In this document: positions 1 to 45,446 of the stretch, piece after piece
Layout of the letters: the number at the start of each line of letters is the position of its first letter
Position numbering within the stretch: the first letter of the stretch is position 1
NCBI GenBank assembly: GCA_021734165.1
Contig: JAIPJL010000011.1
Span: forward strand, 1-45,446
Direction of reading: 5' to 3'
DNA length: 45,446 bases
From: a bacterium
GTDB lineage: Bacteria > Electryoneota > AABM5-125-24 > Hatepunaeales > Hatepunaeaceae
The notes under the pieces: model-generated
Seen by the model: the letters and a program-made list of their open reading frames with translations, nothing else
The model's database searches: none
What the model was told of the DNA's origin: nothing
Translations under genes and position numbers: made by a program

Positions 1-252
1 AGAAGCGTTAAAGACTTCCTCCTGTGTGAAGGGAATATCCAATCTATATATTTTTGCTGAGTTAAATAAACGCTTTATATGTGATTGCAGTCTGAATATT
101 GCAGGACCTTTTGGTGTATCATAGCAACGAAGTCCTTCAAAAACTGCTGAACCGTAATGAATGACATGCGACATAACATGAATAGTCGCATCTTTCCAGT
201 CAATAATCTTTCCTGAAAACCAGAGTTTTGCCTCTTCGTCAAATGCGGACAT
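1..252 (-). CDS. ilvE: Branched-chain amino acid aminotransferase, N-terminal part (gene runs off the window)
   Basis: Only the first 84 codons are inside the window. The start is ATG at 252, with a Shine-Dalgarno GAGGTG just upstream. The protein begins MSAFDEEAKLWFSGKI and contains HVMSHVIHYGSAVFEGLR, the hallmark N-terminal segment of class IV PLP aminotransferases of the IlvE type (a small-domain strand followed by the YGxxVFEG loop). Known role: reversible transamination of leucine, isoleucine and valine with 2-oxoglutarate. It is the last visible gene downstream of an acyl-CoA and leucine catabolic cluster, separated by 123 bp, so it could feed branched-chain 2-oxoacids into that pathway or make leucine from it. 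The PLP lysine lies outside the window. Confidence 0.9.
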   Translation of the reverse strand, partial: MSAFDEEAKLWFSGKIIDWKDATIHVMSHVIHYGSAVFEGLRCYDTPKGPAIFRLQSHIKRLFNSAKIYRLDIPFTQEEVFNAS

Positions 253-375
253 ATTTTCACCTCAATTTTTTGACCATGGGCTTGTTTTGTTGTATTTGTC
301 ATGTATTCACAAATGACAAATAAACAAATAATAGTTTACAAAATTGTACTTCAGTATAACCTGATTAAAGCTCTT

Positions 376-1518
376 TTATCTTCCGATAACCTGATCAGCA
401 ATCACCATGTTCATTACTTCGCTGGTCCCTTCATAGATCGTAGTTATCTTTGAATCACGAAGGAAACGCTCAACTGGATATTCCTTGATATAACCATAGC
501 CACCGTGAATCTGAATTGCTTCAAGGGCATTACGAACTGCTAGCTCTGAGCAGAACAGTTTTGCCATTGCCGCTTCCTTGATGTAGTTCTCTTTTCTGTC
601 TTTTTTAGCAGCAGCTGAATACAGCAGCATCCTGGCAGCTTCTGTTTCCATAGCCATTTTAGCAATCTTAAACTGAATTGCCTGGAATTTAGCAATAGGC
701 TTGCCGAATTGAACGCGTTCCTTGCTATACTTTACAGATTCATCTATACATGCCTGAGCTATTCCAAGAGCCTGAGATGCAACACCGATACGACCACTAT
801 TAAGCGCAGTCATGGCAATCTTGAATCCCATTCCTTCTTGACCAAGCATGTTTGCAGCGGGTACTCTGCAATCTTCAAATGTGATAGCAGTTGTATCTGT
901 ACCTCTTATACCCATCTTGTTCTCATGCTTGCCAACTATGAAACCGGGTGTACCCTTCTCGATCATAAAAGCAGAAGTGCCTTTAAGACCTTTTTCTTTA
1001 TCGGTTACTACAAAGGCAAGTAACACATCACAGTTTTCACCTGAAGTAATGAAGCACTTAGCCCCATTTATTATGTAATGATCACCATCTTTGACAGCAT
1101 TTGTAACCATCGCGCCAGCATCCGAACCAGCGCCTGGTTCAGTCAATGCAAAAGCACCAAGCATTTCACCCTGGGCAAGAGGTCTTAAAAAGCGTTCTTT
1201 CTGATCATCGTTTCCGAATAATTCATTCGGGTAAACAACAAGACTATTTTGTACAGAAATGACAATTGCTACTGAAGCATCAACTCTTCCGAGTTCCTCG
1301 ACTGCTATACAGTAACTTATCATATCGAGTCCGGATCCACCAAGCTCTTCAGGAAGGTTAACTCCCCAGAAACCAAGTTCTCCCAGTTTTTTCAGTTCTT
1401 TTCTTGGGTAATTACCTGTTTCATCTCTTTCTGCAACACCCGGCGCTAATTCCGCCAAGGCAAAATCGCGAATGGTCTGACGAACCATCTGCTGTTCTTC
1501 GTTGGGTTTAAAATCCAT
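376..1518 (-). CDS. Acyl-CoA dehydrogenase, short-chain (butyryl-CoA) type
   Basis: This 380-residue FAD enzyme has the normal family length. It carries the first acyl-CoA dehydrogenase signature (FALTEPGAGSDAGAM, about residues 128-142) and the second one near the C-terminus (IHGGYGYIKEYPVERFLRDS). The catalytic base is expected at Glu363 in IYEGTSE, the position used by short- and medium-chain enzymes. It introduces the alpha-beta double bond in an acyl-CoA and passes electrons to ETF, though no etf genes are in the window. It lies 19 bp downstream of 3-hydroxybutyryl-CoA dehydrogenase and a thiolase, which favours a C4 substrate (butyryl-CoA). The exact chain length cannot be fixed from sequence alone. 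Confidence 0.92.
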   Translation of the reverse strand: MDFKPNEEQQMVRQTIRDFALAELAPGVAERDETGNYPRKELKKLGELGFWGVNLPEELGGSGLDMISYCIAVEELGRVDASVAIVISVQNSLVVYPNELFGNDDQKERFLRPLAQGEMLGAFALTEPGAGSDAGAMVTNAVKDGDHYIINGAKCFITSGENCDVLLAFVVTDKEKGLKGTSAFMIEKGTPGFIVGKHENKMGIRGTDTTAITFEDCRVPAANMLGQEGMGFKIAMTALNSGRIGVASQALGIAQACIDESVKYSKERVQFGKPIAKFQAIQFKIAKMAMETEAARMLLYSAAAKKDRKENYIKEAAMAKLFCSELAVRNALEAIQIHGGYGYIKEYPVERFLRDSKITTIYEGTSEVMNMVIADQVIGR

Positions 1519-1537
1519 TCTTTACTGTCCTTAGAAG

Positions 1538-2389
1538 CTAATTGTAATTGTAGAAACCTTTACCGTTTTTCCTGCCAAGATGGCCGGCAGCGACCATTTT
1601 CTTTAAGAGCGGACACGGGCGGTATTTGCTGTCGCCGAGTTCTTTGTGAAGAACTTCCATGATGGCAAGACAAACGTCCAGACCAATCAGATCAGCGAGT
1701 GTTAGAGGTCCCATCGGATGAGCCATACCAAGTTTCATCACCGTATCGATGGCTTCTGCGTCAGCAATGCCTTCCATAAGACAATAGACAGCCTCATTGA
1801 TCATCGGTAGTAAAATACGGTTTGCGATAAAACCTGGATAATCGTTTACCACACAAGGCGTTTTACCCATCTTTTCAGCAAGACCTGTAACGATTGATAA
1901 AGTTTCATCTGAAGTAGCAAGCCCTTTGACTACTTCGACGAGCTTCATCATCGGTACCGGATTCATAAAGTGCATTCCAATTACAGACTCAGGACGCTTT
2001 GTTTGAGCAGCGATTAGCGTTATTGAAATAGATGATGTATTACTTGATATAATAGCGCCTTCTTTGCATATACCATCAAGTTTCTTGAATAGATCAAGTT
2101 TAATAGCTTCATTTTCGGTGGCTGCTTCAACAACGAAGTCAGCAGTAGCAACATCATCCAGATTTGTTGTAGTTTTAATCCTGCCAAGTAGTTCAGTCTT
2201 CTTTTCTTCGGTCAGTTTTTCTTTGCTGATCAAACGATCACAATTTTTGGTAATGATTCCTAATGCACGATCAAGGAATTCCTGCTTTATATCAACTAAA
2301 ATCACGTTGTAACCACTCATAGCAGCGACATGTGTAATACCGTTTCCCATAGTACCGGAACCGATTACACCAATTGTTTTAATCTCCAT
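1538..2389 (-). CDS. hbd: 3-hydroxybutyryl-CoA dehydrogenase
   Basis: At 283 residues this is the usual length of the single-domain-pair enzymes of this family. An N-terminal Rossmann fold begins with [14 protein letters not shown] (residues 6-19). The segment [17 protein letters not shown] holds the catalytic His and the NPxP motif, and the C-terminal helical domain ends in [11 protein letters not shown], all typical of Hbd/PaaH. The enzyme interconverts 3-hydroxyacyl-CoA and 3-oxoacyl-CoA with NAD(P). It sits between a thiolase (38 bp upstream) and an acyl-CoA dehydrogenase (19 bp downstream), so the three probably form one transcript for C4 acyl-CoA conversion. No crotonase of the short-chain type is adjacent; the nearest enoyl-CoA hydratase is at 11.2 kb. 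Confidence 0.95.
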
Positions 2390-2426
2390 TTATTACTCCC
2401 TATTATGGTTAGATTTTATTTTAAAC

Positions 2427-3623
2427 TTATAGTTTTTCTACTATAAGCGCAACAGCCTCACCACCACCAAGACAGATACCGGCTGCTCCCCAATCGACTC
2501 CTCGATCAAGCATAGCATTAACCAGTGTAATCAGAATGCGAGCGCCGGAACATCCAATCGGATGACCAAGCGCAACAGCGCCGCCATTGACATTGACTTT
2601 TGCAGCATCAATACCGAGTAGTTTTGTATTTACCAAACCGACAACCGAGAAAGCCTCGTTCAGCTCAAATAACCCAATCTCGTCTAAAGATAAATTGCTT
2701 CCATCGGCTTTTTTAGTTTTGGCAACCGCATTTCTAATTGCTTTTTCTGGAGCTGTGGTAAACCATTCCGGCTCCTGTGCATGAACACCTTGTCCATGAA
2801 TGCGAGCGAGTGGTTTCAAACCGCGTTTTTTAGCAGTTTCTTCGCTCATCAGCACCAGAGCAGCAGCGCCGTCATTTATTTTAGAGGCATTTGCGGCAGT
2901 GATTGTACCGTCTTTTTTAAATGCTGAGCGCAATTGACTGATCTTGTCAAATCTGACTTTTTTAGGCTCTTCATCTTCACTTATTACAATCGGATCACCT
3001 TTACGCTGTGGAATTTCAACCGGACAGATTTCGTTATTAAATTTTCCGGCTTCGGCAGCTGCAATGGCTTTTTTGTAGCTGTCGATAGCAAATGCATCTT
3101 GGTCTTCTCTTGAAAAGTCGTATTTTTCAGCACAAACTTCACCACACATCCCCATGTGCATATTGTTATAAGGATCCCACAGACCGTCGAAAATCATACC
3201 ATCAACTAATTTACCATCACCCATACGATAACCCCCGCGAGCATTGAACAGGTAATAAGGCGCATTAGACATTGATTCCATACCACCTGCAACAACGATG
3301 TCCGACTCACCGAGCATGATAGACTGAGCGCCGAGCATCACTGATTTTAATCCTGAACCGCACACCTTATGAATTGTCATGCAGGGAACGGAATAAGGAA
3401 GTCCAGCATAAACTGACGCCTGGCGAGCGCCAGCCTGACCAACACCGCCCTGCAAAACCATACCCATTAAGACTTCATCAACTTCTTCAGGTTTCAATTT
3501 TGCGCGTTCAACTGCTGCTTTTATCGCTGTTGCACCAAGTTTAACCGCGGGTACTGCTGAAAGACTGCCGTTGAATGAACCAATCGGTGTTCGAGCCGCG
3601 GATACTATAACTACATTACTCAT
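2427..3623 (-). CDS. Acetyl-CoA C-acetyltransferase (thiolase)
   Basis: This 398-residue protein is a classic bacterial biosynthetic/degradative thiolase. The acyl-accepting Cys88 lies in [12 protein letters not shown], His354 in [12 protein letters not shown], and the second cysteine, Cys384, in ICLGGGEA, so the complete catalytic set is present with normal spacing. It condenses two acetyl-CoA molecules to acetoacetyl-CoA or runs in reverse. The gene follows the metallo-hydrolase by 28 bp and precedes hbd. A second, structurally different thiolase of the archaeal/SCP2 type is found at 17946-19106, so the window encodes two non-equivalent thiolases. Confidence 0.95.
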
Positions 3624-3651
3624 TTTAACTCCTGTATATTTTAATTTTAAA

Positions 3652-4410
3652 TTATCGTAAAACGTCTATCGTACTGTTAACTCCATGACAAAATACACAT
3701 TCCCACATATTCTTCTTAGCTAAATCAAGCCATTTGCTACGATGCTTGATTAATTCATCTTTATCATAATCATATTTCGTCGTTTCAGATAGATTTGCGT
3801 GTTCTTTTACCGGAATCAAATCTCCAGGAAAAAACACAGTCTCCTTATTTTCAGTCGCAATGACTATCTGATGTCCCGGGCAATGTCCGGGTGTATGATA
3901 AACCGAAAGTCCGGGTATTATCTCTTGATCACCATTAACGGTGATTAATTGACCGGAATCAATTAAAAGTCTAACATCATCCCGATCGTAATCGATGCTG
4001 TGTTCATAATTCTGATCTAAAGCAATCTCAAGCTCTTTTTCCTGAACATAATATAATGCATTTGTGAATGTTTTTGCAAGACTTCCATCTTCTAATCGAT
4101 GTGTGCAGCCTCCTGAATGATCATAATGCAGATGAGTCAACGCTACAATATCGATATTTTCCGGTTTAACATCAAGCTTATTCAATTGCTGAATAAGCAT
4201 TCTTGGAAGTTGATAGTCCATCAATCCAAGTTTAGTATAATCGCGTTTATTACCAAGCCCTGTATCGATAAGAACGTTTTTCCCCGCTAACCTGATAAAA
4301 AGCTGATTTAATCCAAGAAATAACCTGTCAGACTTAATTCCAACTGATTTAACAGGAAAATCATCAGCAGGAATTTTAATCCAGCCATCGTTGATGATAT
4401 GGTATTCCAA
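3652..4410 (-). CDS. Metallo-beta-lactamase-fold hydrolase
   Basis: This 252-residue protein has the HxHxDH metal motif in THLHYDHSGG, followed by TPGHCPGHQIV (third-site His) and FFPGDLIP (bridging Asp), with a final His in CHGVNS. These define an active dinuclear-metal hydrolase of the metallo-beta-lactamase superfamily, closest in appearance to the lactonase or glyoxalase II-like group. There is no signal peptide, so it is cytoplasmic. It lies 14 bp after an acyl-CoA dehydrogenase and 28 bp before a thiolase, so a thioesterase or lactonase role in acyl-CoA metabolism is plausible. The substrate is unknown. Confidence 0.85.
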   Translation of the reverse strand: MEYHIINDGWIKIPADDFPVKSVGIKSDRLFLGLNQLFIRLAGKNVLIDTGLGNKRDYTKLGLMDYQLPRMLIQQLNKLDVKPENIDIVALTHLHYDHSGGCTHRLEDGSLAKTFTNALYYVQEKELEIALDQNYEHSIDYDRDDVRLLIDSGQLITVNGDQEIIPGLSVYHTPGHCPGHQIVIATENKETVFFPGDLIPVKEHANLSETTKYDYDKDELIKHRSKWLDLAKKNMWECVFCHGVNSTIDVLR

Positions 4411-4424
4411 TAATCAAAATCCAG

Positions 4425-5564
4425 CTAATCCTTAAGCAGCGTTCTTGCTATTACAAGTCTTTGAATCTCGGAAGTACCTTCACCGATCTCGCATAGTTTT
4501 GCATCGCGGAACATCCTTTCAACCGGATACTCTTTCATGTAGCCGTAACCACCATGAATCTGTATCGCTTCTTCAGCTACCTTCGTGCCAATCTCCGAGG
4601 CAAATAGTTTTCCCATTGCAGCTTCTTTACCAAAAGGCTTACCAGCATCATGTAAACGAGCTGCATTGTAAATCAGGTGTCTTGCCGCTTCAATATGAGT
4701 TGCCATCGTGGCAAGTTTCATCTGAATTGCCTGAAAACTTGAGATTGGACGCCTGAATTGTATCCGCTCCTTTGAATACTTAACAGCTTCGTCAAGCGCT
4801 CCTTGTGCAATTCCGAGCGCCATGGCGCCGATTGAAATTCTACCTCCGTCGAGAATCTCCAAAAAATAGGGGAATCCTCTACCCTCTTCACCAAGCAGAT
4901 TTTCAGCGGGAACTCGGCAGTCATCAAAGATCAAACCGGCGGTGTCTGAACCACGAATGCCTAGTTTATTCTCTTTACGATCAATGCTGAAACCGGGTGT
5001 ATTCTTTGGAACAATAAACGCGCTTATCCCTTTAGACGATGGCTTCTCTTTGTCAGTAACAGCCGTTACAGAATATACCTCAGAAACGGAAGCATTTGTA
5101 ATGAACCGTTTGTTTCCATTGATTACCCATTCGTCACCATCTCTAACTGCTGTCGTTTCAGTGCCTCCTGCATCTGAACCGGCGTTTGCTTCAGTAAGTC
5201 CGAAAGCGCCTAAGATTTCACCGGAACAAAGTTTTGGCAGCCATTCCTGCTTTTGCTTTTCATTACCGAATTTATAGATTGGATTGACTCCCAGCGATAT
5301 ATGCGCCGCAAGTGTGATACCATGCGAAGCGCAGACGCGTGAAATTTCCTCAACGGCTATTGCATAGCATATATAATCCATACCTGCGCCGCCGTATTCT
5401 TCTGGGAATACAATCCCCATAAGACCCAGTTCACCCATCTGCTTAACCGTTTCTACTGGAAAACGGCATGTCTCATCTATTTCCGCTGCTATCGGCTTTA
5501 CTTCGTTTTGTGCAAAGTCATGCACCATCTCTCGCAACATTTGTTGCTCTTCGGTCAGGAACAT
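4425..5564 (-). CDS. Acyl-CoA dehydrogenase
   Basis: This is a 379-residue FAD acyl-CoA dehydrogenase with signature 1 in FGLTEANAGSDAGGT and signature 2 in IHGGYGYMKEYPVERMFRDA. Glu362 in EIGEGTSEIQ occupies the catalytic position of short- and medium-chain enzymes. The helix that carries the catalytic Glu in true isovaleryl-CoA dehydrogenases reads ILDGGRISIGA here, with no acidic base at the expected point. Because the gene lies in an operon with methylcrotonyl-CoA carboxylase it would often be named isovaleryl-CoA dehydrogenase. The residues instead favour a short-chain or 2-methyl branched-chain type. It follows the Fe-S oxidoreductase by 62 bp. Confidence 0.9.
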   Translation of the reverse strand: MFLTEEQQMLREMVHDFAQNEVKPIAAEIDETCRFPVETVKQMGELGLMGIVFPEEYGGAGMDYICYAIAVEEISRVCASHGITLAAHISLGVNPIYKFGNEKQKQEWLPKLCSGEILGAFGLTEANAGSDAGGTETTAVRDGDEWVINGNKRFITNASVSEVYSVTAVTDKEKPSSKGISAFIVPKNTPGFSIDRKENKLGIRGSDTAGLIFDDCRVPAENLLGEEGRGFPYFLEILDGGRISIGAMALGIAQGALDEAVKYSKERIQFRRPISSFQAIQMKLATMATHIEAARHLIYNAARLHDAGKPFGKEAAMGKLFASEIGTKVAEEAIQIHGGYGYMKEYPVERMFRDAKLCEIGEGTSEIQRLVIARTLLKD

Positions 5565-5626
5565 TTTTCTCCTCTATCGTTTTAAAAAGGATTACAAGAT
5601 TTCAGGATTTTCATCCTCATTTGATT

Positions 5627-6874
5627 TTAATTTACAACAATTTCAGCCAATAACTCGGCTGTGTGTCGTACTATTATACCACTGTTTGTATTATTTACTA
5701 CTGATTGTAACCGCAATGCACAGCCAGGTGAACCAACCAGAATTTCTTCTGCTCCTGTTTCAATGGCTTGATTTATCTTTCTTTCAGCAATCTTATATGA
5801 GGTGTCGTTATGAAAAAAAGCATAGCTGCCTCCGAATCCACAACAATGATCACTATAAGGTAGCTCCCTTATTTCAAGTCCGTCAACAGCATTTAATAAA
5901 TCTCGCCAGCGACTGCCTCTTCCGACATGAATGATATGACATGAATCGTGTAATGTAATAGCTTTCTTATATTTCCCCAATTTCAATCTTCCATCATCAA
6001 GCGCTTCTGCTAATAAATGTCCTAAATCAGTAGTAATTTCAGCAAGCTTTTCTGCTTCGGATTGTAATTCTCTATCACTCTGAAACAGTTCAAGATAGTC
6101 ATGTGAAAATGCGCTGCTGCATGTTCCATCTGGAGAAATTACCTTATCAACGTTTAACTTATTAAAAAGTTCGATATTATGAACAGCAAGTTTTCTGGCA
6201 ATATCCCAGCTTGCATTATTAATCGCAGGCGCTCCGCAACAGACCTGCTCCTTCGGGATTACTACCCGCCATCCGGCTGCATTTAACAGCTTGATAACCG
6301 CATCAGCAACCCAGGGAGTTGATAAATTTACACTGCAACCAAGAAGTAATCCAACGGATCCGACTTCATTTACAACAGGATATTCACCGTCAAGATGTCT
6401 GATATAAGGCGCTCCTTTGAAAATCGGCAGCGATTGTTTACCGAGTTTTGCCTGTCTGTGATCATCCTTATCAAATCCGCTTAATAATCCTGCAAGTTTT
6501 ACTTCAAGTTCAAAGAGCTTTGGTTTGTTAATTGTCCAATACAAACCTGCATGTTTAAGTTTTCCGGCGCTTGTTAACCCACTCATATCCTGACGAGCTG
6601 TCGTCCATAAACGCTGAGTCTTCACACCTGCCGGACAAACGGTTTGACAAGCATAGCAAGTTAAACAATCATCAAATAAATCAGCGATTCCCGGTGATAC
6701 TTCAATAGACTCATCAATCAATGCTTTTAAAAGAACAATCTTTCCCCTGGCGGTTAAGCCTTCGTTACCCTTAACAAGATAAGTTGGACAGACAGAGAGG
6801 CATAAACCGCAATTAACGCATTTATCGAGTTCGTCTGTGCGAAGACTGATTTCATTCAGTTGCTTTTCCTTCAC
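5627..6874 (-). CDS. Fe-S oxidoreductase, GlcF-like (two 4Fe-4S clusters and two CCG domains)
   Basis: This 415-residue protein starts at GTG (6874), with GGAG a few bases before it inside the preceding gene. Two ferredoxin-type clusters are bound by Cys19/22/25/29 and Cys70/73/76/80. Two cysteine-rich CCG domains follow (CCGAP at 212 and CCGFGG at 344, with supporting Cys180, 252, 312 and 385). This architecture is that of glycolate oxidase subunit GlcF and related HdrD-like electron carriers. No GlcD flavoprotein is adjacent. Its place between a carboxylase and two acyl-CoA dehydrogenases suggests that it takes electrons from ETF or acyl-CoA dehydrogenases toward quinone or another carrier, although it has no membrane segment. 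It overlaps the biotin carrier gene by 23 bp. Confidence 0.85.
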   Translation of the reverse strand: MKEKQLNEISLRTDELDKCVNCGLCLSVCPTYLVKGNEGLTARGKIVLLKALIDESIEVSPGIADLFDDCLTCYACQTVCPAGVKTQRLWTTARQDMSGLTSAGKLKHAGLYWTINKPKLFELEVKLAGLLSGFDKDDHRQAKLGKQSLPIFKGAPYIRHLDGEYPVVNEVGSVGLLLGCSVNLSTPWVADAVIKLLNAAGWRVVIPKEQVCCGAPAINNASWDIARKLAVHNIELFNKLNVDKVISPDGTCSSAFSHDYLELFQSDRELQSEAEKLAEITTDLGHLLAEALDDGRLKLGKYKKAITLHDSCHIIHVGRGSRWRDLLNAVDGLEIRELPYSDHCCGFGGSYAFFHNDTSYKIAERKINQAIETGAEEILVGSPGCALRLQSVVNNTNSGIIVRHTAELLAEIVVN

Positions 6875-7376
6875 CAGTTTCTCCGAGAGGAGCGAGTTCT
6901 ATCATTATCTCACCGAAACCAACTTGCTGCCCTGCTTCGACATGTACTTTATCCACAACACCGTTCATCATTGCTCGCACTTCATTTTCCATCTTCATAG
7001 CTTCAACGATCACAATCGGTTGATCACGCTTAACTTCGTCACCTTCTTTCACCAGAAGCTTGATTACAGAACCGGGCATCGGAGCTACAACACGGTTATC
7101 ATCACCTCCATCAGTTGATCCTGCAGTGACGTCATCATGCGTCACATCTTTGAAATTCCAGGTTTTACCTGCAATATGAACAAATATATCATCCTTAACT
7201 CTGACCGCGTGGCAACGGATGATCTTTTCATCCTGCTTAATTATATATCCTGCATTTGGCTGTTCATTTATTATCAGATCGAGACTTTGATCATCGCACT
7301 TGAGCGATAACAAATCACCTTTGCGGTTGACGTCAAACTCATGAACTCCGCTATTATCTTTAAGTTTCAGTCTCAT
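6852..7376 (-). CDS. Biotin carboxyl carrier part of methylcrotonyl-CoA carboxylase alpha (split chain)
   Basis: The C-terminal part of this 174-residue protein is a standard biotinyl domain with the target lysine in VEAMKMENEV (Lys128). The first 80 or so residues (MRLKLKDNSGVHEF onward) are beta-rich and match the BT linker domain that normally joins biotin carboxylase to the carrier in acyl-CoA carboxylase alpha chains. The gene overlaps the biotin carboxylase stop codon by four bases (ATGA) and has its own Shine-Dalgarno GGAGG six bases before the ATG. It therefore appears to be a genuine separate gene, not a sequencing break. It carries CO2 on biotin to the carboxyltransferase at 12065-13675. 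Confidence 0.88.
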   Translation of the reverse strand: MRLKLKDNSGVHEFDVNRKGDLLSLKCDDQSLDLIINEQPNAGYIIKQDEKIIRCHAVRVKDDIFVHIAGKTWNFKDVTHDDVTAGSTDGGDDNRVVAPMPGSVIKLLVKEGDEVKRDQPIVIVEAMKMENEVRAMMNGVVDKVHVEAGQQVGFGEIMIELAPLGETGEGKATE

Positions 7377-8899
7377 TTCAAACCTCCTGAACCGAATTGC
7401 CAGGCGCCGATCTCAAGCCAGGGACTCGGTATTTCGTGAGTTCCATCACCAGTGGAGACAGTTTTTCTTTCACTCGGTAAGGAGGCTAATGCCAATGCCA
7501 AGCCAAGCTCTTCATCGCTTGCAGCAGGTGGTTTCCAGTCAGGAAGATATTGCGGAATAAAACCTGTATGCAGATTTCCATCGGTAAATGCCTGATGTTC
7601 GAGTACCGCTTTAAGGAAATCTATATTAGTAGTCAAACCAAGTATCACAGTATCATCCAAAGCCATTTGAATGCGTTTAATTGCTGATGCTCTGTCGGAT
7701 GCGGTAGCTATCAGTTTGGCGACAATTGGATCATAGTAAACTGAAACCTCATCGCCTGATTCTACTCCACCATCGAATCGAATGCCAAGTCCACGCGGTT
7801 CTTTCATAAAATGAACGGGACCAGCAGACGGTAAGAACCCTGCAGCAGCGTCTTCAGCATAGATACGCGCTTCAATGGAATGTCCGCGCTGCTTAATATC
7901 ATCCTGCCCCCAGGATAACTCTATACCGGCAGCAACAAGTATTTGCTCCTTAACGAGATCAATACCGATTGTTTCTTCTGTTACCGGATGCTCCACCTGG
8001 ATACGGGTATTGACTTCGAGAAAATAGAAATTACGATCTTTATCAAGAAGGAATTCCACAGTACCGGCATTGACATACTTGGCAGCTTCGATAACTTTAA
8101 CTGCTGTTTCACCCATGCGGTGCCTGAGTTCGTCATCAAGCGCCGGAGATGGTGTTTCCTCGATGATCTTCTGATGACGGCGCTGAATTGAGCATTCGCG
8201 CTCACAGAGATGAATACGGTTGCCTTGCCAGTCACCGAACACCTGGAACTCGATATGACGCGGCTCAACGAGGTATCTTTCTAAGAAAACAGTAGGATCA
8301 CCGAAGGCAGCTTTAGCTTCACGCTGAGCAGCTTCGATTGACGACTGAAGGTTTGCTGGGTCGTTGACAACCCGCATCCCTTTGCCACCTCCACCGGAAG
8401 CTGCTTTAACCAAGACAGGGAAGCCAATCCGTTCAGCTTCCTTGAGCAATGTTTTATCATCGAGTGCTGAGTCGCTTTTCATGCCCGGGACAAGCGGGAC
8501 GCCTGCTTCAGCCATAGTCTTGCGGGACTCGACTTTGTTGCCAAGCAATTGAATGGACTCCGGAGTAGATCCGATAAAGACCAGATCCGCTTTACCGACT
8601 GCTCTCGCAAATTCAGCATTTTCAGCGAGGAAGCCATATCCCGGATGAATAGCGCAGCAGCCTGCTTTTTTAGCTGTCTCAATGATAACAGCCTGGTTGA
8701 GATAGCTCATGTTTGGAGCAGCCGGACCGATGCAGTATGCTTCATCCGCTTCTCTGACGTGCATGGCTGTTTTATCGACTTCGGAATATACTGCAACCGC
8801 CGTAATACCAAGCTCATGACAGGCTCGGATAATGCGGATTGCGATTTCACCGCGATTTGCGATTAAAATTTTGTGTAAATCTATTTTAGAGTTCTCCAA
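7373..8899 (-). CDS. Biotin carboxylase part of methylcrotonyl-CoA carboxylase alpha (split chain)
   Basis: This 508-residue ATP-grasp enzyme begins ILIANRGEIAIRIIRAC. It has the glycine-rich ATP loop GGGGKGM (residues 169-175), CERECSIQRRHQKIIEE (232-248) and FLEVNTRIQVEHPVTE (294-309). It carboxylates biotin using ATP and bicarbonate. The chain runs about 60 residues past the usual biotin carboxylase end and stops at GAWQFGSGGLK, inside what is normally the BT linker; the rest of the chain is the next gene. The only reasonable start is TTG at 8899, directly preceded by an in-frame stop and without a clear Shine-Dalgarno, immediately next to the inserted deaminase cassette. It pairs with the carboxyltransferase upstream of the cassette. 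Confidence 0.92.
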   Translation of the reverse strand: MENSKIDLHKILIANRGEIAIRIIRACHELGITAVAVYSEVDKTAMHVREADEAYCIGPAAPNMSYLNQAVIIETAKKAGCCAIHPGYGFLAENAEFARAVGKADLVFIGSTPESIQLLGNKVESRKTMAEAGVPLVPGMKSDSALDDKTLLKEAERIGFPVLVKAASGGGGKGMRVVNDPANLQSSIEAAQREAKAAFGDPTVFLERYLVEPRHIEFQVFGDWQGNRIHLCERECSIQRRHQKIIEETPSPALDDELRHRMGETAVKVIEAAKYVNAGTVEFLLDKDRNFYFLEVNTRIQVEHPVTEETIGIDLVKEQILVAAGIELSWGQDDIKQRGHSIEARIYAEDAAAGFLPSAGPVHFMKEPRGLGIRFDGGVESGDEVSVYYDPIVAKLIATASDRASAIKRIQMALDDTVILGLTTNIDFLKAVLEHQAFTDGNLHTGFIPQYLPDWKPPAASDEELGLALALASLPSERKTVSTGDGTHEIPSPWLEIGAWQFGSGGLK

Positions 8900-8921
8900 T
8901 TAAATTGTCAATTTAGTTTTC

Positions 8922-9092
8922 CTATCTAACTTCTCTTGATACACCAGCTTTATTTGCTACTCTAAAATTAGAAGAAACTTTCACATACTTAACTTTCTTA
9001 TCTGAATCCCAAGAACGAACCGCTTTTGAATTCTCATCGATTCTAGATCGCAGTGAAGATTCATTAATCTGTGCTTTTCTTTTATTTGTCAT
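8922..9092 (-). CDS. Small basic protein of unknown function overlapping the deaminase gene
   Basis: This 56-residue ORF starts at ATG 9092, inside the last codons of the deaminase (11-bp overlap, different frame), and ends at 8922. It begins MTNKRKAQINESSLRSRIDE and ends VSREVR. About a quarter of its residues are Lys or Arg, and there is no signal peptide, transmembrane segment or cysteine. I do not recognise the family. The overlap implies translational coupling to the deaminase, so if real it is part of the same cassette and could be a regulator, antitoxin or nucleic-acid binder. It could also be a chance ORF, because the evidence is only position, frame and composition. Confidence 0.5.
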   Translation of the reverse strand: MTNKRKAQINESSLRSRIDENSKAVRSWDSDKKVKYVKVSSNFRVANKAGVSREVR

Positions 9093-10587
9093 TAGTACTC
9101 CGAATTATGTTTATCTTGTTCCCTAACTGATTGATGAAATGCTTTTCTCTGTCCAAATACGACTTTTTATCTAATTGCATTCTAAGTTGGGTTTTAACTT
9201 TAGCTACCGGAACTATAGTATTAATACCTATTTTTCTTTTTACAGGATACCCAGAACCAAGAGTCATTGAAAACAAATCAAGAAATCTACGCGGACCGAT
9301 TCCTGTAAATGACTCAAAGACTATCTTACTACCGTTAGTAGCTTCAAGTGTTATTGCATCCGAATGTAATTCCAATGCTTTACTCTTTGGGTAAGGTTCC
9401 ACAAAAACGACTCTTTTTATACCAGCGGCAATAATGTGTTTTGCACAGTTATGGCAAGGAAATGTGGTTGAATAAAGCGTCCCACCTTTACATGAAATAC
9501 TCTTTCGCGTGCATGAAACAATTGCTTCCATTTCTGCATGAACAGCTCGACCATATTCTGTAATATCCATTAATTCACTATTAGAAAGTACTTCTTTTAG
9601 CTTATCTTTATCATCCCCTTTAAATCCAGTATTTTTAATAATATTATCTGCTATCCCTAAGCTTATCTTTTTATTAGAATCCACTCCTTTAGTATAATCT
9701 CTACCACCTTCATCATCTTTAATAATACTTCCACTTGAATCTAAATGAGGCCAATAAAGTCCACCACCATATTTTGGAACATCATTAGCTCCTGTAGATA
9801 TTATCTCGTCATTTATTGTAATTACAGCGCCAACCTGTCTTGATAAGTCTGCTGATCTTAATGCAGAAATAAAAGCCATATACATAGCAAACTCGTCAAA
9901 TGTAGGAGTGTGATATGGAAAACCAAATAAAAGATCTATAAATCTGCTAACTTCATTTTGAATGCGGTTTCTATTTGAAGATACTTGTATAAAGAAGTCA
10001 GATAAATGAAATGTATCTCGTGTCTTTTGTCCATATGGAACATTCTCATTCTCATCTCTATCAAAAAGTAATTTAAGGTCACTGTCTTTAACGCCTTTGC
10101 TCTTTAAATATCTTTCACGGCTTATGCTGTCGGCAAATACTCCTACTAACCAAAAACCACTTGAATAGATATGACGTAATGTAACTACTTCATTAGGGTG
10201 TTTTAATGATTCAATAAGATATGCTACTCGTTGATTTTTATCTTTTATAATCCTATTTTTATCGCGTATTTCTTGTATTTTTAAGGCAATACCCAATGCA
10301 AGTATATCGTGCAGTTTTGATTTTTTTCTTAACTCATCTCCTGCATCCATATATCTGGTAATTCTTGTAAATTCTTTTAAACCCTTTCTCATAGATTCCC
10401 CTCTAATCATATCTATAATATCATTAGATACCTTTATTATATTCACATCATATCCGTAAGTCTCTAATTCATTTTTAAGACAATCCCGAATAACATTAAT
10501 CTCTGAACCTACGGCCCCTACCAGCCCGATTACTAATTCAGAATCAGCAATTACCATAGGTTCAAATGGAATTAAATCTTTATGCAT
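9082..10587 (-). CDS. Antiphage deoxycytidylate deaminase, AvcD/DcdV-like
   Basis: This 501-residue protein has two parts. The N-terminal domain begins with a P-loop-like segment, ELVIGLVGAVGSEINV (residues 17-32), and contains about 200 further residues resembling a nucleotide kinase fold. The C-terminal domain (about 230-430) is a zinc-dependent deoxycytidylate deaminase, with DLSRQVGAVI, HAEMEAI (His350, Glu352) and FPCHNCAKH (Cys378, Cys381). This combination and length match the AvcD/DcdV family, which deaminates dC nucleotides on phage infection and depletes dCTP. The gene is more AT-rich than its metabolic neighbours. It has a perfect TATAAT 26 bp upstream of its start and AAGG before the ATG. 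It lies between a SNase-like gene and a 56-residue ORF, inside a leucine-degradation operon. The inhibitory small RNA known for the Vibrio system was not recognised here. Confidence 0.85.
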   Translation of the reverse strand: MHKDLIPFEPMVIADSELVIGLVGAVGSEINVIRDCLKNELETYGYDVNIIKVSNDIIDMIRGESMRKGLKEFTRITRYMDAGDELRKKSKLHDILALGIALKIQEIRDKNRIIKDKNQRVAYLIESLKHPNEVVTLRHIYSSGFWLVGVFADSISRERYLKSKGVKDSDLKLLFDRDENENVPYGQKTRDTFHLSDFFIQVSSNRNRIQNEVSRFIDLLFGFPYHTPTFDEFAMYMAFISALRSADLSRQVGAVITINDEIISTGANDVPKYGGGLYWPHLDSSGSIIKDDEGGRDYTKGVDSNKKISLGIADNIIKNTGFKGDDKDKLKEVLSNSELMDITEYGRAVHAEMEAIVSCTRKSISCKGGTLYSTTFPCHNCAKHIIAAGIKRVVFVEPYPKSKALELHSDAITLEATNGSKIVFESFTGIGPRRFLDLFSMTLGSGYPVKRKIGINTIVPVAKVKTQLRMQLDKKSYLDREKHFINQLGNKINIIRSTNDK

Positions 10588-10612
10588 TTTTAACCTTAAT
10601 AAATCGCTCTAA

Positions 10613-10618
10613 ATTATA
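10613..10618 (-). promoter_or_regulatory. Possible -10 element of a promoter for the deaminase gene
   Basis: On the minus strand the sequence reads TATAAT exactly, in the 44-bp gap between the SNase-like gene and the deaminase. The -35 region 16-18 bp upstream is poor. Transcription would begin near 10606 and leave a leader of only about 19 nt. This would let the cassette be expressed apart from the surrounding operon. It is a single-element match in AT-rich DNA, so confidence is modest. Confidence 0.4.
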
Positions 10619-10631
10619 GTACAAACAATAT

Positions 10632-11105
10632 TTAGTCACTATTCTCAACCCAAATCCCAACCTTCTTTTCCTTCGCTTCCTTCTCAAGTGCTATGTATTT
10701 ATCCAAATCATCAATGGGGAACCTTTTATCAACTCTAGCAAGACCCTTTTTTATAAGTAACGCACCGAAGTCAATTGAGTGATCATCTCCATACATGATC
10801 TTCATAAAAGCATATCCATCCTTATCATACACAATTCCATCAGCATTGTTATTCAATGTATATGAATAAACAGCTACGAGTTCTCCTTCAAGCTCATTTT
10901 TAGTAAACTCGAAAACTTTCTGACCAAACTTTTCATCTAAGTCAGGTGTGTTCACACCGGAAATATGAGCTTTGAAACCACCTTCACATTCAATAGTATC
11001 ACCGTCGTGAACCTTCTTAATTACAAGCGTATTTGCGCTAACTGGTGTTACAGTAATCGCAATCACTACTGAAAATATGAATACAGTTTTTAGAAATGAT
11101 TTCAT
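10632..11105 (-). CDS. Secreted staphylococcal-nuclease-like protein with altered active site
   Basis: A cleavable signal peptide (MKSFLKTVFIFSVVIAITVT, cut after about residue 24) precedes a SNase/OB-fold domain of about 130 residues. Family landmarks are present: KVHDGDTIEC (residues 31-40), SGVNTPDLDEKFG, GLARVDKRFP and EKEAKEKKVGIWV. Relative to the family pattern, the Arg before the GIDTPE motif is His47, the Asp and Glu of that motif are Asn52 and Asp55, and the second catalytic Arg (DKYGR) is Tyr98. Only the DGD acid pair is kept. Calcium-dependent nuclease activity is therefore doubtful, and the domain may be a binding module. It sits 44 bp upstream of the deaminase and downstream of an inverted repeat. 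Confidence 0.8.
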   Translation of the reverse strand: MKSFLKTVFIFSVVIAITVTPVSANTLVIKKVHDGDTIECEGGFKAHISGVNTPDLDEKFGQKVFEFTKNELEGELVAVYSYTLNNNADGIVYDKDGYAFMKIMYGDDHSIDFGALLIKKGLARVDKRFPIDDLDKYIALEKEAKEKKVGIWVENSD

Positions 11106-11138
11106 GTTTAATGAACCTTTATTGTAAGTGTTTTTTTT

Positions 11139-11192
11139 ACCACAGAGTCACAAAGACACAGATATCTTTGTGAGCTTTGTGTTCTCTGTGTT
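11139..11192. repeat. Inverted repeat of the CACAGAG/CTCTGTG type, copy A
   Basis: An imperfect 54-bp inverted repeat whose outer arms are ACCACAGAG and CTCTGTGTT, with inner arms CACAAAG and CTTTGTG. A related copy lies at 11999-12059, so the hydratase gene between them has one copy on each side. The element has no T-run and is unlikely to be a simple terminator. It resembles the dispersed repeats rich in CACAAAG and CACAGAG found between genes in many environmental bacteria. Confidence 0.7.
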
Positions 11193-11195
11193 AAA

Positions 11196-11993
11196 CTAAT
11201 TACTCCACTTCGGCTTTCGCTTCTCTAAAAATGCCTTCGTTCCCTCCTGTCCTTCCGGTCCGGTACGCAACTCAGCAATCATATTAGCCGTGTATTTGAT
11301 ATATTCTTCACGCGAAAGCTGCGGTACGTCACGCACAAGACGCTTGGCAGCGTCAATAGCAACCGGTCCTGAGGTCAGCAGAGCCTTCAATATAACATCA
11401 ACCTCTTCATTCAGCTTACCTTCTTCGGCAACTTTGTTTACAAGGTTATAACGATCAGCCTCTTCAGCGCTGATTCTGCGACCGGTTATGAATAACTCGC
11501 GTGAGCGACTCTGACCAACTTTGCGTACAACGTAAGGTCCGATGCAACCCGGCACCAGTCCTATCTTGACTTCACTGAAGCTGAAAAAGGCTTTATGATC
11601 AGCAATAGCAACATCACAGGATGAGACAAGACCAGTTCCACCACCGATAGCCGCGCCATTGACACGCGCAATCGAAGGCTTGGGACTTCTCGCAATAGCA
11701 TCGAACATATAGGCAAGTTTAAGCGCATCCTGGAAGTTTTCCTCGAAGCCCAACTGCCCCATACGCTTCATCCAGTCAATGTCAGCGCCTGCGGAAAATA
11801 CCGTACCTTCACCGGTTACAACCATAGCTCTGACATCGTTGTCAGCGCTGAGTATATCAACCGCCTTATGAATGTCGGCTATCATCCGTTCGTCGAAAGC
11901 ATTCCTGACTTCCGGACGATTCATGGTTATCCAGCCGACGCGGTCTTTTATCTCAACTTTTATTGTCTGATAATCGTTCAGTTTAAACCTCAT
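11196..11993 (-). CDS. Methylglutaconyl-CoA hydratase-type enoyl-CoA hydratase
   Basis: This is a crotonase-superfamily enzyme of 265 residues from the start chosen here (ATG 11993, MRFKLNDYQTI). The segment FSAGADIDWMKRMG is typical of methylglutaconyl-CoA hydratases (LiuC), as is GGGTGLVSSCDVAIAD. The catalytic Glu of SEVKIGLVPG is present, while the other crotonase Glu is Gly in GGGTGL, a common change in this subgroup. It hydrates 3-methylglutaconyl-CoA to HMG-CoA in leucine breakdown. An in-frame ATG 21 bp upstream (12014) would add seven residues read from the inverted repeat; I regard that as less likely. The gene follows the carboxyltransferase, as expected for a leucine operon. Confidence 0.88.
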   Translation of the reverse strand: MRFKLNDYQTIKVEIKDRVGWITMNRPEVRNAFDERMIADIHKAVDILSADNDVRAMVVTGEGTVFSAGADIDWMKRMGQLGFEENFQDALKLAYMFDAIARSPKPSIARVNGAAIGGGTGLVSSCDVAIADHKAFFSFSEVKIGLVPGCIGPYVVRKVGQSRSRELFITGRRISAEEADRYNLVNKVAEEGKLNEEVDVILKALLTSGPVAIDAAKRLVRDVPQLSREEYIKYTANMIAELRTGPEGQEGTKAFLEKRKPKWSN

Positions 11994-11998
11994 TTTTG

Positions 11999-12059
11999 AA
12001 CCACAAAGTCTCAAAGAAACAAAGCAAAATATTCTTAGTGTCTTTGTGCCTTGGTGGTT
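11999..12059. repeat. Inverted repeat of the CACAGAG/CTCTGTG type, copy B
   Basis: Arms AACCACAAAGTCTCAAAGAA and the complement of CTTTGTGCCTTGGTGGTT enclose an AT-rich centre. It is related to copy A at 11139-11192 in both motif and spacing. It fills the gap between the carboxyltransferase gene and the hydratase and reaches to within six bases of the preferred hydratase start, so it displaces any normal Shine-Dalgarno site. Confidence 0.7.
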
Positions 12060-12064
12060 AACAA

Positions 12065-13675
12065 CTACATTCTGAAAACACCCGGCTTATAATCGGGAAT
12101 CGGCTGATTTAATGACATCGCGATCGCCAGTCCTAAAGCTGTCCTGGTATCAATCGGATCGATTATTCCATCATCCCAAAGCCTTGCTGTAGCGTAATAT
12201 GGACTGCCTTCTGTCTCGTATTTTTCGAGAATCGGTCGCTTGAATTCCTTCTGCTCTTCCTCAGTCATCGGATCTAAACCACGTTTAGCCATCTGCTCCA
12301 TCTTGACCTGTAAAAGCACATTAGACGCCTCTTCACCACCCATCACCGAAATACGCGCATTAGGCCACATCCACATCAAACGCGGTAAATAACCTCTTCC
12401 ACACATAGCATAATTCCCAGCTCCATGTGATGCGTTGGTTATCACCGTAAAACGCGGTACCTGTGCATTAGCTGTAGCGTGGATCATCTTAGCGCCGTCG
12501 TTAGCTATTGCGCTATGCTCGTATTCTTTTCCGACAATGAAACCTGTGATGTTCTGGAGATAGAGCAATGGTATTTTACGCATTGCACATAATTCAATAA
12601 AATGCGCGCCCTTTCTGGCTGACTCGCCAAAAAGAACTCCGTTATTGGCAACGATGCCAATAGGATAACCCATTATCCTCGCAAAGCCTGTTACAAGCGT
12701 CTGAGCATGCAGCTCCTTGAATTCCTGAAAGCGGCTGCCGTCAACCATACGAGCTATAACTTCCTTGACATTAAAGGCTTTACGGTTGTCTGAAGGAAGG
12801 ATTCCATAAAGCTCTTCCGGATCGTAGTAAGGGTCTTCAGGAGTATCACGATCAATCTTGAACTTTGGCTCACGGTTCAGGTTTTCGATTATGTTGCGCA
12901 GGATTTGCAAAGCATGTTCATCGTTCAGAGCATAATAATCACTAACGCCGGAAATCCTGCAATGGACGTCAGCTCCGCCCAACTCTTCAGGTGTTACTGT
13001 AACTCCCGTTGCTGCTTTCACCAGGGGAGGTCCACCAATGAAAATTGTTCCTTGTTTGCGAACAATGACTGTTTCATCTGATAACGCAGGAACATAAGCT
13101 CCACCGGCAGTGCAGGATCCCATTACCGCCGATAACTGTGGTATCTTCCGGGCTGACATGATGGACTGATTGTAGAAAATACGCCCGAAGTGCTCTTTAT
13201 CGGGAAATACGCCATCCTGCAGCGGAAGAAATACTCCACCTGAGTCAACGAGATAGACACAGGGCAGGTTGTTTTCCAGGGCAACTTCCTGGGCGCGGCA
13301 ATGCTTAAGTACTGTCATCGGGTAGTATGTACCACCCTTGACAGTTGCGTCATTAGCGACTACAAGCACCTCACGCCCATGAACTACTCCAACACCGGTG
13401 ACAACGCCGGCGCTTGGTGCATCGTTGTTGTAAAGGTCATAAGCAGCGAGAGGATTCAACTCCAGGAACGGCGTTCCGGGATCGAGCAATCCTTCGATGC
13501 GTTCACGGGCTGTCAGTTTACCACGCTTTTTATGACGTTCGACATGCTGAGGAGGTCCACCCTGCTTGACTTTATCAAGTCTTTCTCTAAGCTGAGCTAC
13601 AACTTTCAGCATTGACTCCCGGTTGGATTTAAAATCATCAGACCGGGTGTTGATTTTAGTTTCTATGCGATTCAA
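12065..13675 (-). CDS. Methylcrotonyl-CoA carboxylase carboxyltransferase (beta) subunit
   Basis: This 536-residue carboxyltransferase has the N-terminal and C-terminal crotonase-like halves of the acyl-CoA carboxylase beta family. [20 protein letters not shown] and [17 protein letters not shown] are strongly characteristic of methylcrotonyl-CoA carboxylase rather than propionyl-CoA carboxylase. The second half contains [20 protein letters not shown] and [11 protein letters not shown]. It transfers the carboxyl group from biotin to 3-methylcrotonyl-CoA. Its alpha partner is at 6852-8899, separated from it by the hydratase and by the SNase/deaminase cassette. Confidence 0.95.
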
Positions 13676-13800
13676 TTTCGACCAAGTTTATTTACTGTTT
13701 AGAGTTCACGTTTCAACGTGTTCACAAAGCAATTACTTACTTGTTTTGAATATCCTGTTTATCATGTATATTTATTTTGCGTTTTATCAGGATTAATGTA

Positions 13801-14106
13801 TCACCCGTAAACAACTTTACCATTCTCAGTTATATCTCTCTCTAAAGTATTCGCAATCCGATGAAATCTTTTTAATTCATCTGTAGTCAAAACAAATAAA
13901 TCCATAGAGAAGTCTGGTAATCCAAAAAGATCATAGATTCCCAAGGTAACTTCTCGCTTTGAAAACTCACCATCATAGATTACGACAATATCATAATCAC
14001 TGTCAATTCTACAATCACCTCGCGCCCTCGATCCGAATAAATAAATCTTAACCGGATTGATGTAAGAAACGATTCTATCGATTATTTGTTGAAGTTGTGT
14101 GTCCAT
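13801..14106 (-). CDS. Minimal nucleotidyltransferase (MNT), without a visible HEPN partner
   Basis: This 101-residue protein is a stand-alone MNT-type nucleotidyltransferase of the DNA polymerase beta superfamily. The GSRARGD motif (residues 26-31) is followed by the metal-binding SDYDIVV (Asp37, Asp39) and a third acid, Asp69, in FSMDLFV, so the active site is complete. Such proteins are usually antitoxins that adenylylate a HEPN ribonuclease toxin encoded next to them. No HEPN gene lies on either side: the flanks are a 125-bp gap and a 70-bp gap leading to a cytochrome gene. It may be a remnant of a toxin-antitoxin pair or act on another target. Confidence 0.85.
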   Translation of the reverse strand: MDTQLQQIIDRIVSYINPVKIYLFGSRARGDCRIDSDYDIVVIYDGEFSKREVTLGIYDLFGLPDFSMDLFVLTTDELKRFHRIANTLERDITENGKVVYG

Positions 14107-14176
14107 AGTCTTCTTTTAACTTGTTTCTTAAGATAAAAATTCATCACCGTAGGCTTAGTATTGATCATAATCCGAA

Positions 14177-15673
14177 CTAAAAATCCTTTACTTTACCAAA
14201 CTCATCTTTGAAGTACTTATGTATCATATCACCAGTAGTGTTATCTGAAACATTATCAAGATATTTGAAAGCTCGATCTTCATCCAATGCCAGAAATGAA
14301 TGACAAAGAGTACAATCCATAGATATCGAATTATCCTCATCATCCCTTAAGTTGCTGTTATGACAGCGAAAACAACCTCTGTTATCCTTGTGTCCCAGAT
14401 GACTTGGATAAGAATTCCAGGTTATGTTCATTCGATGATGGATATTCCTGCTGTATATTGTTTTCACTTCCTCAACAGCATTTGTAATTTCATCGCCTTT
14501 TTCAGAAATTAGATTCGGAAACTCCTTGTTATAATAATTCCAAATATAGTTATCGATCTCTTTCAGACCAGTATCTAAATCAGGATAATTGTTCAGTAAC
14601 GCTCCAAGTGTTCTTTGTTTAATATAGGGAAGCGATCTGTCGATCAAGCCTCGCTGTATAATCTCATCGATAGCCTGTTCCGGATCCTGATAGATATGAG
14701 TCGCTCGGTTATGGCAGTCCACACAGTCAAGCACTCGTATTTCATCTGATTTTTCATCATTCGATAAAGACAGCTTCTTATTGTAGTATTTCTTAAAACT
14801 GCTGTCAGACTGCAAAACTTCCACCCAGATTATCTCTTCCCGTTCATCATCAACCGAAGTATATTTTATCCTGTTTTTGTTCGAAACGTGCCAATGGCTC
14901 CCAGCAACAAATCCTTCACCCCCTGAACCGATTTTCATAACAAGTGTGGTGTACTGAGGTGAATTTTCCTTATCAAACTTATAATTTACCTTTTCCACTA
15001 TCCTGTTGCCATGAAATTTCTCAGGCCAGTGACATTTTTCACAAGTTTCACGAGCCGGTCGCAGATTTCTCACAGGAGTCGGTATTGGACATTCGTAAAG
15101 ATCGAAAGTAACTGAAATCATCTGCCACATACCGTTAAGCTTTGAATCAATTAAAGCATCCACACCCTCACCTACATGACATTCGACACATTTGACCCTG
15201 GAATGAGGTGACTGCTGATAAGTAGTCCACTCCGGATTCATAACGCTGTGACAAGCAGTCCCACAGAAATGTGCTTCATCCATAAAGTGCAACATCTGAG
15301 TACTTAAGACGCCCAGAAAAACAATGTTTATTAAGGTTAAAAGAGCAATGGTTTGTACTAAATGCGAGCCTGTTTCATGTTCTCTAAGATCATCCGTATC
15401 AAATCGTATTTTGAGCAACTGACTGAATGATATATCAGAACTCCTGGTATATCTGAACCATCCGAATGGGATTAGCAACAATCCCAATATAAATAACACT
15501 GGCAGAGAAAGATACGTAATAAGTCCGACATAAGCGTTTGTAAGTACACCTGCTAAGCGGAACAACTCCAGTATAATAAAAGTAAAGAACGAAGATGTGG
15601 TGACAATTACACCGATTTTACTCCACCAATTAACGGACATCCCTCGAATGAATGTCAGATAACGGTCTCTCAT
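14177..15673 (-). CDS. Membrane-anchored hexaheme cytochrome c, NapC/NirT-like
   Basis: The 498-residue protein starts with three hydrophobic segments (about 18-43, 48-73 and 105-126), followed by a periplasmic domain. Heme motifs are CGTACH (137, with three residues between the cysteines), CVECH (162), CEKCH (211), CVDCH (317), CFRCH (434) and CTLCH (454), six in all. The stretch FCGTACHSVMNPEWTTYQQS is typical of a NapC/NirT-related quinol dehydrogenase group. It would take electrons from the quinol pool to a periplasmic partner. That partner is surely the octaheme protein encoded directly upstream, whose stop codon overlaps this start (ATGA). Confidence 0.88.
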   Translation of the reverse strand: MRDRYLTFIRGMSVNWWSKIGVIVTTSSFFTFIILELFRLAGVLTNAYVGLITYLSLPVLFILGLLLIPFGWFRYTRSSDISFSQLLKIRFDTDDLREHETGSHLVQTIALLTLINIVFLGVLSTQMLHFMDEAHFCGTACHSVMNPEWTTYQQSPHSRVKCVECHVGEGVDALIDSKLNGMWQMISVTFDLYECPIPTPVRNLRPARETCEKCHWPEKFHGNRIVEKVNYKFDKENSPQYTTLVMKIGSGGEGFVAGSHWHVSNKNRIKYTSVDDEREEIIWVEVLQSDSSFKKYYNKKLSLSNDEKSDEIRVLDCVDCHNRATHIYQDPEQAIDEIIQRGLIDRSLPYIKQRTLGALLNNYPDLDTGLKEIDNYIWNYYNKEFPNLISEKGDEITNAVEEVKTIYSRNIHHRMNITWNSYPSHLGHKDNRGCFRCHNSNLRDDEDNSISMDCTLCHSFLALDEDRAFKYLDNVSDNTTGDMIHKYFKDEFGKVKDF

Positions 15674-17010
15674 TTTAAGCCTATTTTGGATTCAAACATG
15701 TTTTCATATATTTTCTGAATCTCACCAGACTTAATTCCTTTTTTCAATTCTTCAGTTGACTGTGACATCCAGCGGTGCATGGGATCATTCTTTAGCATGT
15801 TATCAATATATGCAATTGCTTCTGTATCGCCTGTCTTTTTAACTTCCGGTAGAAACTTGAAGTAAAAATGCTGTGCCACTTCGTACATACCGTGCCACCA
15901 GGTGTAATCCGGACCCATCATTGCCGCTCCATGACGGGTTCGCCTCCCTTCGTGATGCCAGATTTCCCAGTAGATCCATTCAATATCGTTACTGAAATCA
16001 GCCGAATTTTCGAGTGATTTATTCTTTTTCAATATTTTCATAACAGCGCCTGCCGGTTTGGCAAACTTTTCGTTGTATAAATGAACCAAAGCGTCAAACT
16101 GGTAATAATGCCCATCAACAAAAGTATCACTATGGCAGTTTATACAGACATTTTTCATATTGCTGCGTTTCTGTTTCCAGTTGTCCTGGTATTCCGACAC
16201 CGGAGGTCTCAGCGTCCATGAGATACGGTTTCCTACATCATGCGTAACTTTTTGCGAACTAGTCGCTGACATGTGACAGGTTGCGCAAGTCGGAGCAGTG
16301 AAATAATCTTTCCCGACAATCCACCTGTCTGCATCGAGGTTCATTTTATCTTTATTCGTAAAATAGACATTGCCATGCTTGGATTCCTCGTATATTTCCT
16401 TTTGAGGATGATCTGGACCAAGGTGACACTTACCGCATGTTTCCGGCTGACGAGCCTGAGATTTGTCAAATTCATGACGCGTATGACAGGCATTGCAGGA
16501 ACCGAGCGAACCATCAGGATTGATTCTGCCGATACCGGAGTTAGGCCAACTCTTGGCTGATAATTTATTCTCCGAGCTGGAGTTTATCTGAACTTTAGCC
16601 CCATGACAACTCTCGCAGCCGGTAACAGCGACAGGATTACCACCGGCAACATGCGCCAGATAAGCGTCATTCGATTCTAATATCTGTCCGGCTTTAGCGT
16701 GATGTGACATTCCAACTTGTTCGGCCTCCCGCCGGTGACACACACCACAGTCTTTTGGCGTCACTAATGTACTTATGAAGCCGCCCTGATGCTTGTACGC
16801 GTCTGCATCCTTCGGCTCAGCGCCGTGACAGTCTATACAGGTCACGTTATGCAGCGCATGATTAGACGCCAACCACTGCTGGTAAAGCCCAGGTGAAATC
16901 TCTTTGTGGCATACCATACACTTACCGGCTGCTACACTAGTGACTGCCTGACTCACACCGGAAAGCGACAGTATTAGAATTATAGTAATGAGTAAGGTTT
17001 TCTTTGCCAT
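15670..17010 (-). CDS. Octaheme cytochrome c of the hydroxylamine oxidoreductase (HAO) family
   Basis: A signal peptide (MAKKTLLITIILILSLSGVS) precedes a 446-residue protein with eight CxxCH motifs, at Cys31, 58, 88, 132, 172, 192, 242 and 289. GPDHPQKEIYEESKHGNVYF and WHHEGRRTRHGAAMMGPDY (residues 351-369) are hallmarks of HAO-like octaheme proteins. The family includes true hydroxylamine oxidases and reductive forms that convert nitrite or hydroxylamine to ammonium, as in Epsilonproteobacteria, where HAO pairs with a membrane quinol-oxidising cytochrome. The four-base overlap with a NapC-like gene supports the reductive role, with electrons flowing from quinol. Whether the tyrosine that cross-links the P460 heme is present was not resolved. 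Confidence 0.85.
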   Translation of the reverse strand: MAKKTLLITIILILSLSGVSQAVTSVAAGKCMVCHKEISPGLYQQWLASNHALHNVTCIDCHGAEPKDADAYKHQGGFISTLVTPKDCGVCHRREAEQVGMSHHAKAGQILESNDAYLAHVAGGNPVAVTGCESCHGAKVQINSSSENKLSAKSWPNSGIGRINPDGSLGSCNACHTRHEFDKSQARQPETCGKCHLGPDHPQKEIYEESKHGNVYFTNKDKMNLDADRWIVGKDYFTAPTCATCHMSATSSQKVTHDVGNRISWTLRPPVSEYQDNWKQKRSNMKNVCINCHSDTFVDGHYYQFDALVHLYNEKFAKPAGAVMKILKKNKSLENSADFSNDIEWIYWEIWHHEGRRTRHGAAMMGPDYTWWHGMYEVAQHFYFKFLPEVKKTGDTEAIAYIDNMLKNDPMHRWMSQSTEELKKGIKSGEIQKIYENMFESKIGLK

Positions 17011-17040
17011 GGTTTATCCATTTATCCAAATTTATTTACG

Positions 17041-17068
17041 GGTAAGGCAGACAATAATGTCCGCCACC
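17041..17068. repeat. Inverted repeat of the GGTAAGGCGGACA type, copy 1
   Basis: The 28-bp sequence has arms GGTAAGGCAGACA and TGTCCGCCACC with an AT-rich centre. A second copy lies at 17512-17542. The two flank a small lipoprotein gene, one just past its stop codon and one just before its start region. It is a hairpin-forming element of a dispersed type; no T-run follows it on the minus strand. Confidence 0.7.
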
Positions 17069-17071
17069 TAA

Positions 17072-17458
17072 TTATTCAAATTTCATTGACCTGTATTTAA
17101 CAAACACTCCCGTTTCAATAATCAATTCAATTATGTATGTGTAGTTTGCATCTATAGAAGGTTTTGAATAAGCTGAAATACGTTCAATGTGTTCTCGTTT
17201 GACAAGATAGAATTCCCAATCGTTCTTTATCTCTTCATTTAATTCAATATATTCACCATCTTCAAGCTGTTCGACGGTTTCAGGATCATAATGGTTATCT
17301 TGTCGATGCATTTTAATGGCATTATAGATTGCTCCAACAGTTGCCTGAATCTCACCTGTGTCAATACTGACAGGTTCGGTTACTTTACTCTCCGTACAGC
17401 CAATTATAAGAGTTAAACATACAAACGTGAACAACACTTTAGGAAATAGGTTTTTCAT
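17072..17458 (-). CDS. Small lipoprotein of unknown function
   Basis: The chosen start is ATG 17458 because a good AAGGA site lies just upstream; an upstream in-frame ATG at 17485 has no ribosome site. The 128-residue product begins MKNLFPKVLFTFVCLTLIIG followed by Cys21, a lipoprotein signal with lipobox LIIGC. The mature part is about 107 residues and contains IYNAIKMHRQDNHYDPETVE and GEYIELNEEI. This short helix and loop layout recalls pseudopilin-like or secreted helical proteins, but I do not recognise the family. It sits between the DUF35 gene and the HAO-like cytochrome and is bracketed by two inverted repeats. Confidence 0.7.
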   Translation of the reverse strand: MKNLFPKVLFTFVCLTLIIGCTESKVTEPVSIDTGEIQATVGAIYNAIKMHRQDNHYDPETVEQLEDGEYIELNEEIKNDWEFYLVKREHIERISAYSKPSIDANYTYIIELIIETGVFVKYRSMKFE

Positions 17459-17511
17459 AGCTGAATCCTTTCTGATGTTCAACATATCTATATTAAAATA
17501 TTCACCCTTCA

Positions 17512-17542
17512 GGTAAAGGCGAACAAGAATGTCCGCCCTACC
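17512..17542. repeat. Inverted repeat of the GGTAAGGCGGACA type, copy 2
   Basis: Arms GGTAAAGGCGAACA and TGTCCGCCCTACC enclose a short AGAA centre. It is clearly related to the copy at 17041-17068. It lies in the 101-bp gap between the DUF35 gene and the lipoprotein start. Confidence 0.75.
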
Positions 17543-17559
17543 CGATTGGGAGTTTAAAT

Positions 17560-17946
17560 CTACTCCGGCACTACTTTATATCCATAACAAAGCAGTCCTT
17601 CCGAGCCTTCTGTCCTGATCTTGCGGAATTCAACCTTAACGCGCATTCCGATTTTAACTTCGGCTGGATCGACGTCAACGATCTGAGTCGTTATCCTGCC
17701 GCCACCGTCAAGCTCGACGATGCCGAGTGCATAAGGCGCAAGATCGGAATACTCCGGTGGAGGTGTATGAATAACCGTAAAGGTCAACACTGTACCTGTA
17801 TCTGACATTTTAAAAGGTTCAGCAGTCTGTCCGCCTGGATAATAAACACGCGGCGGGAAATAGACGTCACCGGACTTGGTTTTGGCAGCCTCGAGACGAT
17901 AACGTTGAGGCGTTTCACGATGATAACGCGGTGATCTGATTTTCAT
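17560..17946 (-). CDS. DUF35 OB-fold protein lacking the zinc-ribbon cysteines
   Basis: This 128-residue protein has the DUF35 layout: an N-terminal segment ending in DVYFPPRVYYPGG, then an OB-fold (LTFTVIHTPPPEY, GIVELDGGGRITTQIVDVD, GMRVKVEFRKI). In most family members two CxxC pairs flank FPPR and bind zinc; here all four positions lack cysteine. DUF35 proteins bridge thiolase and HMG-CoA synthase in archaeal complexes that channel acetoacetyl-CoA. The start overlaps the thiolase stop by one base (TAATG), and HMG-CoA synthase is two genes upstream, so a three-protein complex is likely. Loss of the zinc site may alter, but need not abolish, the scaffold role. Confidence 0.85.
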   Translation of the reverse strand: MKIRSPRYHRETPQRYRLEAAKTKSGDVYFPPRVYYPGGQTAEPFKMSDTGTVLTFTVIHTPPPEYSDLAPYALGIVELDGGGRITTQIVDVDPAEVKIGMRVKVEFRKIRTEGSEGLLCYGYKVVPE

Positions 17947-19106
17947 TATCTCACCTCCAGAATATGAACCAATGAACTTCCACCGCTGCCACCCATGTTC
18001 TGAGCTAATCCACGGCGCGGATTCTTAAGCTGACGTTTGCCGGCTTCGCCTCTAAGCTGACGCGTGATCTCTATAATCTGAGCTGCGCCGGTTGCTCCTA
18101 CCGGATGTCCTTTGGATTTCAAACCACCAGAAGTATTGATAGGCTTCGATCCGTCACGAGCGGTTTCACCACGTTCGCAAGCAGGTCCACCCTGCCCAGG
18201 CTCAAAGAAACCTATTGCTTCAGTAACCATAATCTCTGCTATAGTAAAGCAATCATGTACTTCAGCAAAATCAATATCTGCAGGACCGACGCCAGCCATA
18301 GCGTATGCTTTCTTGGCGGCAACTTCTGCGGCTTTTATCGTAGTGAAATCTGCGCGCGAATGCAAAGCGATTGTATCGGTAGCATGACCACTGCCCGTGA
18401 TTACAACCAGCGGATGATCTTTAAACTTGGTTTTTGCAAGTTCAACCGGACATAGTATGACTGCCGCAGCTCCATCAGTAATTGGTGAACAATGCAATAA
18501 ACGTAAAGGTTCCGCAACTTTCGTAGAATTCATAACCGTTTCAAGCGAAACCGGAAATGGATATTGAGCTTCAGGATTAAGAGCGCCGTTAGCGTGGTTC
18601 TTTACAGAAACCTGTGAAAGCTGTTCAAGGGTAGTACCGTACTTCGCCATGTGTGCATTTGCCATCATGGCGTAAAGACCGGGGAAAGTCACACCGGAAT
18701 ATCCTTCATATTCCGTATCAGCCGCTGTTGAAAGCGCAAATGTCGCTTCATCACCCGTAATATCTGTCATTTTCTCAACACCACCGACTAAAACGATGTC
18801 TGATATTCCAGAGGCAACTTCCATCCAGCCCATCCTGACAGCCAATCCGGCAGATGCGCAAGCCGTTTCAACTCTCGCTGCTGCGGCTGGTAATACACCG
18901 AGATAATCAGCCAACATCGAAGCGAGATGCTCCTGTGCTGCGAAAAGTCCACCGGACATACAGCCGATGTACATGGAATCTATATTGTCAACACCAGCGT
19001 CGTTCATTGCATTTCGGGCAGCCATGACAAACATATCACGAATAGATGTCTCCCAAAGCTCTCCCCATTTATGCATTCCGACGCCGACTACTGCTACTTC
19101 TCTCAT
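17946..19106 (-). CDS. Archaeal/SCP2-type thiolase (acetyl-CoA acetyltransferase)
   Basis: This 386-residue thiolase carries the nucleophilic Cys83 in [15 protein letters not shown], a conserved HDCFTIAEI segment, and the GHP motif in [13 protein letters not shown]. The C-terminal motif that holds the second cysteine in classical thiolases reads NMGGSGGSS here, as in archaeal and SCP2-type enzymes. In archaea such thiolases form a complex with HMG-CoA synthase and DUF35, and all three are encoded in a row here. It condenses acetyl-CoA to acetoacetyl-CoA for HMG-CoA formation. It lies 26 bp after the HMG-CoA synthase gene. Confidence 0.9.
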
Positions 19107-19132
19107 ATTATTACTCCTTAATGTTTCAGCGT

Positions 19133-20185
19133 CTATGAATTACGCAGGATTTTACCGCGGAACTTAGCATAACGACCATAATCAAGATAAATTTTGTTCT
19201 CATCAAGCTGTTTTCTTGTTTTAGGCGCTTTATCCTGTACTTCAAGGATGCGATCCGTTACCGTGAAGATAAACGCATCAGAACCGGCGCCTGAGCCGAA
19301 TGAGACCATTAAAATCCGATTGCCGGGTTTTGCCACATCAAGAACTGCTGATAAACCGAGTGGTGAAGCACCTGAATAAGTATTACCGAGCCAGGGTACC
19401 AACCATCCAGTTTCAACTTTTTCACGAGGGAAACCAAGACGTTTTCCTGCTGCCATGGGGAATTTGCCGTTCGGTTGATGAAATACTGCAAAATCGAAGT
19501 CATCCGCTGTCATGCCTGCTTTTTTCATTATACCGTTAGCTGCTCCAAGAGTATGCTTGAAATATGCAGGTTCACCCGTAAAACGACCGGCATGCTGTGG
19601 ATAATGCTCGTGCTCACGACGCCAGAAATCCGGTGTGTCGGTCATAAAAGCATAAGTATAATCTACCTTTGCAATTATATCCTTTGTTCCGAATACATAA
19701 GCCGCCGCTCCTGCTGAAGCTGAGTATTCCAAAGCATCACCAGGAGCGCCCTGCGATGTATCAGCGCCGATGCCAAGACCATATTCAATAAGTTCTGCTT
19801 TGACTTGCGCGTAAACAACATACATCGCTTCACTTCCGGCTTTACACGCAAACTCAAAGTCGGCAGTATGACATTCAGGAGTTGCTCCTATTGCTTCAGA
19901 AAGGATTGTTCCGGTTGGTTTTACCGCATAAGGATGAGATTCTGAACCTACATAGGCTGCGCCTATTTTTGATCCATCAATCCCTGCTCGTTTAAGAGCA
20001 TATTTTGCGGCTTCAACTGCGAGTGTAATCGTATCCTGATCAAGCGCAGGAACCGATTTCTCTTTTAGTTGCAATCCTTTCTTGTAATTTTCAGCATCGG
20101 CGCCCCAGGTTAACGCTATCGATTCAGCTTTGATTCGATAACGAGGTATCTTCGCGCCATAGCCTACAATTCCAACATCAGGCAT
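19133..20185 (-). CDS. Hydroxymethylglutaryl-CoA synthase, archaeal type
   Basis: This 350-residue protein starts [18 protein letters not shown], and its length and N-terminus are those of archaeal HMG-CoA synthases. The catalytic set is complete: Glu82 in [13 protein letters not shown], Cys114 in [13 protein letters not shown] and His236 in FHQPNGKFP. It condenses acetoacetyl-CoA with acetyl-CoA to HMG-CoA. The start is secured by AGGAGG nine bases upstream. Together with the thiolase and DUF35 genes it forms an HMG-CoA-forming module. It stands at the head of an operon that also makes HMG-CoA from leucine. The gene could serve mevalonate synthesis or a route between HMG-CoA and branched acyl-CoA. 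Confidence 0.9.
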
Positions 20186-20228
20186 GGATTATGCCTCCTT
20201 ATATTGTTAATTAAATTTGTTTTCTAAG

Positions 20229-20302
20229 TGCCCCAAGAGGGGCTCGAACCCACACTTTAAGTGGTGCTAACACTTTGCCTCTACCACTTGGGCTATGAGG
20301 GC
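20229..20302 (-). tRNA. tRNA-like gene with anticodon AGC (possible tRNA-Ala or degenerate tRNA)
   Basis: The 74-nt sequence folds as a class I tRNA: acceptor GCCCTCA/TTGGGGC, D-arm with GTGGTA, a perfect five-pair anticodon stem AAGTG/CACTT with loop TTAGCAC, a five-base variable region and T-loop TTCGAGC. The anticodon reads AGC (Ala codon GCT), which is unusual because bacteria normally use TGC and GGC for alanine. The G3-U70 pair required by alanyl-tRNA synthetase is absent (C-G here). There are mismatches at 6-67 in the acceptor and 50-64 in the T-stem. CCA is not encoded and no clear promoter is placed upstream. It may be a divergent, mischarged or decaying tRNA. Confidence 0.65.
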
Positions 20303-20322
20303 ACTTTATATTTATTTCTAAT

Positions 20323-20351
20323 TTGACAAAGTATTAAAAATATATTACATT
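20323..20351 (+). promoter_or_regulatory. Plus-strand sigma-70-type promoter for a small RNA
   Basis: A perfect -35 TTGACA (20323-20328), a 17-bp spacer and the -10 TACATT (20346-20351, four of six consensus bases) point rightward, against every gene in the window. Transcription would begin near 20358. A structured segment and a strong intrinsic terminator follow within 100 bp, which makes the match more convincing than a lone hexamer pair. Confidence 0.6.
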
Positions 20352-20357
20352 ATGTTT

Positions 20358-20455
20358 GTGGTGCTAACACTATTTGGACCTTACACTTCCGGTAAACCGC
20401 CGTAAGGATAGGATTTGCAGTATAAGGGGAGATACATAGTATCTCCCCTTTTGTT
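20358..20455 (+). ncRNA. Candidate small RNA, complementary to the neighbouring tRNA anticodon arm
   Basis: This would be an RNA of about 98 nt bounded by a good promoter and an intrinsic terminator. Its 5' end reads GTGGTGCTAACACT, the exact complement (14 nt) of the anticodon stem-loop of the adjacent tRNA-like gene on the other strand. A second domain folds as a nested hairpin: CTAT (20370) and CCTTAC (20379) pair with GTAAGG (20402) and ATAG (20408), with CGG/CCG at the tip. It does not match SRP RNA, tmRNA, 6S RNA or any riboswitch I recognise. Function is inferred only: an antisense regulator of the tRNA, or a structured RNA that shares a duplicated segment with it. Confidence 0.5.
20424..20455 (+). 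terminator. Intrinsic terminator, plus strand
   Basis: A 12-bp stem (AAGGGGAGATAC paired with GTATCTCCCCTT) with loop ATA is followed by TTTTGTT on the plus strand. On the minus strand the stem is followed only by ATACTG, so the plus orientation is favoured. It may also slow transcripts running out of recJ, whose stop codon is at 20462. Confidence 0.75.
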
Positions 20456-20461
20456 ATATGC

Positions 20462-22156
20462 TTATCTGAAATCCTTCACCTTGAGTTGCAGTGAAGTTCT
20501 ATTCATCCAATTATTCTCCTCGACGTAATATATCATATCAATATATCTGTTTTCTTGTAATTGCTGTAAATCAGCGCCTCGATTGAAAGCTATTGTATTA
20601 AAAACTGTTCCATTTTGACGTACTTTGAACTTAAGATGATTCCTGCCAACAATTCTTGGATAACCCACAACTTCCAATCCATAGGACACAAAGCATGGTT
20701 TATTGTTCTTTGGACCGAAAGGCGCTAATCCCTCAAGCATTTGTATTAATTCCGTATTTATCTCTTCTAATCTTAACTCATCATCAATTTTTATCTTTGG
20801 AATGAGATCATCATCTTGTAACATATTGGAAGCTACTTCATTAAAACGGTTCCTGAACTCTGGTATCTTTTCTGCTTCAATCGTCAATCCTGCAGCGTAT
20901 TTATGACCACCAAATTGCAATAAAAGATCTGAACAAGATTTTAAAGCTCCATACAAATCAAAATTCGGAATACTCCTGGCAGATCCTTTGCCTATACCGT
21001 TTTCTATTGAGATCATAACAGTTGGTCTGAAGTATTTTTCAATAATCCTTGAGGCAACGATCCCTATGACACCCGGATGCCAACCCTCTCCAGCAAGAAC
21101 GACAACAAAATCATGATCAAGGTGAAAATACGTTTCCATTTTAACTAAAGCTTCAAGAAGAGTTTTATTATCAATTTCCTTTCTCAGACGATTCTTTTCT
21201 TCAAGCTCTAAGGCGATCTTTTGTGCATTAAGATGATTTCTGGTAATTATCAACTCGACAGCAGGTGTTGCGCGCCCTAAACGACCCACAGCGTTTATTC
21301 TGGGAGCTAATCCGTAGATTATCTGTCCAACATCAATGTTTCCGGGGTGGAAACCAGCAGTATCAATAAGCGTAAGAATACCTTCCTGCCCGTCTTTATT
21401 AAGTTTCTCTAATCCAACCCGGACAAAAACTCGATTTTCATCAACTAAGGGAACAATATCAGCAGCGCTTCCAATTGCAACTAAATCAAGATATTTTTCA
21501 ATATAATCATAATTTAGCTCAAGCTTCTGAACTATTCCCTGTGCAAGTTTGTAGGCAACCCCTACACCGGCAAGTTCTTTAAATGGATAATCACAGTCGA
21601 TTCGTTTTGGATCCAGTACTGCAACAGCTTCCGGTAAGACTTCTCCGGGTTCATGGTGATCCGATACTATTACATCAATACCAAACTTGCGCGCAAATTC
21701 AACTTCTTCAACAGAAGTTATCCCACAGTCAACGGAGATTATAAGACTGGCGCCTTTTTTTCGTGCTTCCTCTATACCAGCAGTTGATATTCCGTAACCT
21801 TCAGTTGCTCTATCAGGAATGTAAAAAGACACTTGACCGCACAGGTCTTTCAGAAAAAGATAAAGCATAGAAACAGACGTTATTCCATCAACATCGTAAT
21901 CACCAAAAATCAGTATCTCTTCTCTCTCGCGAAGCGCTGTTATTATCCTATTGACAGCAAGCTCCATATCTTTAATTAAAAAGGGATCATGCAATTGATC
22001 AGTATTTGGATTTAGAAACTCCCTGATTTTGTCAATATTTACAAAACCACGATTATTTAGAACGCGCACAACTGGTCTCGGCATTCTGAGTTTTTCAACC
22101 ATTTCACCAATCGCTTCGGGATTAATAGGATTGAAATATTCCCATTTTGATTTCAT
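20462..22156 (-). CDS. recJ: Single-stranded-DNA-specific exonuclease RecJ
   Basis: This 564-residue DHH-family nuclease carries FGDYDVDGITS (motif I), ISVDCGITS (motif II), DVIVSDHHEPGE (motif III, the DHH triplet), and later RINAVGRLGRA and FGGHKYAAGLT (DHHA1 domain), with an OB-fold C-terminus. It degrades single-stranded DNA 5' to 3' in recombination and mismatch repair. The start at 22156 is supported by AAGGA seven bases upstream. It is the first gene after RNase P RNA in transcription order. Confidence 0.96.
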   Translation of the reverse strand: MKSKWEYFNPINPEAIGEMVEKLRMPRPVVRVLNNRGFVNIDKIREFLNPNTDQLHDPFLIKDMELAVNRIITALREREEILIFGDYDVDGITSVSMLYLFLKDLCGQVSFYIPDRATEGYGISTAGIEEARKKGASLIISVDCGITSVEEVEFARKFGIDVIVSDHHEPGEVLPEAVAVLDPKRIDCDYPFKELAGVGVAYKLAQGIVQKLELNYDYIEKYLDLVAIGSAADIVPLVDENRVFVRVGLEKLNKDGQEGILTLIDTAGFHPGNIDVGQIIYGLAPRINAVGRLGRATPAVELIITRNHLNAQKIALELEEKNRLRKEIDNKTLLEALVKMETYFHLDHDFVVVLAGEGWHPGVIGIVASRIIEKYFRPTVMISIENGIGKGSARSIPNFDLYGALKSCSDLLLQFGGHKYAAGLTIEAEKIPEFRNRFNEVASNMLQDDDLIPKIKIDDELRLEEINTELIQMLEGLAPFGPKNNKPCFVSYGLEVVGYPRIVGRNHLKFKVRQNGTVFNTIAFNRGADLQQLQENRYIDMIYYVEENNWMNRTSLQLKVKDFR

Positions 22157-22305
22157 TGGGCGTTCCTTAAGAAATTCCGATTTTCCGGATTTCCAACGTA
22201 TTAATTGGATAATTGATTACAGCTTAAAAGCAAAATAACTAACTGAGTCTCCTGCCATCTAAGGTAGTAATATACTGTAATGCAAAATGCTGGATGATTA
22301 TGACG

Positions 22306-22677
22306 GGGGGAGAGCCGACCTGTAAGCCGAATTCTGTTCTATGCGGCTATCTACCTAAGCGATAGTTTTACAACTACCGTCATGCGATCTACCCGCGAGT
22401 CTAACGAAACGAACAATTTCGCACAAGATATTATCTTGATTTCTCGCTGTTTGACCTTGCTCCGAATGGGGCTTGCCCATCACCTGTTTTACAACAGTTG
22501 ATGGTGATCTCTTACATCACCTTTTCACCCTTATTCGCTAATCAGCGAACGGTATGTTTTCTGTGGCGCTTTCCATCGTCTCACGACGTCTCGCAATTAA
22601 CGAGCATCCTGTTCTATGGAGTTCGGACTTTCCTCATCCCGCAGTTGCGGAACGCAACCGCTCGGTCAACTCTCGCT
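22306..22677 (-). ncRNA. rnpB: RNase P RNA, bacterial class A
   Basis: On the minus strand the conserved 5' core GAGGAAAGTCCGAACTCC and the 3' core AGAACAGAATTCGGCTTAC are both present, about 290 nt apart. The terminal helix P1 pairs GAGAGTTGACC at the 5' end with GGTCGGCTCTC at the 3' end. The length of about 370 nt fits class A. The ends are set from P1 and are accurate to a few bases. It is the catalytic RNA that trims tRNA 5' leaders. It lies between the zinc-ribbon protein gene and recJ. The 174 bp upstream hold hairpin-prone sequence but no clear promoter. Confidence 0.95.
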
Positions 22678-22851
22678 GAATGATGGATCTGGTTGAGTTT
22701 TTTAGCTAAACCTCGATTTTTGTCTTACATTCCTTACCGTCATAACATGTAATAACTGGACATCAGTCCAAATGCTATATCACCTGATCCCCTTTTCCAC
22801 ATCAGGCTAACCTCAAATTCAATTAATAGAATGTTCTATTTAAAAACTTAG

Positions 22852-23556
22852 TTAATCTTGAGCTACGATTATACAACCACAACCTTCACAAAGGATAACA
22901 TCATCCATTCTTCGGATCTCAACCTGTCTTTGTGGTGGCACTTTTGAGAAACAATAACCACAAGCATTGTCAGTTAGATAAGCAATACCAATACCATCCC
23001 TCAGTTTTCTTATCCTCTGATAATGTGAATAAACAGGATGTTTTATTTTACTAACAATTTCCTCACGCTCAGTTTTAAGAGAAGAAACTTCATCATCACT
23101 ACTACTTATTTGATCCTGTATATCAGATTTTTGCTCACGATACTCAACTTCTGTATTTTTTAGTATCTCTTTTGCATTTAGAATTTCTATTTCTAATTCA
23201 TCTTCACGAATGCTCAACTCCTCAAGTAGCTTTTCAGAATTTCTTATCATTGTTTGGGATTGCTCAATTTCTGAAGATATTGCATCATATTCTCGTGTAG
23301 TCTTGACACTGTATATTACACTTTGAGATTTTTTAAGCTGTTCCATAGCTCTTTCAACTATCTGTCTTTGTTCTTTTTTTTGAGTATGAATTTCATCGAG
23401 AGTTGCATTAAGCTTTTCTATTTCAGCTTTGAACCGATCAGTTTCTCTTTTTAGATTATTGAGCCGTTCAGGACGATCTCCCAATTCAGCTTCAATATCC
23501 ATAAGCTCTTCATCAATTTCCTGAAGTCGGATCAATAAAGAAAGATCTTCAAGCAC
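22852..23556 (-). CDS. Coiled-coil protein with C4 zinc ribbon
   Basis: This 234-residue protein has an almost uninterrupted coiled coil (about residues 10-165, rich in Glu, Lys, Leu and Ile heptads). A C-terminal zinc ribbon follows, with Cys199, Cys202, Cys223 and Cys226 (ACGYCFSKVPPQ and ILCEGCGCIIV). This family is widespread in bacteria, often next to rnpB as here, and is described in structural work as related to flagellum- or DNA-associated coiled-coil proteins. The actual function is not established. It follows the tRNA-Met terminator. Confidence 0.85.
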   Translation of the reverse strand: MLEDLSLLIRLQEIDEELMDIEAELGDRPERLNNLKRETDRFKAEIEKLNATLDEIHTQKKEQRQIVERAMEQLKKSQSVIYSVKTTREYDAISSEIEQSQTMIRNSEKLLEELSIREDELEIEILNAKEILKNTEVEYREQKSDIQDQISSSDDEVSSLKTEREEIVSKIKHPVYSHYQRIRKLRDGIGIAYLTDNACGYCFSKVPPQRQVEIRRMDDVILCEGCGCIIVAQD

Positions 23557-23590
23557 TATTTCCTAACCTCCGTTTTCTATCAAATTTGAA

Positions 23591-23621
23591 ATAAAAAATG
23601 GTACGCTGATTTCAGCGCACC
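23591..23621 (-). terminator. Intrinsic terminator after tRNA-Met
   Basis: On the minus strand a stem GGTGCGCTGA/TCAGCGTACC (ten pairs, one mismatch, tight loop) is followed by ATTTTTTAT. It would end transcripts of the tRNA at 23744-23815 before the zinc-ribbon gene begins at 23556. Confidence 0.75.
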
Positions 23622-23743
23622 AAGATATGGTAATGACTTGAGAGGAATGAATGCAGTAATTCATGTTTATTTCATTCACTACAAAAGATACCGGGAATGA
23701 TCGAATTTGTTTTGTTTTGTTCATAGTCTCAAGCTTTCTTTTG

Positions 23744-23815
23744 TGGGCCCACCAAGATTCGAACTTGGAACCAACGGATTATGAGTCCGGTGCTCTACCG
23801 TTGAGCTATGGGCCC
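23744..23815 (-). tRNA. tRNA-Met (CAT)
   Basis: The 72-nt gene has acceptor stem GGGCCCA/TGGGCCC, a D-arm AGCTCAACGGTAGAGC, an anticodon loop CTCATAA giving CAT (23781-23783), and a T-arm CCAAG/CTTGG with loop TTCGAAT. CCA is not encoded. It looks like an elongator methionine tRNA; the lysidine-modified isoleucine tRNA has the same anticodon and cannot be fully excluded by eye. Confidence 0.9.
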
Positions 23816-23824
23816 TAACATTTT

Positions 23825-23853
23825 AAGATACTCATATTACTCCCTTAATTCAA
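23825..23853 (-). promoter_or_regulatory. Promoter for tRNA-Met
   Basis: On the minus strand TTGAAT (-35) and TATCTT (-10) are separated by exactly 17 bp, placing the transcription start within a few bases of the tRNA 5' end. It lies in the 62-bp gap after the beta-barrel gene. Confidence 0.5.
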
Positions 23854-23877
23854 GTAAATTTATCCGATATTTATGTC

Positions 23878-24957
23878 TTACTTCAAATCGTAACTTATCT
23901 CAATCCAGCCCATGTAACTATCGTAGTCTTTCACCTTGCTAACAATCAATGCAGGTGACTCAGCTCGTCGATTACGGTATCCGGTTCCTATTTCAAATGA
24001 AACAGTTTTAGTAAAACTGATCATAAATGACAAATCAGTGTTTAACATAAAATCATGCCTGCCCGAGTGCATAGGATCAATCTGGATGCTTCTTTCGGTT
24101 AAGTAGAAACGATCTATAATTGATGATTCTAAAAGAAAACGCGCTCTTCTATCCATTGTTTTAAATCCATAGCGTAACGAAATGCTGTATGTATCCTGCT
24201 GATAATCACCATCTCCAGCTTCATCATCCTCATCATCTTCACCACTGTTGGATGATAGAGAATTAAATCCTATATTATCATTTTCAGCGAGCGAATAACC
24301 TATGGTAAATTTCCACGATCTATATCTGTATATAATTTCACCACCAATTTCTAAATAATTACTATCATATTCGGTAAAGTATTTATTGTAAGCATACTTT
24401 TTAAACCGACCTTCCACAACAAACTCAAACGCTTTTAAAGGTCTGTATTGAAGATTCCCACGCCATTGATCCATCGAAAAATTACAGTGTTCTCTATTCC
24501 CAGAATTAATGTCCTTATAATCGCGAATATAGTAATCAATATCATAGAAGTAATTAAAATAAGCTTTTAACTGCTCTGAGAGTTCCTGCGTTACAGAAGC
24601 GCTGAACCAACCAAAGTTTTTGATAGGATTAACTGCAAAGGCAGCAAAATCACCTGTCAAGGTGATTTTTGTGCTTCGCTTAGATAGATACTCTTTATCG
24701 TATGCTATAGAAACTTTAAAATCTGACCGTAAATCATCTAAAGCAGTTATTGGTGAATCATAAGGCTCCTGATCATTTAGAAATCTGTCTCTATCACGCT
24801 GCGAATAATTAAGTACATTACTATCATAATAACTACGTAACGTTAAGCCTAACGATAATTCTCCATTGCTTAATTCATAAGCATTCGCTACTGCTCCGAT
24901 TGAAAGAAAAGAAAACAACAGCGCTAAATAATTACGAATTAATCGCTTACAGATCAA
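23878..24957 (-). CDS. Predicted outer-membrane beta-barrel protein of the polyglutamate cluster
   Basis: A signal peptide (about residues 1-26, ending VANA) is followed by 333 residues of alternating polar and hydrophobic strands rich in Tyr, Phe and Arg. Examples are YFNYFYDIDYYI, FEFVVEGRFKKYAY and IIYRYRSWKFTIGYSL. An acidic loop GEDDEDDEAGDGDYQQD (about 244-260) separates two strand pairs. Strand density and the closing strand DSYMGWIEISYDLK fit an outer-membrane barrel of roughly 14-16 strands. I do not recognise the family. It is the last gene of the run pgsB-pgsC-pgsW-tandem-repeat protein, 12 bp after the latter, so it is a candidate outer-membrane channel for the polymer. Confidence 0.75.
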   Translation of the reverse strand: MICKRLIRNYLALLFSFLSIGAVANAYELSNGELSLGLTLRSYYDSNVLNYSQRDRDRFLNDQEPYDSPITALDDLRSDFKVSIAYDKEYLSKRSTKITLTGDFAAFAVNPIKNFGWFSASVTQELSEQLKAYFNYFYDIDYYIRDYKDINSGNREHCNFSMDQWRGNLQYRPLKAFEFVVEGRFKKYAYNKYFTEYDSNYLEIGGEIIYRYRSWKFTIGYSLAENDNIGFNSLSSNSGEDDEDDEAGDGDYQQDTYSISLRYGFKTMDRRARFLLESSIIDRFYLTERSIQIDPMHSGRHDFMLNTDLSFMISFTKTVSFEIGTGYRNRRAESPALIVSKVKDYDSYMGWIEISYDLK

Positions 24958-24969
24958 TTTCTTTCCAAT

Positions 24970-25914
24970 TTACTTTTTGGTATATGATGTACCATTTGAA
25001 AAAGTATTTCCTAAATCTGTTTCCGGTAAATAAAACCTGAATAAAACACTTCTGTTTTGATCTGGTGTTGAAATGTAGTATTTATGTTTACCATCAGGAA
25101 CATTAAAAAAGATCACATCTCCTTTACCAACAACCATGTTTGTATTTCCATTATACATAGCAGTACTGGAAATCTCACCTTTGAAGAAACTTGTCAAGAG
25201 AATGCTGTCGTTCTCCGCAATTTGAACACGGTAATTCTGACTTCCATGCATGGTACAATCAAACTCGAGTCTGGAGATACATTTCACTTCTGCTGGTCCG
25301 ATGACTTCCAATTCTATCGGTCTGTCGTTGCTTGAACGATAATAAATATATTCACGCTCATTAATAATAATTCTTACTTCTTCAGGAAATGCGCGTGGAA
25401 GATAGGCAATATAATTTACCTTCTTGATCTCTTCCTTGCGAATAAAAGATCTTGCATAAACAGTCTGTTGTGCCTTATCAGGAAGAATAAATTTATATTC
25501 ATGCTCACCATTCGGAACTTGATAAATTATTGAACGACTTTGTCCTAATCGTTGCTTGTTAAACTTAGCATTTATAGCTGATTTTGTATATTGAGTCGCT
25601 CTCGCTGTAAGAGGCTGTCTTTCACCGTCAATGTAAGTTTCAAAACTATATACGCCTTCCTTCTTCTTACCGGAAAGAACCATGCGAGTTAGTATCCTAA
25701 GTTCACAAGGTCCGACTACCTTCATAACTACGGAGTCTTCTTTACTAATTTTCCAATAAGTACGCTTTTTACCTTTGATTAACAAAGAAATATCTTTCCC
25801 ACTTTCAGGTTTAGTCAGTTTCCATTCTGCGCTGTATGCCGGTGAAGAGATTAAATAGGATACAAGCAGAACTAATGACAATAAGTAAGATAATCTATGT
25901 GAGATTTTAAACAT
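24970..25914 (-). CDS. Secreted protein with two tandem beta domains, in the polyglutamate operon
   Basis: A signal peptide (cut near residue 29, SPAYSA) precedes two similar domains of about 115 residues. Domain 1 (about 46-158) has VVGPCELRILTRMVLS and VPNGEHEYKFILPDKAQQ. Domain 2 (about 182-296) has VIGPAEVKCISRLEFD and VPDGKHKYYISTPDQNRS. The matching order of both motifs shows an internal duplication that pairwise reading makes clear. The pattern is all-beta, of an Ig or carbohydrate-binding kind, and the protein is likely periplasmic. It lies 10 bp after pgsW and 12 bp before the barrel gene, suggesting a periplasmic bridge or polymer-binding component. No known family was recognised. 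Confidence 0.75.
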   Translation of the reverse strand: MFKISHRLSYLLSLVLLVSYLISSPAYSAEWKLTKPESGKDISLLIKGKKRTYWKISKEDSVVMKVVGPCELRILTRMVLSGKKKEGVYSFETYIDGERQPLTARATQYTKSAINAKFNKQRLGQSRSIIYQVPNGEHEYKFILPDKAQQTVYARSFIRKEEIKKVNYIAYLPRAFPEEVRIIINEREYIYYRSSNDRPIELEVIGPAEVKCISRLEFDCTMHGSQNYRVQIAENDSILLTSFFKGEISSTAMYNGNTNMVVGKGDVIFFNVPDGKHKYYISTPDQNRSVLFRFYLPETDLGNTFSNGTSYTKK

Positions 25915-25924
25915 TGTTCACCAT

Positions 25925-27067
25925 TTAATCGATTTCATTAATATCGATTTTTCTTTCGCGCCAAATATAGTGCTTACGATCAAGGAACTTAACGACAACC
26001 AGGATGATAAACATTAAACTCAGCACTAAAGCCGCTACCGAAAGGTTATATTTCCTTTGTTCAAAGACAAGACCCTTGCCAACAATCGGAAATGGAAGTT
26101 GTGATACCGGCAAGTCGTAATCTCGATCTTCTGCAATATCCACAGGATCACAAATCATGATAACCGGTACATTATGCTCACTAAAATAATGAATAACACC
26201 AACACTTGGATAGTTCTTCACCGGAAGTTGCATATTTACCCCAGATGGAATCAACTCGCAATTACGTCGATGACCACATGAAGCAATACCACCACCAATA
26301 TTTATAACTGAACTATAAGATCCAAGTGGCGCTACTCTTTTAAATAACTCAAGCCTTGCGTTTATATTTTCGGAAAGGCTACCCTCATGTATAAATGTGA
26401 CCTCATTTCTATCAATTGCATCAATTATCATCTCTCGACCACTTATAGTCAGTCTTATCCCACCTTGATCATCAGATCCACCGATAGAAGCAGCCACTGA
26501 GCGGAAATCGAAGACTCCCTTTTCTTTTAGAATCCTCTCCATATCCAACCAAGTAAAATCAGGAGAATTTGCTCCCCACCAAGATGAGCCTACCGAGGTT
26601 ATTATCACCGGATGGAGTTTAAGGGCTCGTAAAGCAGCATAAACAGCGAGATTGGCTCCTGGAATCGAACCGGTAAGAAGTACCGCAACTGTATCTCCTT
26701 CCTGATTACCCGATTTTATCAGCATATCAACAACAGCAGCGGCAAAATTAGGATTGAGCGCTGTTATTTTATCTTCTATTTTTCCTTCATCAGTAGTGAT
26801 TGGGCTGTCTTTTTCGCCAAGCATTGTAAATATCAATGGATCCGTAAAACTACTGGTTTTTGAATTTTGATCAAACTGTGGTAGTCTCTCATTTTTCAAT
26901 ATTTCCATTGCGTCAGCCACTATCTTAGATGCCTCCAGTTTAGCATCATAATGATCAGTTGGCACTGTTACTTTGTTGATCTCTGACCAATAATATAGTC
27001 CAAGAAAAACAATGGTCATTAATCCCAACCAAAGATTGGAATGGATTGTAGGTCTATACATTGCCAA
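25925..27067 (-). CDS. pgsW: Poly-gamma-glutamate system protein (PgsW type)
   Basis: This 380-residue protein has one transmembrane helix near each end (about 13-30 and 345-363) and a long periplasmic domain between them. That domain contains DTVAVLLTGSIPGANLAVYAAL, VITSVGSSWWGANSPDFTW and SVINIGGGIASCGHRRNC. These features match the poly-gamma-glutamate system protein found with PgsB and PgsC in Gram-negative bacteria. Its exact step is not known; a role in polymer handling in the periplasm is inferred. The start overlaps pgsC by 14 bp. An Asp/His-rich C-terminal tail follows the last helix. Confidence 0.85.
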   Translation of the reverse strand: MAMYRPTIHSNLWLGLMTIVFLGLYYWSEINKVTVPTDHYDAKLEASKIVADAMEILKNERLPQFDQNSKTSSFTDPLIFTMLGEKDSPITTDEGKIEDKITALNPNFAAAVVDMLIKSGNQEGDTVAVLLTGSIPGANLAVYAALRALKLHPVIITSVGSSWWGANSPDFTWLDMERILKEKGVFDFRSVAASIGGSDDQGGIRLTISGREMIIDAIDRNEVTFIHEGSLSENINARLELFKRVAPLGSYSSVINIGGGIASCGHRRNCELIPSGVNMQLPVKNYPSVGVIHYFSEHNVPVIMICDPVDIAEDRDYDLPVSQLPFPIVGKGLVFEQRKYNLSVAALVLSLMFIILVVVKFLDRKHYIWRERKIDINEID

Positions 27068-27503
27068 TTATCTGCCCACCGGAAATAACTACTATCATCA
27101 GACGCACCATAGCGCCACCCATTAGAACTGTAGTAATTGTTTTATAAACTCCCTGCCGCTCCATCCAGTTAGCAATAAGACCAGGGATGATATAACCAAT
27201 TGCTTCAAGTTGAACAGCTCCAGCGCCATGAGGAAATATTTGTCTTGACAGATAACCGAAAATGAATCCCAGCAATACAGCCAGCACCATACGTCTCCGT
27301 CCATATACAAATACAAACTGACCAACTATTTTTATTGTAGCCCAGGTAATCAGTGCGACAAACAGCGTTCCAATCAGTTTATATGGATTGTGGAAATTCA
27401 GAGCAATATACCCTGGTACAACGATCCCCCCAGCCGCTAATCCAAATATCTCATGGAATACTAAGCTGAATGCAACACCGAGACCGATCGCAATTTCGAT
27501 CAA
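27054..27503 (-). CDS. pgsC: Poly-gamma-glutamate synthase subunit PgsC
   Basis: This 149-residue protein is almost entirely membrane-embedded, with four or five hydrophobic segments. It begins MIEIAIGLGVAFSLVFHEIF and contains GLAAGGIVVPGYIALNF, the characteristic PgsC/CapC start. With PgsB it forms the membrane polymerase that links glutamate through the gamma carboxyl. It follows pgsB by two bases and overlaps pgsW by 14 bp. Confidence 0.92.
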   Translation of the reverse strand: MIEIAIGLGVAFSLVFHEIFGLAAGGIVVPGYIALNFHNPYKLIGTLFVALITWATIKIVGQFVFVYGRRRMVLAVLLGFIFGYLSRQIFPHGAGAVQLEAIGYIIPGLIANWMERQGVYKTITTVLMGGAMVRLMIVVISGGQIIGNV

Positions 27504-27505
27504 GC

Positions 27506-28675
27506 CTATGTTCTCCTGTTGTTGTAAAAATATTTAAATATATCCAGTCCTCCTGCACCAACATTTCCAATTGCAAGGACTGTACCTTTATCTTCTATCA
27601 AATCGAAAAGCTTTTGATAGACTTTTTCCGGACTAATCCAGCCAATTCCTACACATTTAGACATTGATATTTCATGTCTTGATAGTAAAGTCATAAACTT
27701 CTTGAGTTTTTCGCCAGTTAAGACAATATGATCAAATTCTATTTTTTCTACAACCATTTCTATTAGTTGAACACTGCGATCTTGACGGTCTGCTCGTGAG
27801 TTAAGCAAAATTATAACTTTCCCGAGAGGTGAAAAACGGTCACTAATCTGCTCCCATATTTCAAGTGAAGATTCAGGATCATTCGCAGCCAAAGCATTGA
27901 TAAATAACAATTCCTTATTATTTTCCTTGCATAGTGCAACTCTTAAAGCGCCTGCATCCGGAGGAGCTTTATACATGCCTTCCAATGCGGTTTGTCGTTC
28001 GACGCCTGCGTGCTCACAGACCGCCAATGCTAATCCAACATTAGCAGGATGTTCAATATGATCAAATCGTTTCATCTCTTCATCTGTGACTCCAGATCCA
28101 CCGACTCTTTCTACATCCGTTTTATGCTTTTTACCGATTTCCTTAAGTACATGAAGATGTGTTTTTTCAGAAGTAAAAAGTTTTCCATTATCTGGGCATG
28201 TATTACTTAATGAGCGCGAAATTTGCTCTCTAAAATGACCCATCTCATTTATGTGATCTAATCTACAATTTGTAATAACACCAATCTGTGAACGAACCAT
28301 CTGACGTTCACAGATCCATTGATATTCAGGTAGTACCGCCATGCACTCAATAACAAGAGCTTCAGGTTTGTACCGCGAAATATATTGTAGTATCTTGACT
28401 TGTTCTATTATATTCGCACGTTGATCTCTTTTAATGGCAATTTCATTACCATTTGGATCAAGTATTCGAGGGAGTGTTCCGGTTGTTTTTCCAACGGTTC
28501 TAATGCCTCCAGCTCTGAGACCAGCAGCGATTAAGCGAGTAACCGATGACTTTCCACGTGAACCGTTCACATGAATGCGAAGTGGAATGCGTTGGAGTTG
28601 CTTTTGATGTCCTGCATACTCCCAAGCGCCATATCCGCAAAGGGCTAATATTATCAGCAGTAAGGTTGTTAGCAT
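27506..28675 (-). CDS. pgsB: Poly-gamma-glutamate synthase subunit PgsB (Mur-ligase-like)
   Basis: This 389-residue amide ligase has a short N-terminal membrane segment (residues 1-19). Its ATP-binding loop HVNGSRGKSSVTRL (Gly38-Lys42-Ser43) is the PgsB/CapB version of the Mur-ligase P-loop. Further on are VIECMAVLPEYQW and ITNCRLDHINEMG, both typical of the family. It activates and joins glutamate residues. The length is normal for PgsB. The gene opens a five-gene run (pgsB, pgsC, pgsW, tandem-repeat protein, barrel) behind its own promoter. Confidence 0.95.
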   Translation of the reverse strand: MLTTLLLIILALCGYGAWEYAGHQKQLQRIPLRIHVNGSRGKSSVTRLIAAGLRAGGIRTVGKTTGTLPRILDPNGNEIAIKRDQRANIIEQVKILQYISRYKPEALVIECMAVLPEYQWICERQMVRSQIGVITNCRLDHINEMGHFREQISRSLSNTCPDNGKLFTSEKTHLHVLKEIGKKHKTDVERVGGSGVTDEEMKRFDHIEHPANVGLALAVCEHAGVERQTALEGMYKAPPDAGALRVALCKENNKELLFINALAANDPESSLEIWEQISDRFSPLGKVIILLNSRADRQDRSVQLIEMVVEKIEFDHIVLTGEKLKKFMTLLSRHEISMSKCVGIGWISPEKVYQKLFDLIEDKGTVLAIGNVGAGGLDIFKYFYNNRRT

Positions 28676-28804
28676 TACTTAAGTTTTGTCACAGGCTTAA
28701 ATTAATTGCCTGTTTATTATTAAAACCAGTATATTTCTGCCAAATCGTCTTATTCATCTCGTTTCACAGATTACCGGTAGCCTTTAAACAAACAGCAAAC
28801 ATTA

Positions 28805-28833
28805 AATATAATCAAATTCATCTATGCAATCAA
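28805..28833 (-). promoter_or_regulatory. Promoter of the polyglutamate operon
   Basis: On the minus strand TTGATT (-35) and TATATT (-10, five of six consensus bases) are 17 bp apart. Transcription would start near 28797, giving a leader of about 120 nt before pgsB. The 215-bp gap that holds it is the largest protein-free gap upstream of a protein operon here. Confidence 0.55.
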
Positions 28834-28890
28834 CAGCTTTTACTCTATAAGAACGACTGTATGATCTATTTTCTTATAACAACTCCAAAA

Positions 28891-29916
28891 TCACCGCTCA
28901 AGATCAATCGTAAACATCTGGAAATAACCATTTATTTCCGCGGTGTAAAGCAATAAACTACCATCTGGTGAGATTTGTGGATAGCGGACATCAATACCCT
29001 GAGTATCAATTAACTGTAAAGTATTTGTATTCAAATCAAGCAAATAAAGTTTGTACTTGTCATCTTCTCTGGCACAGAATACTAACCAGTCCTTTTCCCG
29101 ATTAATAGTTGATGTACCACATTTTAACGAAGAAGGGGTTAATCTTTCCATACTCCCATCATCATAAGACCAAACTGCAAGACCGGCATCTGAAGTTCTT
29201 AAGATAAATTTATTTTCTTTCCACGATACAGGGGCGCTGGGATTAATATTAGCACCAGCAATTTTAATTGATTCCGTCCCATCGATAAATCCCATATACA
29301 ATGCGTTCTGCTTATAATAAACGTCCAGTTCATCATCAGCCTCCCTCTCCGTTAAGAAAATAAAGCTTCCCTCATCAATGGGAACGGGATACCAATCATC
29401 TGACGGAGTTTCAGTTAAGGCAATTGTTTCACCTGTAGTTGGATCATATAAATATATATCCCTCTCCCATTCAACATTGTTGCTGTTTCTGTCAGATACA
29501 AAAATTATACGGGATCCGTCAGTCGTCCAAACCGGATTTTCATCGTTGGCGTCACTAATAATAATCCTCTGTTCACTTTTATCTTCGAGATCTATCTCGT
29601 AGATCTGCCAAACCGAATCTCTGCTGGACTGAAAAATAACCTTGTTTCCAGTTGGACTAAAGCTGCCTAAACCATTATGGTAGTCCCCAAAAGTGATTTG
29701 CACTGATTGATCCGCCACTTCAGCAACTTGTCCAAGGTCCAACTCTGGTTCTATTTCTCCCTCAACGACTTCAAGTGAATCAGGTTGTTCCTCAGGCAAA
29801 GCTGATATTTCTTCCTTTTGTGCTGCACAACCTGCGAGAAAGAAGATGATTAAGGCTAAGGAAAGAAAATAGCTAAAACAACTTGAGGCTACTTTCTTTA
29901 TCAAATTTTTATTCAT
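28891..29916 (-). CDS. TolB-like beta-propeller lipoprotein
   Basis: This 341-residue lipoprotein has lipobox LAGC (Cys30). A linker rich in Glu and Pro leads to a beta-propeller of PD40/WD40-like repeats: SFSPTGNKVIFQSSRDS, PVWTTDGSRIIFVSDRNSNN and PQISPDGSLLLYTAEINGYF. About five blades can be traced. Such domains bind peptides or proteins in the periplasm, as in TolB and in the propeller of Tol/peptidase complexes. The acidic linker after the lipid anchor suggests outer-membrane tethering. It stands upstream of the pgs promoter and 87 bp downstream of folD, so it may be a separate unit. Confidence 0.82.
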   Translation of the reverse strand: MNKNLIKKVASSCFSYFLSLALIIFFLAGCAAQKEEISALPEEQPDSLEVVEGEIEPELDLGQVAEVADQSVQITFGDYHNGLGSFSPTGNKVIFQSSRDSVWQIYEIDLEDKSEQRIIISDANDENPVWTTDGSRIIFVSDRNSNNVEWERDIYLYDPTTGETIALTETPSDDWYPVPIDEGSFIFLTEREADDELDVYYKQNALYMGFIDGTESIKIAGANINPSAPVSWKENKFILRTSDAGLAVWSYDDGSMERLTPSSLKCGTSTINREKDWLVFCAREDDKYKLYLLDLNTNTLQLIDTQGIDVRYPQISPDGSLLLYTAEINGYFQMFTIDLER

Positions 29917-30003
29917 AATACCACCATATCGTTATGTTGGTCGAATTTTTCTTGTTTTTCAATCTTGATAAAGGTTGAATCAAATTACTTAAAATTGTAT
30001 CTG

Positions 30004-30888
30004 CTAATCCTGAACCTTTAATCCGGCTGCGCGCATTACATTAGCAACCAGAATCGCAACAGTCATAGGTCCGACGCCACCCGGGACAGGCGCTATTGCT
30101 GATACTTTTGGCTCAACTTCCTTAAAAGCTACATCACCTACTAATCGGTAGCCACTTTTTTTACTTGAATCAGGAATCCTGTTAATTCCAACGTCTATAA
30201 CCACAGCGCCTTCTTTAACCCAATCTGCTTTAACTAACTCCGCAATACCGACAGCCGGTATGAGAATGTCCGCCTGCTTTGCGATATCAGATAGGTTTTT
30301 TGTACGCGAATGGCAAACCGTCACTGTTGCGTTACCGCCCCGCCCTTTCAACATCATTATTATAGCCAGCGGTCTTCCAACTATTACCGATCTGCCAATT
30401 ATAACGACGTTTTTACCCGATGTTTCAATGTTGTAGGCTAAAAGCATTTCAATAATTCCTGCAGCAGTGCAGGGTTGAAAACGAGGTCTGCCAATGTACA
30501 AAAGTCCAACATTTTCAGGATGAAAGCAATCAACATCTTTGAGAGGAGAAACCAGCCTCTGTACTTCTATCTCATCGAGATGAGGCGGCAACGGACTTTG
30601 AACAAGCAATCCATGAACTGTGGAATCATTATTCACATCCCTCACAGCTTCTCCTAATTGCTCCATACTTGTTTCAGCCGGTAACTTATAATGCCTGAAG
30701 CCGATACCTATTTCTTCACATGCTCTTTGTTTTGCGCGTACATATACTGTAGATGGTAAGTCATCACCAACCTGCATAACCGTTAAGAAAGGTAATGCTA
30801 ATCCTCTTTCTAACTGTTTATTAAGTCTATCCTTTAAATCACTACGAATCTGAGCGGAAAGTGTTTTGCCGTCAAGTATTTGCGCCAT
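30004..30888 (-). CDS. folD: Methylenetetrahydrofolate dehydrogenase/cyclohydrolase FolD
   Basis: From ATG 30888 the protein is 294 residues, the normal length, beginning MAQILDGKTLSAQIRSDLK. A longer frame reaching upstream to 31002 would overlap the preceding gene and adds no conserved sequence. The catalytic Tyr and Lys are in VYVRAKQRACEE, the NADP-binding loop in GRSVIVGRPLA, and the family C-terminus in PVPGGVGPMTVA. It converts methylene-THF to formyl-THF, which supplies PurH and PurN, encoded further upstream in the same direction. Confidence 0.95.
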   Translation of the reverse strand: MAQILDGKTLSAQIRSDLKDRLNKQLERGLALPFLTVMQVGDDLPSTVYVRAKQRACEEIGIGFRHYKLPAETSMEQLGEAVRDVNNDSTVHGLLVQSPLPPHLDEIEVQRLVSPLKDVDCFHPENVGLLYIGRPRFQPCTAAGIIEMLLAYNIETSGKNVVIIGRSVIVGRPLAIIMMLKGRGGNATVTVCHSRTKNLSDIAKQADILIPAVGIAELVKADWVKEGAVVIDVGINRIPDSSKKSGYRLVGDVAFKEVEPKVSAIAPVPGGVGPMTVAILVANVMRAAGLKVQD

Positions 30889-30904
30889 GTAGTATCTTTC
30901 TTGA

Positions 30905-31834
30905 TTATTTCGCTTTTTGTTTAAAGATTGCCTGATAATACCCACTATGATAACTTCTGAATATAAGATAATCATAAAGTATTGCAGGCGCTGCAAAACC
31001 ATTAAGTAAATTGCCGATTGTTCTTAATGGGTAATACACAACTAACGATAGAATAAACTTCTTAAGAATATTAGACAATCCAATTCCTCTGTCCCAATCA
31101 AGTCTTAGCTCTCTGATTAGTTCAGGATGTTTTTTTACAAGTATCGGTATGCTGCTGTATCCATATTCCTTTGCTACCTGCAAAGCCCTGTTCAATTTTC
31201 TGACGTGTAAATGTGTCGTAATCAGATCTGGTAAATATTCAATTTTATATCCGGCAGCGGTAATTCTCACACCTAAATCAAGATCTTCACCACCATGCGC
31301 CTTAAAACCTTCATCAAATCCACCTAATGAATCAAATATATGTTTTGGCATAGAGACATGACCACTTAAAAAGTATCTACCCGGTAATGCATTTCCAATA
31401 GGAAGTTTATTCGCTCCTCTTGTTTCAATATATCGTCTGTAACCACGACATTGCAAGGTATTTTTATAAACGACCTTTCCAAGTAATGTAATCTCTCGTT
31501 TATTCTGCTCATTTAAATGAGATGCAACTAATCTATGGTCAAATTCCATATCACCATCAATGAGAAGTAATATTCTTCCAAGCGCTGCTTTTACTCCTGC
31601 ATTACGAGCAGCGGCTCTACCGCAGTTTTTATCTTTGATAACTGTTGTAAGCCTTAAACTTCCTGAGTATTTTCTCAGAAATTCCCCAGTACCATCTGAA
31701 GATCCATCATCAACAATTACCGTCTGGAAAAATCTCGAATCCGGAAGTTGGTTTTCTAAACTGACAATGGTTCGCTTCAACAAAGAAAGAGCGTTATATG
31801 TCGGAACAATTACAGATATTTCAATGTTTGACAT
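30905..31834 (-). CDS. Family 2 glycosyltransferase
   Basis: This 309-residue GT-A fold enzyme begins with ISVIVPTYNALSLLKRTI. The nucleotide-sugar motif VDDGSSDGTGEFLRKY and the metal motif LLLIDGDMEFD follow, and GGEDLDLGVR holds the likely catalytic acid of the family. It transfers a sugar from a nucleotide donor onto a growing glycan. The start overlaps the upstream glycosyltransferase by 25 bp. With the two genes before it, it forms a small surface-glycan cluster. Donor and acceptor are unknown. Confidence 0.9.
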   Translation of the reverse strand: MSNIEISVIVPTYNALSLLKRTIVSLENQLPDSRFFQTVIVDDGSSDGTGEFLRKYSGSLRLTTVIKDKNCGRAAARNAGVKAALGRILLLIDGDMEFDHRLVASHLNEQNKREITLLGKVVYKNTLQCRGYRRYIETRGANKLPIGNALPGRYFLSGHVSMPKHIFDSLGGFDEGFKAHGGEDLDLGVRITAAGYKIEYLPDLITTHLHVRKLNRALQVAKEYGYSSIPILVKKHPELIRELRLDWDRGIGLSNILKKFILSLVVYYPLRTIGNLLNGFAAPAILYDYLIFRSYHSGYYQAIFKQKAK

Positions 31835-32922
31835 CTATTGTATTTCTCATGTAAATCGATAAGAGCCTTTTCAAAATGATCTGTTACATTCTCAAAATTG
31901 AAATTAATGCATGTTTCAAGCCCCCGTATTGATAATCTTATCAATAATTTTCGATCATTAATAATTTTCTCAACTGCTCTCGCCATAGTTACAGGCTCAC
32001 GTGGTGGTACGAGCAAAGCATTATCACCATCTACTAAATATTCTCTAACTCCACCGCAGTTTGTCGATATTACAGCTAATCCACATGCTTGCGCTTCAAG
32101 TGGGGGCATTCCAAAACCTTCAAACCAGGAACTATGAACATAAACTTGTCCACTTCTATATAAATCAGCTAATTCATCATCACTTTTAGGTTTATGAAAA
32201 GATAATGGAAATTTAGCTGCTGGGCAATCTGTAATTTCCTGACTGATAACTTTCAACTTGAATGGATAACGTATCCTGTCAACCAGGTTAAGACTTTTAA
32301 TAAGATCGGAAAATCCCTTCCAGCGCGCTTTTCTTCCAACTGTTATAAGTGTAACACGACGATCCTTCTCAACAGATGTTTTCAATGGGAAAAATACTTT
32401 CGGATTATAACCCTGTTGAATAATAGCTGTTGGTCGAGTTCCTCCCTCCGATACAGCCTGAACCGCTGTCCAGTGTGAATTTGCGAAATTTACCTTACCT
32501 CTAACACTCCATCTCGCTAAAAACCTATAAATTTGCAGTAATAACCTTGATCGAATAAAACTCCCATCATCAAAAAAATGTACATCATCATTCAACAAGT
32601 AGTTTATAGAAGGTATTAAACGTAAATTGCTAATGTAACGACCCATAAGTGCATAAGGAGGCATACAAGAAATAATTACATCAACCTTTGGAACACGGTT
32701 TAACATCGGCAGCATTCCAGTCAGTACCGCAAGTATTGGATTTCTTACTTTAATACCACATTCAATCACTTGTGCCGAAACGTTGATAGGTAGTTTATAA
32801 CGCCCACTTGGAATAAGTATGAAAATTTCGTGATTCCGTTTTATCAGCCGATTTGAGAGTTCAACTACCGCTCTTGCTCCACCGGTAATATGAAGATTGG
32901 GCATTAACCAAGCTATTCTCAA
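31810..32922 (-). CDS. Family 4 glycosyltransferase
   Basis: This 370-residue GT-B enzyme has an N-terminal acceptor domain (LRIAWLMPNLHITGGARAVV) and a C-terminal donor domain with VGRKARWKGFSDLIKSL and the EX7E motif in WFEGFGMPPLEAQACGLAV. The start codon is TTG, used in a four-base TTGA overlap with the stop of the gene before. The first ATG downstream would remove the first beta strand, so TTG is preferred. Confidence 0.9.
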   Translation of the reverse strand: MRIAWLMPNLHITGGARAVVELSNRLIKRNHEIFILIPSGRYKLPINVSAQVIECGIKVRNPILAVLTGMLPMLNRVPKVDVIISCMPPYALMGRYISNLRLIPSINYLLNDDVHFFDDGSFIRSRLLLQIYRFLARWSVRGKVNFANSHWTAVQAVSEGGTRPTAIIQQGYNPKVFFPLKTSVEKDRRVTLITVGRKARWKGFSDLIKSLNLVDRIRYPFKLKVISQEITDCPAAKFPLSFHKPKSDDELADLYRSGQVYVHSSWFEGFGMPPLEAQACGLAVISTNCGGVREYLVDGDNALLVPPREPVTMARAVEKIINDRKLLIRLSIRGLETCINFNFENVTDHFEKALIDLHEKYNRCQTLKYL

Positions 32923-34004
32923 ATCAAACCTACCGCTTTATAATAACCATACAATGTTTCCATAACAGAATCTATTCCATGCCGTTCTTTAACCCATTCT
33001 CTGCTGTAGTTAGAAATAGTTCTCCAACTTTCCCGGTTTTCTAATAATCCAATCAACTCACTCTTCAATGTTTCCGGTGTTACAGCAATAAGAGGATTAT
33101 CACTGAGGAATTCAGCAACTTTTGGATTAATCATAGTCAGTGTTGGGATACCCATTGCAAGCGATTCAACAGAACTTGCGCCATAACCCCAACCGCCTTT
33201 GTCAGTAATCTGGTCAATAAAAATATCGCATTCCGCTTTCATTTCCAGCGCTTCCCTATGTCCAACATTCTCAATCATCATCCATTCAATATTGTAATCA
33301 TTCTGAATCTCCTTTACAACTTTCTCAATAGAATCGCTGCCTTTCATACTTCTGTTCCGTGCTGCATGACCAATTATAATTTTTTTTTCCAGATTGTGTG
33401 ATTTACGCAAGGGAAGTTTATCAATGTCTATCGGTAGATAGAGATATTTCATTCCAGGTATGCGGCCAAGTAAATCAATCTCTGATGTTAAGTTAAGAAC
33501 CGATGCAGAATACACATCTTTAATCACCCCTCTATTTCTAAGATCAGTTCCGTGATAAAAAGTTACTATACCCTTACCTTTTCTCTTAAGTTCTTTAATC
33601 CATCTACAATCCCTGTAAGGATCAATACCCTGCTCAAAATGATAAATATCATATTTATCAAGCTGGTATTCGTTTATAATATTGCGGATCCGCTTTGCAT
33701 TAACAATATCACGAACTCTATATAAAATATCCTCCATCGCTGATGAAGGCTGCCAGAAAGGAGGATTCCCTTCTAAATCAATTAAATCTGGTTTTGATTC
33801 AGCAATGTTCAACGCCCAGCGTAGATGATTTACCCATTTTTTGGTAGGCATGCCCCACAAATTGAAGCAGATATCCTCCTCAAAATTAAAAAGACTTTTA
33901 AAAAAAGTCACCCAGCGACATTCATTACCACGCTTTCTATGTCCAACAGCAAAAAGTTGAAATCCACCCGATACATTCTCCGGAGCAACGTATAAAATCT
34001 TCAC
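32919..34004 (-). CDS. Glycosyltransferase, GT-B fold
   Basis: This 361-residue protein starts at GTG in a four-base GTGA overlap with the eIF2B-like gene. It begins (V/M)KILYVAPENVSGG and later has KIIIGHAARNRSMKGSDSIEKV and WGYGASSVESLAMGIPTL, the pattern of a family 4-like donor domain with a Glu in SVESLAMG. The N-terminal half is divergent. Likely a surface-polysaccharide transferase working with the two that follow. Confidence 0.8.
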   Translation of the reverse strand: MKILYVAPENVSGGFQLFAVGHRKRGNECRWVTFFKSLFNFEEDICFNLWGMPTKKWVNHLRWALNIAESKPDLIDLEGNPPFWQPSSAMEDILYRVRDIVNAKRIRNIINEYQLDKYDIYHFEQGIDPYRDCRWIKELKRKGKGIVTFYHGTDLRNRGVIKDVYSASVLNLTSEIDLLGRIPGMKYLYLPIDIDKLPLRKSHNLEKKIIIGHAARNRSMKGSDSIEKVVKEIQNDYNIEWMMIENVGHREALEMKAECDIFIDQITDKGGWGYGASSVESLAMGIPTLTMINPKVAEFLSDNPLIAVTPETLKSELIGLLENRESWRTISNYSREWVKERHGIDSVMETLYGYYKAVGLI

Positions 34005-34921
34005 TCACCGTCCTGTACAAGTTCTCTAAATAAAGGACTGATGGGTTCATTACCTATCATTCTCAGGACATTAGCCGGTTTCGATAAGCCTTTTTCGGTA
34101 AACACATAATTCACAAGCTCCAAAGGAATGCTCTCATAATACTCATTCTGTACATCAAGTAAATCAGCATCATCATCTGCAATTTCACGTGGATTTTGCG
34201 GTAATAAGCGAAAAAATGTGAACAGATCGGGAGACAATAGTTTATCAGAACTCATTAAAGAAACAAAAGGAATATCAAGAGCCTTGCATAACATTGATAG
34301 AGCGAGACTTCCGACTTTATTCACTAAACCTTCATGGCTCAGGCTATCACCACCAACCCAAACTGCATCACATTCAACGACACGCGACATTAGAGCTGCA
34401 TCTGTCAACATTGTAACAGGCACACCTTCTGCTGTAAGCTTGCGGGCTAATGTTAAGCCTTCCATTATCGGACGTCCTTCACTGCACAGTACGCGTTTTA
34501 TTCTGCCAATCTCATGGCTTGCGACTATTAACTGAGCAACTGTTGAGCTATTTGAGAAAGTAATCAGGGTAGATTCTACTTTTAGAAGATCATCTACCCG
34601 AAATAACATCTCTGTAAGATGATCCCTGCTGTGAGTACGCAATTGTGTTAAAGCAAATTCTAATTTCAACCAATCATCTTCCAGTTTATCCTTTAATCTA
34701 CACGCTCTATTCAGAAGATTTAGTACAGGTGCCATACTAGGTTGCCCGCGTCCTAACCGCTTAATACAACGTCTAAATAAAGTTAGAGCAGTTTCCGGTT
34801 CCTTAGCTCCTACTGCGGCAATATCTGCCAGTAGTTCATGAGTATCCTCAACAATCTCTGCAGCGCCGCGACGGTGATCAAGCGAAAGATTGTCGATTAG
34901 AGCATTTAAATTAGAAAACAA
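34001..34921 (-). CDS. eIF2B/ribose-1,5-bisphosphate isomerase family protein
   Basis: This 306-residue protein has an N-terminal helical region and a C-terminal Rossmann-like half. The latter contains IKRVLCSEGRPIMEGLTLA, VTMLTDAALMSRVVECDAVW and GGDSLSHEGLVNKVGSLALS, the fingerprint of the IF-2B family, which includes archaeal ribose-1,5-bisphosphate isomerase, methylthioribose-1-phosphate isomerase and eukaryotic eIF2B subunits. The conserved Asp of the GAD motif and the NK(V/I)G motif are kept. In a bacterium it is more likely a sugar-phosphate isomerase than a translation factor. It sits at the head of three glycosyltransferase genes, overlapping the next gene by four bases. The substrate is unknown. 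Confidence 0.8.
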   Translation of the reverse strand: MFSNLNALIDNLSLDHRRGAAEIVEDTHELLADIAAVGAKEPETALTLFRRCIKRLGRGQPSMAPVLNLLNRACRLKDKLEDDWLKLEFALTQLRTHSRDHLTEMLFRVDDLLKVESTLITFSNSSTVAQLIVASHEIGRIKRVLCSEGRPIMEGLTLARKLTAEGVPVTMLTDAALMSRVVECDAVWVGGDSLSHEGLVNKVGSLALSMLCKALDIPFVSLMSSDKLLSPDLFTFFRLLPQNPREIADDDADLLDVQNEYYESIPLELVNYVFTEKGLSKPANVLRMIGNEPISPLFRELVQDGE

Positions 34922-34927
34922 GCTTTA

Positions 34928-35146
34928 TCAGCTAAAAAGTTTGTTAAAATCAAAATTATGATATTCAGACATGCAGTATGGACATCCATTATACTGTGGA
35001 ACGTGATCTGATCCGATCATTCGTTTTACAGTAGTAATGTTGAATATCTTTTTCTTGTCCTCCTCTTTAAGCTCTCTAATCTTGCATTCAAACCTGACAA
35101 AACTCATATCATGAATAATATGATTTTTTGTGTCTGCAATGAACAT
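34928..35146 (-). CDS. Small protein with a CxxC motif
   Basis: This 72-residue protein begins MFIADTKNHIIHDMSFVRFE. A charged helix (KIRELKEEDKKKIFNITTVK) is followed by NGCPYCMSEYHNFDFNK, with a single CxxC pair and a nearby His. It may bind one zinc or iron, or dimerise to do so. There is no signal peptide. It lies 17 bp after the M23 peptidase and 6 bp before the eIF2B-like gene, so it is inside the operon and likely expressed. The family is not recognised. Confidence 0.7.
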   Translation of the reverse strand: MFIADTKNHIIHDMSFVRFECKIRELKEEDKKKIFNITTVKRMIGSDHVPQYNGCPYCMSEYHNFDFNKLFS

Positions 35147-35163
35147 TTCTTTGTTTCCTCTAA

Positions 35164-37146
35164 TTAAAAAATGTTGAATTTTATCGATTTTATGACTTCA
35201 TGACCTACTCTGTCAAGAGCTTTTACGGTCAATTCATGCTCACCTGTTGTAAGTTTATTCCATGGTGAAAATAGAAGCCTTTTTCTTGGCGCATCGTATT
35301 CCGCTGGTACTTTATAACCATCAATACTCATTATAAGATCATTATAAGATAATCCCGATGTAGTATCATTTACTGCAACTTCTATGTTCAGAGATGCTTG
35401 CGTCAGACTTTGTCCGTCCTTTGGACTTTTGATCCTTACATAAGGAATATCCCGATCAACAACAAGACCAAATGTTTCCCAGCTTAAAGATGGCGCAGTC
35501 AAAAAACTATCTCTCATGGAATTTCCCAACCACGTCCACCCTGAATTTTTATCTAAGTAATATACACCCCATTCAGAGCAATTTTCAATAGATTCAGTTG
35601 GATCTATACGAATTTCTACACGCCCATTGAGCGGTATGTCGCGAGGTTCAATGCGGTAAACAGCTTCTATCTCACCTGCCACCACATAGGCAGGTTCCGG
35701 TATTATTGTTAATAATGCGCTTTCAAATAGAGATCCTTGTGGTATTTCTACTTCAAGTATTCCATCTGATGACCGAACTGTATTCGCCTCAGTTTGTTTT
35801 ACAGGATTAATATTAATTAAAATACTATCCACAATTTCACCTTGACGATTAACAGCATTGATGTTACACATTGTTGCTGTGTTTAACGAAGGTGCCCATA
35901 CTGCCATTCGACCATCTACTGACACATTTGTGGGAACATAGATTTGACATCCTTCATTAATAAGATAACCTGCGATACCGGGAGGACTGACCAACCTGAT
36001 GTATCTATTAAAAATATCAAATTTAATTCGGTTTGTGGCAGGATTTCCCCATCCATTTAATTCCAGCAAAGGTTCACCGGTTATTAATCTATCTTCATCC
36101 GGATCTTCATCAGCTACTAATGTAAACTTTACACTTGAACGATTTCCGACAACATCGCTTAGAATAATAGTACAATCAACCGGAAGCGAATCTTTCTCTG
36201 CACAGTCTATTATTCCATCGCCAGTACAAAATTCGAGTTTATTACCTGCGCTATGATATAGCCTATGAAAAACACCCTGACCACGTCGATACAATCGGTA
36301 ATTCCTCTCAGTCTCAATTAATGAATTTTCACTAAAGCTGAAACCGTTAAAGTTTGTTTCCCAGCGTTTTTCACCGTTAATAAACATCTCTATACTATAA
36401 ACTGCCAAAACATTCTCAGCCGCATCCATTTTATCATAAGCATCAATAGAGATACCAACTCTTCCGGAAACTCCTATCGGATCCCGCGGACTCCATACTC
36501 CATCATTTCTTAACATAAGCTGTTTAGACCAAATGCGAGGTTGGCAATCTAATTCAACAGTTGATCTTCCATCCAGTGGTTCAACCGACAACGCAACTGG
36601 TGTCGGTGGAATATGATCATCAATTTGAAATCCCTGGAGCAGTGCGTTCAACGGTCTTTCAGATTGATCTCGTATCTCAAAGTGAACATGAGGATGTTTA
36701 GTGCCACTTCGTCCCTCATAACATACTATATCACCTTTTTTAAAATGAAGCGCTTCTGCTTTGTCAAAGAATATATCAACAGAAAATTCTTTGCTTTTAT
36801 CCTGCTCTATATGAATTATATCTTCTATTGACTGAACGAAACCATCAAGATGCGCATACACTGCTGTGCGTCCGTCATTCAATGTTAGATATAAAGCTTT
36901 GCCGTAACCAACCGGTCTCACTTTCACTCGTGATACCCAGCCATCAGCAACCGCCCTGCAAGGCAGTCTCATGCTTCCATAAGCTTTTAAATCAATCCCA
37001 CTATGGAAATGTCCCGGACGAAATTCACCGAAAGAACTTGTTATTGCTGGTTTTGCATCAACAGGCCAAATAGATTCATCCTCTGCATGTAACAATCGCG
37101 GTAAAAAAGATATAATAAAAAACAGCGCAAGAACCAAATATCTCAT
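35164..37146 (-). CDS. M23 family metallopeptidase with long beta-rich C-terminal region
   Basis: A signal peptide (about residues 1-21) is followed by a LytM-type M23 domain (about 25-170). The zinc site is intact: His48 and Asp52 in FHSGIDLKAYG, with His153 and His155 in HPHVHFEIRD, plus YAHL at 97-100. Roughly 490 further residues form several beta-sandwich modules, the last ending in IKSPKDGQSLTQASLNIEV and GEHELTVKALDRVGHEVI. The peptidase part would cut peptidoglycan cross-links. The C-terminal modules probably bind cell-wall or partner proteins. At 660 residues it is larger than typical M23 lytic enzymes. It sits after the rod-shape operon and a TPR-like gene, in keeping with an envelope role. 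Confidence 0.87.
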   Translation of the reverse strand: MRYLVLALFFIISFLPRLLHAEDESIWPVDAKPAITSSFGEFRPGHFHSGIDLKAYGSMRLPCRAVADGWVSRVKVRPVGYGKALYLTLNDGRTAVYAHLDGFVQSIEDIIHIEQDKSKEFSVDIFFDKAEALHFKKGDIVCYEGRSGTKHPHVHFEIRDQSERPLNALLQGFQIDDHIPPTPVALSVEPLDGRSTVELDCQPRIWSKQLMLRNDGVWSPRDPIGVSGRVGISIDAYDKMDAAENVLAVYSIEMFINGEKRWETNFNGFSFSENSLIETERNYRLYRRGQGVFHRLYHSAGNKLEFCTGDGIIDCAEKDSLPVDCTIILSDVVGNRSSVKFTLVADEDPDEDRLITGEPLLELNGWGNPATNRIKFDIFNRYIRLVSPPGIAGYLINEGCQIYVPTNVSVDGRMAVWAPSLNTATMCNINAVNRQGEIVDSILININPVKQTEANTVRSSDGILEVEIPQGSLFESALLTIIPEPAYVVAGEIEAVYRIEPRDIPLNGRVEIRIDPTESIENCSEWGVYYLDKNSGWTWLGNSMRDSFLTAPSLSWETFGLVVDRDIPYVRIKSPKDGQSLTQASLNIEVAVNDTTSGLSYNDLIMSIDGYKVPAEYDAPRKRLLFSPWNKLTTGEHELTVKALDRVGHEVIKSIKFNIF

Positions 37147-37177
37147 TTTATCAAAGCCTCTTCGTTCTTTGTCATTT

Positions 37178-37633
37178 TTATTTTTTTAGTTCTCCAAGTT
37201 CCTGCCTGGCTCTGTCAACGAGAGTGCTCGATGGAAAATCTCGTAAAAATCTTTCCAGTTCCCATTTTGCAGACTCTATATTACCTAATCGTGCATTGCT
37301 AACAGCAACTTTGAAACGAGCAGCTTCCTCTTTATTAGAGCCGGGAATAACCAGCACTTTTTCAAAAGTATTAAGCGCCTTGAGCCATTCCTTTAGGTCA
37401 TACCAACATTCTGCTGCCCAGTATAAAGCGTTTGCTTTAAGAGCGCCTGCATCATCGCGATCTGCAAGTTCAAGGAATCTTTCAGCAGCTCTTGTGATTT
37501 CCTCTTTTGTCTTCGATTCCTGATAATCTTGATATGCCTGGTTGTATTCAGCGTTTATACCGGCAAATGAACGACTCACTAAAACAAAGCATGTGAGTAT
37601 AAACACTGGCAAACGCAGGTGTTTACTTAGCAT
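37178..37633 (-). CDS. Secreted TPR-like protein (YbgF/BamD-like)
   Basis: This 151-residue protein starts with a signal peptide ending at SRSFA (about residue 24). The rest is helical, with two or three TPR-like repeats: DAGALKANALYWAAECWYDL, EWLKALNTFEKVL and NIESAKWELERFLRDFPSST. It resembles the tetratricopeptide part of CpoB/YbgF or BamD. Likely a periplasmic scaffold linking envelope enzymes. It lies between rodA and the M23 peptidase. Confidence 0.78.
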   Translation of the reverse strand: MLSKHLRLPVFILTCFVLVSRSFAGINAEYNQAYQDYQESKTKEEITRAAERFLELADRDDAGALKANALYWAAECWYDLKEWLKALNTFEKVLVIPGSNKEEAARFKVAVSNARLGNIESAKWELERFLRDFPSSTLVDRARQELGELKK

Positions 37634-37702
37634 TTTACTCCCTAATTTAATTAAATATACAAAGTAGTTAAACTACTTTCTTATGGCTGTGGTTCTAATA
37701 TA

Positions 37703-38923
37703 CTACCTTTCTCTATGATACACACCAACTGAAAGTAAAATTCCGGTGGCTGTCATGCAAGTAATTAAAAATGATCCCCCATAGCTGAGAAAAGGAAGCG
37801 GAAGCCCTGTAACCGGAAGCGATCCGACAGCCATTCCAATATTTACCACTGCATGATATAGAACAAGAGTTGTTATACCAACAGCAACAAATCCCATGAA
37901 ATCATTTTTTGTTCGCATCGCAAGTCTGAATCCACTCCAACCGTATATTACTAACAGAACAAGTATAAATGTAACACCAATAAAACCAAACTCCTCTCCT
38001 GCAAGTGCAAATATAAAATCAGTATGCTGTTCCGGTAAAAACCGTAATTGTGTTTGTGGTCCGTTTAAGAAGCCTTGTCCTTTCAATCCACCTGATCCGA
38101 TGGCTACTTTTGATTGAATCACCTGATATCCTGATCCAAGTGGATCCGCTGCAGGATTTAGAAAAGTTGTAAGTCTCTTTTGCTGGTACGGTTCAAGTTG
38201 ATTCCATGCTGTTGGAGCAGCAATTGTCGCTAATGTGCAAATAACTAATATCGTTATTATTCCTAATAATCTAATTCCGCTTTTCAAAAGATATACGCAT
38301 CCCGATATTACTAAAGGCGCTACTAACCAGGGTGCAACTGATAAGAATAAAGATATTATTGGAAGTAAAAGTAATATAAAGATTTTAAGTGGCATTCCAA
38401 ACCAGGCAAGCATGGAAACTGTAATTACAGGTAAAACTGTAGCTGTACCAAGATCGGGCTGCAATAAAAGCAATATTGTGGGAATTAATCCAAGCAAGAT
38501 AACTTTGCCATTAATTCTCCAGTATGATATGTGTGAGCCTCTATCTGAAAGCACTCTTGCACATGCAAAAATTAAGCAAATTTTTAATGGTTCGGAGGGC
38601 TGGAGGTTAACGCCTCCCAAAATAATCCACCTCTTCGCTCCAAATCCGATAATCCCCATAACTAAGACTAAAACTAATCCGATAATCCCGATAATATAGA
38701 AAATATATGCTATGACATAATAGAATCTGGGCGGTATTGAAGCAGTTATAAATAATAATACAATACCAGCCAGACTAAAATAAACCTGTCGTAAGAAATG
38801 CGTTTTCAAACCCTGAGAATGATCAGCGCTGTATATAAGCAATATTCCAATTACTACTAAACAAAGAGTGCTTATTAGCAAAGGAATATCAATACTGTTA
38901 AGTCTATTTTTAACTATGTTCAT
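37703..38923 (-). CDS. rodA: Peptidoglycan glycosyltransferase RodA
   Basis: A SEDS-family protein with about ten transmembrane segments. The chosen start is ATG 38923, one base past the mrdA stop, giving 406 residues. A TTG further upstream (38962) would overlap mrdA by 38 bp. Family motifs include GFGAKRWIILGGVNLQPSEP, LLLQPDLGTA, FLPEQHTDFIFALAGEEFGF and GLPLPFLSYGGSF. RodA polymerises lipid II with PBP2 during elongation and is encoded right after it. Confidence 0.94.
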   Translation of the reverse strand: MNIVKNRLNSIDIPLLISTLCLVVIGILLIYSADHSQGLKTHFLRQVYFSLAGIVLLFITASIPPRFYYVIAYIFYIIGIIGLVLVLVMGIIGFGAKRWIILGGVNLQPSEPLKICLIFACARVLSDRGSHISYWRINGKVILLGLIPTILLLLQPDLGTATVLPVITVSMLAWFGMPLKIFILLLLPIISLFLSVAPWLVAPLVISGCVYLLKSGIRLLGIITILVICTLATIAAPTAWNQLEPYQQKRLTTFLNPAADPLGSGYQVIQSKVAIGSGGLKGQGFLNGPQTQLRFLPEQHTDFIFALAGEEFGFIGVTFILVLLVIYGWSGFRLAMRTKNDFMGFVAVGITTLVLYHAVVNIGMAVGSLPVTGLPLPFLSYGGSFLITCMTATGILLSVGVYHRER

Positions 38924-38924
38924 G

Positions 38925-40763
38925 TTACTCGACGATGCTTGTATCTGTTTCTGTACTATCAATCGCTTCCACTACTCTATGAACAATCTTCGCTGGTTTT
39001 GGTCCTGGAAACAGATCTTCAACATATCTTTTCATCAATCTACAAGCAACCGGTGCAGCAGCAGTACTACCGTGCTCACCATGCTCAACTACCACAGCAA
39101 CCGCTATTAATGGTTTTTCAAAAGGTGCATACCCAACAAATAATCCATGATCTTCACCTTGAGGATTCTGTGCAGTGCCCGTTTTTCCACATATTGTGAG
39201 ATCAGGATTGTATAACCAATATGCAGTACCATGAGGCTGGTTAACAACCATCCTCATTCCTTCCCTAAGAATATTCAAATTCTTGGAAGATATATTTATA
39301 TCTCTGACCGGATTTGTGAATCTACTGACTTCATTGCTAACCGGATTGACCATTCTGTTTACAAGTTTTGGCTGAACTATTTTTCCGGTACTTACTGCTG
39401 CTGTATAAACGGCAAGTTGCACCGGAGTGACAAGCACATCACCCTGACCAATAGCTATATTTGCTAATTGTCCTCTAGTCCACTGCCCTTTACCGTATTT
39501 TTTATCGAGATAACTGGTTGATGGAGAAATACCCGGTGATTCACTATCCATATCTATACCTGTACGAACACCGAAACCAAACATTCTACAATATTCCGCC
39601 ATGCGATCAGCGCCGAGAGATAAACCCATATTATAGAAAAAAACATCGCAAGATTGCTGGATTGCTTTGTAGATACCAACTGCTCCATGTCCTCCTTTAT
39701 TCCAGCAGCCAAACCATCTTCTACCGAGCTGCATACCGCCGCCGCACGTTATTTTAGTGTATTCATCTGCGATACCCTCCTCAAGAGCGGCAGCAAGAAC
39801 AGCCATTTTGAAAGTTGAACCGGGTGGATAGGTTCCCTGTACTGCTCTATTAAGCAATGGATGTCCGGGATCATTCTGTAATGCATCCCAGACATCCTGA
39901 GGTAATACACCTGCAAATACTGAAGGATCATAATCAGGAAGGCTTAAAAGCACTAACACCTCACCATTGCGAGGATCTATAGCCACAACAGATCCGACTC
40001 GGTTATTCATCAACTCGTAAGCATAGCGCTGCAACTCTGCATCAATATTCAGATAAATATCCCAACCTGGAGTTGCATTTATAGATGACGACTCTAATGA
40101 TTCCCCAATAATCCTGCCTGAAACATCAACCTGCTGATACTTGACTCCTGCCTCACCACCCAGCCAATCCTCATAAACCAACTCAATACCTTTTCGCCCA
40201 ACAAATCCAAACCTACCCTTTTCTTTTCTTACCTCTTTTTCGCTTCGCTCACCCACATAACCCAATAGATGAACGGTTTCAGGATATGGATAGCTTCTTT
40301 TCATCTCAAAACGAAAACTAATTCCCGGATAATTAAGCTGAGTAGCCTCTAAATATGCAAGTTTATCAAAAGGAAGATCTCGCTGAAAGGGTGTGGGGTA
40401 GAAAGTATGCCACCCTCTGGCGCCTAAACGCTTTCTAATAGCATCTGTTTCCATATTTAAAACTAACGCAAGGCTATCGATGGTCTGTGGTTGTTCTATG
40501 ATTGTCCAGGGGCTTGCACATAATGTATATGATGGTCTATTTTCAACGAGCAATTTACTATTTCGATCAAATATCTTTCCCCTTGTTGGTTCAATAATCT
40601 CAGCGCGGATTCGATTTGTTGCTGCTTTCTTTAAGAAATCAGGACGATTCAGTACTTGCATTGAAAACAATCTGATTTCAAGAATTCCAAATATTAGAAA
40701 AAAAATAAGTGTAAAGATAATACCGCGGTTATCCTTCCACCAGCCTTGGGATTCGAGGTTCAT
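38925..40763 (-). CDS. mrdA: Penicillin-binding protein 2 (elongation transpeptidase)
   Basis: This 612-residue class B PBP has an N-terminal membrane anchor (residues 13-33), a dimerisation domain with EPTRGKIFDRNSKLL, and a transpeptidase domain. The nucleophile is Ser316 in GSTFK, the second motif is SCDVFFYNMG and the third is CGKTGTAQNP. It cross-links peptidoglycan with RodA along the rod side wall. It lies 7 bp after mreD. Confidence 0.95.
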   Translation of the reverse strand: MNLESQGWWKDNRGIIFTLIFFLIFGILEIRLFSMQVLNRPDFLKKAATNRIRAEIIEPTRGKIFDRNSKLLVENRPSYTLCASPWTIIEQPQTIDSLALVLNMETDAIRKRLGARGWHTFYPTPFQRDLPFDKLAYLEATQLNYPGISFRFEMKRSYPYPETVHLLGYVGERSEKEVRKEKGRFGFVGRKGIELVYEDWLGGEAGVKYQQVDVSGRIIGESLESSSINATPGWDIYLNIDAELQRYAYELMNNRVGSVVAIDPRNGEVLVLLSLPDYDPSVFAGVLPQDVWDALQNDPGHPLLNRAVQGTYPPGSTFKMAVLAAALEEGIADEYTKITCGGGMQLGRRWFGCWNKGGHGAVGIYKAIQQSCDVFFYNMGLSLGADRMAEYCRMFGFGVRTGIDMDSESPGISPSTSYLDKKYGKGQWTRGQLANIAIGQGDVLVTPVQLAVYTAAVSTGKIVQPKLVNRMVNPVSNEVSRFTNPVRDINISSKNLNILREGMRMVVNQPHGTAYWLYNPDLTICGKTGTAQNPQGEDHGLFVGYAPFEKPLIAVAVVVEHGEHGSTAAAPVACRLMKRYVEDLFPGPKPAKIVHRVVEAIDSTETDTSIVE

Positions 40764-40770
40764 AATTGCC

Positions 40771-41301
40771 TCATCGCTTAAACCTCTTCAGGCGAGTCTG
40801 AGATTTAGCCGTTCCTCTTACATTCCCAAAAGGTGCAATAAACCATAATGATCCTATTACGGTTGTATAAACTGCTGTAGGTACAACATTCCTTAAGACG
40901 TATTCAAATACTCCTATATGGCTTCCTTGCAGGATAAAAAGAGAACTAATGAAATCTTGTCCAAAAGCGGTAATTAATAATAACACAAACCAACCACTTA
41001 GATTTACTACTTTTTCTCTATTTTCAAGCCACTTTCCTGCCCAAAACGCGACTGTACTCTTTGATAATGACATAACACCAAGGAATTCAAGAGATAGACT
41101 ATCTTGGGCAAAACCTGCGATAAATCCTATTATTAATCCGGCATACTTGCCTTTTTTAAATGTTATTACTATAACATAAATAAGCAGTAAATCAGGATGT
41201 ATGCCCCTTATTTCCAATAAAGGCGACAGAGCAATTTGAGCGATTAAAACAGCAACGCCCCATATTGCATATTTTAGAGTTTCACCTGGTACGATCTGCA
41301 T
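40771..41301 (-). CDS. mreD: Rod shape-determining protein MreD
   Basis: A 176-residue membrane protein with about five hydrophobic helices, including PDLLLIYVIVITFKKGKYAG and GFIAGFAQDSLSLEFLG, where the GxxxGxxxD pattern is typical of MreD. The ATG at 41301 is preferred to the GTG directly before it; either way the gene overlaps mreC by about 20 bp. It joins MreC to the elongation machinery. Confidence 0.92.
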   Translation of the reverse strand: MQIVPGETLKYAIWGVAVLIAQIALSPLLEIRGIHPDLLLIYVIVITFKKGKYAGLIIGFIAGFAQDSLSLEFLGVMSLSKSTVAFWAGKWLENREKVVNLSGWFVLLLITAFGQDFISSLFILQGSHIGVFEYVLRNVVPTAVYTTVIGSLWFIAPFGNVRGTAKSQTRLKRFKR

Positions 41302-42061
41302 CACTGATCACAAATAATTCATCCAATAATCTGTAATTAACTGCTGGTTGTACTCTGATGTCCAACAACCATCCGTTGGACGCCCTTTTCACTTCAATTA
41401 CGGAACCAATAAAAAGATTTGACGGAAAAACATTACCAGAACCTGATGTGACTAATGAATCACCCTGTTCAACATTAACTGTCGCAGGAACTCCATCAAA
41501 TCTCAAATCACTTGAGCCGACTGAATGTACAATACCATCTTCGTTATTAGAAGTCAAACGTCCTGCGACGCCAATATTTGGATCTGAAAGCAATTGTACA
41601 ACACAACTTTCTTTATTAACACGATGAACTCGACCAACTAATCCTTCGGGTGTGATTACAGCCTGATTGACTTTTATACTGTCCATATAGCCGATATTTA
41701 AAACCAGGCTCCGCAATCCTGATTCAGGATTCCTGGCAATAACATCACCTGCCGTAAGTTTATATTTAGCATTTTGTTTAAAATCCAACATTCTTCTTAA
41801 TCGCTCACATTCAGCGCCTGATTTTCCCAATCTTGCCAAACCTAAACTCATTTCAGCAAGTCGCTTGCGTAGGTATTTATTTTCATCCCAGACACGCGGA
41901 GCTTGCAGAGTCGTTCTAAAAGGGTGAGTGATAACAACAATACAATCCGAAATTCCAGCACGGATCGCATTAACCTGAGTATTATCGTTAGAAAAAATAA
42001 GTCCCAATGCCAACAAAATTGCAGCCAGCCATGGGACGTATGGTTTCAGTGGGTCAAGCAT
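41282..42061 (-). CDS. mreC: Rod shape-determining protein MreC
   Basis: This 259-residue protein has one N-terminal membrane helix, a short coiled coil (about 55-90) and the two-lobed beta domain of MreC. Characteristic segments are DVIARNPESGLRSLVLNIGY, GLVGRVHRVNKESCVVQLLS and GDSLVTSGSGNVFPSNLFIG. It links MreB to PBP2/RodA in the periplasm. Downstream of mreB by 17 bp. Confidence 0.94.
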   Translation of the reverse strand: MLDPLKPYVPWLAAILLALGLIFSNDNTQVNAIRAGISDCIVVITHPFRTTLQAPRVWDENKYLRKRLAEMSLGLARLGKSGAECERLRRMLDFKQNAKYKLTAGDVIARNPESGLRSLVLNIGYMDSIKVNQAVITPEGLVGRVHRVNKESCVVQLLSDPNIGVAGRLTSNNEDGIVHSVGSSDLRFDGVPATVNVEQGDSLVTSGSGNVFPSNLFIGSVIEVKRASNGWLLDIRVQPAVNYRLLDELFVISDADRTR

Positions 42062-42078
42062 AAAGGCGTGACAACTGT

Positions 42079-43110
<1,032 letters not shown>

Positions 43111-43126
43111 TCATTCTCCGTCGGGT

Positions 43127-44713
43127 TTAATGTCTGAAGTGACGTCTGCCTGTTAACATCATCACAATGTCTCTTTCATTAGCAGCTTCAATTACTTCCT
43201 CATCACGAATAGAACCACCTGGTTGGATTATTGCAATGATTCCTGCATCAACAAGCATATCAAGACCATCTCTAAAAGGAAAGAAAGCATCCGATGCAGC
43301 AACCGTATCTTGAAGACTCAAACCTGCCTGCCCTGCTTTCCAAACAGCAATGTAAGCAGCATCAACTCTTGACATCTGACCGGCGCCGATACCAACTGTG
43401 CGATGATTGTCAGCTATTAAAATAGCATTTGATTTCACATAACGAACACTTTTCCAGGCAAATTTCAATGCCTCTAACTGCTCTTTAGTAGGTTTCCTGT
43501 TAGTCACAATCTTTATATCATCAAATTCAGGAAATCCAAAGTCTTTACTCTCAACAAGGATCCCACCCCATACCGACCGGTAATCAAGTTCATTATTCGG
43601 AATTTCACCGTTAAAACGAATTATACGTAGATTTTTTGATTTTAACAGATTATTCAGCGCATCCTCAGTATAATCAGGAGCGCAGACAACCTCAACAAAA
43701 CCTTTTCTAAGCGCTTTAGCTGTTTTAAAATCAACCTTTCGATTAAATCCGACAATACTGCCATAAGCTGACTGCGGATCTGTTGAGAGTGCATTAAGAA
43801 AAGCATCCTCAACAGTATCACCAATCCCGACGCCGCATGGAGTTGTATGTTTCAAAATCGCTACTGCAGGTTGATCAAACTCACGAGGCATCCGCATTGC
43901 AATATCAAGATCGAGAAGATTATTAAATGACAACTGTTTACCACCAAGCTGCTCAACAATTGGAATTCCGCAACGGTTTTGCTCTGAAAAACTATAAATT
44001 GCAGCCTGTTGATGCGGATTTTCACCGTATCGAAGATCATGCTCTTTTCGTAGTTGTAGTTGTATTTCTGAAGGCAGTGTTTCAGTTATTGGTTTACGAT
44101 CAAGGTTTTTTGCTATTAGTCCATCATATTCAGACGTCCATCTGAACGCATCAGCAGATAATGAAAGGTTGTAATCTATTGTGATTTCACCTTCATTATC
44201 AAGCAGATTGATAATGAAATCCTCAAACTGCTCCGCTCTGCTAAGCACCGACACAAAGCAATAATTTTTTGCAGCGGCTCGTATTAACGATACGCCGCCA
44301 ATATCTATTAGTTCAACATCGGCGCCTTGATCTGGTTTCAGACCTTCCTGAAAAGGATAAAGGTCAACCGCTACGAGATCAATCGGTTCAATCTGAAATT
44401 GTTCGAGATCCTTAAGATCACTTTTACTGTCCCGTCTGGCAAGTATAGCAGCATAGACTGCTGGATGTAAGGTCTTCACTCGACCATCTAACAGTTTATC
44501 AAATCCTGTTTTTTTTGATAGTGGTTCGACTTCAATGCCGGATTTGGATATTGCATCTGCTGTACCACCACTCGCTATAATGGATATGCCAAGTTTTGTC
44601 AAACCCTGCGCTAAAATAACCGCCTGCTCTTTGCGCCATGAGCTAATCAAGGCTCGTTTAATCTGGATTTTTTCAGTGTTTTCTATATCGGTTTTTAAAA
44701 TTTCATCGATCAT
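43127..44713 (-). CDS. purH: Bifunctional AICAR transformylase/IMP cyclohydrolase PurH
   Basis: The MGS-like IMP cyclohydrolase domain (about residues 17-150) has [20 protein letters not shown] and [20 protein letters not shown]. The AICAR transformylase domain follows, with [30 protein letters not shown] and [14 protein letters not shown]. It ends in [15 protein letters not shown], and the expected catalytic residues are present. A TTG at 44725 would add four residues; the ATG at 44713 is used here. It overlaps purN by about 11 bp and needs formyl-THF, which FolD in this window can supply. Confidence 0.95.
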
Positions 44714-45308
44714 TTGATTTTTCAAATAGTTTTTTTAAGGTTTGCGAATAAAAACGATGCTCAACTTTAAGCGCTCGTTCAGCAAGACTTTCCGGTGTAT
44801 CTCCTTTGAAAACCGGAACTCTTTCCTGAGCAATGATACTGCCTGTATCATAATGCTCATCAACGTAATGGATTGTGACTCCACTCTCAGAAACACCGGC
44901 TTCTATTACCGCCCGATGAACGTTCATACCGAACATACCTTTTCCGCCAAAATCTGGCAAAAGCGCCGGGTGAATATTGATAATTCTTTTATCATAAGCC
45001 CTTACAACTTGTGGTGGCAACTTACGTAAATAACCGGCAAGAGCAATAAATTCCACTTTATATTTACTGAACGTCCGTAAAATAAAATCGGAAAATTCTT
45101 TTCCTTCATCCCATTCGTCGCGCTTGAAAATTACAGTAGGAAATCCCTTTTTTTTCGCAAAATGCAAGCCTTTCGCATCAGGGTTATTACTTGCCACTAA
45201 GACTATTCTCGCAGGAATCTCACCTCTATCAATAGAATCGCTTATTGCTTTAAAATTTGATCCAGTCCCAGAGAGCAAAATAGCCAGATTTTCAGGATGT
45301 TTTTTCAT
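44703..45308 (-). CDS. purN: Phosphoribosylglycinamide formyltransferase PurN
   Basis: This 201-residue enzyme has the N-terminal LLSGTGSNFKAISD loop and the catalytic set in KRIINIHPALLPDFGGKGMF (Asn, His) and GVTIHYVDEHYDTGSII (Asp). It formylates GAR in purine synthesis using formyl-THF. The ATG start overlaps the stop of the preceding gene (ATGA). Confidence 0.95.
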   Translation of the reverse strand: MKKHPENLAILLSGTGSNFKAISDSIDRGEIPARIVLVASNNPDAKGLHFAKKKGFPTVIFKRDEWDEGKEFSDFILRTFSKYKVEFIALAGYLRKLPPQVVRAYDKRIINIHPALLPDFGGKGMFGMNVHRAVIEAGVSESGVTIHYVDEHYDTGSIIAQERVPVFKGDTPESLAERALKVEHRFYSQTLKKLFEKSNDR

Positions 45309-45446
45309 ATTTTCATATTGCCATCGTTATCAATTTCAATCCTTGCTCCAACAGGCAGTGTAAGTCTATCGGCAATATGACCATAAGGTAATCCACCCCA
45401 TATTGAAAATCCATATTTTTCAAACTTATTCAAAGCAAGATCATGA
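45305..45446 (-). CDS. S66 family LD-carboxypeptidase-like protein, C-terminal end only
   Basis: Only the last 46 residues before the stop at 45305 are visible. They include KYGFSIWGGLPYGHIADRLT followed by LPVGARIEID. The G-x-P-x-GH then LPxGAR pattern is that of the C-terminal domain of S66 peptidases (muramoyltetrapeptide or LD-carboxypeptidases), where the His belongs to the catalytic triad. It overlaps purN by four bases. The assignment rests on a short stretch. Confidence 0.6.
   Translation of the reverse strand, partial: HDLALNKFEKYGFSIWGGLPYGHIADRLTLPVGARIEIDNDGNMKI

Follow-up and report, generated by a model that had tools for sequence, protein, structure and literature searches.

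AvcD, the deaminase of the AvcID type III toxin-antitoxin system (Hsueh et al. 2022, 2023), deaminates dCTP and dCMP upon phage infection (PMC10511110). Until transcription stops, AvcD is inhibited by AvcI, an RNA antitoxin of about 171–300 nt (PMC10511110) that is encoded upstream of avcD (PMC9455884). The homologous anti-phage dCTP deaminase (Tal et al. 2022) is represented in defence libraries as a one-gene system. Here, we analyzed a deaminase locus in a 45,446-nt stretch of bacterial DNA (the whole stretch is referred to as the window). The sequence-only reading had placed an SNase-like gene, a deaminase and a 56-residue ORF between the hydratase and the alpha-chain genes of a metabolic operon, and all three were found there, on the minus strand like the hydratase and biotin carboxylase (BC) genes that flank them (Table 1). 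We consider it rather probable that the locus represents a horizontally acquired DcdV-type module, composed of the deaminase and a small regulatory partner, at an insertion hotspot.

Table 1. Features of the inserted segment and of its two edges in the window.
Feature	Position	Strand	Basis or remark
Biotin carboxylase (BC) subunit, downstream edge of junction	7373..8899	-	Pfam
56-aa small protein gene	8922..9092	-	overlaps deaminase stop; position and size of the V..WP.WK partner
DcdV/AvcD-type antiphage dCTP/dCMP deaminase, 501 aa	9082..10587	-	NF041025, PADLOC dCTPase, Pfam
Shine-Dalgarno-like GGAG upstream of 56-aa ORF	9098..9101	-	sequence
TATAAT hexamer upstream of deaminase	10613..10618	-	sequence; without matching -35
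Predicted secreted SNase-like protein, 157 aa	10632..11105	-	Pfam SNase 1.1e-10; predicted co-inserted cargo
Imperfect palindromic ACCACAGAG... dispersed repeat	11139..11193	.	hydratase-side edge of insert
Enoyl-CoA hydratase (LiuC-like), upstream edge of junction	11196..12014	-	Pfam ECH_1; conserved in relatives

The deaminase matched the profile NF041025 ('anti-phage dCTP deaminase') with 471.2 bits (cut-off 400) over model positions 1–433 of 437, and the PADLOC dCTPase model with an E-value of 8e-165. It also matched Pfam dCMP_cyt_deam_1. The remaining deaminases of the same genome scored at most 45 bits on NF041025, which argues that the window enzyme is of the antiphage type and not a housekeeping dCMP deaminase. 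The housekeeping enzymes (ComEB or human DCTD-like) have the same deaminase domain fold, but they lack the kinase-like domain. The catalytic residues H350, A351, and E352 (HAE) and P377, C378, and C381 (PCxxC) were invariant in 43 proteins, including that of the window, and the window enzyme retained 95 of the 97 near-invariant columns of the family. The two exceptions, G456N and W461V, are located near the C-terminus. The AlphaFold2 model of the window deaminase (pLDDT 90, pTM 0.89) has the same order of elements as the model of a 47%-identical homologue from Methylocucumis (L038), with an N-terminal P-loop kinase-like domain followed by a C-terminal zinc deaminase domain. A Foldseek search with the L038 model returned dCMP deaminases and the adenylate-kinase-related structures 3h0k and 3lw7. 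These results bear out the AvcD/DcdV-like identity, with P-loop-like and zinc deaminase domains, that had been proposed from the sequence. The enzyme shares the full-length match, the catalytic motifs, and the kinase-like plus deaminase architecture with the anti-phage dCTP deaminase of Tal et al. (2022), and it is homologous to the deaminase of AvcID (36%–39% identity in L122, L123, L125, and L126). As judged by its sequence, it is an imported member of the known antiphage dCTP deaminase family, and conserved residues and model together indicate that it is probably functional. In the tree, it forms a long branch inside a part that is mainly populated by partner-bearing deaminases (see below).

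Many deaminases among the homologous loci L033–L108 (e.g., L053, L085, and L040) carry an extra N-terminal domain of ~70 aa, which was not recognized by Pfam and follows the pattern F.G...ELK.KL...GG..NW..STG...FQGK. In L053, which belongs to the clade with this domain, a type I restriction HsdR gene (7449–10700, plus strand) lies directly after the deaminase. ORFs of 1020–1163 aa are located at the corresponding place in L042, L061, and L085.

For 80 homologues of the deaminase in other genomes, the region downstream was inspected for short ORFs. A short ORF with a V..WP.WK core was found downstream of the deaminases, usually overlapping the deaminase stop codon. A profile of this small partner was built from 48 sequences and searched in 104 loci, where it matched only directly after the deaminase or in a fused tail. 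The partner was present in 56 of 100 non-redundant deaminase loci, from at least five phyla (Pseudomonadota, Planctomycetota, Bacillota, Myxococcota, and Acidobacteriota), and the W, P, W, and K of the core were invariant among 24 partner sequences from different phyla. The dN/dS values of the small gene were between 0.05 and 0.41 in six genus-level sets, and it is therefore a protein-coding gene under purifying selection. In L038, the WP.WK core is naturally fused to the C-terminus of the deaminase, and the predicted structure of this fused tail consists of a helix (residues 501–514), then the WP, and then a second helix (residues 519–526). Based on this model, the canonical small protein may fold as a helical hairpin around WP.WK.

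Among 343 genomes of Planctomycetota, the partner was found in 7 of the 12 that encode the deaminase versus 5 of the 331 others (Fisher P 6e-9), and Planctomycetota deaminases that were found later were partner-positive although they had been left out of profile building. The two profile matches in a gammaproteobacterial sample of 369 genomes corresponded to the known centre deaminase locus and to one chance ORF; the canonical partner was present in one of the five deaminase genomes of this sample, and diverged small ORFs occurred there instead in two others. The partner is not obligatory, since a clade of 21 deaminases, most of which carry the extra N-terminal domain, was without it. A canonical WP.WK protein was also encoded downstream of a RiboL-PSP/MAE_28990-like HEPN nuclease (L170, 1417–1608 and 1987–2685, minus strand). 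This is a real second copy in a genome that also has the deaminase. Since it stands next to the nuclease, the partner is not exclusive to the deaminase. The L170 case suggests that the WP.WK protein is a module shared with other defence systems. Of the weak matches in genomes without the deaminase (L172 and L165–L169), the two inspected, L172 and L165, were rejected, as they look like out-of-frame chance ORFs.

No family corresponding to the small partner was found in Pfam, NCBIfam, or PADLOC, and no resemblance of WP.WK to the antitoxin families in these three collections was detected. The literature that was searched yielded no report of it (Hsueh 2022 and Tal 2022 lay outside that search). 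Within the databases and literature checked, the conserved small partner gene is apparently new. The window and most of its close clade thus differ from the one-gene system of the defence libraries by the small gene that follows the deaminase.

In the window, the place of this partner is taken by the 56-aa ORF, whose ATG is situated 11 nt upstream of where the deaminase stop codon ends. Its overlap with the deaminase, its GGAG, and its location at the conserved small-partner position had escaped the sequence-only reading. The ORF has the same position and size as the partner in the 56 of 100 loci. Its sequence, SRIDENSKAVRSWDSDKKVKYVK, aligned in register with the family core in a gapless core profile, with W28 aligned, and in this single post hoc test it was distinguished from shuffles with P = 0.007 and from unrelated short ORFs with 2/4502 (P = 4e-4). 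With the full HMMs, the ORF scored 3.9 and 1.5 bits, which is not significant. Its core reads W-D-S-D-K, in which the W and the K are kept and the P and the second W are lost, so it does not have the invariant W-P-x-W-K. Other diverged W...K cores were found at the same position in L083 (WSASKK) and L174 (WSPSKQ). The divergence of the window partner is accompanied by the two C-terminal changes in its deaminase. On the basis of position and sequence, the 56-aa ORF is probably a diverged homologue of the WP.WK partner.

In the mechanism that we favour, a defence module consisting of the deaminase and a small, translationally coupled partner protein would have landed in the hydratase-carboxylase junction and would be expressed from the same strand, via operon read-through or a weak promoter of its own. 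By analogy with the family, the deaminase would convert dCTP and dCMP to dUTP and dUMP upon phage infection, and phage replication would be starved. The small protein probably associates with the deaminase and determines how active it is. In the simplest form, it would be an antitoxin-like inhibitor that is lost once the phage stops host transcription, and it would substitute for or complement the AvcI RNA of AvcID. Small coupled partners of toxic nucleotide-depleting enzymes are often inhibitors. Type II toxin-antitoxin systems such as HicAB likewise have a small coupled gene beside a toxic enzyme, whereas the WP.WK protein has no sequence relation to known antitoxin families.

The small protein could also act in the opposite direction, as an activator, sensor, or targeting subunit that delivers the deaminase or switches it on during infection. 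This differs from the inhibitor solely in the direction of regulation, and we regard it as a serious possibility, if short of probable. The small gene comes after the deaminase, whereas many antitoxins come first; the one natural fusion (L038) fits an obligatory subunit, and the presence of the protein next to the HEPN nuclease fits a shared adaptor. A toxic nucleotide-depleting enzyme, on the other hand, would be expected to need restraint. Our inference is that the deaminase is under the control of the small protein, with an inhibitor as the first choice and an activator or adaptor as a close second.

Alternatively, the locus may encode a plain DcdV/AvcD deaminase that has no functional partner, with the 56-aa ORF being a chance or decaying frame and with control exerted by an RNA or by nothing. 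The insignificant HMM scores, the loss of the P and second W from the core, and the clade of 21 deaminases that manages without the partner are consistent with this. Nevertheless, we consider it unlikely, because the ORF has the right position, overlap, length, Shine-Dalgarno sequence, and register, and because diverged W...K versions occupy the same position elsewhere (L083 and L174). The upstream region offers little to support the RNA part of this alternative. In AvcID the RNA is encoded upstream of the deaminase, whereas in the window the deaminase is separated from the SNase-like gene by 44 nt, with nothing resembling a structured RNA antitoxin, and the small protein gene is downstream. 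No Rfam match was found upstream of the window deaminase. The 200 nt upstream folded worse than 200 of 200 shuffles (z +2.55), although fold energy is an unreliable marker of AvcI-type loci: by the fold z-scores of the 250 nt upstream, AvcD-clade loci were not separable from other loci. In loci with the WP.WK partner, a median of 337 nt precedes the deaminase, which leaves room for an AvcI-like RNA. The protein therefore need not stand in for an RNA, and the idea that it replaces the upstream RNA in general was dropped.

The AvcD-clade loci themselves contain an ORF of 56–61 aa immediately upstream of the deaminase, at the expected position of the AvcI RNA (L122, 124–306; L123, 2688–2873; L125, 2648–2818; L126, 1695–1877). 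All four of these ORFs terminate in a similar K-x-h-x-W stop motif, and they could represent an overlooked small protein.

The deaminase had also been credited with its own TATAAT promoter. The hexamer is present, but it has no acceptable -35 and was not returned by the promoter scan, and promoter-like sites were not more frequent than in shuffled sequence. A separate promoter for the deaminase is thus not supported. The 44-nt gap suggests that the SNase-like gene and the deaminase are co-transcribed.

The SNase-like gene had been counted as part of a three-gene defence cassette, a view that holds for the deaminase but not for the SNase. The two enzymes could in principle form one system that combines nucleotide depletion with DNA degradation, as their close spacing, common low G+C, and shared strand might indicate. 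This is very unlikely, since an SNase gene was found beside the deaminase in none of about 100 other deaminase loci, and the SNase as a deaminase partner was accordingly rejected. In addition, the signal-peptide-like N-terminus of the SNase homologue suggests export, and SNase is sporadic in the phylum, where it is found alone in other genomes. From these sequence comparisons, we take the SNase-like gene to be unrelated, co-inserted cargo outside the defence module.

The inserted segment differs from its surroundings in base composition, as had been noticed from sampled lines of the sequence. The cassette has a G+C content of 0.335 and its deaminase gene one of 0.331, versus 0.478 for BC, 0.477 for the hydratase, and 0.475 for the beta subunit. 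In a scan of the contig, the cassette was the G+C minimum, followed by a 1.5-kb stretch with 0.343. The deaminase was absent from all 38 other genomes of the phylum that were searched, including all eight of its own family, which argues for horizontal acquisition. Neither of the two outcomes that the sequence-only reading had named as refuting was obtained (a cassette at the same place in all relatives with matching base composition, or a deaminase that groups with the housekeeping dCMP deaminases). The hydratase gene is directly adjacent to the carboxylase gene in nine genomes belonging to other families, with a spacing of about -16 to 77 nt, and thus the proposed insertion into the operon was upheld and is lineage-specific.

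The same junction is occupied in most members of the family. The hydratase-BC gap is 58 nt in G001, whereas six of the seven family members (G000, G002, G003, G004, G005, and G007) have 1.6–3.3 kb at this position. The cargo includes HicB antitoxin-like proteins (G007, G003, G004, and G002, with HicA recognized by Pfam in G003), HNH-repeat proteins (G007 and G002), a nucleotidyltransferase (G007), an AbiU2/HEPN- and HicB-like protein (G004; its AbiU2 match is slightly below the cut-off), and a 1003-aa protein (G005). The hydratase-biotin carboxylase junction is therefore a newly recognized, lineage-specific insertion hotspot. Since the cargo in sister genera is unrelated, the junction is best viewed as a permissive landing site, for which no tie to leucine catabolism is necessary. 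The earlier suggestion that the cassette was placed in a metabolic operon to sense or exploit its expression is scarcely credible, because, although the cassette lies in line with the operon on the same strand and is probably co-expressed with it, sister-genus junctions hold HicAB, HNH-repeat, nucleotidyltransferase, and AbiU2-like genes, the other family genomes have no deaminase, and a permissive site is simpler.

The operon flanks of the insert encode an acyl-CoA dehydrogenase, carboxylase subunits, and the hydratase. In a profile search of the flanking genes, no pathway-specific enzyme of leucine degradation matched above its equivalog cut-off, and for this reason the operon is designated as leucine-degradation type with a presumed substrate. 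The other genes checked in the window (thiolase, RecJ, glycosyltransferase, PBP, and PurH) are housekeeping or without assignment, so the locus is not a defence island.

Two further observations were made at the edges of the insertions. The last 11–22 codons of the hydratase are duplicated once or twice within the hydratase-BC gap of L113, L114, L115, and L116 (in L115 at about 6522–6555 and 7113–7148). These copies adjoin HicAB-type units, as if each unit had brought or regenerated the 3' end of the gene. The repeat that borders the window insert towards the hydratase has a left arm that occurs at about 19 sites in its own genome (up to 3 mismatches) and at none in a reversed control, and repeats of the ACCACAGAG kind are also located 5' of BC in L113 and L114.

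The junction in the leucine-type operon indicates that defence and toxin-antitoxin genes can build up at a protein-coding boundary outside defence islands. The small partner is invisible to the defence-finding libraries that were searched. To our knowledge, AvcID is the only case in which it is known how a dC-depleting defence enzyme is kept silent before infection; there, the silencing agent is an RNA. We tentatively propose that, in a large clade from at least five phyla, dCTP-deaminase defence may be a two-component system, in which a V..WP.WK hairpin protein controls the deaminase and also serves other defence nucleases, such as the HEPN nuclease of L170, and of which the window carries a diverged version. 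Because a conserved, once-fused, and selected small protein lies beside most members of the sister clade, such control is directly testable there. If the proposal is true, WP.WK would correspond, at the protein level, to the AvcI RNA and would constitute a regulatory module that different systems of bacterial immunity share.
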